NCBI RefSeq assembly: GCF_016342705.1
Contig: NZ_JAEINV010000003.1
Location: 1-64,000, forward strand
Reading direction: 5' to 3'
DNA: 64,000 bases
Source: Lutibacter sp.
GTDB taxonomy: Bacteria; Bacteroidota; Bacteroidia; Flavobacteriales; Flavobacteriaceae
The notes below the pieces were generated by a model. The model made no database searches and was not told the origin of the DNA. It saw only the letters and a list, made by a program, of their open reading frames with translations. Below, piece after piece: positions 1 through 64,000 of the stretch. The number at the start of each line of letters is the position of its first letter. Positions within the stretch are counted from its first letter, which is position 1. The position numbers and the translations under genes were made by a program.

Positions 1-80
1 CGCTTCTTAAGCGGTTTCTCTGAATAATACATAATAAGTTGATTTTGTGTCAACTTATTTTAGGACGGGACAGTTTTAAC
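1..80. other. Window edge: possible end of an upstream gene plus a small hairpin
   Basis: The plus-strand frame starting at base 1 is open for eight codons (reading RFLSGFSE) and stops with TAA at 25-27, so it could be the last residues of a gene lying left of the window. Eight residues are too few to name it. Just after it, AATAAGTTGA (33-42) and TCAACTTATT (50-59) form a 10-bp hairpin with a 7-base loop, which may be part of that gene's 3' end. Nothing else is recognised here. Confidence 0.2.
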
Positions 81-114
81 AAAAAAAGCTATTGATTTTT
101 CAATAGCTTTTTTT
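81..114. terminator. Bidirectional intrinsic terminator
   Basis: A perfect 15-bp stem (81-95 with 100-114) with a four-base loop. The A-run on the left arm and the T-run on the right arm make it usable from either side. It would end an upstream plus-strand unit and back up the tRNA-Phe terminator on the minus strand. Confidence 0.7.
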
Positions 115-137
115 GTTTCTATTAACATTATAAATTA

Positions 138-165
138 AAAAACCCAAACTTATGTTTGGGTTTTT
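138..165 (-). terminator. Terminator of tRNA-Phe
   Basis: AAAAACCCAAAC (138-149) pairs with GTTTGGGTTTTT (154-165) around a four-base loop. Read on the minus strand it lies immediately after the tRNA 3' end and ends in a U-run. Confidence 0.65.
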
Positions 166-166
166 A

Positions 167-242
167 TGGTGGTGCCTCCAGGAATCGAACCAGGGACACA
201 AGGATTTTCAGTCCTTTGCTCTACCAACTGAGCTAAGGCACC
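167..242 (-). tRNA. tRNA-Phe (GAA)
   Basis: Read on the minus strand this is a complete 76-base cloverleaf. The acceptor stem GGTGCCT pairs with AGGCACC, the D-arm contains AGCTCAGTTGGTAGAGC, and the anticodon loop CTGAAAA lies between AAGGA and TCCTT, giving anticodon GAA. The T-arm carries GGTTCGATTCC. The terminal CCA is encoded (167-169). A consensus promoter sits upstream at 259-290 and a hairpin terminator directly downstream, so it is a single-gene unit. Confidence 0.97.
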
Positions 243-258
243 ATCGCTTTAGCGGTTG

Positions 259-290
259 CAAATATAAATGTATTTTTTAGACAAATCAAA
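259..290 (-). promoter_or_regulatory. Promoter of tRNA-Phe
   Basis: On the minus strand a TATATTTG -7 box (plus 259-266) matches the Bacteroidetes TAnnTTTG consensus exactly. A TTTG -33 box (plus 287-290) lies 20 bases further up. The -7 box is 16 bases before the tRNA 5' end. Confidence 0.65.
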
Positions 291-312
291 ACAATTTTAA
301 AAAAATCTGTTG

Positions 313-320
313 TATTTTTG
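313..320 (+). promoter_or_regulatory. -7 promoter box for the coaX operon
   Basis: TATTTTTG fits TAnnTTTG exactly and lies 19 bases before the coaX ATG, implying a very short leader. No clear TTTG -33 box is visible. Confidence 0.5.
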
Positions 321-339
321 ATACTTCTTAAAAAATTAT

Positions 340-1065
340 ATGAACTTAATAATTGATTGCGGAAATACGAGAATTAAATTAGCTGTTTTTAACAATAGCA
401 AAATGATTTATAATGAAGCATTTACGACTCATAATTTTTTAGAAGAGGTTGTAAATTGTATTGAAAAGTATAAGTGTAATAATGCAATAATTTCTTCAGT
501 TGGTGATTTAAAAATTGAAGAAATAAATACAATTAAAGAAAAAATTCCACTTATTCAGGTAAATTCAACGTTGAAAATTCCTTTTTTCAACAAATATAGC
601 ACCCCAAAAACGCTTGGAGTAGATAGAATTGGATTGGTGGCTGCAGCTGTTTCTCAATTTCCAAAAAAAAATGTATTAGTTATTGATGCAGGAACTTGTA
701 TAACCTATGATTTTGTTGATGCTAAAGCCAACTATTATGGTGGTGCAATTTCTCCAGGAATTAATATTAGATATAAGTCCTTAAAAAAATTTACAAAAAA
801 ATTACCTTTGTTAAAGCCCAATTTTAATGTTCAATTAATTGGAGATTCTACAGAAACAAGCATTCATTCTGGTATAATTAATGGTGTTTTAGGTGAAATG
901 GACTCAATAATTGAAAGGTATAGAATTAAAAATGAAGATTTAACAGTAGTTTTAACAGGTGGTGACGTTAAATTCTTGTCAAATAAATTAAAAAATAGCA
1001 TCTTTGCCAATTCTAATTTCTTATTAGAAGGATTGAACTCAATTTTGACCTATAATTTAAAATAA
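340..1065 (+). CDS. coaX: Type III pantothenate kinase
   Basis: Cytoplasmic enzyme that phosphorylates pantothenate with ATP, the first step of coenzyme A synthesis. The 241 residues match the usual CoaX length. The phosphate-binding DCGNTRIK motif is at residues 6-13, GVDR at 93-96, DAGTCITYDF at 116-125 and GGAISPG at 134-140, all in the order expected for the ASKHA-fold type III enzyme. It is the first gene of a same-strand run: its TAA is followed without a gap by the ATG of the outer-membrane protein at 1066, which suggests translational coupling. Coupling of coaX to envelope genes is a recurrent flavobacterial arrangement; the reason is unknown. Confidence 0.95.
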   Translation: MNLIIDCGNTRIKLAVFNNSKMIYNEAFTTHNFLEEVVNCIEKYKCNNAIISSVGDLKIEEINTIKEKIPLIQVNSTLKIPFFNKYSTPKTLGVDRIGLVAAAVSQFPKKNVLVIDAGTCITYDFVDAKANYYGGAISPGINIRYKSLKKFTKKLPLLKPNFNVQLIGDSTETSIHSGIINGVLGEMDSIIERYRIKNEDLTVVLTGGDVKFLSNKLKNSIFANSNFLLEGLNSILTYNLK

Positions 1066-2352
1066 ATGGTAAAAAAAATAATAGTAGTATTTACAACTCT
1101 ATTTATAACAATTGGTAGTTTTGCTCAAAAAAACAACACTTCAGCATATTCTTTTTTTGGTATTGGAGATGTTAATAGCTCAAATACGGTAGAACAATTA
1201 AGTATGGGTGGTATTGGGGTTTCTTTAGATGATAGTTTTCATTTAAATTTATCTAACCCAGCATCAAATTCATCATTAAGTTTTACAACGTATGCAATTG
1301 GTCTTGAAAATAAAAATATTAGAGCAAATGATGGTACGGATAAACAAAAAGCGGCAGCAACGTACTTATCATATTTAGCTTTAGGAATTCCTTTGGGTGA
1401 AAAAGGAGGTTTAACCTTTGGATTGTTGCCAAATTCATCTGTAGGCTATTCTTTAACTTCTAATACTTATTCATCAAGTGATGAGTTAGAAGAGATAACT
1501 TTTTATAATGGAGAAGGCGGAACAAATAAAGTTTTTTTAGGATTTGGATTTGAAGTATTTAAAGGTTTTAGTGTTGGATTGCAAGGAAATTATTTATTTG
1601 GTAAAATTGATAATAGTGTAGTTAATCAAATTAAAGATGTAACATTAGCAACTAAATACCAAACAATTGCAAATGTTAAAAGTTTTTCATTAAATACTGG
1701 CTTTCAATATAAGAAGGAATTAAAAAATAAATTAAATTTGCACTTTGGAGGGAATTTTAACCTAGAAAGTGAGATTAAATCTAACGGGAATGAATATTTG
1801 TATTCTGTTTCTTTAGGTTCTTATGAAACACCAAAAGATACAATTTTAAGTACAGAAAGCGAAGGTGTTATGAAATATCCTTTGAAAAGTTCATTAGGAG
1901 TTGGAGTTGGTAAGGAAAATAAATGGTACGCAGGGATTGATTATAGTTATCAAAAAGCAATTGAATTAAGCGGTAGTGTTTTTAGTAATTATTCTAAAAT
2001 TAAATATGATGATTCTAATAAGTTATCTTTAGGTGGTTACTATATTCCAAAATACAATTCAATTACAAGTTACTGGAATAGAGTTACTTATAGAGCTGGT
2101 GTTAAATTAGAGAAAACGGGACTTTTAGTAGATGGTTTAGGAAGTGGGAATGATTTCACTGCAATTGATGATTTTGGCATATCTTTTGGTATAGGATTAC
2201 CAGTGAGTAACCAGTTATCAAATTTAAATTTAGGTTTTGAGTTTGGAAAAAGAGGTGAAGTCTCAAATGGATTAGTTAAAGAAAATTATGTAAATTTTAG
2301 ATTAAGTCTTTCGCTTAACGATAAATGGTTTAGAAAATTAGAAATATTTTAA
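1066..2352 (+). CDS. Outer-membrane beta-barrel protein, FadL/OMPP1-like
   Basis: 428 residues with a clear signal peptide (about 1-20, ending SFAQ) and then alternating hydrophobic/polar strands rich in Gly, Tyr, Phe and Asn, as in outer-membrane barrels. The N-terminal stretch SMGGIGVSL followed by LSNPAS resembles the start of FadL-type long-chain fatty acid porins. The protein ends in an aromatic (LEIF), typical of barrel insertion signals. It starts directly after the coaX stop and is followed 15 bases later by a TPR gene. The family resemblance is moderate and the substrate is unknown. Confidence 0.7.
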   Translation: MVKKIIVVFTTLFITIGSFAQKNNTSAYSFFGIGDVNSSNTVEQLSMGGIGVSLDDSFHLNLSNPASNSSLSFTTYAIGLENKNIRANDGTDKQKAAATYLSYLALGIPLGEKGGLTFGLLPNSSVGYSLTSNTYSSSDELEEITFYNGEGGTNKVFLGFGFEVFKGFSVGLQGNYLFGKIDNSVVNQIKDVTLATKYQTIANVKSFSLNTGFQYKKELKNKLNLHFGGNFNLESEIKSNGNEYLYSVSLGSYETPKDTILSTESEGVMKYPLKSSLGVGVGKENKWYAGIDYSYQKAIELSGSVFSNYSKIKYDDSNKLSLGGYYIPKYNSITSYWNRVTYRAGVKLEKTGLLVDGLGSGNDFTAIDDFGISFGIGLPVSNQLSNLNLGFEFGKRGEVSNGLVKENYVNFRLSLSLNDKWFRKLEIF

Positions 2353-2367
2353 TAAAAGAACAAGAAG

Positions 2368-3720
2368 ATGAAAAAAATGAAACAAATTTTAACAGTACTA
2401 TTTTTAGTAGTTTCGGTATCGGTTGTGTTTTCTCAAGAAGATAATAATGATTGTTATATTAAATACAATCTTTTTAAAGGAGACTACAGCTCTAAAAAAT
2501 ATGATACTGCTTATGAGAACTGGATATGGTGTATGGATAATTGTCCTACATTATCAGTAAATATTTATAAGATGGGTATTAAAATTGCTGAAGATAGATT
2601 AGAGAATGCTACTGAAGCAGATAAACCAGCTGCAAGAGAACTAGTAATGAGAGTTTATACACAAAGATTACAACATTTTCCAGACGATGCAGCTGATGTA
2701 TATAATGATGTAGCTAGCTTTAAAGCAGATCAAGGTGCTTCTGATGATGAAGTTTTTGGTTGGATTGAAAAGGCATTTAAGGCTGATGTTACTGCGGTAA
2801 ATGCTAGAAATATCTATAAGTATTTTGATATAATTTTGAATAAAAATAAAGATACTGATGCTCAAAAAGTTTTTGATACGTATGATGAAGTAAGTGAAGG
2901 TCTTGAATTAAAAAGAGAAGAATACACTAAGAAAATTGATATTATTAACGCGAAAGATTCTACTAGATTAAGTTCTAAAGATGTTAAAAATAGAGATGCA
3001 TACCAACAAGTTTTAACTAACTTATCATTAGTTGAAACAGGGTTAGATGCTAAATTATCTGCAATTTCAACTTGTGAAAACTTAATACCTTTAAATAAAA
3101 AGTATTTTGAAGAGAACAAAACAAATGCAGAATGGTTAAAAAGAGCAGTATCAAGAATGTTTAATAAAGAATGTACTGGAGACCCTTTCTACCCAAAATT
3201 GGTTGAAGCCTATGTACATGCAGATCCTTCACCTTCTGCTTCTGTTTTTTATGCAGATATCCTAATGAACAGAGGAGAAACTAACAAAGCAATGGATTAT
3301 TTTAAGAGAGCTATTGATCAGGAAACTGATACTTATAAAAAAGCTGGAAATTTATATAAAGTTGCTAGAATTTTAAGTAAGCAAGGTAGAAAAAGTGAAG
3401 CTAGAAGCTATTGTTATAAAGCATTAGATTATGCACCAACAATGGGAAAAGCCTATTTATTAATTGCAAGTATGTATGCAACTAGTGCTAATTCTTGTGG
3501 AGATGATGTAGTTTCTAAAAGAATGGTATATGTAGCTGCTTTAAATATGGCATATAAAGCAAAAGCTGTAGATCCAAGTATTAGTGGTCATGCAAATAAA
3601 TATATTGCAAGTTATTCAGAAAATATTCCAACTACAAAAGATTTATTTGTTGCGGGTGTAAAATCTGGTACATCGTTTAAAATTAACTGTTGGATTAATG
3701 AAACTGTTAGAGTTCCTTAA
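2368..3720 (+). CDS. Exported tetratricopeptide-repeat protein
   Basis: 450 residues. A signal peptide ends near SVVFSQ; starting at the second Met (2377) would give a more standard one. The C-terminal half holds helical pairs of TPR type, for example SASVFYADILMNRGETNKAM and KVARILSKQGRKSEARSYCY with the alanine/tyrosine spacing of the repeat. Several cysteines (CYIKYN, WCMDNC, CENL, KECTGD) suggest a periplasmic, possibly disulphide-bonded protein. It sits between a barrel gene and lptC, so a role in envelope assembly is a fair inference, but no specific function is recognised. Confidence 0.7.
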   Translation: MKKMKQILTVLFLVVSVSVVFSQEDNNDCYIKYNLFKGDYSSKKYDTAYENWIWCMDNCPTLSVNIYKMGIKIAEDRLENATEADKPAARELVMRVYTQRLQHFPDDAADVYNDVASFKADQGASDDEVFGWIEKAFKADVTAVNARNIYKYFDIILNKNKDTDAQKVFDTYDEVSEGLELKREEYTKKIDIINAKDSTRLSSKDVKNRDAYQQVLTNLSLVETGLDAKLSAISTCENLIPLNKKYFEENKTNAEWLKRAVSRMFNKECTGDPFYPKLVEAYVHADPSPSASVFYADILMNRGETNKAMDYFKRAIDQETDTYKKAGNLYKVARILSKQGRKSEARSYCYKALDYAPTMGKAYLLIASMYATSANSCGDDVVSKRMVYVAALNMAYKAKAVDPSISGHANKYIASYSENIPTTKDLFVAGVKSGTSFKINCWINETVRVP

Positions 3721-3760
3721 TAAATAGTTTTAAAATAGTATAATTGATTATATTTGTTGA

Positions 3761-4321
3761 ATGACAAAATCAGTTGTAAAAAATATAATAAACATTGCTG
3801 TAGTTATAACTATGGCAATGTTTTTTTCGTGTAAAAATGACGCAAAAGAAGTGCGTGATTTTTTAGCAGATAAAAATTTACCAATAGGTGAATCTTATAA
3901 TATTGACCATAAGCATACAGATTCCGGTAGAATAGATGTTAAAATGAAGGCGCCAGTAATGCTAGATTTTGACAATAGAAAGGTGCATCCATATTCAGAA
4001 TTCCCTAAAGGAATTAAAATTACGACTATTGATAAAAATAAAGATTCTGTAACTATAGAAGGTGATTATGCTAAAAATTATAGGTTAACACAAGTGTCTG
4101 AATTGAGAAATAATGTAATAATTATTAACCATAAAGAAAAAACGAAGTTAACAACGGAAGAAGTTTATTGGGATCAAAAAACACATTACTTTTTTACAGA
4201 GAAAAGATTTGTTTTTTATACTGAAACTGATACAATTAATGGAATAGGTTTTGAAGCATCTGAAGATTTAAAAAAATGGTGGGTTAAAAACCAAAGTGGA
4301 GTTATTGAAATTAAAGATTAA
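3761..4321 (+). CDS. lptC: LptC-like periplasmic lipopolysaccharide-export protein
   Basis: 186 residues that begin with a lipoprotein signal: hydrophobic run then FFSC, with Cys24 as the lipid anchor. The body (MKAPVMLDFDN, YSEFPKGIKI, ITIDKN, TIEGDYA, KLTTEEVYWDQKTHYFFTEK) follows the beta-jellyroll pattern of LptC/OstA-like proteins, in which LPS is passed from the LptBFG extractor towards LptA/LptD. Flavobacterial LptC homologues are commonly predicted lipoproteins of this size. The gene lies in the coaX run, four bases before a small membrane-protein gene. Confidence 0.8.
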   Translation: MTKSVVKNIINIAVVITMAMFFSCKNDAKEVRDFLADKNLPIGESYNIDHKHTDSGRIDVKMKAPVMLDFDNRKVHPYSEFPKGIKITTIDKNKDSVTIEGDYAKNYRLTQVSELRNNVIIINHKEKTKLTTEEVYWDQKTHYFFTEKRFVFYTETDTINGIGFEASEDLKKWWVKNQSGVIEIKD

Positions 4322-4324
4322 GAA

Positions 4325-4519
4325 ATGAATAAAATTTATAAAATATTTGAGTATGGTTATTTAATAATAGCTATTGTTTTTATTGTTGAAACAGTGTTGA
4401 GTTGGAATGCAGATAGAGAAAAAGCCTATTTAATGCTGTTATTTGCTGTAGTTGCAATTTTTATGTATTTTTTCAAAAGAAGATTTAGAAATCGAATTCA
4501 AAACCGAAATAAAAATTAA
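4325..4519 (+). CDS. Small two-helix membrane protein
   Basis: 64 residues with two predicted membrane helices (about 11-27 and 36-50) and a very basic C-terminus (KRRFRNRIQNRNKN), so both ends are probably cytoplasmic. It is wedged between lptC and the CNNM transporter, and its TAA abuts the next ATG with no gap, which supports a real translated gene. No family with a known function is recognised. Confidence 0.7.
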   Translation: MNKIYKIFEYGYLIIAIVFIVETVLSWNADREKAYLMLLFAVVAIFMYFFKRRFRNRIQNRNKN

Positions 4520-5785
4520 ATGGGGATTGATATTGTTGTTATTTTAATTTCAATTTTACTTTCAGCTTTTTTCTCTGGAATGGAAATAGCCTATGTGTCG
4601 GCTAATAAATTTCAAATAGAATTAGAAAAAAAGAAAGAAGGTTTTACTTCAAGAATATTAGGGAAGCTTACGGCAAAATCATCAAAATTTATTACAACCA
4701 TGTTGGTTGGTAACAACATTGCATTAGTAGTTTACAGTTTTTCAATGGGTAAGTTTTTAACAGATTTACTGCCAAATGGAACATTTAATGAAATTGGTAT
4801 ATTAATAATTCATACTGTAATTTCTACCTTGGTTATTTTAGTTACAGCCGAATTTTTACCGAAAGCAATTTTTAGAATTTACGCCAATGAAACGTTAGTT
4901 TTCTTAGCACCTGTTACCTATGTTTTTTATATAATATTTCATTATATATCTAATTTTATAACTTTTATTTCAGATTTCTTTTTAAAAATTATTTTTAATT
5001 CAGATAAAGATATTCAACAAACAGAATTTAGTAAAGAAGAACTTGGAAATTATATTTCAACCCAATTAGAACATTCTAATGGTAGTGATGATGTAGATTC
5101 TGAAATTCAAATATTTCAAAATGCCCTAGAATTTGATACTGTAAAAGCACGTGAAATAATGATTCCAAGAACTGAAATTGTTGCAGTTGATATTAAGGAA
5201 AATATTTCGGCCTTAAAAAAATTATTTATTGAAACAGGATATTCTAAAATATTGGTGTATAATGAGTCTCTTGATGATATTTTAGGATACGCACATGCAT
5301 TTGAATTATTTAAAAAACCAAAAAATATTAAATCCATTCTATTACCTGTAGAATTTGTTCCTGAAAGTATGATGATTAATAATGTTTTAAACATTTTAAT
5401 TAAAAAGAAACGAAGTATTTCTGTTGTTTTAGATGAGTTTGGAGGAACATCAGGAGTTATTACTGTAGAAGATATTGTAGAAGAGCTATTTGGTGAAATA
5501 ATTGATGAACACGATACTGTAGAGCTTTTAGAAAATCAAATTAATAATCGTGAATTTGAATTTTCAGCGCGCTTGGAGGTAGATTATTTAAATGAGAATT
5601 ACAATCTAAATATTGAAGAAGATGAAGCTTATGAAACCTTAGGAGGCTTTATAGTTTATCATAACGAAGACATTCCAAAACAAGATGAAATAATTAAAAT
5701 TAACAATCTTCATTTCAAAATGTTAAAGGTAGATTCTTCAAAAATCATGGAAGTTTATGTGAAAGTAATGGATAAAGCTGATTAA
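4520..5785 (+). CDS. CNNM/CorC-family (hemolysin-type) transporter
   Basis: 421 residues. Residues 1-150 form the DUF21/CNNM membrane domain (SAFFSGMEIAYVSANK, NNIALVVYS, AEFLPKAIFR). A pair of CBS domains follows, starting near MIPRTEIVAVD (214) and ending with the hallmark DEFGGTSGVITVEDIVEELFGEI. The last 80 residues match the CorC/HlyC C-terminal domain. Such proteins are linked to magnesium or cobalt efflux; gliding protein GldE of flavobacteria belongs to the same superfamily, but nothing here proves that identity. It starts directly after the preceding stop codon. Confidence 0.88.
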   Translation: MGIDIVVILISILLSAFFSGMEIAYVSANKFQIELEKKKEGFTSRILGKLTAKSSKFITTMLVGNNIALVVYSFSMGKFLTDLLPNGTFNEIGILIIHTVISTLVILVTAEFLPKAIFRIYANETLVFLAPVTYVFYIIFHYISNFITFISDFFLKIIFNSDKDIQQTEFSKEELGNYISTQLEHSNGSDDVDSEIQIFQNALEFDTVKAREIMIPRTEIVAVDIKENISALKKLFIETGYSKILVYNESLDDILGYAHAFELFKKPKNIKSILLPVEFVPESMMINNVLNILIKKKRSISVVLDEFGGTSGVITVEDIVEELFGEIIDEHDTVELLENQINNREFEFSARLEVDYLNENYNLNIEEDEAYETLGGFIVYHNEDIPKQDEIIKINNLHFKMLKVDSSKIMEVYVKVMDKAD

Positions 5786-5840
5786 TTGAAAAATTATATA
5801 AAAAACTCATCCAAATACTGGTTAATAATATTCAATTAAC

Positions 5841-5871
5841 TTTCATAATTAAATACTAAATTGTATTTTCG
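5841..5871 (+). promoter_or_regulatory. Probable promoter of the PpiD-like gene
   Basis: TTTC (5841-5844), 19 bases, then TATTTTCG (5864-5871), one base off the TAnnTTTG box. It lies 26 bases before the ATG in the only sizeable gap upstream of the gene. Confidence 0.45.
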
Positions 5872-5897
5872 CAAACTGTAATAAAAGAAATAATATA

Positions 5898-8060
5898 ATG
5901 GCAATTTTATCAAAAATTAGAGATCGTTCAATGTTTTTAATCCTAATTGTAGGATTAGCGTTATTTGCATTTGTACTTGATCCAAGCTCAATTCAAAATT
6001 TTTTCAGTTCAAGCAAAATTAATTCAATAGGTCAAGTTAATGGAGATGATATTGATAGAGAAGAATTTGCACAACAAGTAGAAGCTTATAGAACACAAAG
6101 CGGAGGAAGAGCAACTCAAATGCAAGCTGTAAACGCTGTTTGGAATGCTATGGTAAGTGAAAAAATGTTTGCAAACCAGTTAGAAAAAGCTGGTATTGTA
6201 GTTGGTGAAAAAGATATTTGGGACGCGATGGTTTCTTTACCTGAAGTACAAAATTCTCCTATGTTTAAAAATGAAGCAAATTTATTTGACGAAGAAAAGT
6301 TAAAAGAATATATTGCTAATTTAAAGGACGAGGCTGAAGCAGGTAATAAAGAAGCTTGGGTAAATTGGTTAGCTACAGAAAAAAACATTAAACAAAATTT
6401 AGAGCGTCAGGCATACACATCGTTAGTGAGTGCTGGTTTAGGTGCATCTTTAGCTGAAGGTAGACGAGATTATTTATCTCAAAACACCAAAATAGATGCT
6501 GAGTATGTTTTTGTTCCTTATTCTTCTATAAGTGATAGTTTAACTGTTGTTTCAAGAGATGAGATTAAAAAATATCTAGAAAATAACACTAAGAAATTTA
6601 AGTCTGAAGCTACACGTTCCTTAGAATATGTAAAATTTGATATTGCTCCTTCAGAGAAAGATGATGCAGAAGTGAAAAGTGTAGTTGAAAGCTATATTAA
6701 CGATAGAGAAGAGTACAGTAATGCTGCTAAAACTACAGTTCAAATTGCAGGATTAAAAACAGCTACTCACTATGAGTCTTTTATGAATGACAACAAGTCT
6801 GATTTACCAATGACTGAAGGTTATAAATATAAAAATCAACTTCCTGCAACAATTTCAGAAGAAATTTTTGCAGCATCAAATGGTGATGTTGTAGGGCCTT
6901 ATAAAGAAAATGGTTTTTATAAAATTTCAAAAGTTATTGAGACTGTTCAAATTGCAGATTCTGTTAAATCAAGTCACATTTTAATTCCATTTGTTGGAGC
7001 TACTCGTTCTACTTCATTAAAAACTAAAGAAGAAGCAAAGAAATCTGCTGATAGTGTGTTTGCTTTAGTAAAAGGTAATAAAACTAAATTTGCTGAAATA
7101 GCTGATGAAATTAATACTGATGGAACAAAAGGAAAAGGTGGTGATATAGGTTGGATTAGAAAAGATCAAGCATTTTCGCAATCTTTTGATAAGGATTTTG
7201 CAAACTTTATTTACAAAAATAACGCTGGTACAATGGGAGTTGTTGAAACTGCATTTGGTTACCATGTAATTAGCGTTGATGAGCAAAAGAAAGCAGAACC
7301 AGCTGTTAAATTAGCTACATTCTCAAGATTAATTGAACCTTCTGAAGAAACAGAGAATGCTATTTTTGAAAGCGCTGAAACATTAGCGTCTAAATTAGCT
7401 GGTGAAGGTAATCTAGAAGATATTGCTAAAGAAAATGGCTACAATGTTCAATCAGCCTTTAATTTAAAAGCATTGGATGAAAATTTACCAGGGTTACTTA
7501 ACCAACGTCAAATTGTAACTTGGTCTTTTGATGCTTCAAGAGAAATTGGTGATTCTAAAAGATTTGATTTTGATGTGAATGGAAACAGAGGTTATGTGGT
7601 TGTTGTTTTAAAAAATAAAACAGATAAAAACGGTACTGTAATAACTTCAGATTTAATTGCGCAAATTCGTCCTGAACTTATAAATAAAAAGAAAGCTGAA
7701 TTAATTAAAAAGAAAATGACAGGAGCTACCTTAGAAGAAGTTGCAAAAAATTCTAATTCAACTGTTAGTGCGGCTTCATTAATAACAATGGCTAGCCCAT
7801 TAATCTCAGGAGTTGGAAATGAGCCGGGAGTTGTTGGAGCTATGTCTACTTTGGGAGTTAATAAAGTTTCTAGTTTAATTGAAGGTGATAAGGGTGTGTT
7901 TATTGTAAAAGTAACGAATAGACCTAATCCAGCTGAATTGGAAAATTATGATAATTTCCGTAAACAAATTGTTGCAAAATTAGGAGCAAGAAGTTATCAA
8001 TTGTACCAAGTGTTAGAGGATAATGCTGATATTGTTGATAATAGAGCTAAATTCTTTTAA
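5898..8060 (+). CDS. PpiD/SurA-type periplasmic peptidyl-prolyl isomerase
   Basis: 720 residues anchored by one N-terminal helix (FLILIVGLALFAFVL, about 13-27), as in PpiD. A SurA-like N-terminal chaperone domain follows (IGQVNGDDIDREEFAQQV, then AVNAVWNAMVSEKMF). One parvulin-type PpiC domain occupies about 355-465: SSHILIPF, FAEIADEINTDGTKGKGGDIGWI and FGYHVISV are its core. The C-terminal 250 residues resemble a second, degenerate parvulin-like region. It would help fold outer-membrane and secreted proteins at the periplasmic face of the inner membrane. It has its own promoter and a strong terminator. Confidence 0.88.
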   Translation: MAILSKIRDRSMFLILIVGLALFAFVLDPSSIQNFFSSSKINSIGQVNGDDIDREEFAQQVEAYRTQSGGRATQMQAVNAVWNAMVSEKMFANQLEKAGIVVGEKDIWDAMVSLPEVQNSPMFKNEANLFDEEKLKEYIANLKDEAEAGNKEAWVNWLATEKNIKQNLERQAYTSLVSAGLGASLAEGRRDYLSQNTKIDAEYVFVPYSSISDSLTVVSRDEIKKYLENNTKKFKSEATRSLEYVKFDIAPSEKDDAEVKSVVESYINDREEYSNAAKTTVQIAGLKTATHYESFMNDNKSDLPMTEGYKYKNQLPATISEEIFAASNGDVVGPYKENGFYKISKVIETVQIADSVKSSHILIPFVGATRSTSLKTKEEAKKSADSVFALVKGNKTKFAEIADEINTDGTKGKGGDIGWIRKDQAFSQSFDKDFANFIYKNNAGTMGVVETAFGYHVISVDEQKKAEPAVKLATFSRLIEPSEETENAIFESAETLASKLAGEGNLEDIAKENGYNVQSAFNLKALDENLPGLLNQRQIVTWSFDASREIGDSKRFDFDVNGNRGYVVVVLKNKTDKNGTVITSDLIAQIRPELINKKKAELIKKKMTGATLEEVAKNSNSTVSAASLITMASPLISGVGNEPGVVGAMSTLGVNKVSSLIEGDKGVFIVKVTNRPNPAELENYDNFRKQIVAKLGARSYQLYQVLEDNADIVDNRAKFF

Positions 8061-8082
8061 TTAGAATTTACTACTTAAACAT

Positions 8083-8117
8083 AAAAAAAGACCGAGATAA
8101 ATCTCGGTCTTTTTTAT
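8083..8117. terminator. Intrinsic terminator after the PpiD-like gene
   Basis: AAAAAAAGACCGAGA and TCTCGGTCTTTTTTATT form a G+C-rich stem with a four-base loop and T-run. It lies 22 bases past the PpiD stop and can also work from the minus strand. Confidence 0.8.
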
Positions 8118-8176
8118 TTAATGAATTGTTGGTTCACAAGTTATTTTTTTAAATAAATACATTTATAGTGATAAAA

Positions 8177-8205
8177 AAAACCAGAGAATTCAATTCTCTG
8201 GTTTT
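8177..8205 (-). terminator. Intrinsic terminator after rho
   Basis: AAAACCAGAGAATT pairs with AATTCTCTGGTTTT. Read leftward it lies about 30 bases past the rho stop and ends in a U-run. Confidence 0.7.
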
Positions 8206-8234
8206 ATAAATTATAACCTTAAAAAGTGATTATT

Positions 8235-10043
8235 TTAACCGTTCATAGAGATTAAAAATTCATCATTTGAAGTTGTGTATTGAATTTTACTTTTAATAAA
8301 CTCCATAGCTTCCACAGGGTTCATATCAGCAAGATATTTTCGTAAAACCCACATACGTTGAACTGTTTTAGCATCTAATAGTAAATCATCTCTACGCGTA
8401 CTAGATTTCACTAAATCAATAGCAGGATATATTCTTCGGTTTGCAATATTTCGTTCTAATTGAAGCTCCATATTACCTGTACCTTTAAATTCTTCAAAAA
8501 TAACCTCATCCATTTTAGAACCAGTTTCAGTTAAAGCAGTTGCTATAATAGATAAAGAACCTCCGTTTTCAATATTTCTTGCAGCTCCAAAAAAGCGTTT
8601 TGGTTTGTGTAAAGCATTTGCATCAATACCACCTGATAAAATTTTTCCAGAAGCTGGTGCAACTGTGTTGTAGGCTCTTGCTAAACGTGTAATTGAATCA
8701 AGTAAAATAACTACATCGTGTCCACATTCTACTAATCTTTTAGCTTTTTCTAAAACAATATTAGCAACACGTACGTGTTTTTCTGCAGGTTCATCAAAAG
8801 TTGACGCTACAACTTCACCTTTAACGCTTCGTTGCATGTCGGTTACCTCTTCAGGTCTTTCGTCAATTAATAAGATGATTTGATAAACTTCAGGATGATT
8901 TGATGCAATTGAATTAGCAATGTCTTTTAATAACATTGTTTTACCAGTTTTAGGTTGAGATACAATCATACCTCTTTGTCCTTTCCCTAGCGGTGAAAAT
9001 AAATCAATAATTCTAGTTGAAAGTGTACTGTTTTTACCTGCTAAGTTGAATTTTTCTTGAGGAAATAATGGTGTTAAATGCTCAAAAGAAACTCTGTCTC
9101 TTACCACATTTGGACTTAAACCATTAATTTTAGAGACTCTAATTAAAGGAAAATATTTTTCACCTTCTTTTGGTGGTCTAACTACACCTTTAACTGTATC
9201 TCCTGTTTTTAACCCAAATAATTTTATTTGAGATTGAGATAAGTAAATATCATCTGGTGATGAAAGGTAATTATAATCCGACGATCTTAAAAATCCATAA
9301 CCATCAGGCATCATTTCTAAAACACCTTCACTTTCTATAATTCCATCAAATTCATAATCTGGATCTCTATATCTATTGCCAGATTTTCTAGGTACTTTAG
9401 TGTCTCTAGGTTGGTTAGGTGTTTGCGGTGTATTAGTGTTCTGTTGGTTGTTTTGTTGAGGATTTCCTTGACCTTGAGGCTTATTTTGGTGTTTAGGTTT
9501 ATTTTGTTGATTAGGATTTATTCGCTCCCTTTTAGCCTGAATTGGAGTTGGTTTTTCATTAGTATTTACTTCTTTATCGGTTTTCTCAAAATCTAATTTG
9601 GGTTGAGCAGGTAAAGGTTTTACTACTTTTCTAACATCTGGTTTTTTAATAACTTCCTTAAAAACTGGCTTGTTGATAGTTTGAGCTTCTTTTGAAGCTA
9701 TTTCTTTTGAAGTCACTTCTGTAGCTGTTGTAGTTTCTACTGTTGATTCAGTTACTATAGATGGTACATCGGAAATAATAGTCTTTTTAAAAGGGTTGGC
9801 AGCTTTTACATTTTCCTTGTTAGGTTTAGCTTTTTTAACGATTCTTTTTCGTTTTATTTTGCCATCGCTATCATTGGCTTTTTCGTTTTGTGTAACGTTA
9901 ACAGGAGTTGCTGCTTGGATGTCTAATATAGCATACACTAAATCTAATTTTTTTAGTTGACTATATTTTTTAGCTCCAATAGTTTTAGCAATCTCTTGTA
10001 ATTCTAAAAGGGTTTTCTCCTTTAGTTGGGAAATTTCAAACAT
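8235..10043 (-). CDS. rho: Transcription termination factor Rho with an N/Q-rich insert
   Basis: Hexameric RNA-dependent ATPase that ends transcription. 602 residues, about 180 longer than the E. coli protein. Residues 1-45 form the Rho N-terminal helical domain; 46-235 are a low-complexity linker (Lys/Val/Thr/Pro, then an Asn/Gln/Pro-rich tract at about 176-212). The RNA-binding cold-shock fold begins with [21 protein letters not shown], followed by the Walker A PKTGKT (364-369), [13 protein letters not shown] and Walker [18 protein letters not shown]. The catalytic core looks intact. Bacteroides Rho carries a comparable disordered insert reported to drive condensate formation. The leader is about 130 bases long and may hold autoregulatory signals. 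Confidence 0.97.
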
Positions 10044-10178
10044 TATTTAAATATATAATAATTGTTAATGTATTAATTGTAGTTTCTTAATTGTTAAGAA
10101 TTTAATTGTGAGTAAATCAATTGTGGTGATATAAGTTTTGGTTGTAGTTGTTGTACACAATTATGAGTATCAATAATG

Positions 10179-10186
10179 CAAATATA
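10179..10186 (-). promoter_or_regulatory. -7 promoter box for rho
   Basis: Minus-strand TATATTTG matches TAnnTTTG. It predicts a leader of about 130 bases before the rho ATG, unusually long for this window and a plausible site for Rho autoregulation. The leader contains several near-repeats of TTAATTGT. Confidence 0.45.
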
Positions 10187-10232
10187 TAAATTTATTTTAT
10201 ATAGTTATATTTAATTCTTTAAAAATAAAATG

Positions 10233-10240
10233 TATTTTTG
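10233..10240 (+). promoter_or_regulatory. -7 promoter box for the DUF4293 gene
   Basis: TATTTTTG is an exact -7 box. It overlaps a possible upstream TTG start at 10238, which therefore cannot be translated from this promoter; the ATG at 10259 is the sensible start. Confidence 0.55.
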
Positions 10241-10258
10241 CAAACAATAAAATATAAT

Positions 10259-10693
10259 ATGATTCAAAGAATTCAAACCGTTTATTTATTGCTTGCAACT
10301 ATTGGTTCAGGTGGACTAATATTTGTTTTTGATTTATGGAAAAATGTGGAAGGCATTTCGTTTTTTGTTATAGATGCTTTTAATTCTGGAAATACATGGT
10401 TATTGATGATGGCGGTATTATTTTTTATTTCAGCATTTTTAACATTTTTTACAATATTTCTATTTAAGAATAGAAAATTGCAATTTGTTTTGGGAAGGCT
10501 ATCAATTTTGATCAATTTTATTTTATTAGGTGTTCTTATATATTTTTCACAAAATTTATCTGGAGAAACAATAGTTTCTGAGAAAGGTATTGGGTTAGTT
10601 ATTCCTATTTTGTCCATTGTGTTAGTTGTGTTAGCTAATAGAGCAATAAAAAGGGATGAAGAACTTGTAAAATCTGTGGATAGATTGAGATAA
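10259..10693 (+). CDS. DUF4293 four-helix membrane protein
   Basis: 144 residues starting MIQRIQTVYLLLATIGSGG. Four hydrophobic segments are visible (about 6-22, 40-65, 74-95 and 103-122), followed by a short charged cytoplasmic tail. Sequence start and topology fit the DUF4293 family, which is confined to Bacteroidota and often lies next to rho. Its function is not known. An upstream TTG would add seven residues but overlaps the -7 promoter box, so the ATG was chosen. It is divergent from rho and followed by a terminator. Confidence 0.8.
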   Translation: MIQRIQTVYLLLATIGSGGLIFVFDLWKNVEGISFFVIDAFNSGNTWLLMMAVLFFISAFLTFFTIFLFKNRKLQFVLGRLSILINFILLGVLIYFSQNLSGETIVSEKGIGLVIPILSIVLVVLANRAIKRDEELVKSVDRLR

Positions 10694-10719
10694 ACCTAAC
10701 ATCTTAGTATATTATGTGC

Positions 10720-10756
10720 AAAAAAACCATTTCAATTTTTATTGAAATGGTTTTTT
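10720..10756 (+). terminator. Terminator of the DUF4293 gene
   Basis: AAAAAACCATTTCAAT and ATTGAAATGGTTTTTT form a perfect 16-bp stem with a four-base loop, 26 bases after the stop. Confidence 0.75.
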
Positions 10757-10791
10757 ATTTCTAACGGTTTTCAGTGATAAATAAATATCAC

Positions 10792-10799
10792 TACTTTTG
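10792..10799 (+). promoter_or_regulatory. -7 promoter box for the two-component operon
   Basis: TACTTTTG matches TAnnTTTG, 36 bases before the response-regulator ATG. A second match (TATATTTG, 10826-10833) lies only two bases before that ATG and is less likely. Confidence 0.45.
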
Positions 10800-10835
10800 G
10801 GTATGTTTAAGATTATCTAATTAAATATATTTGAA

Positions 10836-11507
10836 ATGAGGAAAAAGATGGAAAAGATCAAAGTACATATTGCAGACGACCATCAAATTTTAATTGATGG
10901 TATTATTGCAGTTTTATCTTCTGAAGAAAACATTGAAGTTGTTGGGTACTCACTTAATGGTGCGGATGTTTTAAATTGGTTTGCTGCTAATGAAGCTGAT
11001 GTTTTAATTTTAGACATTAATATGCCAAAAGTTGATGGAATTGCAGTTCTGCAAAACTTTGTAAAACAAAATTTTCAACAAAAAGTAATTGTCTTATCTA
11101 GTTATGATGATGTTAAGTTAATTAAAGAAGTCTTAAAGATAGGTGCAGTTGGTTTTTTAGCTAAAAAATGTGCCGGAGAAAATATTGTTGAAGCAATTAT
11201 TAAAGTTTCTAAAGGAGAACAATATTTAGAAAAAAGTATACAGCAAAAGCTATTAAATACTTTTAACAAACAATCTACAAGTAAAGAGTCTATTTCTCAA
11301 GATGGCCCATTTTTTAGCTCATTAACTCCACGTGAATTAGAAGTGCTTCAATTAATTGCAAGACAATATAACACAAAAGAAATAAGTGCAGAACTACATA
11401 TTTCTGTTAATACTGTTGAAACACATAGAAAAAACCTAATTTCAAAACTAAATGTAAAAAATGTTGTTGGATTAGCTATTTATGCGCTAAAAAATGACTT
11501 AGTTTAG
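10836..11507 (+). CDS. NarL/LuxR-family response regulator
   Basis: 223 residues. The receiver domain (about 6-125) has the acidic pair D14-D15, the phosphoacceptor D60 in DVLILDINMP, the switch serine in VIVLSSYDD and lysine K110 in GFLAKK. A LuxR-type helix-turn-helix follows (about 157-220: LTPRELEVLQLIARQYNTKEISAELHISVNTVETHRKNL). An in-frame Met at codon 5 is an alternative start. The sensor kinase gene begins 27 bases downstream, so the two form a cognate pair. The target genes are unknown. Confidence 0.93.
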   Translation: MRKKMEKIKVHIADDHQILIDGIIAVLSSEENIEVVGYSLNGADVLNWFAANEADVLILDINMPKVDGIAVLQNFVKQNFQQKVIVLSSYDDVKLIKEVLKIGAVGFLAKKCAGENIVEAIIKVSKGEQYLEKSIQQKLLNTFNKQSTSKESISQDGPFFSSLTPRELEVLQLIARQYNTKEISAELHISVNTVETHRKNLISKLNVKNVVGLAIYALKNDLV

Positions 11508-11534
11508 GTATCTTAGTATTTATATTTATTTAAT

Positions 11535-13253
11535 ATGTACAAACTAAGACTTACTATTTGTAAAATTATACTTTTTAATTTATTGGTATTTACCATTCAA
11601 AATTCCTTTTCTAAAAACTTTTTTACGGAATTTGAACTTCAAGTTAATTCTGAGAATAAAGAAATTATAGCAATTAAAAAATTATTAGCAGAAGGCAATA
11701 CAAAGGATGCGCTGGAAAGACTTTATGTACTTTTAAAGGAAGCTAATCATAAAAAAAATAATCGACTAATTTTAGAGGTAAATTTGCTGTTAGCAGATAT
11801 TTATAGGGATAATGGAGATTATATTAAATCTAATGGTTTTTTAACAAACGCGTTAAATTCCGCTCAAAAAAATAAAGATGAAATTCAAATTATTTACTTT
11901 AAAAAGGGTGGGAATTTTCAATATGAAGGCAATGTAGATAGTGCTATGGTGAATTATGAAAAATCTATTTTTATAGGAAACCAAATTGAGAAAAAATACG
12001 ATTTAAAAGCAAAAGTACACGCAAATCTTTCAGGAATTTATTATTTAAAAGCCAATTATCCAAAAGCTATTGAACATTCTAAAATAGCTGTAGAATATCA
12101 AAGAATTTTAGGAAACAAAGAAATTGAAGCAGGTATTTTAAATAATTTAGGAGGTATTTATTATATGACTGGTGAATACAAAGAAGCGCTTAAAACTTTT
12201 GAAAGTGCTTTGGCATTGGTTGGTTTTGGTCAAAAGGAACTTCAGAAAAAAACTAGAAACACTTCATATATAAATATGGCATATGCCTATAGTGGGTTAA
12301 AAGATTTTGAAAAGGCATTTGAATATCAGGATAAATATTTCTCATTAAATGACTCTTTAAATCAAGAGTTAAAATATAAAGAAATTGCTGAAATTGAATC
12401 TAAGTATAATGTTGAGTCTAAAGCTAAGGAAGCTGAAATTGAAAAAGCAAAAAGAAAAGAAGCAGAGTATTTAACGTATGGTTTGAGTGTGGCTATTTTA
12501 ATTCTTTTATCAGGTATTTATGTTTTGTACAAAATAATTAAATTACGGAAAAAAAATTATAAACTAAAAATTGAACAAGAGAAATTAGTCCATCAAAGTA
12601 AAGTTGAAAAAGTGAAAGGAGATTTTCAATTGAAAATTTTAACAGCAACTTTAGATGGAAGATTGGAAGAACGTAAAAAAATAGCATCAATTTTACACGA
12701 CAATATTAGTGCTTTGTTGTCTGCTGCAAATTTACATTTGTACGCCAGCAAAAAACAATTAAAGGGAATAGTTCCTCAAGAAATTGAGAAATCTCAAAGT
12801 ATTTTAAAAGAAGCTTCAGATCAAATTAGAGATTTGTCGCACAATTTAATTTCAGCAGTTTTGTTAAAGTTTGGACTTGGAATGGCGGTTCAAGATTTAT
12901 GTGAGAAATCTTCAAATTCTAATTTAATTATTGAATGTGAGCATAAAAACCTATCTCGTTTTGAGCAGAATTTTGAAATTAAAATATTTAATATCATAAA
13001 TGAATTATTAAATAATATTTTAAAACATAGTGGCGCAAACAAAGGGTTAATCAAACTAGAGCAAATTGAAGGTAATTTACAAGTTGTTGTAAGTGATAAT
13101 GGAATTGGATTTGATGTTGAGAAAATTCAGGAAAAAGATGGTATTGGTATTAGCCAAATTGAAGCCAGAATAAGTGTGTTGCAAGGTTTGTTTAAAGTAA
13201 ACTCAATAAAAGGCGGAACCCGTATTTTTATTTCCGTTCCAATAATATATTAA
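11535..13253 (+). CDS. TPR-containing sensor histidine kinase (HisKA_3 type)
   Basis: 572 residues. An N-terminal signal/anchor (about 9-24) exports a domain of about six tetratricopeptide-like repeats (45-280), for example HANLSGIYYLKANYPKAIEHS and ILNNLGGIYYMTGEYKEALKTF. A charged coiled coil leads into one membrane helix (315-335), then a cytoplasmic kinase. The phosphorylated His is H388 in KKIASILHDNISALL; the N-box is IINELLNNILKHSGA and the G-box DNGIGFD. Combining TPR sensing with a NarL-type partner is common in Bacteroidota. The partner is the regulator just upstream. The last four bases overlap the convergent phosphodiesterase gene. Confidence 0.9.
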   Translation: MYKLRLTICKIILFNLLVFTIQNSFSKNFFTEFELQVNSENKEIIAIKKLLAEGNTKDALERLYVLLKEANHKKNNRLILEVNLLLADIYRDNGDYIKSNGFLTNALNSAQKNKDEIQIIYFKKGGNFQYEGNVDSAMVNYEKSIFIGNQIEKKYDLKAKVHANLSGIYYLKANYPKAIEHSKIAVEYQRILGNKEIEAGILNNLGGIYYMTGEYKEALKTFESALALVGFGQKELQKKTRNTSYINMAYAYSGLKDFEKAFEYQDKYFSLNDSLNQELKYKEIAEIESKYNVESKAKEAEIEKAKRKEAEYLTYGLSVAILILLSGIYVLYKIIKLRKKNYKLKIEQEKLVHQSKVEKVKGDFQLKILTATLDGRLEERKKIASILHDNISALLSAANLHLYASKKQLKGIVPQEIEKSQSILKEASDQIRDLSHNLISAVLLKFGLGMAVQDLCEKSSNSNLIIECEHKNLSRFEQNFEIKIFNIINELLNNILKHSGANKGLIKLEQIEGNLQVVVSDNGIGFDVEKIQEKDGIGISQIEARISVLQGLFKVNSIKGGTRIFISVPIIY

Positions 13254-13744
13254 CGATTTTCCAGTTCAATAATTTCTAAGTTGGAGATGTTTTCTTCATT
13301 AATTTCAAAGCGAAGAATTGTTCTAACTTTGTGAAAACCGTGTTTGCCAGCTGCGCCAGGATTCATATGTAGTAAATTCAACTTTTTATCATAAATAACT
13401 TTTAAAATATGAGAATGTCCACAAATAAATAATTTTGGTGGGTTTTTAGCTAATTCTTCTTTTATTCTAAAATCATATCTATTAGGGTAACCTCCAATGT
13501 GAGTAATCCAAACAGTAACATTTTCAATGGTAAATTTTAAATCTAAGGGAAATTCTGTTCGCATTAAATGGTCATCAATATTACCATAAACTGCTCGCAA
13601 TGGTTTTAATTTTTTTATGGTATCAACAACTTCTAACGAACCAATATCTCCTGCGTGCCAAACTTCATCAGCCAGTTTAACAAATTTTAAAATTTGGTCA
13701 TCAATATAGCTATGAGTGTCTGAAAGCAGTAAAATTTTTTTCAT
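13250..13744 (-). CDS. YfcE/MJ0936-type metallophosphoesterase
   Basis: 164 residues, cytoplasmic. The calcineurin-like metal sites are all present and in order: SDTHSYID (DxH) near the start, HAGDIGS, YGNIDD (GNxD), ITHIGG and ICGHSHILK (GHSH). Small enzymes of this family hydrolyse phosphodiesters, including 2',3'-cAMP in some bacteria; the natural substrate here is unknown. It is divergent from truA and shares an overlapping promoter with it. Confidence 0.88.
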   Translation of the reverse strand: MKKILLLSDTHSYIDDQILKFVKLADEVWHAGDIGSLEVVDTIKKLKPLRAVYGNIDDHLMRTEFPLDLKFTIENVTVWITHIGGYPNRYDFRIKEELAKNPPKLFICGHSHILKVIYDKKLNLLHMNPGAAGKHGFHKVRTILRFEINEENISNLEIIELENR

Positions 13745-13779
13745 TTCGTTTTAAAAATAAAGAAATTGTAAATATGCTG

Positions 13780-13803
13780 TATATTTGCATCGGTGCAAAA
13801 ATA
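13780..13803. promoter_or_regulatory. Overlapping bidirectional promoter for truA and the phosphodiesterase
   Basis: TATATTTG (13780-13787) is an exact plus-strand -7 box and CAAAAATA (13796-13803) is an exact minus-strand one (TATTTTTG), only eight bases apart. The predicted start sites would lie within or beside the opposite box, so only one polymerase could open the region at a time. This also rules out the ATG at 13774 as the truA start. Confidence 0.55.
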
Positions 13804-13812
13804 ACATTTCAG

Positions 13813-14565
13813 TTGAGATATTTTATTGAATTATCATATAAAGGAACTAATTATCACGGATGGCAATATCAGCCCAACGCAATAAGCGTGCAAGAACTTA
13901 TAAATAAAGCAATGTCTACTGTTTTTAGAGTTAATATTGATATTTTGGGAGCTGGGCGCACAGATAGTGGTGTACACGCGGAGCAAATGTATGCGCATGT
14001 TGATTTGGAAAATGAATTTAATGAAGAAGAAGTACTTTATAAGTTAAATGCGCTATTACCAAAAGACATTGTAATTCATGCCGTTTTAAAGGTTGAAGAT
14101 GAAGCACATGCGCGTTTTGATGCCGTTTCCAGAAGTTATGAATACCGTATTTATAGAGGAAGAAACCCGTTTTTAACAGAAACAACGTATCAACTTATTA
14201 ATAAAAAGTTAAATATTGATAAAATGAATGAGGCGGCTGAAATTTTATTAACTTACACTAATTTTCAATGTTTTTCTCGTTCAAATTCTGATGTAAAAAC
14301 ATATAACTGTGCAATTACAAATGCTGAGTGGATTGAGAGTGGTGAATTTTTAATTTTTCATATTTCTGCAGATAGATTTCTTAGAAATATGGTAAGAGCA
14401 GTAGTTGGAACTTTAATAAAAGTTGGAGAAGACAAAATATCCATTGAAGATTTTAAAAAAATTATAGAAAGTAAAAATAGAAGCAATGCTGGGCCTTCAG
14501 CACCTGCCCACGGACTATTTTTAACAAAGGTTGAATACCCAAAAACAATATTTATTAATGAGTAA
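13813..14565 (+). CDS. truA: tRNA pseudouridine(38-40) synthase TruA
   Basis: Modifies uridines 38-40 of the tRNA anticodon arm. Residues RYFIELSYKGTNYHGWQYQP begin the family's first domain. GAGRTDSGVHAEQMYAHVD contains the catalytic Asp in RTDSGVHA; RFLRNMVRAVVGTL and GPSAPAHGLFLTKVEYP are the usual C-terminal motifs. The longest open frame begins at an ATG at 13774, but that lies upstream of an exact -7 box, so it would not be in the mRNA. The in-frame TTG at 13813 gives a 250-residue protein of typical length starting exactly where the family starts. The end overlaps the following ABC exporter gene by eight bases. Confidence 0.93.
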   Translation: MRYFIELSYKGTNYHGWQYQPNAISVQELINKAMSTVFRVNIDILGAGRTDSGVHAEQMYAHVDLENEFNEEEVLYKLNALLPKDIVIHAVLKVEDEAHARFDAVSRSYEYRIYRGRNPFLTETTYQLINKKLNIDKMNEAAEILLTYTNFQCFSRSNSDVKTYNCAITNAEWIESGEFLIFHISADRFLRNMVRAVVGTLIKVGEDKISIEDFKKIIESKNRSNAGPSAPAHGLFLTKVEYPKTIFINE

Positions 14566-16324
14566 AAAAGTTACAGGTAAAGCGTTTGATCCAGTTATTT
14601 TTAAACGTTTAATGGGATTTGCAAAAAACTATAGAATGCAATTTTTTATAGGAATAATTTCTGCCATTTTACTATCGTTAGTTTCTGTAGTGAAGCCTAT
14701 TTTATTGCAAAAAGTGGTAAACGTTTACTTAGAAAATAAGGATAAACAGGGATTGTTAGACTATTCTTTATTAATGATGGTTTTTTTGTTTAGTGAAGTT
14801 TTTTTACAGTTTATATTTATTTATAAAGTGAATTGGTTGGGGCAACATATTATTAAAGATATTAGAATTAAACTGCAAAAGCATATGCTGCAATTTAAAA
14901 TGACCTATTTTGATAATTCATCTGTTGGGAAATTAGTAACTAGATTGGTTTCAGATACTGAAACAATTGCACAGTTTTTTGGGCAAGGATTATTTATGAT
15001 TGTTAGTGATATTTTAAAAATGTTTGTGGTTGCAATTGTAATGTTGTGGATGAATTGGAAAATGGCATTAATTTCATTTATTGTTTTGCCAATTTTAATC
15101 TATGCTACTAAATTATTTCAAATTGCCATAAAAGCTTCTTTTCAGGAAGTTCGTTTGCAAGTTGCTAATTTAAATGGTTTTGTACAAGAAAGAGTGACAG
15201 GAATGAACATTGTTCAGCTTTTTAATAGAGAAAAAATAGAGTATAATAATTTTGTAAATATCAATGATAAACATAAAAAAGCATATATAAAAACAGTTTG
15301 GTATTATTCTATTTTCTTTCCAATTGCTGAAATTTTATCATCAATAGCCGTTGGGTTATCGGTTTGGTATGGTGGATTAGATGTAGTTTCTTCTGGAGCA
15401 ACAAATGCAGGTGAAATAATTGCTTTTATTATGATGTCTCAAATGTTGTTTAGACCATTGCGTCAAATTGCAGATAAATTTAACACACTTCAAATGGGAA
15501 TGGTTGCTGGAGATCGTGTTTTTGAAGTATTAGACACAGATAGTAAAATTGCTAAAACAGGTGATTTAGAGGCAACTCATTTTAAAGGTGATATTTCTTT
15601 TAAAAATGTTCATTTTAGTTATATAAAAGGAGAAGAAGTTTTAAAAGGTATAAATTTAGATGTAAAAGCAGGTGAAACTGTTGCCATTGTTGGAGCTACT
15701 GGAGCTGGAAAATCAACAATTATTAATTTAGTAAATCGTTTTTATGAAATTGATAATGGTGAAATTTGTATTGATGGGAATAATGTAGATGCCTATACAT
15801 TAACATCCTTAAGAAAGCAAATTGCGGTAGTGTTGCAAGATGTATTTCTTTTTTCTGACACCATTTATAATAATATTGTATTAAATAATTACGAAATTTC
15901 TTTAGAAGAGGTAAAAAGAGCTGCAGAAGAAATTGGAATACACGATTTTATTATGAGTTTACCAAACGATTACAACTATAATGTGAAAGAGCGTGGCGTA
16001 ATGTTATCAGCAGGACAACGACAATTAATTGCTTTTTTAAGAGCTTATGTAAGTAAACCAAGTGTGTTAATTTTAGATGAAGCAACTTCTTCAATAGATT
16101 CGTATTCCGAAAAATTAATTCAATTAGCAACAGATAAAATTACACAATACCAAACGTCAATAATTATTGCACATAGGTTAACAACAGTTAAAAAAGCAGA
16201 CAGAATTATTGTAATGGATAAAGGTAATATTGTAGAGCAAGGTACTCATGCAGAGTTGCTTTCTAAAGAAGGTTATTATAAAAACTTATATGATATGCAG
16301 TTTGCTAATGAAGCTTTAATTTAA
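14558..16324 (+). CDS. MsbA-like ABC exporter (half-transporter)
   Basis: 588 residues from the ATG at 14558, which overlaps the truA stop; an in-frame upstream ATG at 14531 lies deeper in truA and is less likely. The N-terminal half has six membrane helices of the ABC exporter type. The nucleotide-binding half shows Walker A GATGAGKST, Q-loop VLQDVFLF, signature LSAGQRQ, Walker B VLILDEATSSID and the switch His in IIAHRLTT. It should act as a homodimer or heterodimer in the inner membrane. Lipid or lipid-A flipping is possible from the MsbA resemblance, but drug export cannot be excluded. Its 3' end overlaps convergent cdaA by nine bases. Confidence 0.9.
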   Translation: MSKKVTGKAFDPVIFKRLMGFAKNYRMQFFIGIISAILLSLVSVVKPILLQKVVNVYLENKDKQGLLDYSLLMMVFLFSEVFLQFIFIYKVNWLGQHIIKDIRIKLQKHMLQFKMTYFDNSSVGKLVTRLVSDTETIAQFFGQGLFMIVSDILKMFVVAIVMLWMNWKMALISFIVLPILIYATKLFQIAIKASFQEVRLQVANLNGFVQERVTGMNIVQLFNREKIEYNNFVNINDKHKKAYIKTVWYYSIFFPIAEILSSIAVGLSVWYGGLDVVSSGATNAGEIIAFIMMSQMLFRPLRQIADKFNTLQMGMVAGDRVFEVLDTDSKIAKTGDLEATHFKGDISFKNVHFSYIKGEEVLKGINLDVKAGETVAIVGATGAGKSTIINLVNRFYEIDNGEICIDGNNVDAYTLTSLRKQIAVVLQDVFLFSDTIYNNIVLNNYEISLEEVKRAAEEIGIHDFIMSLPNDYNYNVKERGVMLSAGQRQLIAFLRAYVSKPSVLILDEATSSIDSYSEKLIQLATDKITQYQTSIIIAHRLTTVKKADRIIVMDKGNIVEQGTHAELLSKEGYYKNLYDMQFANEALI

Positions 16325-17089
16325 ATCGTATCTAATGGTTTCAATTAATTCGTTAATAGAATTAAATAAAACAAACTCCCCATTTTTTATATAAGATATT
16401 TTTCCAGTTTCTTCTGAAACAGCTAGGCAAAGTGCATCCGTTTTTTCAGTAATACCAATGGCAGCTCTATGTCTTAATCCAAAACGAGAAGGCAATGTTT
16501 TGGTAGATAATGGTAAAATTATACGTGTTGCAATAATAAAATTATCTTTAATAATAATAGCGCCATCATGTAGCGGGCTGTTTTTGTAAAAAATGCTCTC
16601 TAATAATGGCAAGCTAATTTCGGCACTCATTTTATCGCCTGTAGGCTTTACAAAATCTAAATTATGAGTTCTTTCTAATACAATTAAAGCGCCTGTTTTT
16701 GTGTTTGCCATAGCCTCACAAGCTGCAACAACAGTTTCAACATCCATAGCGGTTTGTACTTCAGTATTTAAAAATTTCAACTGCTTTAAAAAATTCTTTC
16801 TATTCGTAAAATTAGTAGATCCAATCATTAATAAAAACTTCCGAACTTCTGGCTGAAATACAATTAATATAGCAATTGCTCCTAAACTAATTAATGCGTT
16901 TAATAAACTGCTTAGCATTTTCATTTGCAATGCTTCTGTAATTTTCCATATTAAAACCACCAATGCAATTCCAATAAAAATATTGATGGCAACAGTTCCT
17001 TTTAACAATTTATATATGTAATACAATAAAGTAGCAACTAATAAAATGTCTAAAGCATCTAAAAAGGTGAAGTCTAAAAAATCGAGCAT
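16316..17089 (-). CDS. cdaA: Diadenylate cyclase CdaA
   Basis: Membrane enzyme that joins two ATP to make cyclic di-AMP, a messenger tied to osmolyte and wall homeostasis. 257 residues: three N-terminal helices (about 12-27, 33-50, 58-80) and a DAC domain with the catalytic DGA in PLHDGAIIIKD and the RHR motif in RFGLRHRAAIGITE. This is the CdaA (YbbP) architecture. There is no cdaR partner next door; instead it ends an operon LOG - folP - lipoprotein - cdaA. The folP-cdaA link is recurrent in Bacteroidota. Confidence 0.94.
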   Translation of the reverse strand: MLDFLDFTFLDALDILLVATLLYYIYKLLKGTVAINIFIGIALVVLIWKITEALQMKMLSSLLNALISLGAIAILIVFQPEVRKFLLMIGSTNFTNRKNFLKQLKFLNTEVQTAMDVETVVAACEAMANTKTGALIVLERTHNLDFVKPTGDKMSAEISLPLLESIFYKNSPLHDGAIIIKDNFIIATRIILPLSTKTLPSRFGLRHRAAIGITEKTDALCLAVSEETGKISYIKNGEFVLFNSINELIETIRYDLN

Positions 17090-17138
17090 TTAGTTAGTAT
17101 TTTTTGTAAAAATAGGAAAAAGATTGCACACTAAATAG

Positions 17139-17849
17139 TTATTCGCAACCGCAATCTGGAACTTTTTTTGAATTAAAAACATATTCAAAATTATTGATTA
17201 AAATACTTGGAGACTTTATTGATTGAACCATAGTTTTATAAAATAAATATTTTTGATATGTTAAATCTTCATTAAAATTGAGATGAAGCATTGTTTGTTT
17301 TCCTTCAGAAGAGAAATCTATAAATTCAAGCAACGTATTTTTAAATTCATCTGTTTCTATTTTAGAATCGTTTATCCAAGTGTTATTTGAATTAAATGTA
17401 ATATTAATGTTGTTATAATTTTTATAGGTGTCACTATTTAATTTAATTTCAAATTTAGATAATAAGCTATCCGTTTTAAAAATAACAGTATCAAATTCTA
17501 AAAAAGATAATTTTTTTGAAATAGTATCAGAATAACTAAAGTAATCATGCATTCCTTCTTCTGAATGTAATGAGTTTTTGTGTTTATCTTGTAATATTAT
17601 AAGAGATGAAATTATTGCTTTTAATGGTAATCTTTTATCAATATTATAAATCCAATGTGTTGTGCTAATAGTGTTTTTTCTATTTAAAATGGCAATAGTA
17701 TCATTTTCCTTTACATCAAAGAAAAACCAAACTTGTGAGTGATTAAATACTTCTTGAATTCCTTTTTCAGCCAAGGTTGGAATTTTAACTTCTTTTTTAT
17801 TACAGCTTATAAGTAATAGAGTAAGAAATATAATTGTTATATGTTTCAT
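17139..17849 (-). CDS. Predicted lipoprotein of unknown function
   Basis: 236 residues with a lipoprotein signal (TIIFLTLLLISCNKKE, Cys near 16). The rest is a soluble, Asn/Lys/Ser-rich domain with no motif I recognise; it ends in the small-cysteine pattern PDCGCE. Its ATG directly follows the folP stop with no gap, and cdaA begins 49 bases downstream, so it is co-transcribed with both. A role on the outside of the membrane linked to CdaA is only a guess from position. Confidence 0.65.
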   Translation of the reverse strand: MKHITIIFLTLLLISCNKKEVKIPTLAEKGIQEVFNHSQVWFFFDVKENDTIAILNRKNTISTTHWIYNIDKRLPLKAIISSLIILQDKHKNSLHSEEGMHDYFSYSDTISKKLSFLEFDTVIFKTDSLLSKFEIKLNSDTYKNYNNINITFNSNNTWINDSKIETDEFKNTLLEFIDFSSEGKQTMLHLNFNEDLTYQKYLFYKTMVQSIKSPSILINNFEYVFNSKKVPDCGCE

Positions 17850-18680
17850 TTAATTATTTTTTAATAATTCCGCAATCTTTATGGCTTCCATAGCTTCTTT
17901 TACATCGTGCACTCTTAAAATATTAACGCCTTTTGTTAGTGCTATGGTATTTGCAATAGTTGTTGCGTTTAAAGCTTCTTTTGCTGAAATTCCCAACGGT
18001 TTAAAAAGCATTGATTTTCTTGATAAACCAACCAAAGTTGGAGCTTCTAAATTCTTAAATAACTCCAAGTTAGCTAATAAATTGTAATTATGTTCTAAGG
18101 TTTTTCCGAAGCCGAAACCAACATCGGTAATTATATCGTTTACATCAAGTGAACGCAATTCTGTAAGTTTTTTGGAGAAATACAGTAAAACATCTTTTAC
18201 AATAGCTACATACGTTGGGTTTTCTTGCATATTTTGAGGTGTTCCTTGCATATGCATCATAATATATGGTACTTGTAGTTTTCCAATAGTTGAAAACATA
18301 TTTTTGTCCATACTTCCTGCTGAAATATCATTAATTATACTTGCGCCTTTTTGTATACATTGTTCGGCAATAGCGCTTCTAAAAGTATCTATAGAAATTA
18401 AAATATCCGGAAATTCACTGATTAATAATTCAACAACAGGTATAATTCTACTTAATTCTTCTTCTTCGGTAATATGTTTTGCGCCAGGACGTGAGGAATA
18501 TGCGCCAATATCAATAAAAGTTGCGCCTTCGCTTAGCATTTTTTCAACTTGTGAAATAATGGAAGTGGTATTATTAAATTTTCCACCGTCAAAAAAAGAA
18601 TCTGGCGTAATATTTAAAATACCCATCACTTTTGGTGAAGAAAGATTAATTAAATTTCCTTTACAATTTATACTTTTCAT
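17850..18680 (-). CDS. folP: Dihydropteroate synthase
   Basis: Condenses p-aminobenzoate with dihydropterin pyrophosphate in folate synthesis; the sulfonamide target. 276 residues with all family motifs in order: VMGILNITPDSFFDGGKF, DIGAYSSRPGA, SIDTFRSAIAE, IINDISAGSMD, MMHMQGTPQNMQ, DVGFGFGKTLEHNYNLL, GLSRKSM and ILRVHDVKEA. Its start overlaps the stop of the LOG-family gene by one base, and its stop abuts the lipoprotein start, so the four-gene operon is tightly packed. Confidence 0.96.
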   Translation of the reverse strand: MKSINCKGNLINLSSPKVMGILNITPDSFFDGGKFNNTTSIISQVEKMLSEGATFIDIGAYSSRPGAKHITEEEELSRIIPVVELLISEFPDILISIDTFRSAIAEQCIQKGASIINDISAGSMDKNMFSTIGKLQVPYIMMHMQGTPQNMQENPTYVAIVKDVLLYFSKKLTELRSLDVNDIITDVGFGFGKTLEHNYNLLANLELFKNLEAPTLVGLSRKSMLFKPLGISAKEALNATTIANTIALTKGVNILRVHDVKEAMEAIKIAELLKNN

Positions 18681-19261
18681 TAACTAACTACTTTATTAAT
18701 TACTTTACTCATGTCTGGAGCTTGGTAGTTAAACATTTTGGTAATTAAATCGTCAACAGATTCACTAACAATCAGCATTTCTTTATTAGATTGTTTTAAA
18801 TAACCTTCAGTTACCATGACATCTAATTGTTTAATAAGGTGATTAAAAAATCCGTTGGTATTTAAAATTCCTACTGGTTTTTTTTCAATACCTAATTGTC
18901 CTAGAGTTAGGGCTTCAAAAATTTCATCTAAGGTTCCAAATCCACCAGGCAATGCAATATATCCATCCACCAATTTGCTGATTTTTACTTTTCGTTTGCT
19001 CATTGTTTTAGTAACAATCATTTCAGTAATATTGGTATGCGCAACTTCTTCATGCCGCAATAACCCAGGAATAACACCAATAACTTCCCCTTTTTTTTCA
19101 ATAATGGTATCGGCAATAACGCCCATCATTCCTATTTTCCCACCGCCATACACTAATCCAATGTTATTTTCAGCAAAATGAAGCCCTAATTTTATAGCAT
19201 CATTCTTATATATTTCATTAAATCCTAAACTGGAACCACAAAAAACAGCAACTTTCTTCAT
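18680..19261 (-). CDS. LOG-family (TIGR00730) nucleoside monophosphate phosphoribohydrolase-like protein
   Basis: 193 residues with a Rossmann-type start (VAVFCGSSLGFNEIY), then LVYGGGKIGMMGVIADT and the diagnostic PGGFGTLDEIFEALTLGQLG (PGGxGTxxE). Characterised members split the N-glycosidic bond of AMP or cytokinin riboside monophosphates; many bacterial ones have unknown physiological substrates. The usual MHERK motif appears as MSKRKVKISKLVDG here, a small deviation. It is the first gene of the folP-cdaA operon. Confidence 0.88.
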   Translation of the reverse strand: MKKVAVFCGSSLGFNEIYKNDAIKLGLHFAENNIGLVYGGGKIGMMGVIADTIIEKKGEVIGVIPGLLRHEEVAHTNITEMIVTKTMSKRKVKISKLVDGYIALPGGFGTLDEIFEALTLGQLGIEKKPVGILNTNGFFNHLIKQLDVMVTEGYLKQSNKEMLIVSESVDDLITKMFNYQAPDMSKVINKVVS

Positions 19262-19288
19262 AAATAGGGAATTGATTTTTTAATTCAT

Positions 19289-19307
19289 TAAATTTGTTGG
19301 AAATTTA
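19289..19307. promoter_or_regulatory. Divergent -7 boxes between the LOG-family and DUF1599 genes
   Basis: TAAATTTG (19289-19296) is an exact plus-strand -7 box 30 bases before the DUF1599 ATG. GAAATTTA (19300-19307) is a one-mismatch minus-strand box (TAAATTTC) for the LOG gene. As at truA, the two boxes are only a few bases apart. Confidence 0.4.
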
Positions 19308-19326
19308 CGGAAATAATTAAAGTTAC

Positions 19327-19866
19327 ATGCAACAAACTTCAAAACAATACGATGAGGTTATTGAAAAATGCCGCACCTTATATAGTAACAAGCTAAAAGA
19401 TTATGGGAGTGCTTGGCGAATTTTAAGATTACCATCCTTAACCGATCAAATATTTATTAAAGCACAAAGAATTCGTCAGTTACAAGAAAATTCAACAAGG
19501 AAAGTGGATGAAGGTGAAGTTTCTGAATTTATCGGAATTATTAATTATTCTGTAATGGCTTTAATTCAGTTAGAAAGAGGTGTTGTTGAACAGCCAGATT
19601 TAGCGATGGATGAAGCTGTAAAGTTGTATGATAAGCACGTGAGTATTACCAAAAAATTAATGGAAGATAAAAATCACGATTATGGTGAAGCTTGGCGCGA
19701 TATGCGCGTGAGTTCATTAACAGATTTAATTCTTCAAAAATTATTACGTGTAAAACAAATAGAAGATAATAAAGGAAAAACAATTGTTTCAGAAGGAATT
19801 GATGCCAATTATCAGGATATGATTAATTATGCTGTTTTTGCACTGATTCATTTAAAAGAAGATTAG
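19327..19866 (+). CDS. DUF1599 protein with an internal duplication
   Basis: 179 residues, soluble. Two copies of the same unit follow each other: CRTLYSNKLKDYGSAWRILR, LPSLTDQIFIKAQRIRQLQE, IINYSVMALIQLE; and LMEDKNHDYGEAWRDMRV, SSLTDLILQKLLRVKQIED, MINYAVFALIHLK. The unit, with conserved K-DYG-AWR and (I/M)NY, is that of DUF1599, a family recalling all-alpha nucleotide pyrophosphohydrolase-like folds; the activity is untested as far as I know. It is followed three bases later by the BT_3928 gene, the usual Bacteroidota pairing. Confidence 0.85.
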   Translation: MQQTSKQYDEVIEKCRTLYSNKLKDYGSAWRILRLPSLTDQIFIKAQRIRQLQENSTRKVDEGEVSEFIGIINYSVMALIQLERGVVEQPDLAMDEAVKLYDKHVSITKKLMEDKNHDYGEAWRDMRVSSLTDLILQKLLRVKQIEDNKGKTIVSEGIDANYQDMINYAVFALIHLKED

Positions 19867-19869
19867 AAA

Positions 19870-20835
19870 ATGAAAGTATTAGTTCAAATTTGTAGGTTTT
19901 TTGTTGCGTTCACATTTATTTTTTCAGGATTTGTGAAATTGGTTGATCCGCTGGGTTCATCATATAAATTTCAGGAATATTTTGGAGTTGATGTTTTAAA
20001 TCTGGAATTTTTAATTCCATATTCTTTACCATTTTCAATAGTATTAATTTTGGCTGAAATAATGTTAGGGGTTATGCTATTTGTTGGGTATTTACCAAAA
20101 TTTACAGCTTGGAGTTTATTGCTTTTAATCACTGTATTTTTATTTTTAACTTGGTATTCCGCTTATTACAATAAGGTGACAGATTGTGGATGTTTTGGTG
20201 ATGCTGTAAAATTATCTACTTGGGGAACTTTTTATAAAAATGTTGTTTTAATAGCTTTAATTTTAGTTTTGGTTTGGAAAGCAAAACTAATTACACCTAT
20301 TATTAGTGTAACAATTGCTAAATGGTCTACGTTTCTTTCGTTTTTTACATTCTTATATATTACGTACTATGTATTGGTGCATTTACCAATTATAGATTTT
20401 AGACCGTATGCTATTGGTAAAAGTATTCCTGAAGGAATGGAGTTTGTTGGGCAAGAATTACCGCCAATTCATGATTTTTATTTGGAATCTAATGATGGTG
20501 AAAATTTAACTGATAAAGTGTTAACAGATAAAAATGTAATGTTGATTATTATGTATAATATTAGTAAAAGTGATAGAGACGGTTTTACTAATATTAAAAC
20601 AGTTACAGATAAAGCTTTGCAAAATGGATTTTCAGTTTATGCACTTTCCGCATCTTTAAGTGATGAGTTTATTGATATTAAAGAAGAGTTTGAATTGAAT
20701 TTTGATATGTTGTTTTGTGATGAAACAACGTTGAAAACTATTATTAGAGCAAATCCTGGAATTTTAACTTTACAAGAAGGTGTTGTAAAAGGTAAATGGA
20801 ATTGGATTGATGCTGATAAAGTGAAATTCAAATAG
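19870..20835 (+). CDS. BT_3928-family DoxX-like membrane protein
   Basis: 321 residues. The N-terminal half is a DoxX/MauE-like four-helix membrane domain (FTFIFSGFVKLVDPLGSSYKF, ILAEIMLGVMLFVGY) with a conserved VTDCGCFGDAVKLSTWGTFYKN segment bearing a Cys pair. After a fifth helix the C-terminal 130 residues are periplasmic or cytoplasmic and look thioredoxin-like (NVMLIIMYNISKSDRDGFTNIK), without a CxxC. The name comes from the Bacteroides homologue. A role in redox or quinone-linked envelope chemistry is inferred from DoxX only. Confidence 0.8.
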   Translation: MKVLVQICRFFVAFTFIFSGFVKLVDPLGSSYKFQEYFGVDVLNLEFLIPYSLPFSIVLILAEIMLGVMLFVGYLPKFTAWSLLLLITVFLFLTWYSAYYNKVTDCGCFGDAVKLSTWGTFYKNVVLIALILVLVWKAKLITPIISVTIAKWSTFLSFFTFLYITYYVLVHLPIIDFRPYAIGKSIPEGMEFVGQELPPIHDFYLESNDGENLTDKVLTDKNVMLIIMYNISKSDRDGFTNIKTVTDKALQNGFSVYALSASLSDEFIDIKEEFELNFDMLFCDETTLKTIIRANPGILTLQEGVVKGKWNWIDADKVKFK

Positions 20836-20862
20836 CATCTAAGGTTTTTAACTTAAATATAA

Positions 20863-21234
20863 ATGAAACAAGCTATTTTGGTTTTTATAGGAGGTGGGTT
20901 TGGAAGTGTTGCCAGATACTTTATAGGCAAGTATTTAAACACTTCAGGAAACTATATTCCTTATGGAACCTTTTTGGCAAATATATTGGGGAGCTTATTA
21001 ATAGGAGTTATTTTAGGTTATTTATCCAAAACTTCTAATATGTCCCAAAGTCAATCATTATTATTAGCTTCAGGTTTTTGTGGAGGTTTTACAACTTTCT
21101 CCACGTTTGCTTACGAAAATCAACTTTTTATAAAAAATGGTGATTACTTCAATTTCTTAGTTTACACATTTATTTCCTTGCTAGTAGGTTTTTCAGCAGT
21201 TTTTGCTGGAATTTACATTTCAAAACTACTTTAA
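20863..21234 (+). CDS. crcB: Fluoride-efflux channel CrcB/Fluc
   Basis: 123 residues with four membrane helices. Family hallmarks are all present: GGGFGSVARYFIGKY, YGTFLANILGSLLIGVILG (the N-x-x-G core) and GFCGGFTTFSTFAYE, which holds the Phe-box and the TFST Na+-site segment. Dual-topology dimers expel fluoride. No fluoride riboswitch is seen in the 27 bases upstream, so it is probably read from the DUF1599 promoter. Confidence 0.94.
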   Translation: MKQAILVFIGGGFGSVARYFIGKYLNTSGNYIPYGTFLANILGSLLIGVILGYLSKTSNMSQSQSLLLASGFCGGFTTFSTFAYENQLFIKNGDYFNFLVYTFISLLVGFSAVFAGIYISKLL

Positions 21235-21264
21235 GGCCTATTTTTTAACTTCAAAACTTATTTA

Positions 21265-21318
21265 TAGTTCTATTTTATTCGATTATATTCGATAAAATAG
21301 AACTATATTATTTTTATA
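21265..21318 (+). terminator. Long hairpin after crcB, probable terminator
   Basis: TAGTTCTATTTTAT (21265-21278) is perfectly complementary to 21292-21305, giving a 14-bp stem with a 13-base loop, followed by TATTATTTTTAT. The stem is A+T-rich and the T-tract imperfect, so it may instead be a protein site or a small palindromic repeat. Confidence 0.45.
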
Positions 21319-21368
21319 CCTATAAAAAAATAGGGTTAAAAATAAATAAAACACAAAAATAACATTGA

Positions 21369-21413
21369 TACCCCTAAAAAATTAGGGGGTAAAAAAAATT
21401 AAATATATTTTTG
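21369..21413 (+). promoter_or_regulatory. Operator palindrome and promoter of glnK1-amt1
   Basis: CCCCTAA (21371-21377) and TTAGGGG (21382-21388) form a palindrome around four A's. Seventeen bases further is an exact -7 box, TATTTTTG (21406-21413), so the palindrome covers the -33 region. A half-site, TAGGGTTAAA (21331-21340), lies about 54 bases upstream. The same arrangement recurs before the second glnK. Confidence 0.6.
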
Positions 21414-21444
21414 CTTCGAAATCAATTATAAAAATCACTTTATT

Positions 21445-21783
21445 ATGAAGAAAATTGAAGCAATTATTAGAAAATCAAAATTTGATGAAGTTAAAGAGGC
21501 TTTACATCTTATTGAGGTTAATTTTTTTAGTTACTGGGACGTAACTGGTGTTGGAAATGAAAAACAAGGTCATGTGTATAGAGGTGTTAGTTATAGCACG
21601 TCTGATATTCAGCGAAGGTTTTTATCAATTGTGGTTTCTGATCCATTTTTAGATAGAACAATGGATGTTTTGTTAAAAACGGCATATACAGGTGTGGTTG
21701 GAGATGGAAAAATATTTGTCTCGGATATTGAGGAGACATATAGAATAAGAACCAAAGAAAAAGGATCTGACGCCTTAAAATAA
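21445..21783 (+). CDS. glnK: PII nitrogen-signalling protein (copy 1)
   Basis: 112 residues. MKKIEAIIRKSKFDEVKEAL is the PII start. The T-loop region reads VTGVGNEKQGHVYRGVSYST, one residue shorter than the E. coli GlnK loop but keeping the tyrosine after the RG. The B-loop TGVVGDGKIFVSDI and ETYRIRTKEKG complete the fold. The protein is expected to bind ATP, ADP and 2-oxoglutarate and to plug the ammonium channel encoded 38 bases downstream. About 101 of 112 positions equal those of the second copy at 24014. Confidence 0.93.
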   Translation: MKKIEAIIRKSKFDEVKEALHLIEVNFFSYWDVTGVGNEKQGHVYRGVSYSTSDIQRRFLSIVVSDPFLDRTMDVLLKTAYTGVVGDGKIFVSDIEETYRIRTKEKGSDALK

Positions 21784-21821
21784 TAAAAAATCAATTTTAA
21801 ACTTTAAAAAAATTAAATATT

Positions 21822-23021
21822 ATGGATACTAATGGAGTTTTAGACTTACTATGGATTTTGATAGCGGGTATTTTAGTGTTTTTTATGCAGGCGGGTTTTA
21901 CGCTTGTTGAAACAGGATTTACAAGAGGTAAAAATGCGGGAAATATAATAATGAAAAACATTATGGACTTTTGTATTGGAAGTCTTGGTTTTTGGGCAAT
22001 AGGATACACAATAATGTATGGAGATACTATTGGGTCGTTTGTTGGTAGTCCAAGTTTGTTTTTTAGTGACTCAGAAAATATGCATAACTTATTCTTTCAA
22101 ACAGTTTTTGCGGCAACGGCAGCAACTATTGTTTCAGGAGCAATTGCAGAAAGAACAAAGTTTACAACATATCTTATCTTTTCAATGATTATGACGGTTT
22201 TTATCTATCCAATTTCAGGTCACTGGGTTTGGCAAGGTGAGGGTTGGTTAACAAACCTTGGATTTATTGATTTTGCAGGATCAACTGTTGTGCATTCTGT
22301 TGGTGGTTGGGCATCGTTAGTTGCGGCTTATTTAGTGGGGCCAAGAATTGGAAAGTATACTAATGGTAAGTCAAATGCAATACAAGGCCATAACTTATTA
22401 ATTGGTGCTTTAGGTGTATTTATCTTGTGGTTTGGATGGTTTGGTTTTAATGGAGGGTCTCAGTTGGCCATCTCTGGAGATAACGCGAATGCTGTTGCTG
22501 GGATTATTATTACTACAAATTTGGCTGCAGCTGCAGCTGCAATATCAGCAATGTTTGTTTCTTGGGGACTGTATAAAAAGCCAGATATTTCAATGACATT
22601 AAACGGTGCTTTAGCTGGTTTGGTTGCAATAACTGCTGGTTGTGCTGCTGTAAGTCCAATGGGAGCTGCTATAATTGGTGTTTTAGCAGGGGCTTTAGTA
22701 GTGTTCTCTATTGAATTTATTGATAAAAAATTAAAAGTAGATGATCCAGTTGGTGCGGTTTCAGTGCACGGAGTTTGTGGTGCGTTTGGTACTTTACTAG
22801 TTGGTGTGTTTGCGGTAGATGGTGGATTGTTTTATGGTGGTGGATTTCATTTATTGGGAGTGCAAGCAACGGGTGTTATTGCAATTGGGACTTGGGCTAT
22901 GACAACTGCTTTTGTAGTGTTATTTACCTTGAAGAAAGTAATTGGATTAAGAGTTTCTAAGGAAGAGGAAATAGATGGTTTAGATATTCATGAGCATAAA
23001 GCGAATGTTTACAACGATTAA
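21822..23021 (+). CDS. amtB: Ammonium transporter Amt (copy 1)
   Basis: 399 residues, eleven membrane helices. AATAATIVSGAIAERTKF, FAGSTVVHSVGGW (first pore His) and VSVHGVCGAFGTLL (second pore His) match the twin-His ammonia channel. It lacks an N-terminal signal sequence. The C-terminal tail LRVSKEEEIDGLDIHEHKANVY carries the conserved GLDxxEH element through which GlnK and Amt subunits communicate. It is paired with glnK1 and followed by an outer-membrane barrel gene 57 bases later. Confidence 0.95.
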   Translation: MDTNGVLDLLWILIAGILVFFMQAGFTLVETGFTRGKNAGNIIMKNIMDFCIGSLGFWAIGYTIMYGDTIGSFVGSPSLFFSDSENMHNLFFQTVFAATAATIVSGAIAERTKFTTYLIFSMIMTVFIYPISGHWVWQGEGWLTNLGFIDFAGSTVVHSVGGWASLVAAYLVGPRIGKYTNGKSNAIQGHNLLIGALGVFILWFGWFGFNGGSQLAISGDNANAVAGIIITTNLAAAAAAISAMFVSWGLYKKPDISMTLNGALAGLVAITAGCAAVSPMGAAIIGVLAGALVVFSIEFIDKKLKVDDPVGAVSVHGVCGAFGTLLVGVFAVDGGLFYGGGFHLLGVQATGVIAIGTWAMTTAFVVLFTLKKVIGLRVSKEEEIDGLDIHEHKANVYND

Positions 23022-23078
23022 ATAAATTAAAATAACAATATTCAATCAATCAATTATTAATAATTAAAATTAAAAAGA

Positions 23079-23789
23079 ATGAAAACAATTAAAAGTATAG
23101 TATTAGTTTTTGTGGCATTATTATCGATAACGGCAATAAATGCTCAAGAAGAATCAGGTTCTTCATTAGATTTAGGATTAGATGTGCAATCAAGATATAT
23201 TTGGAGAGGTCTTCAATTTGGAGGGAGTAGCCCTAGTTTACAGCCTTATGTAGAGTTGTCAACAGGTAAATTTGCATTTGGTGCTTGGGGTGCTTATTCA
23301 ACTGGTGGAGTTTCTGCAGGTCAGGAGGCAGATTTATACGCAACTTTTAATGCGACAGATAATTTCTCAATTACATTGACGGATTATTTCTTCCCTTCGG
23401 AAGGTGTTGCTATGGATTATTTAAAATATAATGGACATGTTTTAGAATTAATGTTAGGTTATACGGCTGGGGATTTTGGTTTTACCCTTGCTACTAATGT
23501 TGCTGGAAATGCGGATTTAGATTCAAACGGAGATCAGGCGTATTCTACGTATGCTGAAATTAGTTATGGAACTACCATTGGTTCCGCTGATTTTGGAATT
23601 TTTGCTGGTGCTGTTTTTATGGATGATGCGGGTTATTATCTTACTTCAGGTTCTGGTTTAATTAATTTAGGAATCAGTGCTTCAAAAGAAATCAAAATTT
23701 CAGATTCTTTTAGTTTACCTGTAAATGCAGCTCTAACTATTAATCCTGATGCTGAAAATGTTTATCTAACATTTGGGTTTTCACTATAA
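23079..23789 (+). CDS. TorF-like outer-membrane beta-barrel linked to ammonium uptake
   Basis: 236 residues: signal peptide (about 1-22, ending AINAQ) then a compact barrel beginning LDVQSRYIWRGLQFGGSSPSLQPYVEL, the signature start of the TorF/Gcw_chp putative porin family, and ending in Phe-Ser-Leu. It is the third gene of the glnK1-amt1 unit. A relative with the same N-terminal motif (VQSNHLWRGL) ends the glycerol operon at 34673, so this family seems to supply pathway-specific outer-membrane pores. That role is inferred from position. Confidence 0.72.
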   Translation: MKTIKSIVLVFVALLSITAINAQEESGSSLDLGLDVQSRYIWRGLQFGGSSPSLQPYVELSTGKFAFGAWGAYSTGGVSAGQEADLYATFNATDNFSITLTDYFFPSEGVAMDYLKYNGHVLELMLGYTAGDFGFTLATNVAGNADLDSNGDQAYSTYAEISYGTTIGSADFGIFAGAVFMDDAGYYLTSGSGLINLGISASKEIKISDSFSLPVNAALTINPDAENVYLTFGFSL

Positions 23790-23811
23790 TATTTTAATTG
23801 AGGTTTAGTTA

Positions 23812-23850
23812 AAAATCATCCTTAGGATTAATTCTTAAGGGTGATTTTAT
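23812..23850 (+). terminator. Terminator of the glnK1-amt1-barrel operon
   Basis: AAAATCATCCTTA pairs with TAAGGGTGATTTT (one G-U) and is followed by ATTTTATT, 22 bases past the barrel stop. Confidence 0.65.
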
Positions 23851-23942
23851 TTTATTGAATTTTTAATAAATAGCAATTATTTATAGTTAACTATAAAATA
23901 ATAAGGGGTAAAAGTAATTATTTATTAAAAATAAAATTTACA

Positions 23943-23985
23943 CCCTAAAAAAATTAGGGGTTAAAGAAAAAATAATATATTTTTG
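23943..23985 (+). promoter_or_regulatory. Operator palindrome and promoter of glnK2-amt2
   Basis: CCCTAA (23943-23948) and TTAGGG (23954-23959) flank five A's. An exact -7 box, TATTTTTG, lies at 23978-23985, 18 bases on. A half-site, AAGGGGTAAA (23903-23912), lies about 52 bases upstream. The layout copies that before glnK1, though the sequences between the elements differ. Confidence 0.6.
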
Positions 23986-24013
23986 GCCGAATCAATTATA
24001 AAAAAGTACAATT

Positions 24014-24352
24014 ATGAAGAAAATTGAAGCAATAATCAGGAAATCAAAATTTGTGGAAGTTAAAGATGCGTTACACCAAATTGAAGTGAATTTTTTCAGC
24101 TATTGGGATGTGACAGGAGTTGGTAATGAAAAAGAAGGACACGTATATAGAGGTGTTAGTTATAGTACTTCAGATATTCAAAGAAGATATTTATCAATCG
24201 TAGTTTCAGACCCATTTTTAGATAGAACTATTGATGTTTTGTTAAAAACAGCTTATACAGGTGCAGTTGGGGATGGGAAAATATTTGTTTCAGATATTAT
24301 TGAAACGTATAGAATAAGAACAAAAGAAACTGGTTCAGAATCTTTAAAATAA
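24014..24352 (+). CDS. glnK: PII nitrogen-signalling protein (copy 2)
   Basis: 112 residues, differing from copy 1 at about 11 scattered sites (for example D14V, L22Q, E96I). The T-loop, B-loop (TGAVGDGKIFVSDI) and C-loop motifs are unchanged. It is followed 18 bases later by its own amt gene. Copy 1 and copy 2 may form mixed trimers. The DNA differs at many silent sites, so the duplication is not recent and protein-level constraint or selection is holding the sequences together. Confidence 0.93.
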   Translation: MKKIEAIIRKSKFVEVKDALHQIEVNFFSYWDVTGVGNEKEGHVYRGVSYSTSDIQRRYLSIVVSDPFLDRTIDVLLKTAYTGAVGDGKIFVSDIIETYRIRTKETGSESLK

Positions 24353-24370
24353 AAATTTAGAAATTATATT

Positions 24371-25612
24371 ATGGAAGAAACAATATTTACAATTAACAAT
24401 GTATGGATGATGATTTGTACTGCATTAGTTTTTCTAATGCATTTAGGATTCTCATTGTTAGAAATTGGTTTAACGAGACAAAAGAACACTATTAATATCT
24501 TATTTAAAAATGTATTTATAATCTCTATAGGATTGGTGCTTTATGCATTAGTTGGGTTTAACTTAATGTACCCGGGGTCATTTATTGGGGGGGTAATTCC
24601 AGATTACTTTTTTGGTTTATTTGGATTAAATGAACCAGCAAATGGATTAACTATTGCTTATGCTGATGGTCATTATACGTATTGGACAGATTTCTTATTT
24701 CAAGGAATGTTTGCTGCAACTGCTGCAACAATAGTTTCTGGTGCGGTAGCGGAAAGAGTGAAATTGGGAGCATTTATGATTTTTACAATAATATATGTTG
24801 GAGTTGTGTATCCAATTGCAGGATCTTGGAAATGGGGAGCAGGTTGGTTAGATGAATTAGGTTTTTATGACTTTGCAGGGTCTACTTTGGTGCATTCAGT
24901 TGGTGGATGGGCAGCATTAGTTGCAGTATATTTATTAGGTGCAAGAATTGGAAAGTTCAAAAAAGATGGATCAATAGGTGTAATTCCTGGACATAATGTT
25001 CCTTTTGCAACTGCAGGAGTTTTAATTTTATGGTTAGGTTGGTTTGGATTTAATGGTGGTTCTGTTCTTTCTGCAGATCCAGGAGCAACTTCAAAAGTAT
25101 TAGTTACAACTTGTATGGCAGCTGCAGCTGGTGGGTTATCTGCATTTTTAGTCTCATTATTTAAATATAAACAATATGATTTATCTATGTTTTTAAACGG
25201 AATTTTAGGTGGATTGGTTGGTATTACTGCAGGGGCCGACGTAATGAGTGTAACCGATTCTATTGTAATTGGATTTATTGCAGGTGCCTTAATTGTTTTA
25301 GGTGTTGCTTTGGTTGATAAAATGAAATTAGATGATCCTGTTGGTGCTATTGCAGTACATTTAATTAATGGTATTTGGGGAACTTTAGCTGTGGGAATCT
25401 TTGGGGATTTAGCTGGTTGGTCGCAATTTGGAACTCAATTATTAGGTGTTGTTGCTATTGGTGCATTTTGTGTAATTAGTTCTTTTGGAATTATTTATAC
25501 CTTAAAGAAAACTGTTGGAATTAGAGTTTCTGCTGAAGAAGAACAAGAAGGGCTTGATATTCACGAGCATGGTATGGATGCATATCCAGACTTTCGTTTA
25601 AATCAGCATTAA
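24371..25612 (+). CDS. Ammonium transporter Amt (copy 2)
   Basis: 413 residues, eleven helices. AATAATIVSGAVAERVKLG, FAGSTLVHSVGGWAAL and IAVHLINGIWGTLAVG keep the two pore histidines. The tail IRVSAEEEQEGLDIHEHGMDAYPDF holds the GlnK-linked GLDxxEHG element. It is clearly divergent from copy 1 in its N-terminal third, where a longer loop (ANGLTIAYADGHYTYW) is inserted. The two transporters may therefore differ in affinity or regulation. The operon ends at a long hairpin containing a palindromic repeat. Confidence 0.94.
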   Translation: MEETIFTINNVWMMICTALVFLMHLGFSLLEIGLTRQKNTINILFKNVFIISIGLVLYALVGFNLMYPGSFIGGVIPDYFFGLFGLNEPANGLTIAYADGHYTYWTDFLFQGMFAATAATIVSGAVAERVKLGAFMIFTIIYVGVVYPIAGSWKWGAGWLDELGFYDFAGSTLVHSVGGWAALVAVYLLGARIGKFKKDGSIGVIPGHNVPFATAGVLILWLGWFGFNGGSVLSADPGATSKVLVTTCMAAAAGGLSAFLVSLFKYKQYDLSMFLNGILGGLVGITAGADVMSVTDSIVIGFIAGALIVLGVALVDKMKLDDPVGAIAVHLINGIWGTLAVGIFGDLAGWSQFGTQLLGVVAIGAFCVISSFGIIYTLKKTVGIRVSAEEEQEGLDIHEHGMDAYPDFRLNQH

Positions 25613-25633
25613 TATATTTCTTTTATAAATTTT

Positions 25634-25770
25634 AAAAGAGCTATCTAAAAAGTGGAAAAATGGTCAACCTGAACTTGTTTCAGGTTCTCATAGGGATTGA
25701 TGCCCCGTAAGATGAGATTCTGAAACAAGTTCAGAATGACGTTTCCAAATACTTTTTAGAAAGCTCTTTT
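25634..25770. repeat. Palindromic repeat nested inside a terminator hairpin
   Basis: The outer arms at 25634-25653 and 25751-25770 are complementary at 19 of 20 positions and end in T-runs, forming a shared terminator between the convergent amt2 and DUF1684 genes. Inside lies a second inverted pair: TGAACTTGTTTCAG (from 25669) and CTGAAACAAGTTCA (to 25733), with TTCTCAT/ATGAGAT adjoining. The inner motif (CTGAACTTGTTTCAGAAT type) is one I recognise as a scattered intergenic palindrome in flavobacterial genomes, of REP/MITE character. No second copy was noticed in this window. Confidence 0.7.
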
Positions 25771-25771
25771 T

Positions 25772-26386
25772 TTAATGTTTTTTATAGGCTTTTACTCCGG
25801 CTGAAATGGGAATTGCTAATAAATTCTCTTTGGGAGGAATTGGACAAGAATATTTGTGATTGTAGGCGCAATAAGGGTTGTATGCTTTATTGAAATCTAT
25901 TACTATAGTTTTTCTGCCGTCTTTTGGAATTTCTAAATCAATAAACCGTCCGCCGCCATAGCTGCTTTTTCCATTTGTGGCATCGTTAAAAGGTAAAAAT
26001 AGATAATTCTCATATTCCAAAGAATTCATTAAATCTTGACTTTGATAAATATTTAATGTGTGTTTTTTACCCTCTAAAATAAAAGTTGCAATTCCATATT
26101 TTCTATATAATGGTAATCTATCTGTTGTGGTTTTTAATTCAAAAATGGGCGTATTTGGTGTTAATTCAAACTCAGCTATCACTTTATATTTTTCATTAAT
26201 TTCAAAAAAATCTAACGATTTAAATGATTTGAAATCTTCCTCTGTTAAAGGAGATTTAGATTTATCTGCATATTCAGTATTTAGCTCATATTGAAATAGT
26301 TTTATTTCATCAGTATAAGAAGTATTTTGCGATGAGCATTGAGTAATTGCTAGTGAAATTATGAATATAAATACTATGTTTTTCAT
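25772..26386 (-). CDS. DUF1684 lipoprotein
   Basis: 204 residues from the ATG at 26386, which gives a clean lipoprotein signal (IVFIFIISLAITQCSSQ). A start seven codons earlier would overlap the promoter region and is less likely. The domain shows FKSLDFFEINEKYKVIAEFE, FILEGKKHTLNIYQS, YLFLPFNDATNGKSSYGGGRFIDLEIP and DFNKAYNPYCAYNHKYSCPIPPKENLLAIPISAGVK, the hallmark end of DUF1684. The conserved NPxCAYxxxxxCPxPPxxN stretch suggests an active or metal site, but no function is established. Confidence 0.85.
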   Translation of the reverse strand: MKNIVFIFIISLAITQCSSQNTSYTDEIKLFQYELNTEYADKSKSPLTEEDFKSFKSLDFFEINEKYKVIAEFELTPNTPIFELKTTTDRLPLYRKYGIATFILEGKKHTLNIYQSQDLMNSLEYENYLFLPFNDATNGKSSYGGGRFIDLEIPKDGRKTIVIDFNKAYNPYCAYNHKYSCPIPPKENLLAIPISAGVKAYKKH

Positions 26387-26404
26387 AAAAAAATAATTAG
26401 AAAT

Positions 26405-26438
26405 CAAAAGTACTAAATAATAATTTTATTTGAGCAAA
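26405..26438 (-). promoter_or_regulatory. Promoter of the DUF1684 gene
   Basis: Minus-strand TACTTTTG -7 box (plus CAAAAGTA, 26405-26412) with a TTTG -33 box (plus CAAA, 26435-26438) 22 bases up. The -7 box is 18 bases before the ATG. Confidence 0.55.
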
Positions 26439-26461
26439 GATATCGATTGGAAATAATTTTG
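26429..26461 (+). promoter_or_regulatory. Promoter of a small orphan transcript
   Basis: TTTG (26429-26432), 21 bases, then TAATTTTG (26454-26461): a full consensus promoter on the plus strand. A second -7 match, TATGTTTG, follows at 26462-26469. It overlaps the divergent DUF1684 promoter. Confidence 0.5.
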
Positions 26462-26487
26462 TATGTTTGAACTTTAAAATAAGAAAA

Positions 26488-26562
26488 ATGAAATATTGTA
26501 AGCAAAACATAGTAGTAAATAAGTGGTTTTTAAATAACTATCTTGCTGTGTATGCGTTGTGA
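26488..26562 (+). CDS. Possible 24-residue micropeptide
   Basis: ATG after AAGAAAA, reading MKYCKQNIVVNKWFLNNYLA and four more residues to TGA. The basic start and aromatic/hydrophobic second half are peptide-like, but the frame is short and could be chance in A+T-rich DNA. It lies inside the small transcript between 26468 and 26620. Confidence 0.22.
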   Translation: MKYCKQNIVVNKWFLNNYLAVYAL

Positions 26563-26593
26563 TTATATATAATAAATAATATCAATTCAATTT

Positions 26594-26620
26594 AAACCCA
26601 GCTAAAAGCTGGGTTTTTTA
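26594..26620 (+). terminator. Terminator of the small transcript
   Basis: AAACCCAGCT and AGCTGGGTTT form a tight 10-bp stem with a three-base loop, followed by TTTT. It ends only 11 bases before the MFS start, so most transcription from the left should stop here. Confidence 0.75.
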
Positions 26621-26630
26621 GTTTAATATA

Positions 26631-27857
26631 ATGGTAAAAAGTACAATAAGGAGTTATCAAGATTCTTTTAAAGGATTGTCAAGTGAGGTTTGGTATTTGG
26701 CTTTAATTACATTTGTAAATAGAGCAGGCACCATGGTTTTACCATTTTTGTCGTTGTATTTAACTTCGGATTTAAACTTTTCTTTAACGCAAGTAGGTTG
26801 GGTTATGAGTAGTTTTGGAGTAGGATCTTTACTGGGCTCTTGGATTGGGGGTAAGCTAACTGATAAAATTGGTTTTTATTCTGTAATGTTTTGGAGTTTA
26901 TTTACTACCGGTTTTTTGTTTATTATGCTTCAATTTATTACAACTTTTGAAGGATTTTTGATTGGAATTTTTTTAACAATGACTGTTGCAGATATGTTTC
27001 GTCCTGCAATGTTTGTTTCTTTAAAAGCTTATAGTAAGCCAGAAAACAGAACCAGATCTTTAACTTTAATAAGGTTAGCAATTAATTTAGGATTTTCATT
27101 TGGGCCATTTTTAGGTGGAATTATAATTGCTGGAATTGGGTATGCTGGATTGTTTTGGGTGGATGGGGTTACTTGTATTTTAGCTATTTTTATTATGAAA
27201 ATAGTTTTGAAGAAAAAAGCAATTAAAAAGTCTTTAAGTAAAGATTTGGCATTAGAAACTAGTTCAAAATCCATATATCAAGATAAACCATTTTGGATTT
27301 TTTTAATGGTAGTTTTCCTAATGGGTTTCATGTTTTTACAGTTGTTTACAACATTGCCATTATTTTATAGAGAAGTACATAGTTTAACGGAAGTACAAAT
27401 TGGTTTAATTATGGCGCTAAACGGATTTTTAATCTTTTTATTTGAAATGCCTTTAATTCATTATATAGAAAAAACGCTGTTTGATAGAATGAGAATTATT
27501 ACGTGGAGTTTAGCTTTATTTGCGCTAAGTTTTGTTGTTTTGAATACCTTTAATTGGGTAAGTATTCTAATTTTGGGCATGATTTTTATTACCGTTGGTG
27601 AAATGTTGGCATTTCCGTTTACAAATAATTTTGCGATGAGTAGAGCTCCCGAAGGAAAAGAGGGGCGATATTTAGCGTTATATTCTATGGCGTTTTCATT
27701 TGCGCATATTTTTAGTGCAAAAACAGGTATGGAAGTTATTAATCAGTTTGGTTATGCAGCAAATTGGTACTTAATGGGTATTTTAGGAATCATTGCAATA
27801 ATTTTAATGTTTTGGTTGCGAAGAAAAATTTATGAAGAAAAAAATCCACTTATTTAA
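26631..27857 (+). CDS. MFS transporter
   Basis: 408 residues with twelve hydrophobic segments. The MFS motif A between helices 2 and 3 is clear (GSWIGGKLTDKIGFYSV), and RLAINLGFSFGPFLGG fits motif C-like helix 5. A central cytoplasmic loop rich in Lys (KKKAIKKSLSKDLALE) divides the halves. It is MdtH/YajR-like, suggesting export, but the substrate is unknown. The only obvious promoter nearby is separated from it by a terminator, so expression may depend on read-through. Confidence 0.85.
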   Translation: MVKSTIRSYQDSFKGLSSEVWYLALITFVNRAGTMVLPFLSLYLTSDLNFSLTQVGWVMSSFGVGSLLGSWIGGKLTDKIGFYSVMFWSLFTTGFLFIMLQFITTFEGFLIGIFLTMTVADMFRPAMFVSLKAYSKPENRTRSLTLIRLAINLGFSFGPFLGGIIIAGIGYAGLFWVDGVTCILAIFIMKIVLKKKAIKKSLSKDLALETSSKSIYQDKPFWIFLMVVFLMGFMFLQLFTTLPLFYREVHSLTEVQIGLIMALNGFLIFLFEMPLIHYIEKTLFDRMRIITWSLALFALSFVVLNTFNWVSILILGMIFITVGEMLAFPFTNNFAMSRAPEGKEGRYLALYSMAFSFAHIFSAKTGMEVINQFGYAANWYLMGILGIIAIILMFWLRRKIYEEKNPLI

Positions 27858-27866
27858 GTGGATTTT
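27841..27866. terminator. Convergent terminator between the MFS and peroxiredoxin genes
   Basis: AAAATCCACTTA and AAGTGGATTTT pair around a short loop; the hairpin contains the MFS stop codon and works in both directions. Confidence 0.65.
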
Positions 27867-27871
27867 TAAGG

Positions 27872-28444
27872 TTATTTTGAAATTTGTTTTTTAATGATTT
27901 CTTTAACAATTTCGCTATCATCAGAAGCATTCACCGATGCGTTTTTGTAAATTATTTTTCGTTCTTTATTAAGGATAAAGGTCCAGCGAGGTGTTGTAAT
28001 TCCTCTTACTAATAAAAAGTTTTCACCATTAAATTCTTTGTTAATAGTTCCGCCTTCAGTAGTTGGAACTCCAAATAGTTTTGAAATAGTTCCTTTGGAA
28101 TCAGATAAAAGAGGAAAATTTAATTGGTATGATTCTTTAAAATGCTTTAAACCTTCAACTTCATCACCGCTAACTCCTATTATAGATACATCCATTTTAT
28201 CAAAGGAATCCTTATTATCTCTGTAAGCGCATGCTTGTTTTGTGCAACCTCCTGTCATAGCCGCTGGGTAAAAATAAACTACCAAAAAATCTGATTTTAC
28301 ATTGGATGATTTCCAAGTTTTTCCAGAATCATCTAAGCTTGAAAATGGTGCTATTTTATCGCCAATATTTTTATCATTAATGTTTTGTGCATAGTTAATA
28401 ATAGTTCCAAAGAGCATTAATAATAAAATATATATTTTTCTCAT
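27872..28444 (-). CDS. Exported peroxiredoxin (BCP/AhpC-TSA family)
   Basis: 190 residues with a signal peptide (1-19, ending INYAQ). The thioredoxin-fold core has the peroxidatic site PAAMTGGCTKQACAYRD, where the first Cys is the peroxide-reducing residue and the second, five residues later, the likely resolving one, as in atypical two-Cys BCP enzymes. It would reduce peroxides in the periplasm. It lies 49 bases after trpB on the same strand and could be co-transcribed. Confidence 0.87.
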   Translation of the reverse strand: MRKIYILLLMLFGTIINYAQNINDKNIGDKIAPFSSLDDSGKTWKSSNVKSDFLVVYFYPAAMTGGCTKQACAYRDNKDSFDKMDVSIIGVSGDEVEGLKHFKESYQLNFPLLSDSKGTISKLFGVPTTEGGTINKEFNGENFLLVRGITTPRWTFILNKERKIIYKNASVNASDDSEIVKEIIKKQISK

Positions 28445-28493
28445 TTTTTTTATTGAATTATAATAATGTTAAAATTCCTTAATATGGAATGAG

Positions 28494-29696
28494 TTACTCA
28501 GGTATCCCATAGTTTTCTACTACGTAGTCTAAATCTTTATCGCCTCTACCACTTAAATTCACTAAAATTGATTGTTTAGGGTTTTCTTTAGCTAATTTTA
28601 AAGCAAAAGCTACGGCGTGTGCGCTTTCTAGAGCCGGAATAATTCCTTCTAAACGGCTTAATTCAAAAAAGGCGTCAATACATTCTTTATCTGTAATACT
28701 GTTATAAGTTACTTTTTCTAAATCTTTCAACATACTATGTTCTGGTCCAACTCCTGGATAATCCATTCCACTTGCAATGGAATGAACGGGTGCGGGGTTT
28801 CCATTTTCATCTTGTAAAGTATAGCATTTAAAACCGTGAATAATACCAGGTTTTCCTAAAGTCATTGTTGCTGCATGTTCTCCTGTTTTGAGTGATTTTC
28901 CTCCAGGTTCAATTCCATAAAGTTTACATTCTTCATCTTCTAAAAAGGCTGAAAAAATTCCTATTGCATTACTTCCTCCTCCAACACAAGCAACAATGTT
29001 GTCTGGTAATTCACCTGTCATATTAAAAAATTGTTCTTTGGCTTCTATGCCAACAATGCGTTGGAAATCGCGAACAATCATTGGAAATGGGTGAGGTCCA
29101 ACTACAGAACCAATACAGTAAATAGTATTTATGGGGTCTTTTAAATATGCTTCAAAGGCGCTGTCAACAGCTTCTTTTAAAGTTTTTAATCCGTGTGTAG
29201 CAGGAACTACAGTAGCTCCTAAAATTTTCATTCTAAGAACGTTGGGATATTCCTTTGCAATATCAACTTCTCCCATGTGAATTTCACATTCCAAACCAAA
29301 ATATGCGGCAGCGGTTGCTAAAGCTACTCCATGTTGTCCTGCACCAGTTTCGGCAATTAATTTCTTTTTACCCATGTGTTTAGCTAGTAAAGCTTCCCCC
29401 ATGCAGTGATTTAATTTGTGAGCACCAGTATGATTTAAGTCTTCCCTTTTTAAATAGATTTGTCCACCATATTTTTGAGATAAACGATGACAATGATATA
29501 CTGGAGTTGGTCTGCCTTGAAAATGTTTTCGAATATCTCTTAGTTCAGATATGAATTTATGTGATTTGCTTATTGAGAAATAGGCATCATTTATTTTTTT
29601 CATTTCCTCTTCTAAATTTGGAGGTATAAATGCACCACCGTATTCATTAAAGAATCCTTCTTGGTTTGGGTATTTTTTAAAATAATTTTCAGACAT
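28494..29696 (-). CDS. trpB: Tryptophan synthase beta chain, not next to trpA
   Basis: 400 residues, the normal TrpB length, PLP-dependent. The Schiff-base lysine is in [14 protein letters not shown]; the catalytic Glu region is [10 protein letters not shown]; the phosphate loop is [10 protein letters not shown] and the end [11 protein letters not shown]. All key residues appear present. It has no trpA or other trp gene nearby. It is 26 bases downstream of the GlpR-type regulator in the same direction, which puts it under the same control. It may be a second, salvage-type TrpB (indole plus serine) or have another beta-substitution role. Confidence 0.9.
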
Positions 29697-29722
29697 ATTT
29701 TTTCTTAATTTTAATATGGTTT

Positions 29723-30490
29723 TTATGCTATTGTAACATCTATTCCTAACTCAAAAAGTTTGGTTTTTGTTTTTTCGTCAATGCCGCTATCCGTAATTAT
29801 TTGGTCAACTTCGTGAAGTCCACAAATTCTTCCAAATCCTTTTCTTCCAAATTTTGAAGAATCTGCCAAAACAATAATTTTATGAGCAGCTTTAATCATT
29901 TCTTTATTTAAAGATGCTTCCATGGAATTGGTTGTGGTAAGGCCATAATCTAAATCTATCCCGTCTACTCCTAGAAATAATTTGGTAAAAGTAAATTCAG
30001 CAAGCATTTTTTCGCTTATCGGCCCAATGACAGAAGAGGAGCTTCGTCTAACAATACCTCCTAATTGAATGACATCTATATTTGGATTTTCAGATAATAT
30101 TAAAGCAGTGTTTAATGATGCTGTTAAAACTGTTAAGCCTTCAACAGGTTTTAAATGTCTAGCAAATTCAATAACAGAAGTTCCAGAAGCAATAATAATA
30201 CTATCGTTTGGTTCTAAAATTAAGCCAGCCGCTATTGCAATTCTAATTTTTTCCTTAGTTTGAATTTTTTCTTTAACATTTACATGGTTTTCAGTTGTGT
30301 AAGGATCAGATGGAATTGCTCTTCCGTGAGAACGAAAGAGTAATTTTTTTTCTTCCAAAGCCTTTAAATCTTTTCTTATAGTTACTAAAGAAACATCAAA
30401 CTCTTGACTTAAATCGGCTACTTCAACAAAGCCTTTTTCCTCCAGCTTTTTTAAAATTAGTTTATGTCGTTCGGCTATATTTAAAATCAT
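29723..30490 (-). CDS. glpR: DeoR/GlpR-family transcriptional repressor
   Basis: 255 residues. The N-terminal winged helix ([53 protein letters not shown]) is the DeoR type and the rest is a sugar-phosphate-sensing DeoRC domain ([43 protein letters not shown]). It is divergent from a complete glycerol operon, and TTTCGAAA palindromes fill the gap, so glycerol-3-phosphate is the likely effector. The name glpR rests on that context. Confidence 0.85.
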
Positions 30491-30510
30491 AGGAAAGCTT
30501 TTTAGATTAA

Positions 30511-30553
30511 CAAATATACGGTAATACTGAAATATTTCGAAATATTTCGAAAG
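30511..30553 (-). promoter_or_regulatory. glpR promoter with overlapping operator repeats
   Basis: Minus-strand -7 box TATATTTG (plus 30511-30518) for glpR. The sequence at 30529-30553 is two overlapping ATTTCGAAAT-type palindromes (repeat unit of 10 bases) that would cover the -33 region, as expected for self-repression. The rest of the gap to 30778 holds the second operator and no gene. Confidence 0.55.
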
Positions 30554-30698
30554 AAATTTTAAGTGTTTTAGGTATTGGAATTGAAGTAATTTAATGTTTA
30601 GCTTTTAAAGGCGTTTAAGTTAGATTGAAAATGATTTAGGTTTTATAGAAATAATACGAAACACTGATATTTGTCATTAAATTGAAAAAAAAACTAAA

Positions 30699-30728
30699 AA
30701 AAACTTTCGAAAGCTTTCGAAAGTTTTT
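30699..30728 (+). promoter_or_regulatory. Glycerol-operon operator
   Basis: A perfect 30-base palindrome built from two copies of CTTTCGAAAG joined head to tail, flanked by A- and T-runs. A weak -7 box (GATATTTG, 30666-30673) lies upstream and TATATTTA (30728-30735) at its edge. It is the presumed binding site of the adjacent GlpR-type repressor. Confidence 0.6.
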
Positions 30729-30778
30729 ATATTTACTTCGTGAAAAGAAATAAACTATTGATTTAAATTATTTGAGAT

Positions 30779-32335
30779 ATGAAAAGAAGTGAGATGATTA
30801 ATAAAATTAGTAAAAATTCAAAAGAATTTGATTTTATTATTATAGGTGGTGGAGCTACTGGAATTGGAATAGCTTTAGAAGCTTCAGCAAGAGGTTATTC
30901 GGTTGTATTGTTAGAGAAATCTGATTTTACAAAATCAACTTCTAGTAAAAGTACAAAACTTGTGCACGGAGGAGTTCGTTATTTGGCACAAGGAGATGTT
31001 GGGTTGGTTAGAGAGGCTGTAGTAGAAAGAGGTTTGTTAACTCAAAATGCCCCTCATTTGGTAAAAAACCAATCATTTATTATACCTACACATGGGTTGT
31101 TTGATGAGTTACAATATACTGTTGGTTTAACAATGTACGATTTGTTAGCAGGAAAATTAAGTTTAGGGAGATCTAAAAGAATTTCAAAAGCTAAAACTTT
31201 AAAGCGTATTTCAACAATTAATCCAGAAAAAATATCAGCGGGTGTTGTGTATCATGACGGTCAGTTTGATGATACTCGTTTAGCAATTAATACGCTACAA
31301 AGTGCAACAGAATTAGGTGCTGTTGTTATTAATTATTGTTCTGTAAATGGATTATTGAAAGATGATAAAGGATTAATTACAGGAGTTAAAGTGTTTGATG
31401 AAGAAGGAGGTAAACAATACGAAATAAAAGGAAAGCAAGTTGTGAATGCAACGGGTGTGTTTGCAGATGATGTTTTAATGATGGATTCTCCAAATGCTAA
31501 GAAAACAATAGCGCCAAGTCAAGGTGTTCATTTAGTGTTAGATAAATCTTTTTTACCGGATAATGATGCTATTATGATACCGAAAACTGATGACGGTAGA
31601 GTATTGTTTTTGGTGCCTTGGCACGGAAGAGTTGTTGTAGGAACAACAGATACCCCTATAAAAGAAGAATCTTTAGAGCCAATTGCTTTAGATGAAGAAA
31701 TAGAGTTTATTTTAAATACCGCAGCCAGATATTTAACAAAAGCACCAAAGAGAAGTGATGTGTTAAGTGTTTTTGCAGGACTTAGACCTTTGGCAGCAAC
31801 TCAAGAGGGAAAGAAAACGAAAGAGATTTCTAGAAGTCATAAAATATTTACATCAGCTTCAGGAATGTTGACAATGGTTGGTGGAAAATGGACAACTTTT
31901 AGAAAAATGGGTGAAGATTTAGTAGATAAATCTGAAAGTAAAAATGGTTGGACTAAAAAGCCTACAAAAACCAAGCATTTAAAAATTCATGGGTATAAAG
32001 AAAACCCAGATCACAATAATCCTTTGTATTTCTATGGTTCAGATGAGGCTCCAATTTTAGAGTTAGCAAAAATAAATGGAAATAATAAAGTAATTAGCAA
32101 AAGTCTTCAGGTAATAGAAGCTCAAGTGCTATGGGCTGTGGAGCACGAAATGTGTCGGACGGTTGAAGATTTTTTAGCAAGAAGAACAAGATGTCAATTA
32201 TTAGATGCTCGAGAGAGTGTTAAAATGGCTCCAAGAGTTGCTAAAATAATGGCTGAAAAATTAGGTCAAGATGAAGCTTGGCAAGCAAAACAAGTTGAAG
32301 ATTATATTAATGTAACAATGAATTACATTTTGTAA
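30779..32335 (+). CDS. glpD: FAD-dependent glycerol-3-phosphate dehydrogenase
   Basis: Oxidises glycerol-3-phosphate to dihydroxyacetone phosphate, giving electrons to the quinone pool. 518 residues. The FAD dinucleotide fold is [20 protein letters not shown] (about 17-36); [48 protein letters not shown] and GLRPLA are GlpD/GlpA hallmarks, and a DAO C-terminal helical domain follows. It is the first gene of glpD-glpK-glpF-barrel and lies behind the palindromic operator. Confidence 0.95.
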
Positions 32336-32373
32336 TTACAGAATTAAAGATTAACCATAAAACCCAATATATA

Positions 32374-33870
32374 ATGAAAAACAAATTAATTTTAGCCTTA
32401 GATCAAGGTACTACATCCTCTAGAGCGATATTGTTTAATCACAATGGAGAAATTGTTAGAACATCTCAAAAACCTTTTGAACAAATATTTCCAAAACCGG
32501 GATGGGTAGAGCATAATCCTAATGAAATTTGGTCATCACAAATATCTGTTGCTGCAGAAGTTGTTGCGCAAGAAGGAATTTCAGGTGAGGGAATTGCTGC
32601 AATTGGAATTACAAATCAGAGAGAAACTACAATAGTGTGGGATCGCGAAACTAGTGAGCCAGTATACAATGCTATTGTATGGCAAGATAGAAGAACGGCT
32701 AAATACTGTGATGAATTAAAAGCTGCTGGTCATATTGATATGATTAAAAAGAAAACCGGATTAGTTTTAGATGCTTATTTTTCTGCAACTAAATTAAAAT
32801 GGATTCTTGATAATGTTGAAGGAGCAAGAGAAAAAGCTGAAGCAGGTAAATTATGCTTTGGTACTGTTGATACTTGGTTGGTTTGGAAACTAACAAGAGG
32901 TAATATGTTTATTACTGATGTTTCAAACGCAAGTAGAACAATGTTATTGAACATTCATACTTTAGAGTGGGATGAAGAATTATTAACATTGTTTAATATT
33001 CCAAAAGCAATTTTACCAACTGTAAAAGAAAGTAGTGAAATTTATGGAACAACTGCTACTACGTTATTTTCAACAAAAATTCCAATTGCGGGTATTGCTG
33101 GAGATCAACAAGCAGCATTATTTGGTCAAATGTGTACAAAACCAGGAATGGTAAAAAACACCTATGGAACAGGATGTTTCTTATTAATGAATACTGGTGA
33201 GAAAGCGGTGTATTCTAAAAATAATTTATTAACTACTATTGGTTGGAAAATTAACGGAAAAACTACCTATGCATTAGAAGGAAGTGTATTTGTTGGAGGT
33301 GCTGCAGTTCAGTGGTTAAGAGATGGAGCAAGAGTTATTAAAACAGCTCCGGGAGTTAATTCATTAGCTGAGACAGTTGAAGATAATGGAGGCGTTTATT
33401 TTGTACCTGCACTTACTGGTTTAGGAGCTCCTTATTGGGATCAATATGCTCGTGGTGTAATTATGGGTATTACTAGAGGAACAACAGATAATCATATTGC
33501 TCGTGCAACACTAGAAGGTATTGCTTTTCAAGTGTATGATATAGTAAAAGCAATGGAAGCTGATGCTGGTGAAAAAAGTATTGAGTTAAGAGTGGATGGA
33601 GGAGCAGCAGCGAGTAACTTATTAATGCAAATTCAATCAGATTTATTTGGATTTAAAATTATTCGTCCAAAAACTTTAGAAACAACTGCTTTAGGTGCTG
33701 CATATTTAGCAGGTTTGGCAGTAGGTTATTGGGATAGTGTTGATGACATTCAATCTCAATGGATAGTTGATAAAGAGTTTTACCCACAACTAGAAGCAGA
33801 GAAAGTTGAAAACATGTTGCATTACTGGCATAAAGCTGTAAAATGTGCACAAAACTGGATCGAAGAATAA
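32374..33870 (+). CDS. glpK: Glycerol kinase
   Basis: Phosphorylates glycerol with ATP. 498 residues, standard length. The FGGY-family motifs are [70 protein letters not shown] and [20 protein letters not shown]. It is 38 bases downstream of glpD and 31 upstream of glpF. Confidence 0.97.
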
Positions 33871-33901
33871 TAAACAAATAAAAATTATAAAAAATTAGAT
33901 T

Positions 33902-34639
33902 ATGTCAATTCTAGTAGCAGAAATATTAGGGACAATGTTGCTTATTTTATTAGGTAACGGAGTAGTAGCAAACGTAGTATTGAAAGATACAAAAGGTAAC
34001 AATTCTGGATGGATTGTTATTACAACAGCTTGGGCGTTAGCTGTATTTGTTGGAGTAGTAGTTGCGGGACCTTATAGTGGTGCGCATTTAAATCCAGCAG
34101 TAACTATTGCATTAGCAACCGCAGGAAAATTATCTTGGAGTTTAGTACCTGAATACATTGCAGGAGAAATGATTGGGGCAATGTTAGGAGCATTTTTAGT
34201 TTGGTTGTTTTATAGAGATCATTTTAATGCAACTGAAGATGAAGGTGGAAAATTAGCTTGTTTTAGTACAGGACCAGCTATTAAAAACACGTTTTCAAAT
34301 TTAATCAGCGAAATTATTGGAACCTTTGTTTTGGTATTTGTAATATTTTATTTGGCAGGACCAAACTTAGATATTATAGGGAATGTTGATGCAAAAGCAA
34401 TTATAGGGTTAGGATCTTTAGGAGCACTTCCAGTAGCATTCTTAGTTTGGGTAATTGGTTTATCATTAGGTGGAACAACTGGTTATGCAATTAATCCAGC
34501 ACGTGATTTAGGACCAAGAATTATGCACGCTATTTTACCAATAAAAGGTAAAAGTGATTGGGGATATGCTTGGATTCCAGTTGTAGGTCCAATTATTGGA
34601 TGTGTAATTGCAGCTCTTCTATATGTTGCCTTAGTTTAA
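33902..34639 (+). CDS. glpF: Glycerol facilitator (aquaglyceroporin)
   Basis: 245 residues with six membrane helices and two half-helices. Both NPA boxes are present: GAHLNPAVTIALA and GYAINPARDLGPR, the Asp after the second one marking a glycerol rather than water channel. Together with glpK it traps glycerol in the cell. Confidence 0.95.
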   Translation: MSILVAEILGTMLLILLGNGVVANVVLKDTKGNNSGWIVITTAWALAVFVGVVVAGPYSGAHLNPAVTIALATAGKLSWSLVPEYIAGEMIGAMLGAFLVWLFYRDHFNATEDEGGKLACFSTGPAIKNTFSNLISEIIGTFVLVFVIFYLAGPNLDIIGNVDAKAIIGLGSLGALPVAFLVWVIGLSLGGTTGYAINPARDLGPRIMHAILPIKGKSDWGYAWIPVVGPIIGCVIAALLYVALV

Positions 34640-34672
34640 AAAATAAAATAATTAAATTTTAAAAATATAATA

Positions 34673-35443
34673 ATGAAAAAAATATTATTAATATTATTAG
34701 TTGCTGTTTTATCAGTTCAAATGAGTGTAGCTCAAAAAGCTGAATTGAAAGATGGTCCTGTTGATTTTTCGGTAAATATACAATCAAACCATTTGTGGAG
34801 AGGTTTAGTTATTACTGATAAACCATTGGTAATGGTGCTTACAACTTTTAAATTAAACGAGTCAGGTAATTTTACTGCAGGTTTTTGGGGTGGAATGGCG
34901 ATGTCTAATGATAGCGATGGAACTCATTACAAGGAAATAAACTATTACATGCAATATGCTGCAAATGGATTTTCTATTGGGTTATGGGATTTATTTAACA
35001 CAAGAGGTGTTGCAAGTCCAGATGTTTGGGATTATAATAAAGAAACTTCAGGGCATTTATTAGATTTAAGAACATCCTATAATTTTGGAGAAAGTTTTCC
35101 TTTAACTTTAGAAGCAGACTTTTTGTTATTTGGTAGTGGAGATTCACAATTTGCTACTAATGGTGATTTTGAACAACGAACTTCAACATATGTTCAGGTT
35201 TCATATCCTTTAGTAAGTAATTCAAAAGTTAATTTAAGTGGTTATGTAGGTGCAGGTTTCTCATTAAATGGAGATACACATTTATATGGTGATGGACAAG
35301 AAAATTTTGATATTGTGAATGTTGGTTTAACAGCTTCAAAAACATTAAAACTTTCTGATTTAAGTATTCCAGTTTCTGCAACTACAATGTGGAATCCTTC
35401 TACTAAAATAGCAAGAGTTCAATTGGCAGTTACTTTATTCTAA
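34673..35443 (+). CDS. Outer-membrane beta-barrel of the glycerol operon
   Basis: 256 residues: signal peptide (to about 20, ending SVAQ) then a barrel that starts VDFSVNIQSNHLWRGLVITDKP and ends AVTLF. The start is related to the barrel at 23079 (VQSRYIWRGLQFGG). It is the last gene of glpD-glpK-glpF, 33 bases after glpF, and is closed by a terminator. A glycerol or glycerol-phosphate porin role is inferred from position. Confidence 0.7.
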   Translation: MKKILLILLVAVLSVQMSVAQKAELKDGPVDFSVNIQSNHLWRGLVITDKPLVMVLTTFKLNESGNFTAGFWGGMAMSNDSDGTHYKEINYYMQYAANGFSIGLWDLFNTRGVASPDVWDYNKETSGHLLDLRTSYNFGESFPLTLEADFLLFGSGDSQFATNGDFEQRTSTYVQVSYPLVSNSKVNLSGYVGAGFSLNGDTHLYGDGQENFDIVNVGLTASKTLKLSDLSIPVSATTMWNPSTKIARVQLAVTLF

Positions 35444-35481
35444 TTAGACAATATTTACACAGAGTTCTTTATATTTACACT

Positions 35482-35524
35482 ACCCATAATTATAACTTAA
35501 AAATTATAATTATGGGTTTTTTTA
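35482..35524 (+). terminator. Terminator of the glycerol operon
   Basis: ACCCATAATTATAA (35482-35495) and TTATAATTATGGGT (35504-35517) form a perfect 14-bp stem, followed by a run of seven T's. Confidence 0.8.
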
Positions 35525-35540
35525 GAAATAGATTTTAATA

Positions 35541-36686
35541 TTAAAATGAGTTTAATTCATTAATTGCAGCGTTTTTCTCTGCTGCTTCTATCATTAATTC
35601 TAATGAAAATTCTTTTTGATTCTCAGTATTTAAGGTAAGATTAATATTCTTTGAAAAGCCACCATTATTAAGGAGTTCATTAAAAAGAGCCCACATATTT
35701 TTTGAAATTTCTTCAGTAGTTTTTTCAACAAAAGTTGAACCAGCCCAAGAATCTACAGTTTTTGTAATTGCAGTTTCATTCTCAATTAAAAGCACGGTGT
35801 TTATATTTGAAATTACACTTTGTGCGTCTCCTAAAAATACTGAAAGTACTTTGTGGGAATTATTAAAATTTTGAAGCGCGTGTATTTTAAGAGCTAAAGA
35901 TTGTTGTTGTTTAGGGTTAAATTGATTTATCATTTTTGCCCAAAGAAATCTTGCCGCTCTCATTTTTGAGATTTCTAAAAAATGATTGTCTTCAATGGAA
36001 CAATTAAAAGATATTTTTGGAGCAATACTATCAATAGTCATTCCTTTTGAAATACAATTTGTGATGTTTTCATAAGTTTCCGCTAAAAAATAAGCTAATT
36101 CAGTTTCAACAGTTTTTTTGTTCTTTGGTAGAGTTGCAGAAATTGATATGGTATTAAAATTTGGTAAATGCTTTTTTGAATATTTTAAAATGGATTCAAT
36201 TATATTTTGATGAAATTCAGTATTAATTATAGCATTTTTATAATTGTAATTAATAGATAAAGTCAAGCTTTCCTGTACAATTCCTAGTTGTTTGGTTGCT
36301 GCTATAAATAAAGATAAAACAGTTAAAATGGCGTTTTTTGTAGTTAAAGTTATGGAGAGCTCCTTTAAAGGAATTTCTCTTAACAATAGCTTCATATCGT
36401 CAACAGACTCAATTAAAATTCCTGAAGTTGCTTCGGGAAACGTTTTTATATCAAGAATTACGGCTTTATAACCTAAAGAAATATGTTCTTTAATAAAAGT
36501 ATTACTTTTTTCAGGTGATGAAAAATTAACTAATAATTGTGTAATTAAAGGTTTTTTTAAAAACATAGTAGCATCAATACCTCGCAGAAACGGAGCAGTT
36601 CCAGCAATAAAATCTTCATGTTCAAAATAAGAGATTTTCTCATTTTGAGTTTGAATTGAAAGGGCTGAAAAATCTTTACGTTTCAT
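35541..36686 (-). CDS. Degenerate methylmalonyl-CoA-mutase large-subunit-like protein without a B12 domain
   Basis: 381 residues. FIAGTAPFLRGIDATMFLKKP, SVDDMKLLLREIPLKELSITLTTKNAIL, SKMRAARFLWAKMINQFNPKQQQSLALKIH and ITKTVDSWAGSTFVEKTTEEI align with the TIM-barrel domain of mutase alpha chains. The family's roughly 700 residues are cut to 381: the C-terminal cobalamin domain (DxHxxG) is absent. The substrate Tyr of the ATMY motif is Phe, the active-site SGYHMQEAGAT has become SATLPKNKKTV (catalytic His lost), and the RTHxQTSGWS loop is gone. It is probably not a working mutase. It is coupled to the beta-like gene upstream (8-base gap). Confidence 0.75.
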   Translation of the reverse strand: MKRKDFSALSIQTQNEKISYFEHEDFIAGTAPFLRGIDATMFLKKPLITQLLVNFSSPEKSNTFIKEHISLGYKAVILDIKTFPEATSGILIESVDDMKLLLREIPLKELSITLTTKNAILTVLSLFIAATKQLGIVQESLTLSINYNYKNAIINTEFHQNIIESILKYSKKHLPNFNTISISATLPKNKKTVETELAYFLAETYENITNCISKGMTIDSIAPKISFNCSIEDNHFLEISKMRAARFLWAKMINQFNPKQQQSLALKIHALQNFNNSHKVLSVFLGDAQSVISNINTVLLIENETAITKTVDSWAGSTFVEKTTEEISKNMWALFNELLNNGGFSKNINLTLNTENQKEFSLELMIEAAEKNAAINELNSF

Positions 36687-36694
36687 TTTTATTG

Positions 36695-37993
36695 TTATTT
36701 TTGCTCTAATTTAGCGGCTAATCTTTTCGCTATAATAGGAATTATTAAGGTTTGTCTATAATTTTTTAAGGTTGAGGTTTCTTTAAACATAGTTGCTTTT
36801 TCAACGTTGTTTTTAAATTTATTACTTCCAACTAAAATAAGTTCTCCAGTATTAAATTGATTTTGTTCTTTTTTTGCGTTTTCAGCTATTTTACGTTGAA
36901 TGATTCCTTCTTTAAGTTGGTGTAAAAATCCACCGCTTTTTTCAATTTCTTTAAAAATATCGAGTGCTTTTTCGGCAATTTGTTTGGTTAAAGATTCTAT
37001 GTAATAATTACCTTCTGTAATTTCTTGGATATTATTTTTTAAAAATTCCTCTTTTAAACTTACTAAATTTTGTAAGCAAGATTTATTATTACTATTGTTT
37101 GAAATAGTATTAGCGCCACCGATAATTCCGCTCATAAATTCGGTTGAAACCCTTTGCACATGGTTATTGTAGCTATCTGAGGTTTTGTTTCTAAAACTTG
37201 GTTCAACAAAAACTTGTGCACTACAATTTGTATTGTATTGCTCACAAATTAGTTGATATAAGTATCTAAAAGCCCTAATTTTTGCAATTTCAAAAAAATA
37301 ATTACTGCCTAAAGCAAATTTAAATTGAATTTTAGCTGCAATATTCCCTCCAAATTTGTTTAAATATTCATTTGCGTGTGCCAATGCATACGCTATTTGT
37401 TGTATACTATTTGCACCTGCATTTTGATAAATTTCTGAATTTACACTTATCACAAAATTTGGTTTCGCAGTTTTTAGGATGTTTTCTAATGTATTAAAAT
37501 CAGTAGTTAAATTAGAATACCAATTCCCTGTTTTTGCTAAATTTCCAATAATATCAATATTTAAATAAACAATTTCGGTATTTAGCGTTTTACAAAGATC
37601 TTGTAGAAAAGTTTCAGATAAAAAACTGAAACTGAAATGGAACTCAACATTTTTATGCAATAAATTTTGAAATACTGTTTTAACACTAAATGGTTTTGCA
37701 GCTTTAAATTGAATGGTGTTTACACCTTTATTAATAGCTTTTACAGCTTCATTATTAGCAGTTTCTTCATTTAAAATAGTAACTGATTGGCAAATTTTAA
37801 AAGTATTATCAATGATTGGAACCTGTATTTTTTCAAAACTATCAGAGTGATAAAAAGGTTTTATAGTAATTCCTTCATTTGTTTTGGTAAGCAGTGTTTG
37901 ATTATAATCTGCACCGTCTAATTCAAACTGAATTTTTTGTTTCCAAGCTGCTGATGAACTTGGTTGAAATTCATTGGTGAAAAAATTAGACAT
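36695..37993 (-). CDS. Methylmalonyl-CoA mutase small-subunit-like protein
   Basis: 432 residues. WKQKIQFELDGADYNQTLLTKTNEGITIKPFYHSD is the typical N-terminus of mutase small (beta) chains, and residues near IAKIRAFRYLYQLICEQYN and ITEGNYYIESLTKQIAEKALDIFKEIEKSGGFLHQLKEGIIQRKIAENAKKEQ match the barrel end. It too lacks a B12 domain, which is common for beta chains in this group. The only alpha-like gene nearby is itself degenerate, so enzymatic activity of the pair is doubtful unless a full alpha subunit exists elsewhere. Confidence 0.78.
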   Translation of the reverse strand: MSNFFTNEFQPSSSAAWKQKIQFELDGADYNQTLLTKTNEGITIKPFYHSDSFEKIQVPIIDNTFKICQSVTILNEETANNEAVKAINKGVNTIQFKAAKPFSVKTVFQNLLHKNVEFHFSFSFLSETFLQDLCKTLNTEIVYLNIDIIGNLAKTGNWYSNLTTDFNTLENILKTAKPNFVISVNSEIYQNAGANSIQQIAYALAHANEYLNKFGGNIAAKIQFKFALGSNYFFEIAKIRAFRYLYQLICEQYNTNCSAQVFVEPSFRNKTSDSYNNHVQRVSTEFMSGIIGGANTISNNSNNKSCLQNLVSLKEEFLKNNIQEITEGNYYIESLTKQIAEKALDIFKEIEKSGGFLHQLKEGIIQRKIAENAKKEQNQFNTGELILVGSNKFKNNVEKATMFKETSTLKNYRQTLIIPIIAKRLAAKLEQK

Positions 37994-38033
37994 AGTTTTT
38001 ATTGTTGAATAAAATGATGAGATTAAAAATACG

Positions 38034-38354
38034 TTATTTTTTTTCTAAAGTATCGTATTCAATAATGTAAATATCTTCATTTTCTTTTTTCATATGGTAT
38101 TCTTCACGAGCAAATTTTTCTAATTCTTCTTTGTCTTTTAACTTATTGATGAGTTCTTTATCGTGATTTATTTCAGAATTGTAATATTCTTTTTCACTAT
38201 TTAATTTATCAATCTCTTTATTAAACTCTCTGTGAGTTAAGTAAGAGTTTTCATCAAAAAAAAGCATCCAAACAATAAATGTCACTAAAATAATAACATA
38301 TTTATTGGTAATAAATTTTATGAATGGTTTATTTCTGAATTGTGAAAAAGTCAT
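38034..38354 (-). CDS. FtsB/DivIC-type septum-formation protein
   Basis: 106 residues: a basic N-terminus, one membrane helix (about 18-32) and a coiled coil (about 40-90: EFNKEIDKLNSEKEYYNSEINHDKELINKLKD) ending ELEKFAREEYHMKKENEDIYII, the DivIC/FtsB hallmark. It would act in the cell-division FtsQLB complex. It lies four bases after udk and 40 before the mutase-like gene. Confidence 0.87.
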   Translation of the reverse strand: MTFSQFRNKPFIKFITNKYVIILVTFIVWMLFFDENSYLTHREFNKEIDKLNSEKEYYNSEINHDKELINKLKDKEELEKFAREEYHMKKENEDIYIIEYDTLEKK

Positions 38355-38358
38355 TATT

Positions 38359-38964
38359 TTAAAGTTTGTTACTAATAACCGTCCTTACAATATCTATGGC
38401 AACAGTATTATACCTGTCATTAGGAATTATAATATCTGCATAATTTTTTGTTGGCTCTATAAATTGCTGATGCATAGGTTTTAATGTGTTTTGATAGCGA
38501 GTTAAAACTTCATTAATATCTCTTCCGCGCTCTTCAATATCTCGTCGTATTCTTCTAATTAAGCGTTCATCAGTATCTGCATGAACAAATATTTTAATAT
38601 CAAACAAATCTCTTAATTCCTTGTTGTTAAAAATAAGAATTCCTTCAACAATTACAACTTTTCTTGGATGTGTTAAAAGTGTATCTACAGTTCTGTCATG
38701 CGTCACAAAAGAATATACAGGTTGTTGAATAACTTCGCCTTTTCTTAATTTATTTAAATCAGAAACTAGCAGTTCAAAATCAATTGCTTTTGGATGGTCA
38801 AAATTAATTTTGGTACGTTCTAGATAAGAAAGGTTGTGGGTTGCGTTGTAATATGAATCCTGAGATATAACACATACTTCATCGGCAGGTAATTCATGTA
38901 ATATTTGATTTACTACAGTTGTTTTACCACTTCCAGTTCCTCCAGCAATTCCTATTATAAGCAT
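38359..38964 (-). CDS. udk: Uridine kinase
   Basis: Phosphorylates uridine and cytidine in pyrimidine salvage. 201 residues. P-loop GIAGGTGSGKTTV near the start, SQDSYYNATHNLS, FDHPKAIDFELL, PVYSFVTHDRT, VVIVEGILIFNNKELRDLFDIKIFV and RRIRRDIEERGRDINEVL are the family sites. It is the first gene of the four-gene run udk - ftsB-like - mutase-like pair, a conserved flavobacterial order. Confidence 0.95.
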   Translation of the reverse strand: MLIIGIAGGTGSGKTTVVNQILHELPADEVCVISQDSYYNATHNLSYLERTKINFDHPKAIDFELLVSDLNKLRKGEVIQQPVYSFVTHDRTVDTLLTHPRKVVIVEGILIFNNKELRDLFDIKIFVHADTDERLIRRIRRDIEERGRDINEVLTRYQNTLKPMHQQFIEPTKNYADIIIPNDRYNTVAIDIVRTVISNKL

Positions 38965-39035
38965 ACTTTTATAAGTTTATTTTCAACTGCGAATTTAATA
39001 AATTTAAATAGTATTCATTTATATTAAATCAAATA

Positions 39036-39069
39036 AAAAAGCCTCTTCAAATTTGAAGAGGCTTTTTTG
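39036..39069 (-). terminator. Terminator of tRNA-Thr
   Basis: AAAAAAGCCTCTTCAAA and TTTGAAGAGGCTTTTTT form a strong stem directly after the tRNA 3' end on the minus strand; it is usable in both directions. Confidence 0.75.
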
Positions 39070-39143
39070 AGCCGATAGAGGGACTCGAACCCACGACCTG
39101 CTGATTACAAATCAGCTGCTCTAGCCAGCTGAGCTACATCGGC
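39070..39143 (-). tRNA. tRNA-Thr (TGT)
   Basis: Minus-strand cloverleaf of 74 bases. GCCGATG begins the acceptor stem, the D-arm reads AGCTCAGCTGGCTAGAGC, the anticodon loop TTTGTAA is flanked by CTGA and TCAG, giving anticodon TGT, and the T-arm holds GGTTCGAGTCC. The CCA end is not encoded. A near-consensus -7 box (plus CAAATTAA, 39157-39164, one mismatch) lies upstream. Confidence 0.96.
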
Positions 39144-39287
39144 TTATTAACGGGTGCAAATTAAATTACTTTCTGTTTAATTACCAAATATTTTTCGATA
39201 TTTTTTTAATTATTTTTTATTACTTCAGTAACAGAATTAGTTACGTATTATATTTATATTTGATAGGTAATATTTATAAGGTGATAA

Positions 39288-39313
39288 TGTGACTTAAATT
39301 AGTGTTTAGTGTC
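39288..39313 (+). promoter_or_regulatory. Putative ECF-sigma promoter of the GIN-domain operon
   Basis: TGTGAC (39288-39293), 16 bases, TGTC (39310-39313), ending 27 bases before the ATG at 39341. It resembles ECF-type -35/-10 elements (TGwAAC-N16-CGTC in Gram-positive model systems) and recurs before the genes at 41906 and 42082. A housekeeping-type -7 box (TATATTTG, 39255-39262) is also present upstream. Confidence 0.5.
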
Positions 39314-39340
39314 TAATTTTATATAATTTAAACTTCAAAG

Positions 39341-40165
39341 ATGAAAAAAATAGTTTTAATGCTAATTTTAGTGATTTGTATAACTAATGTATTTGCGCAA
39401 AAAAAAGCAAAATTAAAGGGAAATAAAATAGTGACGGATGTATTTAATACCTTAGAAGGGTTTAATGCTGTTGATATTGGGGATAATTTAAAAGTTACAA
39501 TTTCTCAAGCAGGGAATAACGGATATCATTTAATGGCAGATGAAAATTTGGTGAGTGATATTAATTTTCAAGTTATAGATAGTGTTTTAAAAATTTACAC
39601 TACTTCAAACATTGTTTCGAAGAAAAAACTTGAAATTGATTTAACAGTAAAAAATATTTCGAATTTAACATTAAGAGATGATGCTAAATTGACGTGTATT
39701 AGTAAAATTTACGCAAAAAGTTTAACCTTTGCAGCTTTTGATAATGCTTCATTTAAACTAGATTTAAAGGCTGATAATTCTTATTTTAGGTTGGCGAAAA
39801 GTGTGTCGGGTGAAATTAGTTTAAACGGACAAAAAGCGGTGATGATGTTTGATGAAAATTCTTTTATGAAAGGAAATGTTGTTTTAGAAGAGTTAGAATT
39901 GAAAATGACTGACAGATCTGACCTAGATTTGTCTGGAGAAGTGAACAATTTACAATTTAATGGAACTGGTTCGGGTACGTTAAAAGGAAAAGATTTAAAA
40001 ACAACAAATTCAAATGTGAATATAGCCGAATCTGCACTTGTACATATTTATACTAGTAAACTTTTAAAAATATATGCAAAAGATAAAAGTAAAATATATG
40101 TGTATGGAAAGCCAGAAATTAAAGTGGAAGGGTTAAATGATAAATCTGAAATAATTAAAAGATAA
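39341..40165 (+). CDS. GIN-domain (DUF2807) exported protein
   Basis: 274 residues with a signal peptide (about 1-19, ending VFAQ). The body has the head-GIN pattern, a right-handed beta helix of short repeats: LEGFNAVDIGDNLKVTISQ, VKNISNLTLRDDAKL, SLTFAAFDNASFKLDL, DRSDLDLSGEVNNLQFNGTGSGTLKGKDL. DUF2807 members are often called putative adhesins but are generally uncharacterised. It leads a three-gene unit with lapA-like and a hypothetical gene. Confidence 0.83.
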   Translation: MKKIVLMLILVICITNVFAQKKAKLKGNKIVTDVFNTLEGFNAVDIGDNLKVTISQAGNNGYHLMADENLVSDINFQVIDSVLKIYTTSNIVSKKKLEIDLTVKNISNLTLRDDAKLTCISKIYAKSLTFAAFDNASFKLDLKADNSYFRLAKSVSGEISLNGQKAVMMFDENSFMKGNVVLEELELKMTDRSDLDLSGEVNNLQFNGTGSGTLKGKDLKTTNSNVNIAESALVHIYTSKLLKIYAKDKSKIYVYGKPEIKVEGLNDKSEIIKR

Positions 40166-40169
40166 ACGA

Positions 40170-40382
40170 ATGAAATTTAAAACTTTTTTAATTGTAGTAT
40201 TTATTTCACTTATTGTAATTTTTTCAATACAAAATGTAGAAATAACAGATATTAAATTCCTTTTTTGGAAATTATCTATTTCAAGAGTATTAATAATTTT
40301 AGGAAGTTTTGCTATTGGAATTTTAGTAGGTGTGTTAATTTCAATGAAAAAAAAATATTTAAAAAAAGATAGTAATGGCTAA
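40170..40382 (+). CDS. LapA-family small membrane protein
   Basis: 70 residues, two membrane helices (about 4-22 and 38-58) around the loop QNVEITDIKFLFWKLSISRVL, the DUF1049/LapA signature (SIQN...F). In E. coli LapA takes part in control of LPS synthesis. It is four bases after the GIN-domain gene, and its last eight bases overlap the next start. Confidence 0.82.
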   Translation: MKFKTFLIVVFISLIVIFSIQNVEITDIKFLFWKLSISRVLIILGSFAIGILVGVLISMKKKYLKKDSNG

Positions 40383-40818
40383 AATAAAATCTGTTCTTTT
40401 AGGTGCAATCCCGGAAATTATAAATGTAGGTGATGAGGTGACTGATATTATTGTTCATACAAAAATTGAATTTCATCCGTTGGATATTTCCCTTCAAATG
40501 GAATATCAATTATTCTTGTTTGTATATGATATAAATGGTGAAATAGATATCCCTGTTATTATTGGAAATTGGAATGAAACTCAGGTTTATGGAGTTTCAA
40601 ATGATAGAAATGACCACCTTTTAGGGAAAGTTAATATTTTGATAACTGCAGAAAATAATCAATTAGATTTTGAAACACCAATAGCTTTAAAATTAGGAAA
40701 TTTAGAAGAAGGAGATTCTTATTTTTCCAGAAAGCTAGAGGTATTTGCAACATTAATTCCTGCTATTGGAAGAGCTTCAGCTTGGTCGGACTCATTTGAA
40801 GCTAATTTAATTTTTTAA
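40375..40818 (+). CDS. Hypothetical soluble protein
   Basis: 147 residues without a signal or membrane segment. Its sequence (LLGAIPEIINVGDEVTDIIVH, FLFVYDINGEIDIPVIIGNWNETQV, LLGKVNILITAENNQLDFE) suggests an all-beta fold. No family is recognised. The ATG lies inside the end of the LapA gene, so the two are translationally coupled. Confidence 0.6.
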   Translation: MAKIKSVLLGAIPEIINVGDEVTDIIVHTKIEFHPLDISLQMEYQLFLFVYDINGEIDIPVIIGNWNETQVYGVSNDRNDHLLGKVNILITAENNQLDFETPIALKLGNLEEGDSYFSRKLEVFATLIPAIGRASAWSDSFEANLIF

Positions 40819-40820
40819 AT

Positions 40821-41906
40821 TTAATTGTTAAATATTTTTATTTCCACTCTTCTAGCTTTGGCTTCATTACCTTCATTGTAATCTATTCCAAAGGAATTTG
40901 AGGAAATTCTTTCTGCTTCAATACCGTTTTCAATTAGGAAATATTTCACTGATGCTGTTCTTTTTGAAGACAAGATTTTATTGTAGTTTTTATTTCCAGA
41001 ATTACTTGAATATCCTTTTAAATAGATATGAATTAATTTGTTTGGTAAAGCTATGTTCAACAATTCTTTTAAAGTTTCCTGGTTTTCATAACTCAAGTTT
41101 GAGATGTTATTTTCAAATAAAAGAATCTTGTTAAAAGCAATTTTTTGAGGTATTTTTTTAATTGAATCTGAAACAATAGCATTCTTATTTAATTCAATAG
41201 AATTTTTTAAGATGCTTTTCTGAATTGAATCTTGTGTCTTTAATTTATTTTCTAAAACACTTATTCTTTCATTTGAATTCAAAATTGTTAAGGAATCAAC
41301 TTTTTTAATACTTTCCTTGTTTTGCAGCACATAAATAGTATCGGTTTTATATACAAAAGTCTCTGAAATTATTGGTTTTTGTTCAATCTTTTTTGAATCA
41401 ATAGTGTTTTTAGCTTCTATAGGTTTTAGTTCATCAACCTTATGAATGCTATTTTTATTTAATATAAATGATGTAATTACTGCTTTTAATTCTTTAATCT
41501 CAGTTTGAATGCTATCTAAATCTGCTTTATTTACTAAAACGGTATTTTCTATATCCGTTACAACTAATTCTTTTTTATATTTTAGCTGTTTTTCAGTTTT
41601 AAATTGAGGTTTTTTACTTAAAAATGAATCATTTTTTATTTCAACAATTTTTGAATCTAATTTTACAGGATTGTTTTTAACTAATGAATCTTGTTGTAAA
41701 TCAAGGCTATTATTTATAAAAGTTTTTTCGTTTTTCTGATCATTTTTATAGGATGCTACTTTGTGCTTCTTCAACATTTTTGTAAAAGATGATAACTGTC
41801 CTTCAGAAACTTTTATAGTAGCATTATTTTGTATTTGCTGCCCCAATATAGATGAGCTTAAAAATAAAATGAATAAAGTGATAGCTGAATTTAAATATGT
41901 TTTCAT
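40821..41906 (-). CDS. OmpA-family protein with a long coiled linker
   Basis: 361 residues: signal peptide (about 1-22, ending LGQQ), a long Lys/Asp/Asn/Ser-rich middle with short coiled-coil stretches (about 45-260), then a C-terminal OmpA-like domain (KILLFENNISNLSYENQETLKELL, IHIYLKGYSSNSGNKNYNKILSSKRTASVKYFLIENGIEAERISSNSFG, ARRVEIKI) expected to bind peptidoglycan. It has no N-terminal barrel. It is divergent from the barrel/coiled-coil gene at 42082 and has the same ECF-like promoter. Confidence 0.82.
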   Translation of the reverse strand: MKTYLNSAITLFILFLSSSILGQQIQNNATIKVSEGQLSSFTKMLKKHKVASYKNDQKNEKTFINNSLDLQQDSLVKNNPVKLDSKIVEIKNDSFLSKKPQFKTEKQLKYKKELVVTDIENTVLVNKADLDSIQTEIKELKAVITSFILNKNSIHKVDELKPIEAKNTIDSKKIEQKPIISETFVYKTDTIYVLQNKESIKKVDSLTILNSNERISVLENKLKTQDSIQKSILKNSIELNKNAIVSDSIKKIPQKIAFNKILLFENNISNLSYENQETLKELLNIALPNKLIHIYLKGYSSNSGNKNYNKILSSKRTASVKYFLIENGIEAERISSNSFGIDYNEGNEAKARRVEIKIFNN

Positions 41907-41932
41907 GAATTAATCTATATTTTTTTAGTTGA

Positions 41933-41958
41933 GACACAAAAAATTAAATTATGTCACA
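41933..41958 (-). promoter_or_regulatory. Putative ECF-sigma promoter of the OmpA-family gene
   Basis: Minus-strand TGTGAC (plus 41953-41958), 16 bases, TGTC (plus 41933-41936), ending 26 bases before the ATG at 41906. Same spacing as at 39288 and 41987. Confidence 0.5.
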
Positions 41959-41986
41959 TCTAAATTATAATTTTAATAGTATTAAT

Positions 41987-42012
41987 TGTGACTTTTGTTA
42001 TTAATTTGTGTC
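41987..42012 (+). promoter_or_regulatory. Putative ECF-sigma promoter of the barrel/coiled-coil gene
   Basis: TGTGAC (41987-41992), 16 bases, TGTC (42009-42012), 69 bases before the ATG at 42082. The third copy of the motif within 2.8 kb; it and the minus-strand copy stand back to back. Confidence 0.48.
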
Positions 42013-42081
42013 ATATCTAAAATTTCTTCCTAAATGAAGAAGGTTAAAATAATAGAATTAATTAAATATATAATTATATAA

Positions 42082-44337
42082 ATGAGAAAAATATTTTTAG
42101 TGCTAATTGCTTTTTTTGGACTTACTGTAGCTAATTCTCAAGTGAAAGATATCAGTTTCACATTTTCACCATCTGCTGAATATACTTGGTGGGATGCTAA
42201 AGCTGGATTTAATGATGGAACTTTAATTGGTGGAAAATTGGGTTTTGGTTTTGGTGAATATATTGAATTAAGAGGTGTGTATTTGCAATCATTAGATTTG
42301 ACAACTAATTTTGAAAATTTTGGATTAACAAATTTTGATGCTACTTTATTTACGCAACAAAATGCTAAATTAACTAGATGGGGAGGAGAATTTAAGGCGA
42401 ATATTGGCACAAAAAAATTAATGCCTTATTTAACACTAGGAACAGGAGTTCAAAATATTGAAGTAAACGCAACTAATTTTGAACAAATTTATGGAACTGT
42501 AGGTTTGGGTTTTAAATTTAATATTGCAAAAAGGGCTGTTTTATCTGTAGAAGCTAAAAATACTACCTATAATTTTAATGCTGGTTCAAATTTATTAAGT
42601 ACAGTTGATAAAATTTCTTTTGGTGTTTCAGATGCAGATTTTTCTACTGAAAGTTTGAGTAACTGGGCAGTTTTGGGTTCATTACAATTTTATTTAGGTG
42701 GTAGAAAGCCAGGAACACTATCAGAATTAGATGAAGCTTATTTAAATAAGTTTAAAGGTGGTTTTAAAGGATTGCAATTAGTTGTTGAGCCAAGTATTGC
42801 TCATATTTCTTTTGATGAAAAGTCGCTTTTACGCGATACATATTTTTTAGGAGGTTATGTTGGCTTAGATTTTAATGAATATATAGGGTTAAGAGGTTTT
42901 TACTTTAAAGGAACTGTAAATGATGAAATATCAACAAGTTTTGACAATTTAGCCATGTATGGTGTAGAATTTAGAGCGCGATTAAATGATGGAAATGGAG
43001 TAACTCCATATTTAATTTTAGGAGGAGGTTACTTAAATGCTGCAGACTCTTATTTAGGAAAAAATGATTTAAATGTTAAAAGCGGCGAGTTTGGATCTGG
43101 TGGATTAGGTTTAAATATTCCTTTAGGTAGAAGAGTATTAATTTCAGGTGGATTAAGAGCAATATTAACATCAGGTGATGATATTTCAAACATTTCTGCA
43201 CCAAATCAAATTCAAACTCATATGATGTATAATGCAGGTTTGAAATTTACTTTAGGAAAAAAATCAAAATCACCAAATGAGGTTTTTGATACAAATATTA
43301 AAAGTGAGGAAAAATCTCAATCAGCAACAAATGATTTGAAAATTCAAAAATTAAAGAATGAATATTCTTTAAAGTTAGCAGTTCTAGAGGAAGACTTAAA
43401 AAAGGCCAATCAAGAAAAAGATGTTAATAAAGCTATTGAGCTATTAGAAGAGAAAAATGATCTTAAAACGGCTTTAAAAGAAATTAATAAAGTTTCTGAA
43501 ATACAAGTTGAAAAAAATATAGAAAATAAAACGCCTCAGCAGGAGACTATTATTCAAATGACACCTGCAGAATTTGAATCGTTAATTGATCGTATTTTAA
43601 AAGGATTAAATGAAAATTCAGACGGGAATGTTCAAAAATCAGAAGTAATAGAAAGTAAAGCAATTGATTCTTTAAATAAAAGAATTGAAATGCTAGAGAA
43701 AATATTTTCAGAATCAAAAAAAACAGCAACTCAAGAATCAGAAATTAAAGATATAAATGTAACTAAGGATAATAAGAAAGAAAATAAAGAGGTTAAAAAA
43801 TCTAAATCTGAAGATCGCTTAAAAAATATGGATGATGAAATTGAGTTGAAATCTAATGAGATTAAAAATAAAGAAACAGATACTTTAACCATAAAAAAAG
43901 AAATAGCTGATTTACAATCTGATGATTCTTCAATTGAAAAAAACGAGAAACTTTTAAAGTATGAGTGGTCAAATTTGTTTTTTGGATATGATTTTTCAAA
44001 TTCAGGTTATTTAAATGCAGGAATTAGATCGCATTTTAAAATTACTAAAACTAATTTAATATTTATGCCTGAAGCTTTTGTGGGCTTTGGAGATACTACA
44101 TATTATGGTGTTTCAGGAAATATAATTTATTCAGTTAATTTAAAGAATCAAAACGTAAAACCTTATTTTGGGGCAGGAGTAGGAGCACTGCATAACGGAA
44201 ATGATTTTAAAGGAATTTATAATGCAATTTTAGGTGCCAACCTTCCGGTAATTAGTGATAATTTATACATTGATTACACTATGAGAAATACATTTGACTA
44301 TAATCAAATTTCTATTGGTTATAAACTACCTATTTAA
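42082..44337 (+). CDS. Multi-barrel outer-membrane protein with an internal coiled coil
   Basis: 751 residues. A signal peptide (to about 20, NSQ) is followed by two similar barrel-like segments: about 25-215 (FSPSAEYTWWDAKAGFNDG, YIELRGVYLQSLDL, PYLTLGTGVQNIEV) and about 235-395 (VEPSIAHISFDEKSLLRDT, YIGLRGFYFKGTVND, PYLILGGGYLNAAD). Residues about 410-640 are a Lys/Glu-rich coiled coil (LEEDLKKANQEKDVNKAIELLEEKNDLK). A third barrel-like stretch (640-751) ends the protein. The arrangement barrel-barrel-coil-barrel is unusual; the function is unknown. Confidence 0.75.
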   Translation: MRKIFLVLIAFFGLTVANSQVKDISFTFSPSAEYTWWDAKAGFNDGTLIGGKLGFGFGEYIELRGVYLQSLDLTTNFENFGLTNFDATLFTQQNAKLTRWGGEFKANIGTKKLMPYLTLGTGVQNIEVNATNFEQIYGTVGLGFKFNIAKRAVLSVEAKNTTYNFNAGSNLLSTVDKISFGVSDADFSTESLSNWAVLGSLQFYLGGRKPGTLSELDEAYLNKFKGGFKGLQLVVEPSIAHISFDEKSLLRDTYFLGGYVGLDFNEYIGLRGFYFKGTVNDEISTSFDNLAMYGVEFRARLNDGNGVTPYLILGGGYLNAADSYLGKNDLNVKSGEFGSGGLGLNIPLGRRVLISGGLRAILTSGDDISNISAPNQIQTHMMYNAGLKFTLGKKSKSPNEVFDTNIKSEEKSQSATNDLKIQKLKNEYSLKLAVLEEDLKKANQEKDVNKAIELLEEKNDLKTALKEINKVSEIQVEKNIENKTPQQETIIQMTPAEFESLIDRILKGLNENSDGNVQKSEVIESKAIDSLNKRIEMLEKIFSESKKTATQESEIKDINVTKDNKKENKEVKKSKSEDRLKNMDDEIELKSNEIKNKETDTLTIKKEIADLQSDDSSIEKNEKLLKYEWSNLFFGYDFSNSGYLNAGIRSHFKITKTNLIFMPEAFVGFGDTTYYGVSGNIIYSVNLKNQNVKPYFGAGVGALHNGNDFKGIYNAILGANLPVISDNLYIDYTMRNTFDYNQISIGYKLPI

Positions 44338-44357
44338 AAAATTTGATATTTATTCTC

Positions 44358-44390
44358 AAAAAGGTATTAACAATTAGTTAATACCTTTTT
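44358..44390 (+). terminator. Terminator of the barrel/coiled-coil gene
   Basis: AAAAAGGTATTAA (44358-44370) and TTAATACCTTTTT (44378-44390), a perfect 13-bp stem ending in T's. Confidence 0.75.
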
Positions 44391-44496
44391 GTTATATTAT
44401 AAGTACAATTCAATTATTATTTTTTCGTTATATTTTTATCTGAAAAATTAATAATTTCACTTTGCAAAAAAAGAACCTAAAATTATATTTTAAATC

Positions 44497-47115
44497 ATGA
44501 AAAATAAAAAAATTATTAAAATACTTGCTATAATTTTTATACTGTTTATAGGTGTTTTAATTGCGGCGCCATTTTTATTAAAAGGAAAAATTAAAGAAGC
44601 TGTTTTAACTGCCATCAATGAAAATGTAAATGCGAAGGTTGCTTTTAATGACGTTGATTTAAGTTTGTTTAAAAGCTTTCCAAGTGCGGCACTTACTATT
44701 TCAGATTTTAAAATAACTACCAATGCTCCATTTGAAAATGATACGCTGGCTTTTGTAAAACAATTAAGTTTAAATATGCCAATTCGTGAACTTTTTAAAG
44801 GTAAAAACGAATCCATACAAATAACTGATATTAAAGTAGAAGGTGCTTATTTAAATTTTATTTCCAATAAAGACGGGAAAACAAATTACGATATCATGAA
44901 ACCTTCTGATGATAAAAATAAAAACGAGGAAGGCGCTTTAAATTTTGCTGTAAAAAGTTATGAAATTACAAATAGCCGTATTATTTACAAAAATGAAGAA
45001 TCGAATATTTTATTAGATTTAAAAGATTTTAACCATTCTGGCTCAGGAGATTTGTCAGTCGAAAAATCAAAGTTAGATACAAAATCATCTACTAAATTAT
45101 CTTTTGAATTTGATAAAGTTAAATATTTTGAAGAAAATGAATTATCCTTAGACGCCTTAATTGGAATTGATTTAAAAACATTTACTTTTTCATTTTTAGA
45201 AAATGAAGCAAATATTAGCGGTTTACCTTTAACTTTTGATGGAAATGTAGTTTTATTAGATAACGGACAACAAATTGATATTAATTTTAAAACGCCAACA
45301 TCTTCATTTAAAAACTTTTTAGCAGTAATGCCAAAAGAGTATGCTAAAAATTTAGATAATGTAAAAACGGAAGGCGATTTTACTGTAATTGGTGCTATTA
45401 AAGGAATGAATAATGATGATAGAATTCCTAATTTTGATATAAATATTGCTTCAAATAACGCATCTTTTAAATATCCAGATTTACCAAAAAGTGTGGAAAA
45501 TATTGTAATTAAAGCGCTTATTAAAAATGAAACTGGAATTATTGCTGATACTTATGTTAATTTAGATGCTTTAAATTTTAGAATTGATCAAGATAGATTT
45601 GAATCAAGTGCTGCAATTAAAAATTTAACTACCAATCCTTTGGTAAATGCAAAATTGAAAGGAACTATTAATTTAGCAAATATTTCAAAAGCGTATCCGT
45701 TTAAAATGGAACAAAAATTAGCGGGAATATTGAAAATGGATATCACCACAAATTTTGATATGGAAGCTGTTGAAAAAAGTAATTATGCTCGCATAAAAAG
45801 TAGCGGAACAATGGCCTTAACAGATTTTGTGTATAACGGCAGTGAATTTAAAAATCCGTTTAATATAAAATCAACTGCTATAAATTTCACCCCTGAAGTT
45901 ATCACATTAACACAGTTTAGTGCATCCACTGGAAAAACAGATATGAATGCAACTGGAACCATGCAAGATGTTATTGGTTTTGTGGTTTCAAATAAACAAT
46001 TAAAAGGTAATTTTAATTTGACATCTAATACTTTTTCTGTGAATGATTTTATGAGTGATGCTGTTGAAACGAAAGAAGAAACTGCATCAACTTCAAAAGC
46101 AGCATTAAAAATACCAGCTTTTTTAGATTGTACAATTACAGCTTCAGCAAAAACCGTTTTGTATGATAATTTAGAACTTCAAAACTTAAAAGGGAAAATG
46201 TATATTAAAGATGAAAAAGTAACGCTTGAAAATGTTACTTCATCTATTTTTGGTGGAAATATAGCGTTGAATGGAAATGTTTCAACCAAAGAAGCTCCAC
46301 CAACTTTTGCAATGGATATTGGTATGAACACATTTAATATTGCACAATCATTTAGTAAAATGGAAATGTTAAATGCAATTGCACCAATTGCTCAAATTAT
46401 TGATGGAACTTTAAATTCAACACTAAAATTTTCTGGAAATTTAAATGAAGATTTTATTCCTAATTTAGGAACAATTTCTGGAAATGCGCTAGCTGAAATT
46501 ATAACAAAAAATGTGGATACTAAAACGTCACCGTTATTAAATACTTTAGCTACTCAACTTAAATTTATAGACCTTTCAAAATTAGATTTAAATAATATTA
46601 AAGCATTGGTTTCTTTTGAAAACGGTAAAGTAAATGTGAAACCTTTTACCATTAAATATAAAGATATTGATATTAACATTAGCGGAAGCCACGGTTTTGA
46701 TAAAACAATGGATTATAAAGCAACTTTTATGGTTCCTGCAAAATATTTGGGAACAGAAGTGACTTCATTAATGGCGAAAATGAGCTCAGTAGATGTTTCT
46801 AAGCTAATTGTACCCGTTACAGCAAGTATTGGAGGAAATTTTACTAAACCAACGGTTACAACCGATTATAAATCGTCTGTTACTAACTTAACAAAACAAT
46901 TGGTGGATGTAAATAAGTTAAAAGGAAAGGGTGTAGATATGTTATCTGGATTGTTGAAAGTTCCAGTTACCAAAGAAACAGACACTGTGAATAATACAAC
47001 CACCACTCCAAAAATTGATGTAACTAAGCCTAAAGAAGCTGTGGATAATTTAGTGAAAAATAAATTAAATAGTTTACTTTCAGGTAAAAAGAAAAAGAAA
47101 GATACAGTTAATTAA
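44497..47115 (+). CDS. AsmA-family envelope protein
   Basis: 872 residues: one N-terminal helix (about 5-26) then a long, repetitive beta protein. The start KIKEAVLTAINENVNAKVAFNDVDLSLFKSFPSAALTISDFKI is the AsmA/TamB-type N-terminus in its Bacteroidota form, and FGGNIALNGNVSTKE with LSKLDLNNIKALVSFENGKVNVKPFTIKYKDIDINISGSHGFD is the AsmA-like C-terminal region. Such proteins are thought to be bridge-like lipid carriers between the membranes. A weak -7 box (TCACTTTG, 44457-44464) precedes it. Confidence 0.87.
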   Translation: MKNKKIIKILAIIFILFIGVLIAAPFLLKGKIKEAVLTAINENVNAKVAFNDVDLSLFKSFPSAALTISDFKITTNAPFENDTLAFVKQLSLNMPIRELFKGKNESIQITDIKVEGAYLNFISNKDGKTNYDIMKPSDDKNKNEEGALNFAVKSYEITNSRIIYKNEESNILLDLKDFNHSGSGDLSVEKSKLDTKSSTKLSFEFDKVKYFEENELSLDALIGIDLKTFTFSFLENEANISGLPLTFDGNVVLLDNGQQIDINFKTPTSSFKNFLAVMPKEYAKNLDNVKTEGDFTVIGAIKGMNNDDRIPNFDINIASNNASFKYPDLPKSVENIVIKALIKNETGIIADTYVNLDALNFRIDQDRFESSAAIKNLTTNPLVNAKLKGTINLANISKAYPFKMEQKLAGILKMDITTNFDMEAVEKSNYARIKSSGTMALTDFVYNGSEFKNPFNIKSTAINFTPEVITLTQFSASTGKTDMNATGTMQDVIGFVVSNKQLKGNFNLTSNTFSVNDFMSDAVETKEETASTSKAALKIPAFLDCTITASAKTVLYDNLELQNLKGKMYIKDEKVTLENVTSSIFGGNIALNGNVSTKEAPPTFAMDIGMNTFNIAQSFSKMEMLNAIAPIAQIIDGTLNSTLKFSGNLNEDFIPNLGTISGNALAEIITKNVDTKTSPLLNTLATQLKFIDLSKLDLNNIKALVSFENGKVNVKPFTIKYKDIDINISGSHGFDKTMDYKATFMVPAKYLGTEVTSLMAKMSSVDVSKLIVPVTASIGGNFTKPTVTTDYKSSVTNLTKQLVDVNKLKGKGVDMLSGLLKVPVTKETDTVNNTTTTPKIDVTKPKEAVDNLVKNKLNSLLSGKKKKKDTVN

Positions 47116-47143
47116 ACATGATTTTCATTTAAATAATATTGTT

Positions 47144-47180
47144 AAAATAAAAGATGAAATTTTATTTCATCTTTTATTTT
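47144..47180. terminator. Convergent terminator between the AsmA and M49-like genes
   Basis: AAAATAAAAGATGAAAT pairs with ATTTCATCTTTTATTTT; the right arm overlaps the stop end of the M49-like gene. Confidence 0.65.
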
Positions 47181-48820
47181 AACATTTCAATTCCTTGCTC
47201 AAAAATAACGTCTACGGGAATGTTAGATTCACTTAATTTATTTAAATCGGATTGTAATTCTGGAGAAATTACACCTTTTTCTTTTACCAAGTTAGCAACG
47301 CCATTGTAATCACCATTTCCTTGTAACTTTAAAATAAGTTCAGATAATTCGGTCATTGCAATTTCCATTTTATCGTAATTTACGGTATATGTTCCCCATT
47401 TATTTTTGGTAAAAGCTCCTTTTTCTTTAAAAAAGTTAAAACGAATCATATTGGCTTTTCCATGTGCGCTAGATGCTCCAAATCTAACCGATCTGAATAT
47501 TCCTGCCATAAATGTTGTGAAATACTCTTGAATATTTCCATCAAGTTCACCTTTTTTATGAAGTTGTAGCACCATATATAATCCTAAAATATCAGCTTTT
47601 CCTTCTTCTAATGCAGATGCCAATTCTTTTAATGAATTTCTAACGGTTCCTTTATTGTTAATGGTGTTTTTTATACCTAAACCATGCGCAACTTCATGAA
47701 ACATGGTGTTTGCGAAAAACGCATCAAATGTTACGTATTTTTGTTGAGTGCTGTCAATTAAAACTTTTGAAATAGGTAGCATTATGTTATCAAACTTTGC
47801 TTTCATTGCATTTTTTAATTGCAATCTTCTTGTACCTTTTTGTAATTGTACTTCTTCATCATTCGGTAAATTTATTGCAATAGTTTTGCTTCCCGCATTA
47901 CAATCTCCAGCATAATAAACAACATCATACGCATTTAAATCAGAATCAGTTCCTGGAATTTCAGCTTTATAAATAAAATCAACAGGTAATCCATTTTGAA
48001 GTTCTGGTAAAAAAGAAGTAAAACGTGCTAGTTTTGCGCTCCATTTTTGATCTTTAATTAAAACGTACGCTTCGTGTGAAGCTTTAATTCCAAAAAGTTG
48101 GTCTTCATAGGTTTCTATTGGGCCAATTACAATATCTAACGTATTGGTTTTCATTTCCATCCAAGCTAAATCACTAGGTTGGTAATTGTCATCTAAAAAA
48201 GCCAAAGAGCGTAATTCTAAATATTTTTTAAGTCCTTCATCTTCAGCTAACATAGATGCTTCCATTAACAACATAGAAACTTTTGCAACCTTTTCTTTAA
48301 ATTGCTGGTGGTATGGAACTGTTATTAATTTTCCTAAACTATCTCTTCTAATAAATGTATACTCACTTAATTTAGATTCATCTGGAAATGCTTCAAATTC
48401 GGCTTTTGTAATATTTTTCGGGTAGTAATTTGCGCCTAAAGGTTTTTCATTTATTCCTTCAACAAATGATTTATTTCCATCTAATCTATCCCAAGGCCCA
48501 TAATTTATTTCAATATATTTTTTGGTGTCTTCATCAGAAATACTATCTAATAATTGCTGTTTATTTCCGTAAGCTTCATACCAAAATAAGTCATTCATAA
48601 TAGATGCCGCTTTTATTAAAATCGGCAACATTTTTTGTTCATTTTCAGTTAAATTATCTGTGTTTGCTGTTAATTTAAATGAAATATATTTACTCAATTT
48701 TATTTCCATTTCTGTTATATTATCTTCAATAGTAACCTGTTTAATTGGTTTACGTGCAACTTTTTCATTTTTACAAGAAAAAAGCACAAGGGTTACTAGA
48801 ATAAATAGTATTTTTTTCAT
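47174..48820 (-). CDS. Dipeptidyl-peptidase III-like (M49) zinc metallopeptidase lipoprotein
   Basis: 548 residues with a lipoprotein signal (LVTLVLFSCKNEK, Cys near 16). The zinc site is MFHEVAHGLGI with the third ligand region ELASALEEGKADILGLYMV, as in M49. The classical M49 motif is six residues (HExxGH); here it is the five-residue HEVAH, a variant known from Caldithrix DPP III. It is expected to trim peptides outside the cytoplasm. It follows mscS by nine bases. Confidence 0.82.
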   Translation of the reverse strand: MKKILFILVTLVLFSCKNEKVARKPIKQVTIEDNITEMEIKLSKYISFKLTANTDNLTENEQKMLPILIKAASIMNDLFWYEAYGNKQQLLDSISDEDTKKYIEINYGPWDRLDGNKSFVEGINEKPLGANYYPKNITKAEFEAFPDESKLSEYTFIRRDSLGKLITVPYHQQFKEKVAKVSMLLMEASMLAEDEGLKKYLELRSLAFLDDNYQPSDLAWMEMKTNTLDIVIGPIETYEDQLFGIKASHEAYVLIKDQKWSAKLARFTSFLPELQNGLPVDFIYKAEIPGTDSDLNAYDVVYYAGDCNAGSKTIAINLPNDEEVQLQKGTRRLQLKNAMKAKFDNIMLPISKVLIDSTQQKYVTFDAFFANTMFHEVAHGLGIKNTINNKGTVRNSLKELASALEEGKADILGLYMVLQLHKKGELDGNIQEYFTTFMAGIFRSVRFGASSAHGKANMIRFNFFKEKGAFTKNKWGTYTVNYDKMEIAMTELSELILKLQGNGDYNGVANLVKEKGVISPELQSDLNKLSESNIPVDVIFEQGIEMLK

Positions 48821-48829
48821 TTTTAAAAA

Positions 48830-50422
48830 TTATTTAATAGCATCTAAAACTTTTTGAGTTCTTTCTTTATCGATATTATACGGCATTGTAATTCCTTTTT
48901 TATCAGGAAATTGCTCTATCATTAAAGTAGTTGATGGGAATGCAAATTCTACACCTAATTCTTTGGCTAATTTTAAAATTTCCATATGTAGTTTATGTTT
49001 TGAAGCTTGTTCAGAATTCCAATCAAGTTCTGTAAAGTACACATTTAAAAGAATTTGTAATGAGGAATCACCAAAACCTATAAATTCTGCATTAAAAGCA
49101 TCATTTCTTGTTCCTGGATCAATTTCTATTATTTTTCTAATTCCAACAACAAATGCTTCAATTAATTCTGGAGGTGTATCATATCTTACGCCTAAATTAG
49201 TTTGATATCTTCTGAATGCTCTCAATCCTTTATTATTTACAATCATTTCAGCCAAAGCACTATTTGGAATTTGAAAAATTGAAGTATCAGCTGCACGAAC
49301 TCTTGTTGAACGAAACCCAACTTTTTCTACAGTTCCGGCAGCAATATCTGCTTCAATCCAGTCACCGATATGAAATGGTTTATCAATAAATATCATGATG
49401 GTTCCAATCAAGTTTTTAACAGTGTCTTGTGAAGCCAATGCAACCGCCAAACCACCAATTGAAGCTCCAGCAACAACCGTTACAGGATCTACTCCAAAAA
49501 TGGTTAAGAATTTTAAAAATCCTAAAAATATAACTAAACCAGATAAGAAATTATTTAGTACAGGAATTAATTGATCGTCTAGTTTGCTTTCTGTAGATTC
49601 TGCATAAATTGCATAAATACTCATTGCTACTTTTACTAATTTAAGAAAAACATAAATCCAAAATACAGTGACCATTATGTTTAAGCCTAAAAACAGCACG
49701 TTATTAATGTCTAAAGGTAAAAAAAGTGATGGAAGCACCTTTTTAGCAAACTCCATTAATAAAAGAAATACAATTGGTCTGGTTAATTTTTTTAATGCAA
49801 TATTTACATCTTGATTTTTATAATGTACTATCCAATATTGTAGTTTTCGTAATATAAAATATACAAGTCTATATAAAATATAAAATAGAATAAAGCAGCA
49901 AAAAATTAAAAATACAAAACCAAAGTATTGCCAAAGTTCAATTCCCAAAAAAGTTTTATGGCCAAATTCTGGGATTATTTGAAGAAGTTGCTCCGTATAC
50001 CAAGGAAAAACATTGGACCAAATTTCATTTATTTTACTTGTTGTTTCTGGAGAGTAATACCAATTGCTGCCAATTTTTTCTAAATAAACATCTGGTAATT
50101 GCATTGGGAAAACCAAATATCTGTTTTTGTTTAAAACTTGAGAAGAATCTACAAACATAGAATCCATTGGGATTTTATTGAAATCAAATTTCAAGCCTTT
50201 TCCAACAATAATTTGTTTTAGTTTTTTTGCAATTTCAACGGCTTCTTCTCCTTCAAAACCATAAATTGTTTTAGCTGCATTTTCTGGCTCGTATGAATTT
50301 TCTTGTAAAAAATACCAATGTGTTAAAATAGTTGCGTTTGGATTACTTAAATCAACTTTAACTGGTTCTTGTGCAAATATTGAAGTTGTTATTAGTAGAA
50401 ATAATAAGCAAATTTTTTTCAT
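48830..50422 (-). CDS. MscS-family mechanosensitive channel
   Basis: 530 residues with a signal peptide (ending SIFAQ) and an N-terminal periplasmic extension, then about five membrane helices. The pore helix and beta-domain start are GASIGGLAVALASQDTVKNLIGTIMIFIDKPFHIGDWIE, the MscS signature, with VEKVGFRSTRVRAADTSIFQIPNSAL following. It releases solutes on hypo-osmotic shock or serves a related role. It shares a transcript with the M49-like gene. Confidence 0.92.
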   Translation of the reverse strand: MKKICLLFLLITTSIFAQEPVKVDLSNPNATILTHWYFLQENSYEPENAAKTIYGFEGEEAVEIAKKLKQIIVGKGLKFDFNKIPMDSMFVDSSQVLNKNRYLVFPMQLPDVYLEKIGSNWYYSPETTSKINEIWSNVFPWYTEQLLQIIPEFGHKTFLGIELWQYFGFVFLIFCCFILFYILYRLVYFILRKLQYWIVHYKNQDVNIALKKLTRPIVFLLLMEFAKKVLPSLFLPLDINNVLFLGLNIMVTVFWIYVFLKLVKVAMSIYAIYAESTESKLDDQLIPVLNNFLSGLVIFLGFLKFLTIFGVDPVTVVAGASIGGLAVALASQDTVKNLIGTIMIFIDKPFHIGDWIEADIAAGTVEKVGFRSTRVRAADTSIFQIPNSALAEMIVNNKGLRAFRRYQTNLGVRYDTPPELIEAFVVGIRKIIEIDPGTRNDAFNAEFIGFGDSSLQILLNVYFTELDWNSEQASKHKLHMEILKLAKELGVEFAFPSTTLMIEQFPDKKGITMPYNIDKERTQKVLDAIK

Positions 50423-50447
50423 CTTAAATTAATGTTTTTGTAGTTGA

Positions 50448-50455
50448 CAAATTTA
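50448..50455 (-). promoter_or_regulatory. -7 promoter box for mscS
   Basis: Minus-strand TAAATTTG, 25 bases upstream of the ATG. Confidence 0.5.
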
Positions 50456-50481
50456 AGATATTAATTATTTACAATAAATTC

Positions 50482-52419
50482 TTAACCCTTTTTCTTTTTG
50501 TTGAATTTTTTCTTTCTTCCAGAATTGAAAGAAACAGTATCATCAAAAGTGTCTTTTGCTTTATTACCTTTATTTTTTCTCCATTTATTGGTGTCTGGCA
50601 GTAATTTTTGAAGTAAATCGGTTCTTCCAACTTTTGTCAATGTATTTCTAATCCACTGCTGATTTTCCTTTTTATACCAAAAAAAGAAGCGATGTTGTTC
50701 TTCGCGTTCCGTTTTTGTTCTTGGAGTTTTCATTGGTTTTAGCGTATACGGATGGTAACCGCTGTAATAAATTACCGTAGCTACCGTCATTGGTGTTGGT
50801 GTAAAACCTTGCACTTGTTCTAACTGAAATCCCATATCTTTGGTTTCTGCAGCTAAATTTGCCATATCTTCTAACTCACAAGCAGGATGGCTTGAAATAA
50901 AATATGGAATTAATTGTAGATTTAATCTTTTTCGGATATTAATTTTATCAAACCGTTCTTTAAATTTATGAAAATAAATAAATGAAGGTTTACGCATTAA
51001 TTTCAACACATTATCAGATGTATGTTCAGGAGCCACTTTTAATCGTCCAGAAACGTGGTTTGTCATTACTTCTTCAGTATACGCATCTAACTCTTTTGGA
51101 TCAGCCAATTTATTAAATTCCGGAACTAATAAATCGTGACGAATACCACTTCCTATAAACGATTTTTTAATTTTAGGATGACTATCAACTGCTTTATAAA
51201 GCTCTGTTAATGGTTTGTGTGAAGTATCTAAATTATGGCAAATTACTGGCGAAATACACGAAGGAGAAACACATCTATCACAAATTTCTTGCACTTTTCC
51301 TTTCATCTTATACATATTTGCCGATGGTCCACCAATATCAGATAAATAGCCTTTAAAATCGGGCATATTTGCAACTTTGTCAACTTCTTTTAAAATAGAT
51401 TCTTGACTTCTGCTCGCAATAAATTTTCCTTGATGTGCAGAAATTGTACAAAAACTACAACCTCCAAAACATCCTCTATGAATATTTATAGAAAATTTAA
51501 TCATTTCAAAAGCAGGAATTGGACCTCTTTTGTTATATTTTGGATGTGGTAATCTTGTAAAAGGTAAATCAAACGAAGCATCTATTTCAGCTTCTGTCAT
51601 TGTTTCAAAAGGCGGATTTATAACCAATTTGGTATTTCCAACATCTTGAAAAACTCTATCTGCAAACAACTTGTTAGACTCTTGCTCAATAACTTTAAAA
51701 TTTGAAGCGTACGCTTTTTTATCTTTCAAACAAACTTCGTGAGAATTAATTGTAACATCTTTCCAATTTTTATTTTTTGGAATTTCTTCCCCTTTATTTA
51801 ATAAAAAAGCTGTTTGTTTTACTGTTCGTAAACTTGAAAAAGGAACTCCTTTTTGTAACAAGTTTACAATTTCTCTCAGTGGTTGTTCACCCATTCCATA
51901 CACCAACAAATCTGCTTTTGAATCTTTTAAAATGGTTGGTTTTAAGGTGTCACTCCAATAATCGTAATGTGTAACTCTACGCAAGGAGGCTTCAATTCCA
52001 CCAATTAAAACGGGAATATCAGGAAATTTATCTTTTAAAATATTGGTATAAACTGTTGTTGCATAATCTGGACGAAACCCTTTATCTCCGTTTGGAGTAT
52101 ACGCATCGTGATCTCTACTTTTTTTGTTGGCAGTGTAATTACTAACCATTGGATCCATACAACCACCAGTTACTGCAAAAAATAATTTAGGAATTCCCAT
52201 TTTGGTAAAGTCCTGTAAATTATCATTTACACTAGGCTGAGGTACAATAGCAACTTTTAAACCATAGCTTTCTAAAATTCTACCAATTACGGCAGGACCA
52301 AAAGCTGGGTGATCTACATAGGCATCTCCACTAAAAAGAATTACATCTAATTCTTCCCATCCTCTAAGTTTTACCTCTTTATTTGTTGTAGGTAACCAGT
52401 CTGAAAGTTTATTCATCAT
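50482..52419 (-). CDS. YgiQ-family radical SAM protein
   Basis: 645 residues from the ATG at 52419 (a second ATG follows at once). An upstream in-frame TTG at 52428 coincides with the -7 box and is rejected. The iron-sulfur motif is INIHRGCFGGCSFCTISAHQGK (CxxxCxxC). The N-terminal UPF0313 region has DVILFSGDAYVDHPAFG and IGGIEASLRRVTHYDYWSD, and the C-terminal DUF3362 domain ends with a Lys-rich tail. The family is widespread but its reaction is not established. Confidence 0.9.
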   Translation of the reverse strand: MMNKLSDWLPTTNKEVKLRGWEELDVILFSGDAYVDHPAFGPAVIGRILESYGLKVAIVPQPSVNDNLQDFTKMGIPKLFFAVTGGCMDPMVSNYTANKKSRDHDAYTPNGDKGFRPDYATTVYTNILKDKFPDIPVLIGGIEASLRRVTHYDYWSDTLKPTILKDSKADLLVYGMGEQPLREIVNLLQKGVPFSSLRTVKQTAFLLNKGEEIPKNKNWKDVTINSHEVCLKDKKAYASNFKVIEQESNKLFADRVFQDVGNTKLVINPPFETMTEAEIDASFDLPFTRLPHPKYNKRGPIPAFEMIKFSINIHRGCFGGCSFCTISAHQGKFIASRSQESILKEVDKVANMPDFKGYLSDIGGPSANMYKMKGKVQEICDRCVSPSCISPVICHNLDTSHKPLTELYKAVDSHPKIKKSFIGSGIRHDLLVPEFNKLADPKELDAYTEEVMTNHVSGRLKVAPEHTSDNVLKLMRKPSFIYFHKFKERFDKINIRKRLNLQLIPYFISSHPACELEDMANLAAETKDMGFQLEQVQGFTPTPMTVATVIYYSGYHPYTLKPMKTPRTKTEREEQHRFFFWYKKENQQWIRNTLTKVGRTDLLQKLLPDTNKWRKNKGNKAKDTFDDTVSFNSGRKKKFNKKKKG

Positions 52420-52425
52420 ACGCTG

Positions 52426-52433
52426 CAAAAGTA
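52426..52433 (-). promoter_or_regulatory. -7 promoter box for ygiQ, near-leaderless
   Basis: Minus-strand TACTTTTG ends only six bases before the first ATG (52419), so the transcript would begin almost at the start codon. Confidence 0.5.
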
Positions 52434-52576
52434 CACTATTTTTAATAATTCTAAATAAAATTGTTAAAGTTGACTTTAAAACTATTGTTAAGTAGTGTTA
52501 ATGATTGTTAACATATTAAACCTTTCATATTTTCAAGAGTCTTAAGGATATAAAATAAATTAAATAACACATAATT

Positions 52577-53035
52577 ATGAAAAAATTAATAGGCTTAACA
52601 GCAATCGTACTTTTATTGTCAATTTCAATGAGTGCACAAGGAAAACAAAGAGGAGGAGCGAATAGCGATTCTGATTTATCAATAGAGCAAAGAGTGGCTT
52701 TACAAACTAAGAGAATGACACTAAATCTTGACTTAGATGCGAATCAACAAAAAGAAGTTGAACAAATGCTTTTAAAATCTGCAAATGAAAATGATCAGTT
52801 GAGAGATGAATTTAGACAAAAAAAACAAAGTGGCAATTTAACAGCTGATGAGAAATATGCTTTTGAAAATAACAGATTAGAAAAACAAGCGGCTCATAAA
52901 GCTGAAATGAAAAAAATCTTAAATAAAGATCAGTTTGTCAAATGGGAAAGTACTATGATGAACAGATCTAAAAATAAAGATGCGAAAGGAACAAAAGGAA
53001 ATAATTCGCAAAGACAATTTAAAAATAAAGGATAA
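52577..53035 (+). CDS. Spy/CpxP-like small periplasmic protein
   Basis: 152 residues with a signal peptide (about 1-20, ending SMSAQ). The mature part is a charged helical bundle: SIEQRVALQTKRMTLNLDLDANQQKEVEQMLLK and EMKKILNKDQFVKWESTM. The spacing of a LD-x-NQQ turn followed by KILNxxQ resembles the LTxxQ repeats of Spy/CpxP chaperones. The tail is basic and disordered. No function is proven. Confidence 0.68.
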   Translation: MKKLIGLTAIVLLLSISMSAQGKQRGGANSDSDLSIEQRVALQTKRMTLNLDLDANQQKEVEQMLLKSANENDQLRDEFRQKKQSGNLTADEKYAFENNRLEKQAAHKAEMKKILNKDQFVKWESTMMNRSKNKDAKGTKGNNSQRQFKNKG

Positions 53036-53060
53036 AATTAGTTTAATTATATTTGTTTGG

Positions 53061-53095
53061 AAAGATGCTACATTTTGTAGCATCTTTTTTTTTTA
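53061..53095. terminator. Convergent terminator between the Spy-like and glucosaminidase genes
   Basis: AAAGATGCTACA and TGTAGCATCTTT with a long T-run on the plus strand; it touches the stop end of the minus-strand glucosaminidase gene. Confidence 0.75.
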
Positions 53096-53890
53096 TTTTG
53101 AAATAATTAATATTTGTCCGATACTAATTTCATTAGATTTTAAATCGTTTATATCTTTCAATTCATCAACAGATAACCCATACCTTTTTGAGATATTATA
53201 CAAAGTATCTCCTTTTTGAACGTTATGGTTTTTAGTTATATCTGATTTTTCAACAATATGTTTTCTTCCTAAAACCTGAGTATCATACTTATGTAATTCA
53301 AATTTTTCTATTAAACCAATTAATTTTGCTGGATATCTTCTATCTGTGGCATAACCAGCTTCGCTAAGCCCTTTAGCCCAACCAACATAATCGCCAGATT
53401 CTAATGAAAATAATTTTGAATATCTACTTCTTGAGGTTAAAAATAGAGAGTGATCTCTATACGAGGTTGTAGGGTCTTTGTATACTCTAAAACATTCTCC
53501 TTTTTCATCATCATCATGAAGTGTTTGTTCGCCTTCCCAGCCTTTATGACATTTAATTCCAAAGTGATTGTTAGATCTTTTTGTTAATTCACTATTTCCG
53601 CTTGAAGATTCTAAAATTCCTTGTGCTAATGTAATACTTGCAGGAATTTTATAAATTTTCATTTCTTCAATTGCGGCATCTTTAAAAAACGCAATATAGT
53701 CTTCAGTGGAATTAAAAATAGTTGATTTTATAGAAGTTTTGTCTTCAATTTTCGTTACCTCATCTTTATTTTTTTGGACAACTTTTGGATATATTTTTTT
53801 GGGTTGTGAATGAACAACATGTTTTTTTGATTTACAACTTGATAAAAATACAATTGAAAAAATAAAAATTATAAGATATTTAAATTTCAT
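53093..53890 (-). CDS. Peptidoglycan glucosaminidase lipoprotein with LysM
   Basis: 265 residues with a lipoprotein signal (IVFLSSCKSKKH). The GH73-like glucosaminidase domain spans about 65-200: PASITLAQGILESSSGNSEL holds the catalytic Glu, with NNHFGIKCHKGW, CFRVYKDPTTSYRDHSLFL and YATDRRYPAKLIGLIEKF. A LysM domain (HNVQKGDTLYNISKRYGLSVDELKDIN) closes it. It would cut wall glycans at the membrane. Three bases after the PLP-enzyme gene. Confidence 0.92.
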   Translation of the reverse strand: MKFKYLIIFIFSIVFLSSCKSKKHVVHSQPKKIYPKVVQKNKDEVTKIEDKTSIKSTIFNSTEDYIAFFKDAAIEEMKIYKIPASITLAQGILESSSGNSELTKRSNNHFGIKCHKGWEGEQTLHDDDEKGECFRVYKDPTTSYRDHSLFLTSRSRYSKLFSLESGDYVGWAKGLSEAGYATDRRYPAKLIGLIEKFELHKYDTQVLGRKHIVEKSDITKNHNVQKGDTLYNISKRYGLSVDELKDINDLKSNEISIGQILIISK

Positions 53891-53893
53891 AAA

Positions 53894-54826
53894 TTAATTA
53901 ATTTGAGGTAAGTTTTTGTTTTTTAAATATAGATTCATTCCATCAATTCCTTGTAAACCACCAGTATGAATAGCTATTATTTTTGTTCCTTTTTTAAAAT
54001 AATCATTTTTAATTAAATCTATTATTCCAAACAACATTTTTCCAGTATAAACAGGGTCTAGTGGAATGGTTGTTTCCTTTTTAAATTTATTGATAAATGT
54101 AATTAATTCTTCAGATATTTTAGCATATCCACCAAAATGATAATTAGTATTTAAACACCAATTATCTTTTTTTAGTATATATTTATTAATTTCATTTTGA
54201 AGAAAATCACCTTTTAGTGCCGGAAAACCAACTACTTTTTGATGTTTTTTTGAAGCATTTATAATTCCAGAAATGGTTCCGCCAGTACCTATTGCAGAAC
54301 AAATAACATTAAATATTTCATCTTTATCAGTTAGTATTTCTTCACAACCTTTTACTGCAAAATTATTTGTTCCACCTTCTGGTATCAAATAAAAATCACC
54401 AAATTCTGCTTTTAAATTATTTATAAAACTTGTTGATTCTTTTTCTCTATAGGTGCTTCTTGATACAAAATGAAATTTCATTCCATGTTGTGAAGCAAAT
54501 TTTAAAGTTGGATTGTTTAGAATAACTTCATCAGTGTTTAAAGCTAATTCATCGCCTCTAATTACTCCAATTGTCTCAAAATTATATTCAAATCCAGCAG
54601 CAGCAGTTGCCGCAATATGATTTGAATATGCACCACCAAAGGTTATGAGTTTAGATTTTTCTAACCGTTTAGCATCCTGTAAATTGTATTTTAGTTTTCG
54701 GTATTTATTTCCTGAAATAAATGGATGCAATTCATCTTCTCGCTTTATATATAACGAAACTTCTTTAGTTGCAATTTCCGAAAAGTGAATTTGCTGAATT
54801 CTGCTATGTAAATTTTCTAGGAACAA
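53894..54826 (-). CDS. ACC deaminase/D-cysteine desulfhydrase-type PLP enzyme
   Basis: 310 residues. YIKREDELHPFISGNKYRKLKYNL carries the Schiff-base lysine (SGNKxRKL), TFGGAYSNHIAATAAAG the substrate loop and CSAIGTGGTISGIINAS the phosphate-binding loop. The subgroup cannot be fixed from sequence: members deaminate 1-aminocyclopropane-1-carboxylate or desulfurate D-cysteine. It overlaps the ABC-F gene by ten bases. Confidence 0.85.
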   Translation of the reverse strand: MFLENLHSRIQQIHFSEIATKEVSLYIKREDELHPFISGNKYRKLKYNLQDAKRLEKSKLITFGGAYSNHIAATAAAGFEYNFETIGVIRGDELALNTDEVILNNPTLKFASQHGMKFHFVSRSTYREKESTSFINNLKAEFGDFYLIPEGGTNNFAVKGCEEILTDKDEIFNVICSAIGTGGTISGIINASKKHQKVVGFPALKGDFLQNEINKYILKKDNWCLNTNYHFGGYAKISEELITFINKFKKETTIPLDPVYTGKMLFGIIDLIKNDYFKKGTKIIAIHTGGLQGIDGMNLYLKNKNLPQIN

Positions 54827-56736
54827 TTTGTTACTTTTTCTTCAATTTCAGACCATTCTTCCATTAAATCTTCAATTTTTTTCTTTTTAGATTCATATTT
54901 TTCAAAGAAATTAATTTCAGAAGCTGTTTTTTCATAATCTTTAGCTAGCTCAGTATCCATTTCTAAAATTTCTTTTTCCAACGTATCAATTTGGGTTTCA
55001 ATTTTAGATAATTGATTTTTTAACTTTTTTAGTTCTTTTTCTTCTTCTTTTGAAAGTTGAAATTCACCTTTTTTGGATGGTTTAGAAGCTGTTTCTACTA
55101 CAGTTCTTTTTTCAGCTTCTCTTAAATTTTCAATTTGATGTTGCTCTAAGAAAAAGTCTATATCTCCTAAATATTCTTTTATAACTTTATCTTTAAATCC
55201 ATACACTGTTGTTGCTAAACCTTGCAAAAAATCTCTATCATGCGAAACTAAAATTAGCGTTCCATCAAACTTTTTAAGGGCTTGTTTTAATACATTTTTT
55301 GATGCAATATCCAAGTGGTTTGTTGGCTCATCCATTATTAGTACGTTAAATGGTAATAATAATAATTTACAAAGCGCCAATCTGTTTCGTTCACCTCCTG
55401 ATAGCATTTTTGCTTTTTTATCAACGGCATCACCTCCAAATAAAAATGAACCCAGCATATCTCTAACCTTCGCTCTATTTCCATCTGTTGCGGCATCTTC
55501 CATAATTTCTAGTACCGTTTTCTCAGGTTCTAAATATTCTGATTGATTTTGAGCGAAATAGCCAATTTGAACATTATGGCCCAGTTTTAAATGACCACCA
55601 TGGGCAATTTCACCCACCATAATTTTTGCCAACGTAGATTTTCCCTGGCCGTTTTGACCAACAAATGCTATTTTGCTATTGCGTTCAATTAATAAATCAA
55701 CATTTTCTAATACATGTTTGTCTCCGTAACTTTTTGATAAATGTTCAGCTTCAAAAACTACTTTTCCAGGATCTTTTGATATTTGGAAACGAATATTCAT
55801 AACAGCATTGTCGTCGTCGTCAACTTCAATTAGCTCAACTTTATCTAATTTTTTGATTAAAGATTGCGCCATGGAAGCTTTGTTGGCTTTTGCTCTAAAT
55901 TTATCAATTAATATTTGCGTTGCTTTTATTTCTTTCTCCTGATTTTTTTGAGCCTGTAATTGTTTTTCTTTTATTTCATCGCGTAATAATAAAAATTGCG
56001 AGTACGGTTTTTTATAATCATAAATTTTACCCAATGAAATTTCAATAGTTCGGTTTGTCACATTATCTAAAAACATTTTATCGTGTGAAACTAAAACTAT
56101 GGCACCTGAATAGGCTTTTAAGAAATTCTCTAACCAAATAATAGATTCAATATCTAAATGATTCGTTGGCTCATCTAGCAATAAAATATCATTATCTTGT
56201 AATAATAATTTTGCCAATTCAATACGCATTCTCCATCCACCAGAAAAAGTTTCAGTTAATTTATCAAAATCTTCACGTTGAAAACCTAAACCTTGTAGAA
56301 TTCTTTCAGTATTTCCTTGGTAGTTATAACCACCAATTAAATCATATCTATGAGAAAATTCATTTAAGTTTACCATTAAATCATGATAATACTCGCTTTC
56401 ATAATCGGTTCTTTCGGCTAATTCAAAATTAATTTGATCAATTTTAGCTTCTAATTGTTTAATTTCTTCAAAGGCTTGGTACGCTTCTTCTAATATAGTT
56501 CTACCTTCAACAAAATCAATATCTTGTCGTAAAAAACCAATACGCACATCTTTATCAAAAGCCATGGTTCCGCCAGAACTTTCAATATCTTTAGAAATTA
56601 CTTTTAATAATGTCGATTTCCCTGCACCATTTTTCCCTATCAATCCAATTCTATCTCCTTTATTTAACTTAAAAGTTATTCCAGAAAATAAATCAGAACC
56701 GGCAAAGGTTACCGTTAAATTATGTACGTTAAGCAT
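54817..56736 (-). CDS. ABC-F family ATPase (ribosome-associated type)
   Basis: 639 residues, no membrane domain. Two ABC cassettes: the first with GLIGKNGAGKSTLLKVIS, TFSGGWRMRIELAKLLL and DILLLDEPTNHLDIESI; the second with AFVGQNGQGKSTLAKIM, MLSGGERNRLALCKLLL and VLIMDEPTNHLDIASK. A charged linker lies between and a Lys/Glu coiled coil ends it (about 555-635), as in Uup/YheS-like proteins. Expected to act on stalled or assembling ribosomes; resistance function is possible but unsupported. Confidence 0.93.
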   Translation of the reverse strand: MLNVHNLTVTFAGSDLFSGITFKLNKGDRIGLIGKNGAGKSTLLKVISKDIESSGGTMAFDKDVRIGFLRQDIDFVEGRTILEEAYQAFEEIKQLEAKIDQINFELAERTDYESEYYHDLMVNLNEFSHRYDLIGGYNYQGNTERILQGLGFQREDFDKLTETFSGGWRMRIELAKLLLQDNDILLLDEPTNHLDIESIIWLENFLKAYSGAIVLVSHDKMFLDNVTNRTIEISLGKIYDYKKPYSQFLLLRDEIKEKQLQAQKNQEKEIKATQILIDKFRAKANKASMAQSLIKKLDKVELIEVDDDDNAVMNIRFQISKDPGKVVFEAEHLSKSYGDKHVLENVDLLIERNSKIAFVGQNGQGKSTLAKIMVGEIAHGGHLKLGHNVQIGYFAQNQSEYLEPEKTVLEIMEDAATDGNRAKVRDMLGSFLFGGDAVDKKAKMLSGGERNRLALCKLLLLPFNVLIMDEPTNHLDIASKNVLKQALKKFDGTLILVSHDRDFLQGLATTVYGFKDKVIKEYLGDIDFFLEQHQIENLREAEKRTVVETASKPSKKGEFQLSKEEEKELKKLKNQLSKIETQIDTLEKEILEMDTELAKDYEKTASEINFFEKYESKKKKIEDLMEEWSEIEEKVTNCS

Positions 56737-56784
56737 TTATTTTTATTATTTAGTGTAATTTTGTATTAGTTTTAAAAAAACGTA

Positions 56785-56792
56785 CAAATTTA
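56785..56792 (-). promoter_or_regulatory. -7 promoter box for the ABC-F operon
   Basis: Minus-strand TAAATTTG, about 48 bases before the ATG. Confidence 0.45.
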
Positions 56793-56847
56793 CTATAAAA
56801 AAAATTGGCACTCAATTAAAGTTTTTAATTAAAAATAGTTCACTAAA

Positions 56848-57246
56848 ATGTTTAAGAAAGGATCTAAACTCTACAGTATATTACACAATAAATGTCCGAA
56901 ATGCCAGGAAGGAGATTTTATGAAAGAAAAAAATATATTTATATTACATAAAGCATTTCAAATGCATGAGAAATGTAGTAATTGTGGATTAAAATATATG
57001 ATGGAACCTTCATTTTTTTACGGTGCAATGTATGTTAATTACGGTTTAACAGTGGGTTTAGCCATTATTACATTTGCTATTTCTGTGCTGTTTTTTGATT
57101 TAACGATGTTAGAAAGTTTTATTCCAATTGTTGTAGTGTTGATATTAACTACACCTATTTCAATTCGGTTATCTAGAATTATTTGGATTAATATTTTTGT
57201 GCATTTTGATAAAAACGCTTTTAATTCTTTAAAAAACGAAGAATAG
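56848..57246 (+). CDS. DUF983 zinc-ribbon membrane protein
   Basis: 132 residues. Two CxxC knuckles (NKCPKCQEGDF and EKCSNCGLKY) form a likely zinc ribbon, then two membrane helices (about 60-80 and 87-107) with EPSFFYGAMYVNYG between, the DUF983 hallmark. Function unknown; homologues exist near heme-copper oxidase genes in other bacteria. Its last 26 bases overlap the convergent FAD gene. Confidence 0.85.
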   Translation: MFKKGSKLYSILHNKCPKCQEGDFMKEKNIFILHKAFQMHEKCSNCGLKYMMEPSFFYGAMYVNYGLTVGLAIITFAISVLFFDLTMLESFIPIVVVLILTTPISIRLSRIIWINIFVHFDKNAFNSLKNEE

Positions 57247-58267
57247 AATATTCATTATTTATTTCAATTTTATTCTCTAAGTAATTATAAAGTTGTTTTG
57301 CAGCAGTAGGGGCAATCATTACTCCGCGTGTTCCTAAACCATTTAAAACTGCTAAATTTGGATAATTTGGATGCGTTCCTAATAATGGTCGTCTATCTTT
57401 TACGGTTGGTCTAATTCCAGCTAATTGTTCTACAATTTTGTAAGGAACATTTATAAAAGTATCCAACTTTTCTTTCAATTCATTTTTGCCTTCATCTGTT
57501 GGGATTGAGGTTTTGTGGTTCCAATTAAAAGTAGCGCCAATTTTATAATAATTATCTCCCAAAGGAAGTACAAACACAGCCGCTTTTATTAAGGCGTTCA
57601 CATTTAAATTTGGTGCGTGAATAATTATAAGTTCTCCTTTTGCTTCTTGCATTGGCAAATAATTAAAATAAGGATTTTGTTTGATGCCAAAACCTTCGCA
57701 AAAAACAATTTTTGAACATGTAATTGAATTGTATATTATGGAATTCTCTTGAATATTAAAGGTTGTATATTGGAAATCTTCTTGAAGTAACTTTTTATTG
57801 ATTGATAAATAATTTCTATAATCTTCTAAAAGATTCTTTGTGTCAACCCAACCAGTGTTTATCAATTTTCCATAGCCATAATTTGAAATAATTCCTTTTA
57901 TTTTCGAATTCTCAATTTTCGGAATCATATATTCTGATAGCTGTTGATGATCTGTTGCAATGAACCAGTTGTTTTGTTCTTCAATAGATTTAAATATTCT
58001 GAAAATATCTAAGGAATAATTGTATTTTTTTTTGAATTGATCTTCTAATTCTGAATAAAAAGGTATTGCAATTTCCAACTGATTTTTAGCTTCCCAAACT
58101 GGTGTAAATCGTTTTAAAATAACAGGATTGTAAACGCCACCAGCAACAATTGATGAGTTTTGAGAATTGTTTTCAAAAACAATAAATGATTTATTATTTT
58201 TTTCTAATTCTTTGGAAAAAGCTAAACCAGCGAGACCTAAGCCTACAATTATATAATCTACCTTCAT
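57221..58267 (-). CDS. FAD-dependent oxidoreductase (DAO family)
   Basis: 348 residues from ATG 58267 (MKVDYIIVGLGLAG); a start three codons earlier is less likely because it moves the FAD fold away from the N-terminus. The nucleotide-binding VGLGLAGLAFSKELEKNNKSFIVFE, SIVAGGVYNPVILKR and the C-terminal AGIRPTVKDRRPLLG and LNGLGTRGVMIAPTAA are typical of amine/amino-acid oxidases. The substrate is unknown. It follows gldN, as in other Flavobacteriia, but behind a terminator. Confidence 0.85.
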   Translation of the reverse strand: MKVDYIIVGLGLAGLAFSKELEKNNKSFIVFENNSQNSSIVAGGVYNPVILKRFTPVWEAKNQLEIAIPFYSELEDQFKKKYNYSLDIFRIFKSIEEQNNWFIATDHQQLSEYMIPKIENSKIKGIISNYGYGKLINTGWVDTKNLLEDYRNYLSINKKLLQEDFQYTTFNIQENSIIYNSITCSKIVFCEGFGIKQNPYFNYLPMQEAKGELIIIHAPNLNVNALIKAAVFVLPLGDNYYKIGATFNWNHKTSIPTDEGKNELKEKLDTFINVPYKIVEQLAGIRPTVKDRRPLLGTHPNYPNLAVLNGLGTRGVMIAPTAAKQLYNYLENKIEINNEYSILRFLKN

Positions 58268-58286
58268 AAGTAACAAATATATATTA

Positions 58287-58326
58287 AAACAAAAAACTCC
58301 TGCAAATTACAGGAGTTTTTTGTTTT
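58287..58326 (-). terminator. Terminator of the gldKLMN operon
   Basis: AAAACAAAAAACTCCTG and CAGGAGTTTTTTGTTTT form a perfect 17-bp stem with a seven-base loop, 14 bases past the gldN stop. Confidence 0.8.
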
Positions 58327-58339
58327 AATAAATGGAGTA

Positions 58340-59242
58340 TTAATAGTTCCACATATCTAATTCTTTATTTCTAATATATTCTTTAATTTTATTAGACTCT
58401 ATAACTTGGAATAATGAATTTCCTTTAACATATTGATCCACATCTCTATCTCCATAGATGTTTTCTTCTCTATAGATAAGGGAACTAAATCTTCTGGCAT
58501 TTAATAAGTGATCAAATGAAATTGGATACGCTGAGTTTTTTTCATTGAATACTTTCATTTCATGTAAAATATTTCGAGCATCTGGAAACCAAACCCAAAA
58601 TAAAGGTAGTTGTTCATCAATATTTAAATCTTCTCTACCCATTGTTTGTACATCTGGAGCAACAGGAGCAAGGGCAAGCATTCTATATTTTAGTTCACCT
58701 TGGCGTTTATCAAAATACCATAATCCTTTAATTTTAAACCCTTCAATATCTTGTGATGTTAAATTTATTTTATCAATATATTCGCTAATATCAGTACTTC
58801 CGGCATTTAATTCATCAAAACCAGCATCAGTTGTGTCAACTCTAAATAATTTATTACTAATTTCTGATTTTGTCATTTTAGCAGTAAAATAGGAATCATC
58901 ATAAATTTCAGTAATTTTTCCATTTTTAATACCTCTTAAAAGTGTATCAAATAAAGATCTTCTTTCTTTAGAAACATTTGTAGTATCAACAGGGTAATAT
59001 AAAGGCAAATTTATTTTTTCATTTAAATCAACATATTCCCATACTACTTTAGACCATAGAATATCTCTATCATCTACATAACCATATTCTAAAGGTTTAT
59101 CGTTATCAACAGCCAATTGTTCGGCAGTTTTAACACCAATATCAGAAGGTCTTTTGGCATTCAACAAATTAGATTGCGAATACAATGTATTTATCAGCAT
59201 AAAAGCCAAAATAAAAATTCCAATATTTCTTTTATTCATCAT
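58340..59242 (-). CDS. gldN: Gliding/type IX secretion protein GldN
   Basis: 300 residues with a signal peptide (ending TLYSQ). VDDRDILWSKVVWEYVDLNEKINLPLYYPVD and GIKNGKITEIYDDSYF start the GldN/PorN domain, and LWYFDKRQGELKYRMLALAPVAPDV, LPLFWVWFPDARNILHEMKVFN and FDHLLNARRFSSLIYREENIYGDRDV are its hallmark stretches. GldN joins GldK in the periplasmic ring of the type IX machine. Last gene of gldKLMN. Confidence 0.95.
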   Translation of the reverse strand: MMNKRNIGIFILAFMLINTLYSQSNLLNAKRPSDIGVKTAEQLAVDNDKPLEYGYVDDRDILWSKVVWEYVDLNEKINLPLYYPVDTTNVSKERRSLFDTLLRGIKNGKITEIYDDSYFTAKMTKSEISNKLFRVDTTDAGFDELNAGSTDISEYIDKINLTSQDIEGFKIKGLWYFDKRQGELKYRMLALAPVAPDVQTMGREDLNIDEQLPLFWVWFPDARNILHEMKVFNEKNSAYPISFDHLLNARRFSSLIYREENIYGDRDVDQYVKGNSLFQVIESNKIKEYIRNKELDMWNY

Positions 59243-59253
59243 TACAAACTTTA

Positions 59254-60789
59254 TTATTGTATTTCTATACTTACTGCAGAAGCATCTTTAATTCTATATG
59301 AACTATTTCCTGATAACGAAGATTTTATATCAAATATTACAATTACATCACCTCTTTTAGATTTTGCAATTGCTTTTTGTGCTGCGCTATCCATTCTATC
59401 TCCTCTAACAACTACAGCTCCTTGACCAGGAACTTTTATTGTGAATCCGGTAGTATTTAAAGATAAATCAAAATCAAAATCTGGTAATTCTGCGCCTACG
59501 GTAGCATTTTCTAAACTACTACTTGGCATTTTTACATAACCAGATTGTTTTCTAATAGTACCGTTTGGAGATGGAATATCCTTAATTCTAAATGATTGAG
59601 AATTACTAACACTTGTTCCATCAGGTAACTTTCCAGTAACACTAATTTTTACTTCAGACCCAGAACTAGGAGTCATAATATATTTTCCAGTTCCACTAGC
59701 TTTAGATAATCCAGCACCTGATGCTGCAACTAAGTTGTCTGGTACACCTGGTATAGAAATTGTCATAGGGTTTGCAACACCTCTATAAACCACATTCATT
59801 TTATCTGCTGAAATAACTGCGCTATTTGGTTTAGGAATTACAGCATAACTACTTTTAATTGGAATTGAGATATCTTCCCCTTTTTCGGTAAAAATAAATT
59901 CTCCAACAATATCTCTTTCTCCAACTGATCCTGCGGCAAAGCTTAACATTACTTGTCCGGCTTGAAGGCTTGACTCTGGTAACATACTACCATTAACCTT
60001 AACGCTTTTTGGTTTTAACGTTGGATCCACCTTACCTAAAACTATTTTACCTTTAAATGTTTCACCTTGAAAAAATGCTGTTTTTTCTGGTATTACAATT
60101 GCTTCATATTTTGTCATTGAAACATCACTTTCTAACTGACCGCCTAATAATAAACTATAGATTTCAGATTCAGTTGTTTTGATATCTGATTTCATAGAAG
60201 TTAAGTTAGTAATTGTTGAAATTAAAGGGAAACCTTCATACCTGTTTTTTAGCCATGGTTGTTTTCCTCCTTCAACATCTTGATCAGATGTATCAAATCT
60301 ATTTGCAATGGTATTTGATAATGTATTGTTTTCTCCTAATAAACTAATGATTCCATCACGGTAACCATTAATTTGATCAAGAAATTCTTGACCATCCTTT
60401 GTATATTTATCTCCGGCAAAAAAGTGATTATCAACTACATCAGTTTTATCCATAGCTTCATAAGCTTTTGGGTCTTCCTGTTCTTCTAAAAAGAATGAAT
60501 TTTTAGTATCTAAGTAGTCACTAAAACTTTTAGACAGTGCGCTAACTTTAGTAGCGGTTTCATAAAGTGATTTATACTTTTCCGGTTGTTCGGATGCTTT
60601 TGTAGCTAAATTTTGTAATGTAGCTGTATTTCTAGCATCTGCGGTTATATTCGTTTCTGAAAATTTTTCATTCATATAACCAAATGCAGAAAGAACCTCT
60701 TTAGACATTTGCATTGCTAACATAGCAATGAATACTAAATACATAAGGTTAATCATTTTCTGCCTTGGTGATAATTTACCTGAAGCCAT
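59254..60789 (-). CDS. gldM: Gliding/type IX secretion motor protein GldM
   Basis: 511 residues. One N-terminal helix (about 13-30, LMYLVFIAMLAMQMS) enters the GldL membrane ring; MASGKLSPRQKMINLMYLVF is the family start. The long periplasmic part comprises the D1-D4 domains known from structures (for example YEAIVIPEKTAFFQGETFKGKIVLG, VVYRGVANPMTISIPGV and FRIKDIPSPNGTIRKQSGYVKM). GldL and GldM form the proton-driven rotary motor. Gene order and spacing are standard. Confidence 0.97.
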   Translation of the reverse strand: MASGKLSPRQKMINLMYLVFIAMLAMQMSKEVLSAFGYMNEKFSETNITADARNTATLQNLATKASEQPEKYKSLYETATKVSALSKSFSDYLDTKNSFFLEEQEDPKAYEAMDKTDVVDNHFFAGDKYTKDGQEFLDQINGYRDGIISLLGENNTLSNTIANRFDTSDQDVEGGKQPWLKNRYEGFPLISTITNLTSMKSDIKTTESEIYSLLLGGQLESDVSMTKYEAIVIPEKTAFFQGETFKGKIVLGKVDPTLKPKSVKVNGSMLPESSLQAGQVMLSFAAGSVGERDIVGEFIFTEKGEDISIPIKSSYAVIPKPNSAVISADKMNVVYRGVANPMTISIPGVPDNLVAASGAGLSKASGTGKYIMTPSSGSEVKISVTGKLPDGTSVSNSQSFRIKDIPSPNGTIRKQSGYVKMPSSSLENATVGAELPDFDFDLSLNTTGFTIKVPGQGAVVVRGDRMDSAAQKAIAKSKRGDVIVIFDIKSSLSGNSSYRIKDASAVSIEIQ

Positions 60790-60835
60790 TTTAATTAGTT
60801 TTTTTGGTTAATAAATAATTATGATACACAACTAA

Positions 60836-61483
60836 TTATTTTTTATTTGACATTGCAGATAACATTCCTCCATAAACTCCATTTAAAGAAGATAAGTTAG
60901 TAGCTAATGATTCCATTTGCTCTTTTAGTTTACCAGCATTTACGGTAACTTGTTCATTAATATCAGCTTGTCTGCTTGAACTTTCTAATTGAATTTTGTA
61001 TAAACTGTTTAATGACTCCATTTGTGCAGCTGCCAATGATAATTGTTCGCTATATTTTGTTGTAGCTGCAATAGAGTTCACGGCTGGTGCTATATTATCA
61101 GCTGCTCCTTTAAAATTTTGGATACTTTCACCTAAACTTTGCATTAATGTTGCATCTAATTTAGCTTCTTTAAGCATAGAGTCAAGTTTTTGAGAAAGTA
61201 AACTTTGTGCTTCTTTTGTTTGTGCGGCATCTTTATTTCTTATGTTTCCACCAGTTAATTCTGGATAAACTAAAGACCAATCAAGATCATCTTCTACTGG
61301 TTCAAAAGCTGATATAGCAAAAACTAAAGCTTCTACAGCCATTCCAATTGTTAACATTACACCACCTGTTAATGGTCCAATTTTAAAATGCATAATTTTA
61401 AATAAAGCACCAATAATTACGACTGATGCACCTAGGCCATAGGCCATATTAAATAATTTTTTAGTTGATTTTGATTGTGACAT
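60836..61483 (-). CDS. gldL: Gliding/type IX secretion motor protein GldL
   Basis: 215 residues. Two membrane helices near the N-terminus: LFNMAYGLGASVVIIGALFKIMHF and LTGGVMLTIGMAVEALVFAISAFEPVEDDLDW, the latter carrying the conserved membrane Glu important for proton use. The cytoplasmic remainder is helical. Partner of GldM. The gap to gldM is 46 bases and to gldK 29. Confidence 0.97.
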   Translation of the reverse strand: MSQSKSTKKLFNMAYGLGASVVIIGALFKIMHFKIGPLTGGVMLTIGMAVEALVFAISAFEPVEDDLDWSLVYPELTGGNIRNKDAAQTKEAQSLLSQKLDSMLKEAKLDATLMQSLGESIQNFKGAADNIAPAVNSIAATTKYSEQLSLAAAQMESLNSLYKIQLESSSRQADINEQVTVNAGKLKEQMESLATNLSSLNGVYGGMLSAMSNKK

Positions 61484-61512
61484 GATAAAATAGGTATTGG
61501 TTTTTTATAAAA

Positions 61513-62880
61513 TTATTTTCCACTTAAATTGGTTCCCAAAAAGTCTTGTACTGTTCTGAATCCAATATAACTTCTTGCTGTATCAGCATATTCATAATCG
61601 CGTGTACTAACTTCTAAAAAGTAAGCTACATCTTTCCATGAGCCACCACGAATAATTTTTCTATGATTTTTAGACATTTCTACGTTTGGATTCATTGTTG
61701 ATCCAATATAGTAGGATGCCTCACTGTAAGCTGTATTTGTCCATTCTGAAACATTTCCAGCCATATTGTATAAACCATAATCATTTGGAAAATAGGATTT
61801 GGCTTCCACAGTATACAATGCCCCATCAACTGAGTAATTTCCTCTTGTAGGTTTAAAGTTTGCTAAAAAGCATCCTCTATCACTAGTAGCATATGGTCCA
61901 CCCCAAGGGTATGTTGCATTTTCAAGACCACCTCTAGCTGCATATTCCCATTCAGCTTCAGTTGCTAATCTAAATTGAGGAATTTGTGTAGATTTTCTTT
62001 TGGTACTTAAGTAGTCATTTTTCTTTTTTGTTCTCCATCTACAAAATGCTTTTGCTTGCATCCAAGTTACACCTACAACAGGGTAATCATTAAAGGCTTG
62101 ATGATAAAAATAATCTTGATGCATTGGGTCATTATAAGAATAATTATAATCTCGAACCCAAACAGTTGTGTCAGGATAAACTTTTACGACTTCTTGCTTT
62201 ATAAATTTTCTTCGATCTCCTTTATCTCTTGCAGCTGATTCTTGATCTAACCAAAAATACTTAAATTTTAGTTTGTCGGTATTAATCATTCTTCTTCCTT
62301 CAAAACTATCTTCAATTGGCATGAAAACAGAATCAATCATAACTTCTGTATATTCTTCACTTGGAAATTCATTTACATTCCAAATAATATCAGCATCCCA
62401 ATTTAACATTTTACCTTGTGTTGGTGAGTTTAAATCTCCTAAACTTCCATAAGTATTCATCATATACTTTTGGTAAGGTGTCATTTTAGTTTCATCAATA
62501 TTTAAAAATTGATAATCTTCTAAACCAGGAACTGGAGTTCCGCCGGCAGACATTAGTTCAGAATACAAGGCTAATTGTGTTCTTACTATTGAATCTCTAA
62601 CCCAAAAAACAAATTCTTTGTATTCACTGTTTGTAATTTCAGTTTCATCCATATAAAAAGGACGAACTGTAACTGTTCTGGTAGGGGTACTTAATGATCC
62701 TGCAACATCTTCACTTTGTTTTCCCATTGTAAAAGAACCTCCAGGAATTAATGTCATTCCAAAAGGTTTTTCAGAATTCCATTTACTAGCCGAACGTACA
62801 CCAACTAACTCTCCTTGATCATTTGATCCACAACTCCATATGATTAAAGCTAATAAAATATACAATGATATTTTCTTCAT
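61513..62880 (-). CDS. gldK: Gliding/type IX secretion lipoprotein GldK
   Basis: 455 residues with a lipoprotein signal (LALIIWSCGSND). The rest is a formylglycine-generating-enzyme (SUMF1) fold: MTLIPGGSFTMGKQSED, DETEITNSEYKEFVFW, YPVVGVTWMQAKAFCRWRTKK, FRLATEAEWEYAARGG, YNMAGNVSEWTNTAYSE and IIRGGSWKDVAYFLEVSTRDY. GldK is not a known enzyme; it forms the outer-membrane ring with GldN. Its promoter is at 62906-62936. Confidence 0.97.
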   Translation of the reverse strand: MKKISLYILLALIIWSCGSNDQGELVGVRSASKWNSEKPFGMTLIPGGSFTMGKQSEDVAGSLSTPTRTVTVRPFYMDETEITNSEYKEFVFWVRDSIVRTQLALYSELMSAGGTPVPGLEDYQFLNIDETKMTPYQKYMMNTYGSLGDLNSPTQGKMLNWDADIIWNVNEFPSEEYTEVMIDSVFMPIEDSFEGRRMINTDKLKFKYFWLDQESAARDKGDRRKFIKQEVVKVYPDTTVWVRDYNYSYNDPMHQDYFYHQAFNDYPVVGVTWMQAKAFCRWRTKKKNDYLSTKRKSTQIPQFRLATEAEWEYAARGGLENATYPWGGPYATSDRGCFLANFKPTRGNYSVDGALYTVEAKSYFPNDYGLYNMAGNVSEWTNTAYSEASYYIGSTMNPNVEMSKNHRKIIRGGSWKDVAYFLEVSTRDYEYADTARSYIGFRTVQDFLGTNLSGK

Positions 62881-62905
62881 ATTTTATACTCTTATTCTTT
62901 TAAGA

Positions 62906-62936
62906 CAAACCTATTACTAATTATTTTAATAAACAA
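62906..62936 (-). promoter_or_regulatory. Promoter of the gldKLMN operon
   Basis: Minus-strand TAGGTTTG -7 box (plus 62906-62913) and TTG -33 element (plus 62934-62936) 20 bases apart; the -7 box is 25 bases before gldK. Confidence 0.5.
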
Positions 62937-62996
62937 TATTTTCTTTAATCTGTTTAAAACTAAAAAAAACAGTTTTTATTATATTCTAATGCTATT

Positions 62997-64000
62997 TTAT
63001 ATTAATTTTTTTAATGTATTTAACCATCTATCAGGAATTTCCTGGTCGGTAGCGCTAATATAATCTTGATATGTACAAGGTATTAACGCATGTCTTTTGT
63101 ATTTATTATTTTCATTTAAACTTATTTCCATCCACCATCTTCCACTTTTGTTGCTTTTAAAGAAATTCAAAACTTCATTTTCTATGGGAACAATAAATTT
63201 CTGATAATTATCCTTCAAACCAAAAGGGTAATCATTTGCTCTATAATTTACACCTTCAATGAAATACCAAATCATTTGGGCAATTAATTGAGCAGTTTGG
63301 TTTTTGTTATCGTACTTAGAATTGTATTCATAAATTCCAAAGGATGAAACTTTATCACTTATCCCTGCGTATCTTGAGATTGCGCATATTTCAGCACCAG
63401 TAAATCCATTTGGAGTAGCTTTATTATTTGCTGGAGCCTCAGAATTTTTTACTGCAGATAAATCTATACTAACTATATCGGCATCTCTCAAAACTGGTTC
63501 AACAATTTGTAATGAGTTGGAAACTTCTCCTAATCTATGCGATTCAAAGAATAAGCTTTCTAATAAATCAATTTCATTTTGTGAGTTGAAATAAGTTTGA
63601 TACCCTATATTGCTGTAATTAAACAGGTTGCAGGGTTGATTCATAACAATTTTGCTTAAAAATGTTTGAGAATTTAAATCGGCTTCTATTGAACCTAAGT
63701 CAAATTTGTTATCTACACAAGCCAAATTTACGGTTTGTTCTAAAACATCATAGGCTCTATAGTTTGCGTAGGTTAAATCTTGACCGCCTCCAAGAATGAT
63801 TGGAATAATTTTATTTTTAATTAAACTTGATAGGATGCTTTTTAGGGCAAAATAAGTGTCTTCTATAGAGTTACCTTTCTTAATATTTCCTAAATCAACA
63901 AGGTTTATAGGCCAATTTCCAGGATATAAAGAATAAAATTCTTTTCTAACAGTATCTAAGTTATTACCAGTGCCATAATTATCAATTGCACTACGATCTT
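62997..64000 (-). CDS. Arginase/formimidoylglutamase-fold protein, 5' end outside the window
   Basis: The minus-strand frame is open from the stop at 62997 to the window edge (334 codons, no start inside). IIPIILGGGQDLTYANYRAYD, NLACVDNKFDLGS, IVSIDLSAVKNSEAP and PNGFTGAEICAISRYAG follow the ureohydrolase order. Yet metal ligands are altered: GGxH is GGGQ, DAHxD is DNKFD, and SxDxD is SIDLS. It is therefore unlikely to be an active manganese hydrolase. Genes of this type often lie upstream of gldK in Flavobacteriia, suggesting a linked, non-enzymatic role. An internal TTG (63725) is not a start, since coding continues beyond it. Confidence 0.82.
   Translation of the reverse strand, partial: DRSAIDNYGTGNNLDTVRKEFYSLYPGNWPINLVDLGNIKKGNSIEDTYFALKSILSSLIKNKIIPIILGGGQDLTYANYRAYDVLEQTVNLACVDNKFDLGSIEADLNSQTFLSKIVMNQPCNLFNYSNIGYQTYFNSQNEIDLLESLFFESHRLGEVSNSLQIVEPVLRDADIVSIDLSAVKNSEAPANNKATPNGFTGAEICAISRYAGISDKVSSFGIYEYNSKYDNKNQTAQLIAQMIWYFIEGVNYRANDYPFGLKDNYQKFIVPIENEVLNFFKSNKSGRWWMEISLNENNKYKRHALIPCTYQDYISATDQEIPDRWLNTLKKLI

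Follow-up and report, generated by a model that had tools for sequence, protein, structure and literature searches.

To our knowledge, the sensing of envelope damage in Bacteroidota is poorly known. In the genome of Lutibacter sp., three copies of the sequence TGTGAC-N16-TGTC stand in front of a GIN-domain/LapA unit, a gene of the OmpA family and a gene for a barrel/coiled-coil protein, which raises the question of the regulator that recognizes them. A first-pass annotation of the locus had proposed that an ECF sigma factor controls these surface genes together, perhaps as an envelope-stress response. Here, we follow up this proposal by computational analysis of the locus, of the whole genome and of related genomes.

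Genomes and searches

The window, i.e. the whole stretch of DNA that was analysed, comprises 64,000 nucleotides and belongs to a genome of 3.63 Mb in 35 contigs (own genome, G000). Other genomes are designated in the same way and called ECF+ or ECF− according to the presence of an orthologue of the sigma gene described below. Relatives of the ECF protein were collected by a scan of one genome per species, which found at least 446; the best 80, including Lutibacter, Tenacibaculum, Polaribacter, Algibacter, Psychroserpens, Winogradskyella and others, were used, and the site search covered 170 nt before each ECF match. A matrix was trained on 64 distinct N16 ECF-promoter sites from outside Lutibacter. 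Targets in relatives were read from 40 stretches and from 63 of the 70 sites found in ten further genomes, the other seven being ECF promoters.

Motif copies in the window and in the genome

All three copies were found exactly where the first-pass annotation had placed them (Table 1), with 27 nt to the start of the GIN-domain gene, 26 nt to that of the OmpA-family gene and 69 nt to that of the barrel gene, and its remark that the window holds no further full copy was correct. In 64 kb, 0.04 copies are expected, and in 100 dinucleotide shuffles of the window the maximum was one copy (three reached in 0 of 100). The exact pattern occurs six times in the whole genome versus once for the reversed-pattern control, and three of the six copies lie in the window. 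The relaxed pattern TGTGAC-N14..18-NGTC gave 16 matches versus 21 for the control, so that the genome-wide scan proposed earlier bears out the motif in its exact N16 form and not with relaxed spacing and −10 element. Because the relaxed pattern as a whole is not above the control and half of its matches (eight) have N16, with N14, N15, N17 and N18 in one, two, three and two, the signal resides in the strict spacing.

Each of the eight N16-NGTC sites of the own genome has a plausible product (Table 1), those listed outside the window being of the TGTGAC type only, without variants such as AGTGAC. Within the window, the gene of the 147-aa protein is probably the third of the GIN/LapA unit, its overlap with the LapA gene suggesting co-transcription. 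The 751-aa protein is probably an outer-membrane beta-barrel with a coiled coil; its NCBIfam matches, OMP_myx_plus and PorG, are both far under the cut-off.

Table 1. Features of the window and further N16-NGTC sites of the own genome.
Feature	Position or locus	Strand	Evidence and remarks
Putative ECF-type promoter of GIN-domain/LapA unit (−35 TGTGAC, −10 [G]TGTC)	39288..39313	+	exact motif; matrix score 24.0
GIN-domain (DUF2807) secreted protein, 274 aa	39341..40165	+	PF10988, E 5.7e-31
LapA-domain membrane protein, 70 aa, gene 2 of GIN/LapA unit	40170..40382	+	PF06305, E 8.5e-10
147-aa protein	40375..40818	+	ORF list, Pfam: no match; start overlaps LapA gene
OmpA-family outer-membrane protein, 361 aa	40821..41906	−	PF00691, E 5e-12
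Putative ECF-type promoter of OmpA-family gene	41933..41958	−	exact motif; matrix score 28.3
Putative ECF-type promoter of barrel/coiled-coil gene	41987..42012	+	exact motif; matrix score 28.8
751-aa barrel/coiled-coil protein	42082..44337	+	no Pfam match
N16-NGTC site, DUF3078 gene 49 nt downstream	L005		
N16-NGTC site, small membrane-protein gene 31 nt downstream	L024		by eye; weak GGTC −10
N16-NGTC site of ECF operon	own genome		
Two N16-NGTC sites, ORF-less units ending in terminators	L001, L006		

A candidate sigma gene and its operon

Among the 16 relaxed sites of the genome, only one precedes a sigma gene. It is a copy of TGTGAC-N16-AGTC situated 27 nt upstream of the TTG start of an ECF gene outside the window (G000:C34:152620-153183), which is the candidate for the cognate sigma factor. 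The encoded protein of 188 aa matches PF04542 (3.3e-13) and PF08281 (1.9e-12), i.e. regions 2 and 4 only, and exceeds the cut-off of TIGR02937 (sigma70-ECF); the matches of a solved-structure search confirmed ECF sigma factors and gave nothing further. The sigma gene opens an apparent operon, in which a 70-aa ORF lacking any family match comes second and the gene of a 274-aa MscS-like protein (PF05552, PF00924) third. For the 70-aa protein, a model of two helices was obtained (mean pLDDT 75.6, pTM 0.39), and it has 1183 relatives, of which, among the 120 listed, the named ones are all hypothetical or uncharacterized.

Orthologues of the ECF gene are present in 14 of 36 other genomes of the genus (E ≤ 4.4e-60; next genus match 2e-24), with the motif 22–30 nt before the ECF start in the same-genus loci read (N15 in G002). 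The genetic link with a small protein and an MscS-like channel extends to the 80 best relatives (of at least 446): the small ORF was found in 79 of 80 loci (59 by the pattern M[ED]NPFK and 20 variants by eye; in the remaining one the contig ends) and the MscS-like gene in 71. The operon can do without the channel gene, since no downstream MscS gene was seen in nine loci, eight of Polaribacter and one cut by a contig end.

When orthologous upstream regions were compared, as the first-pass annotation had suggested, the ECF gene's own site proved to be kept. A bipartite, GTGAC-type −35/−10 element with at least 8 of 10 letters stands before the gene in 80 of the 80 loci (best 80 of at least 446), with ten letters in 43, nine in 33 and eight in four, at 18–124 nt before the ECF matches and with nearly fixed spacing; control stretches farther upstream reached 8 of 10 letters in eight of 80 loci and never more. 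The informative blocks of the matrix are GTGAC and GTGTC. Applied to the window, it picks exactly the three sites of Table 1, the next best score being 2.9 (a gap of more than 20 bits), and the best score over 60 simulated windows was 20.4. Furthermore, DGTGAC-N15-GTGTC gave 70 matches versus one for the reversed control in ten genomes of seven other genera, which had been picked because the ECF is present.

Co-occurrence of motif and sigma gene within the genus

The exact pattern was counted 68 times versus 13 for the control in the 15 genomes of the genus with the ECF and 32 times versus 25 in the 22 without it, counts that ignore kinship (related genomes, no tree) and include six ECF− genomes of 62–89% completeness. 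For sites ending in GTGTC the numbers are 58 (ECF+) and 8 (ECF−); of the 58, 12 belong to the ECF gene itself, leaving 46 versus 8. In G013 and G030 the ECF and its MscS gene are gone, yet the ECF promoter region is still found next to rpoD; it is intact in G013, and in G030 its −10 element has decayed. We read this pattern as recent loss of the sigma factor followed by decay. G013 can equally be counted against the model, since motif sites persist in this genome despite the loss of the ECF operon.

The sites might also be promoters of another ECF factor, e.g. that of G000:C13 with TGTAAC-N16-TGTC upstream of its gene, or be common to several, which we consider unlikely. The genome holds 15 sigma-70 region 2 matches, G013 retains sites in the absence of the MscS-linked ECF, and cross-recognition is possible because two other ECF genes have similar upstream sites, TGTAAC-N16-TGTC in L009 and, read by eye, TGTTAC-N16-CGTC in L013. 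With G as its fourth −35 base, however, the motif differs from the latter two, and the MscS-linked factor is singled out by the only relaxed site before a sigma gene, by the GTGAC-type site of its orthologues and by the drop of motif counts where it is missing.

Targets in relatives

In relatives, motif sites stand before OmpA-family genes of the PEPGKCYV type (Lutibacter, Algibacter, Polaribacter, Tenacibaculum, Psychroserpens) and before genes for further MscS-like channels, DUF937, LysM, dodecin, DUF2853 and M48 protease proteins and, once, an aquaporin. A Pfam search with 13 target proteins of relatives left a lipoprotein-like protein of G002 without a match. By a script rule, an ORF begins within 250 nt of 42 of the 63 sites and not of the other 21, and four sites fall within ORFs of 150 aa or more; therefore, some sites are chance occurrences.

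Before the three window units themselves, conservation of the motif is seen in part, namely in G014 and G002, and fails in G011, G022 and G006. G014 has a GIN site 32 nt before the start of the DUF2807 gene and an exact OmpA site at the same place; before its barrel gene, only 8 of 10 letters are found (N15). In G002, a site stands before another gene, which lies upstream of the barrel gene in the same apparent operon. The barrel gene is present in five other genomes, of which G011 and G022, both ECF+, are without the motif there, as is the ECF− genome G006. Target turnover is high, and the putative control of the three window units is conserved only in part. DUF3078 was rejected as a core target, with sites of 9–10 of 10 letters in only 5 of 13 ECF+ genomes; among ECF− genomes, one of eight has a DUF3078 site (G024, N15), and G014 also has one. 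G024 carries site-like sequences without an ECF orthologue.

Candidate small-RNA units

Two sites of the own genome precede no gene; they stand before units of 90–120 nt that end in terminators. The first unit, sRNA A, lies between dnaJ-like and LpxH-like genes (named by eye). The LpxH-like gene is present in 12 ECF+ genomes, of which 11 have the promoter site at this place (AGTGAC in G035, none in G008). In five of the 12 (G009, G011, G025, G028, G032) the unit is doubled, both copies having a promoter and a terminator. In ECF− genomes, the promoter at this place is decayed in G030, missing in G031 and intact in G013. The second unit, sRNA B, adjoins a gene of G000 that was named icd-like by eye; in a comparison by eye and by short pattern, it has similar surroundings in G008, G014, G028 and G035.

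With a simple script, a perfect terminator hairpin followed by a T-run was detected for 10 of 16 class A sites, a set that includes one site from the ECF− genome G013, at 74–110 nt from the presumed start, and for four of five class B sites at 95–128 nt; at the remaining sites, hairpins containing G-U pairs or mismatches were recognized by eye. When 14 sRNA A units were aligned, pairing of the terminator stem proved to be kept through two-sided changes in seven of eight pairs. The longest ORFs in 13 sRNA A units have 3–27 codons and are mutually dissimilar. A similar GTTTGGTTAG block was also seen in terminator units of Tenacibaculum skagerrakense and Polaribacter porphyrae; T. skagerrakense (L357) and Psychroserpens luteolus (L371) each have three sites in tandem.

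A search of Rfam with 11 loci and E up to 1 gave four matches, all under the gathering score. DUF3800-I on the sRNA A unit L103 998-1133 (31.8 of 44.2 bits, E 0.45) and Phe_leader on the sRNA A unit L110 1255-1312 (28.4 of 55 bits, E 0.98) were taken as chance. Chance as an explanation of the C8 and C33 sites was rejected after reading the sRNA loci in the own genome and in relatives. That the ORF-less units are mere terminators of neighbour genes, with promoters standing there by chance, is improbable in our judgement: the sRNA B terminator adjoins, and could serve, the convergent icd-like gene, and a genome should hold one or two sites by chance, but against this stand the doubling of sRNA A with promoter and terminator, the recurrence of its promoter site and the preserved stem pairing. 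The units are candidate sRNAs, which would depend on the sigma factor and probably have a regulatory role.

An unlikely reading as an activator site

It is very improbable that the repeat is a direct-repeat binding site at which a response regulator or a LytTR-type protein recruits the housekeeping sigma factor. Its half-sites are indeed alike and 20 bp apart (TGTGAC...TGTGTC), but the first-pass annotation had rightly distinguished the sites from the TAnnTTTG box of ordinary flavobacterial promoters: none of the three window sites is followed by such a box in the next 70 nt, and of the 208 distinct sites at the loci examined only 5 have one in the 60 nt downstream, versus 23 in the upstream control. 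Moreover, the spacing before the ECF matches is nearly fixed, and the motif accompanies an ECF gene.

Discussion

The reading of the three repeats as ECF sites has gained a named sigma gene, a motif at the own promoter of its relatives, a matrix that selects just these sites in the window, and co-occurrence within the genus. From this we infer promoter activity of the sites. We are highly confident of the model as a whole, in which the repeats would be promoters (−35 GTGAC, −10 GTGTC, fixed spacing) of one sigma factor, that of G000:C34:152620-153183, which probably autoregulates its operon with the 70-aa and MscS-like genes. The small protein would serve as anti-sigma factor, and the sigma factor would be set free on membrane tension or on hypo-osmotic/envelope damage, in the sensing of which the MscS-like protein would take part. 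Free sigma factor would then raise expression of its own operon and of outer-membrane and cell-wall-associated proteins, in the own genome GIN/LapA, OmpA-family, barrel and DUF3078 proteins and in relatives also MscS-like channels, aquaporin, LysM proteins and M48 protease, and would drive short terminator-ended RNAs, probably regulatory sRNAs. The label of an envelope-stress response, as first suggested, would fit these targets.

In enterobacteria, the sigma-E regulon includes the sRNAs MicA and RybB. The system described here is similar in combining an ECF factor, outer-membrane protein targets and a noncoding arm, the latter being a candidate here. Unlike sigma-E, its locus showed no RseA-type anti-sigma gene by eye in 8.5 kb around the ECF gene, Hfq was above the Pfam cut-off in none of 31 genomes (one weaker match lies below), and the 11 loci searched gave no Rfam match at gathering score. 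A further sigma-E regulon with an ECF factor, outer-membrane protein targets and a noncoding arm is that of Fusobacterium nucleatum, with the sRNAs FoxI and FoxJ (PMC11005410).

The nearest described system is the 'mechanosensing complex' SigX/CfrX/CmpX (ECF102) of Pseudomonas aeruginosa, which is reported to consist of an ECF sigma factor, the small soluble CfrX (84 aa) and an MscS-like channel, is tied to the outer-membrane protein OprF and is considered possibly autoregulated (PMC8999054, PMC7641640); among ECF factors that respond to mechanosensing, no other case is described as studied (PMC8999054). The likeness of the Lutibacter operon, with its probable autoregulation, a small protein predicted as two helices and a channel, is one of anatomy. 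The Lutibacter system differs in belonging to Bacteroidota, in having its three genes in one apparent operon with the ECF first, in its defined promoter motif and in the sRNA-like units of its regulon. The NCBIfam model of SigX, PRK09640, is the second-best match of the ECF protein (87.6 bits, cut-off 194) and is not diagnostic, because it scores hardly above other ECF models (86.8, 85.0).

Within Bacteroidota, ECF-type promoters are reported in Flavobacterium psychrophilum SM6, one of them before the putative regulatory RNA Rfp11 (PMC9723704). As given there, these differ in their −10 element, a CGT box, in several targets that are T9SS components and in including one ECF/anti-sigma pair among the targets; in the main text, the words MscS, mechanosensitive and TGTGAC are absent (PMC9723704). 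No ECF-MscS system and no such sRNAs in Bacteroidota are described in the portions of the open-licence literature searched, including PMC12045153 and PMC10861873.

Beyond Lutibacter, the operon may belong to an envelope-tension response common to the Flavobacteriaceae, a wider reading whose prospects we see as evenly balanced. Under control of an MscS-like channel, the ECF factor would be freed from an anti-sigma factor of 55–75 aa and would drive outer-membrane proteins, further channels and fast-evolving, tandemly amplified, Hfq-free sRNAs, as an independent counterpart of Pseudomonas SigX and of the noncoding arm of enterobacterial sigma-E. The conserved arrangement of sigma factor, tiny partner and channel in one operon makes mechanosensitive transcription control testable outside Pseudomonas, the sharp promoter motif provides a readable regulon for hundreds of genomes, and sRNA candidates can now be named in a group without recognised Hfq.

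Sigma gene interrupted in one genome

In the same-genus genome G008 (loci L048 and L189), the sigma gene contains an in-frame stop, and the promoter site, the small ORF and the MscS gene are kept. The candidate sRNA A is absent from this genome.

Opposite-strand match at the OmpA promoter

The motif is partly self-complementary, and a 9/10 match to it was found on the strand opposite to the OmpA promoter, which it overlaps. This match is oriented toward the barrel gene, with a matrix score of only 2.9.

Positions of additional features
Feature	Locus	Position	Strand
Match overlapping the OmpA promoter		window 41930-41955	+
Stretch with ECF gene and putative Cas9 gene	L011	G000:C23:101664-104873	
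TGTAAC-type site and ECF gene	L009	G000:C13	
TGTTAC-type site and third ECF gene	L013	G000:C12	

Further candidate targets

Inspection by eye of L120 and L123 (G019 and G036) revealed a motif site followed by DNA that holds no ORF but has G-rich runs and an inverted repeat (AAAGCTATGGG...CTCATAGCTTT); this may be a third RNA type. Downstream of the sites in L096 and L108 (G022 and G009), very short ORFs of about 45-50 codons were seen, which by eye resemble each other and are a possible small-protein target.

Other ECF genes of the genome

A putative type II-C Cas9 gene, judged by eye from its start, is located downstream of an ECF gene. Upstream of a third ECF gene, TGTTAC-N16-CGTC was noted by eye, here too with N16 spacing. 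Another ECF gene carries a promoter-like site of its own that resembles the motif, TGTAAC-N16-TGTC, 20 nt upstream of its start, and the next gene encodes a protein with a signal-like start; this ECF gene and its site may constitute a sister regulon differing in the fourth -35 base.
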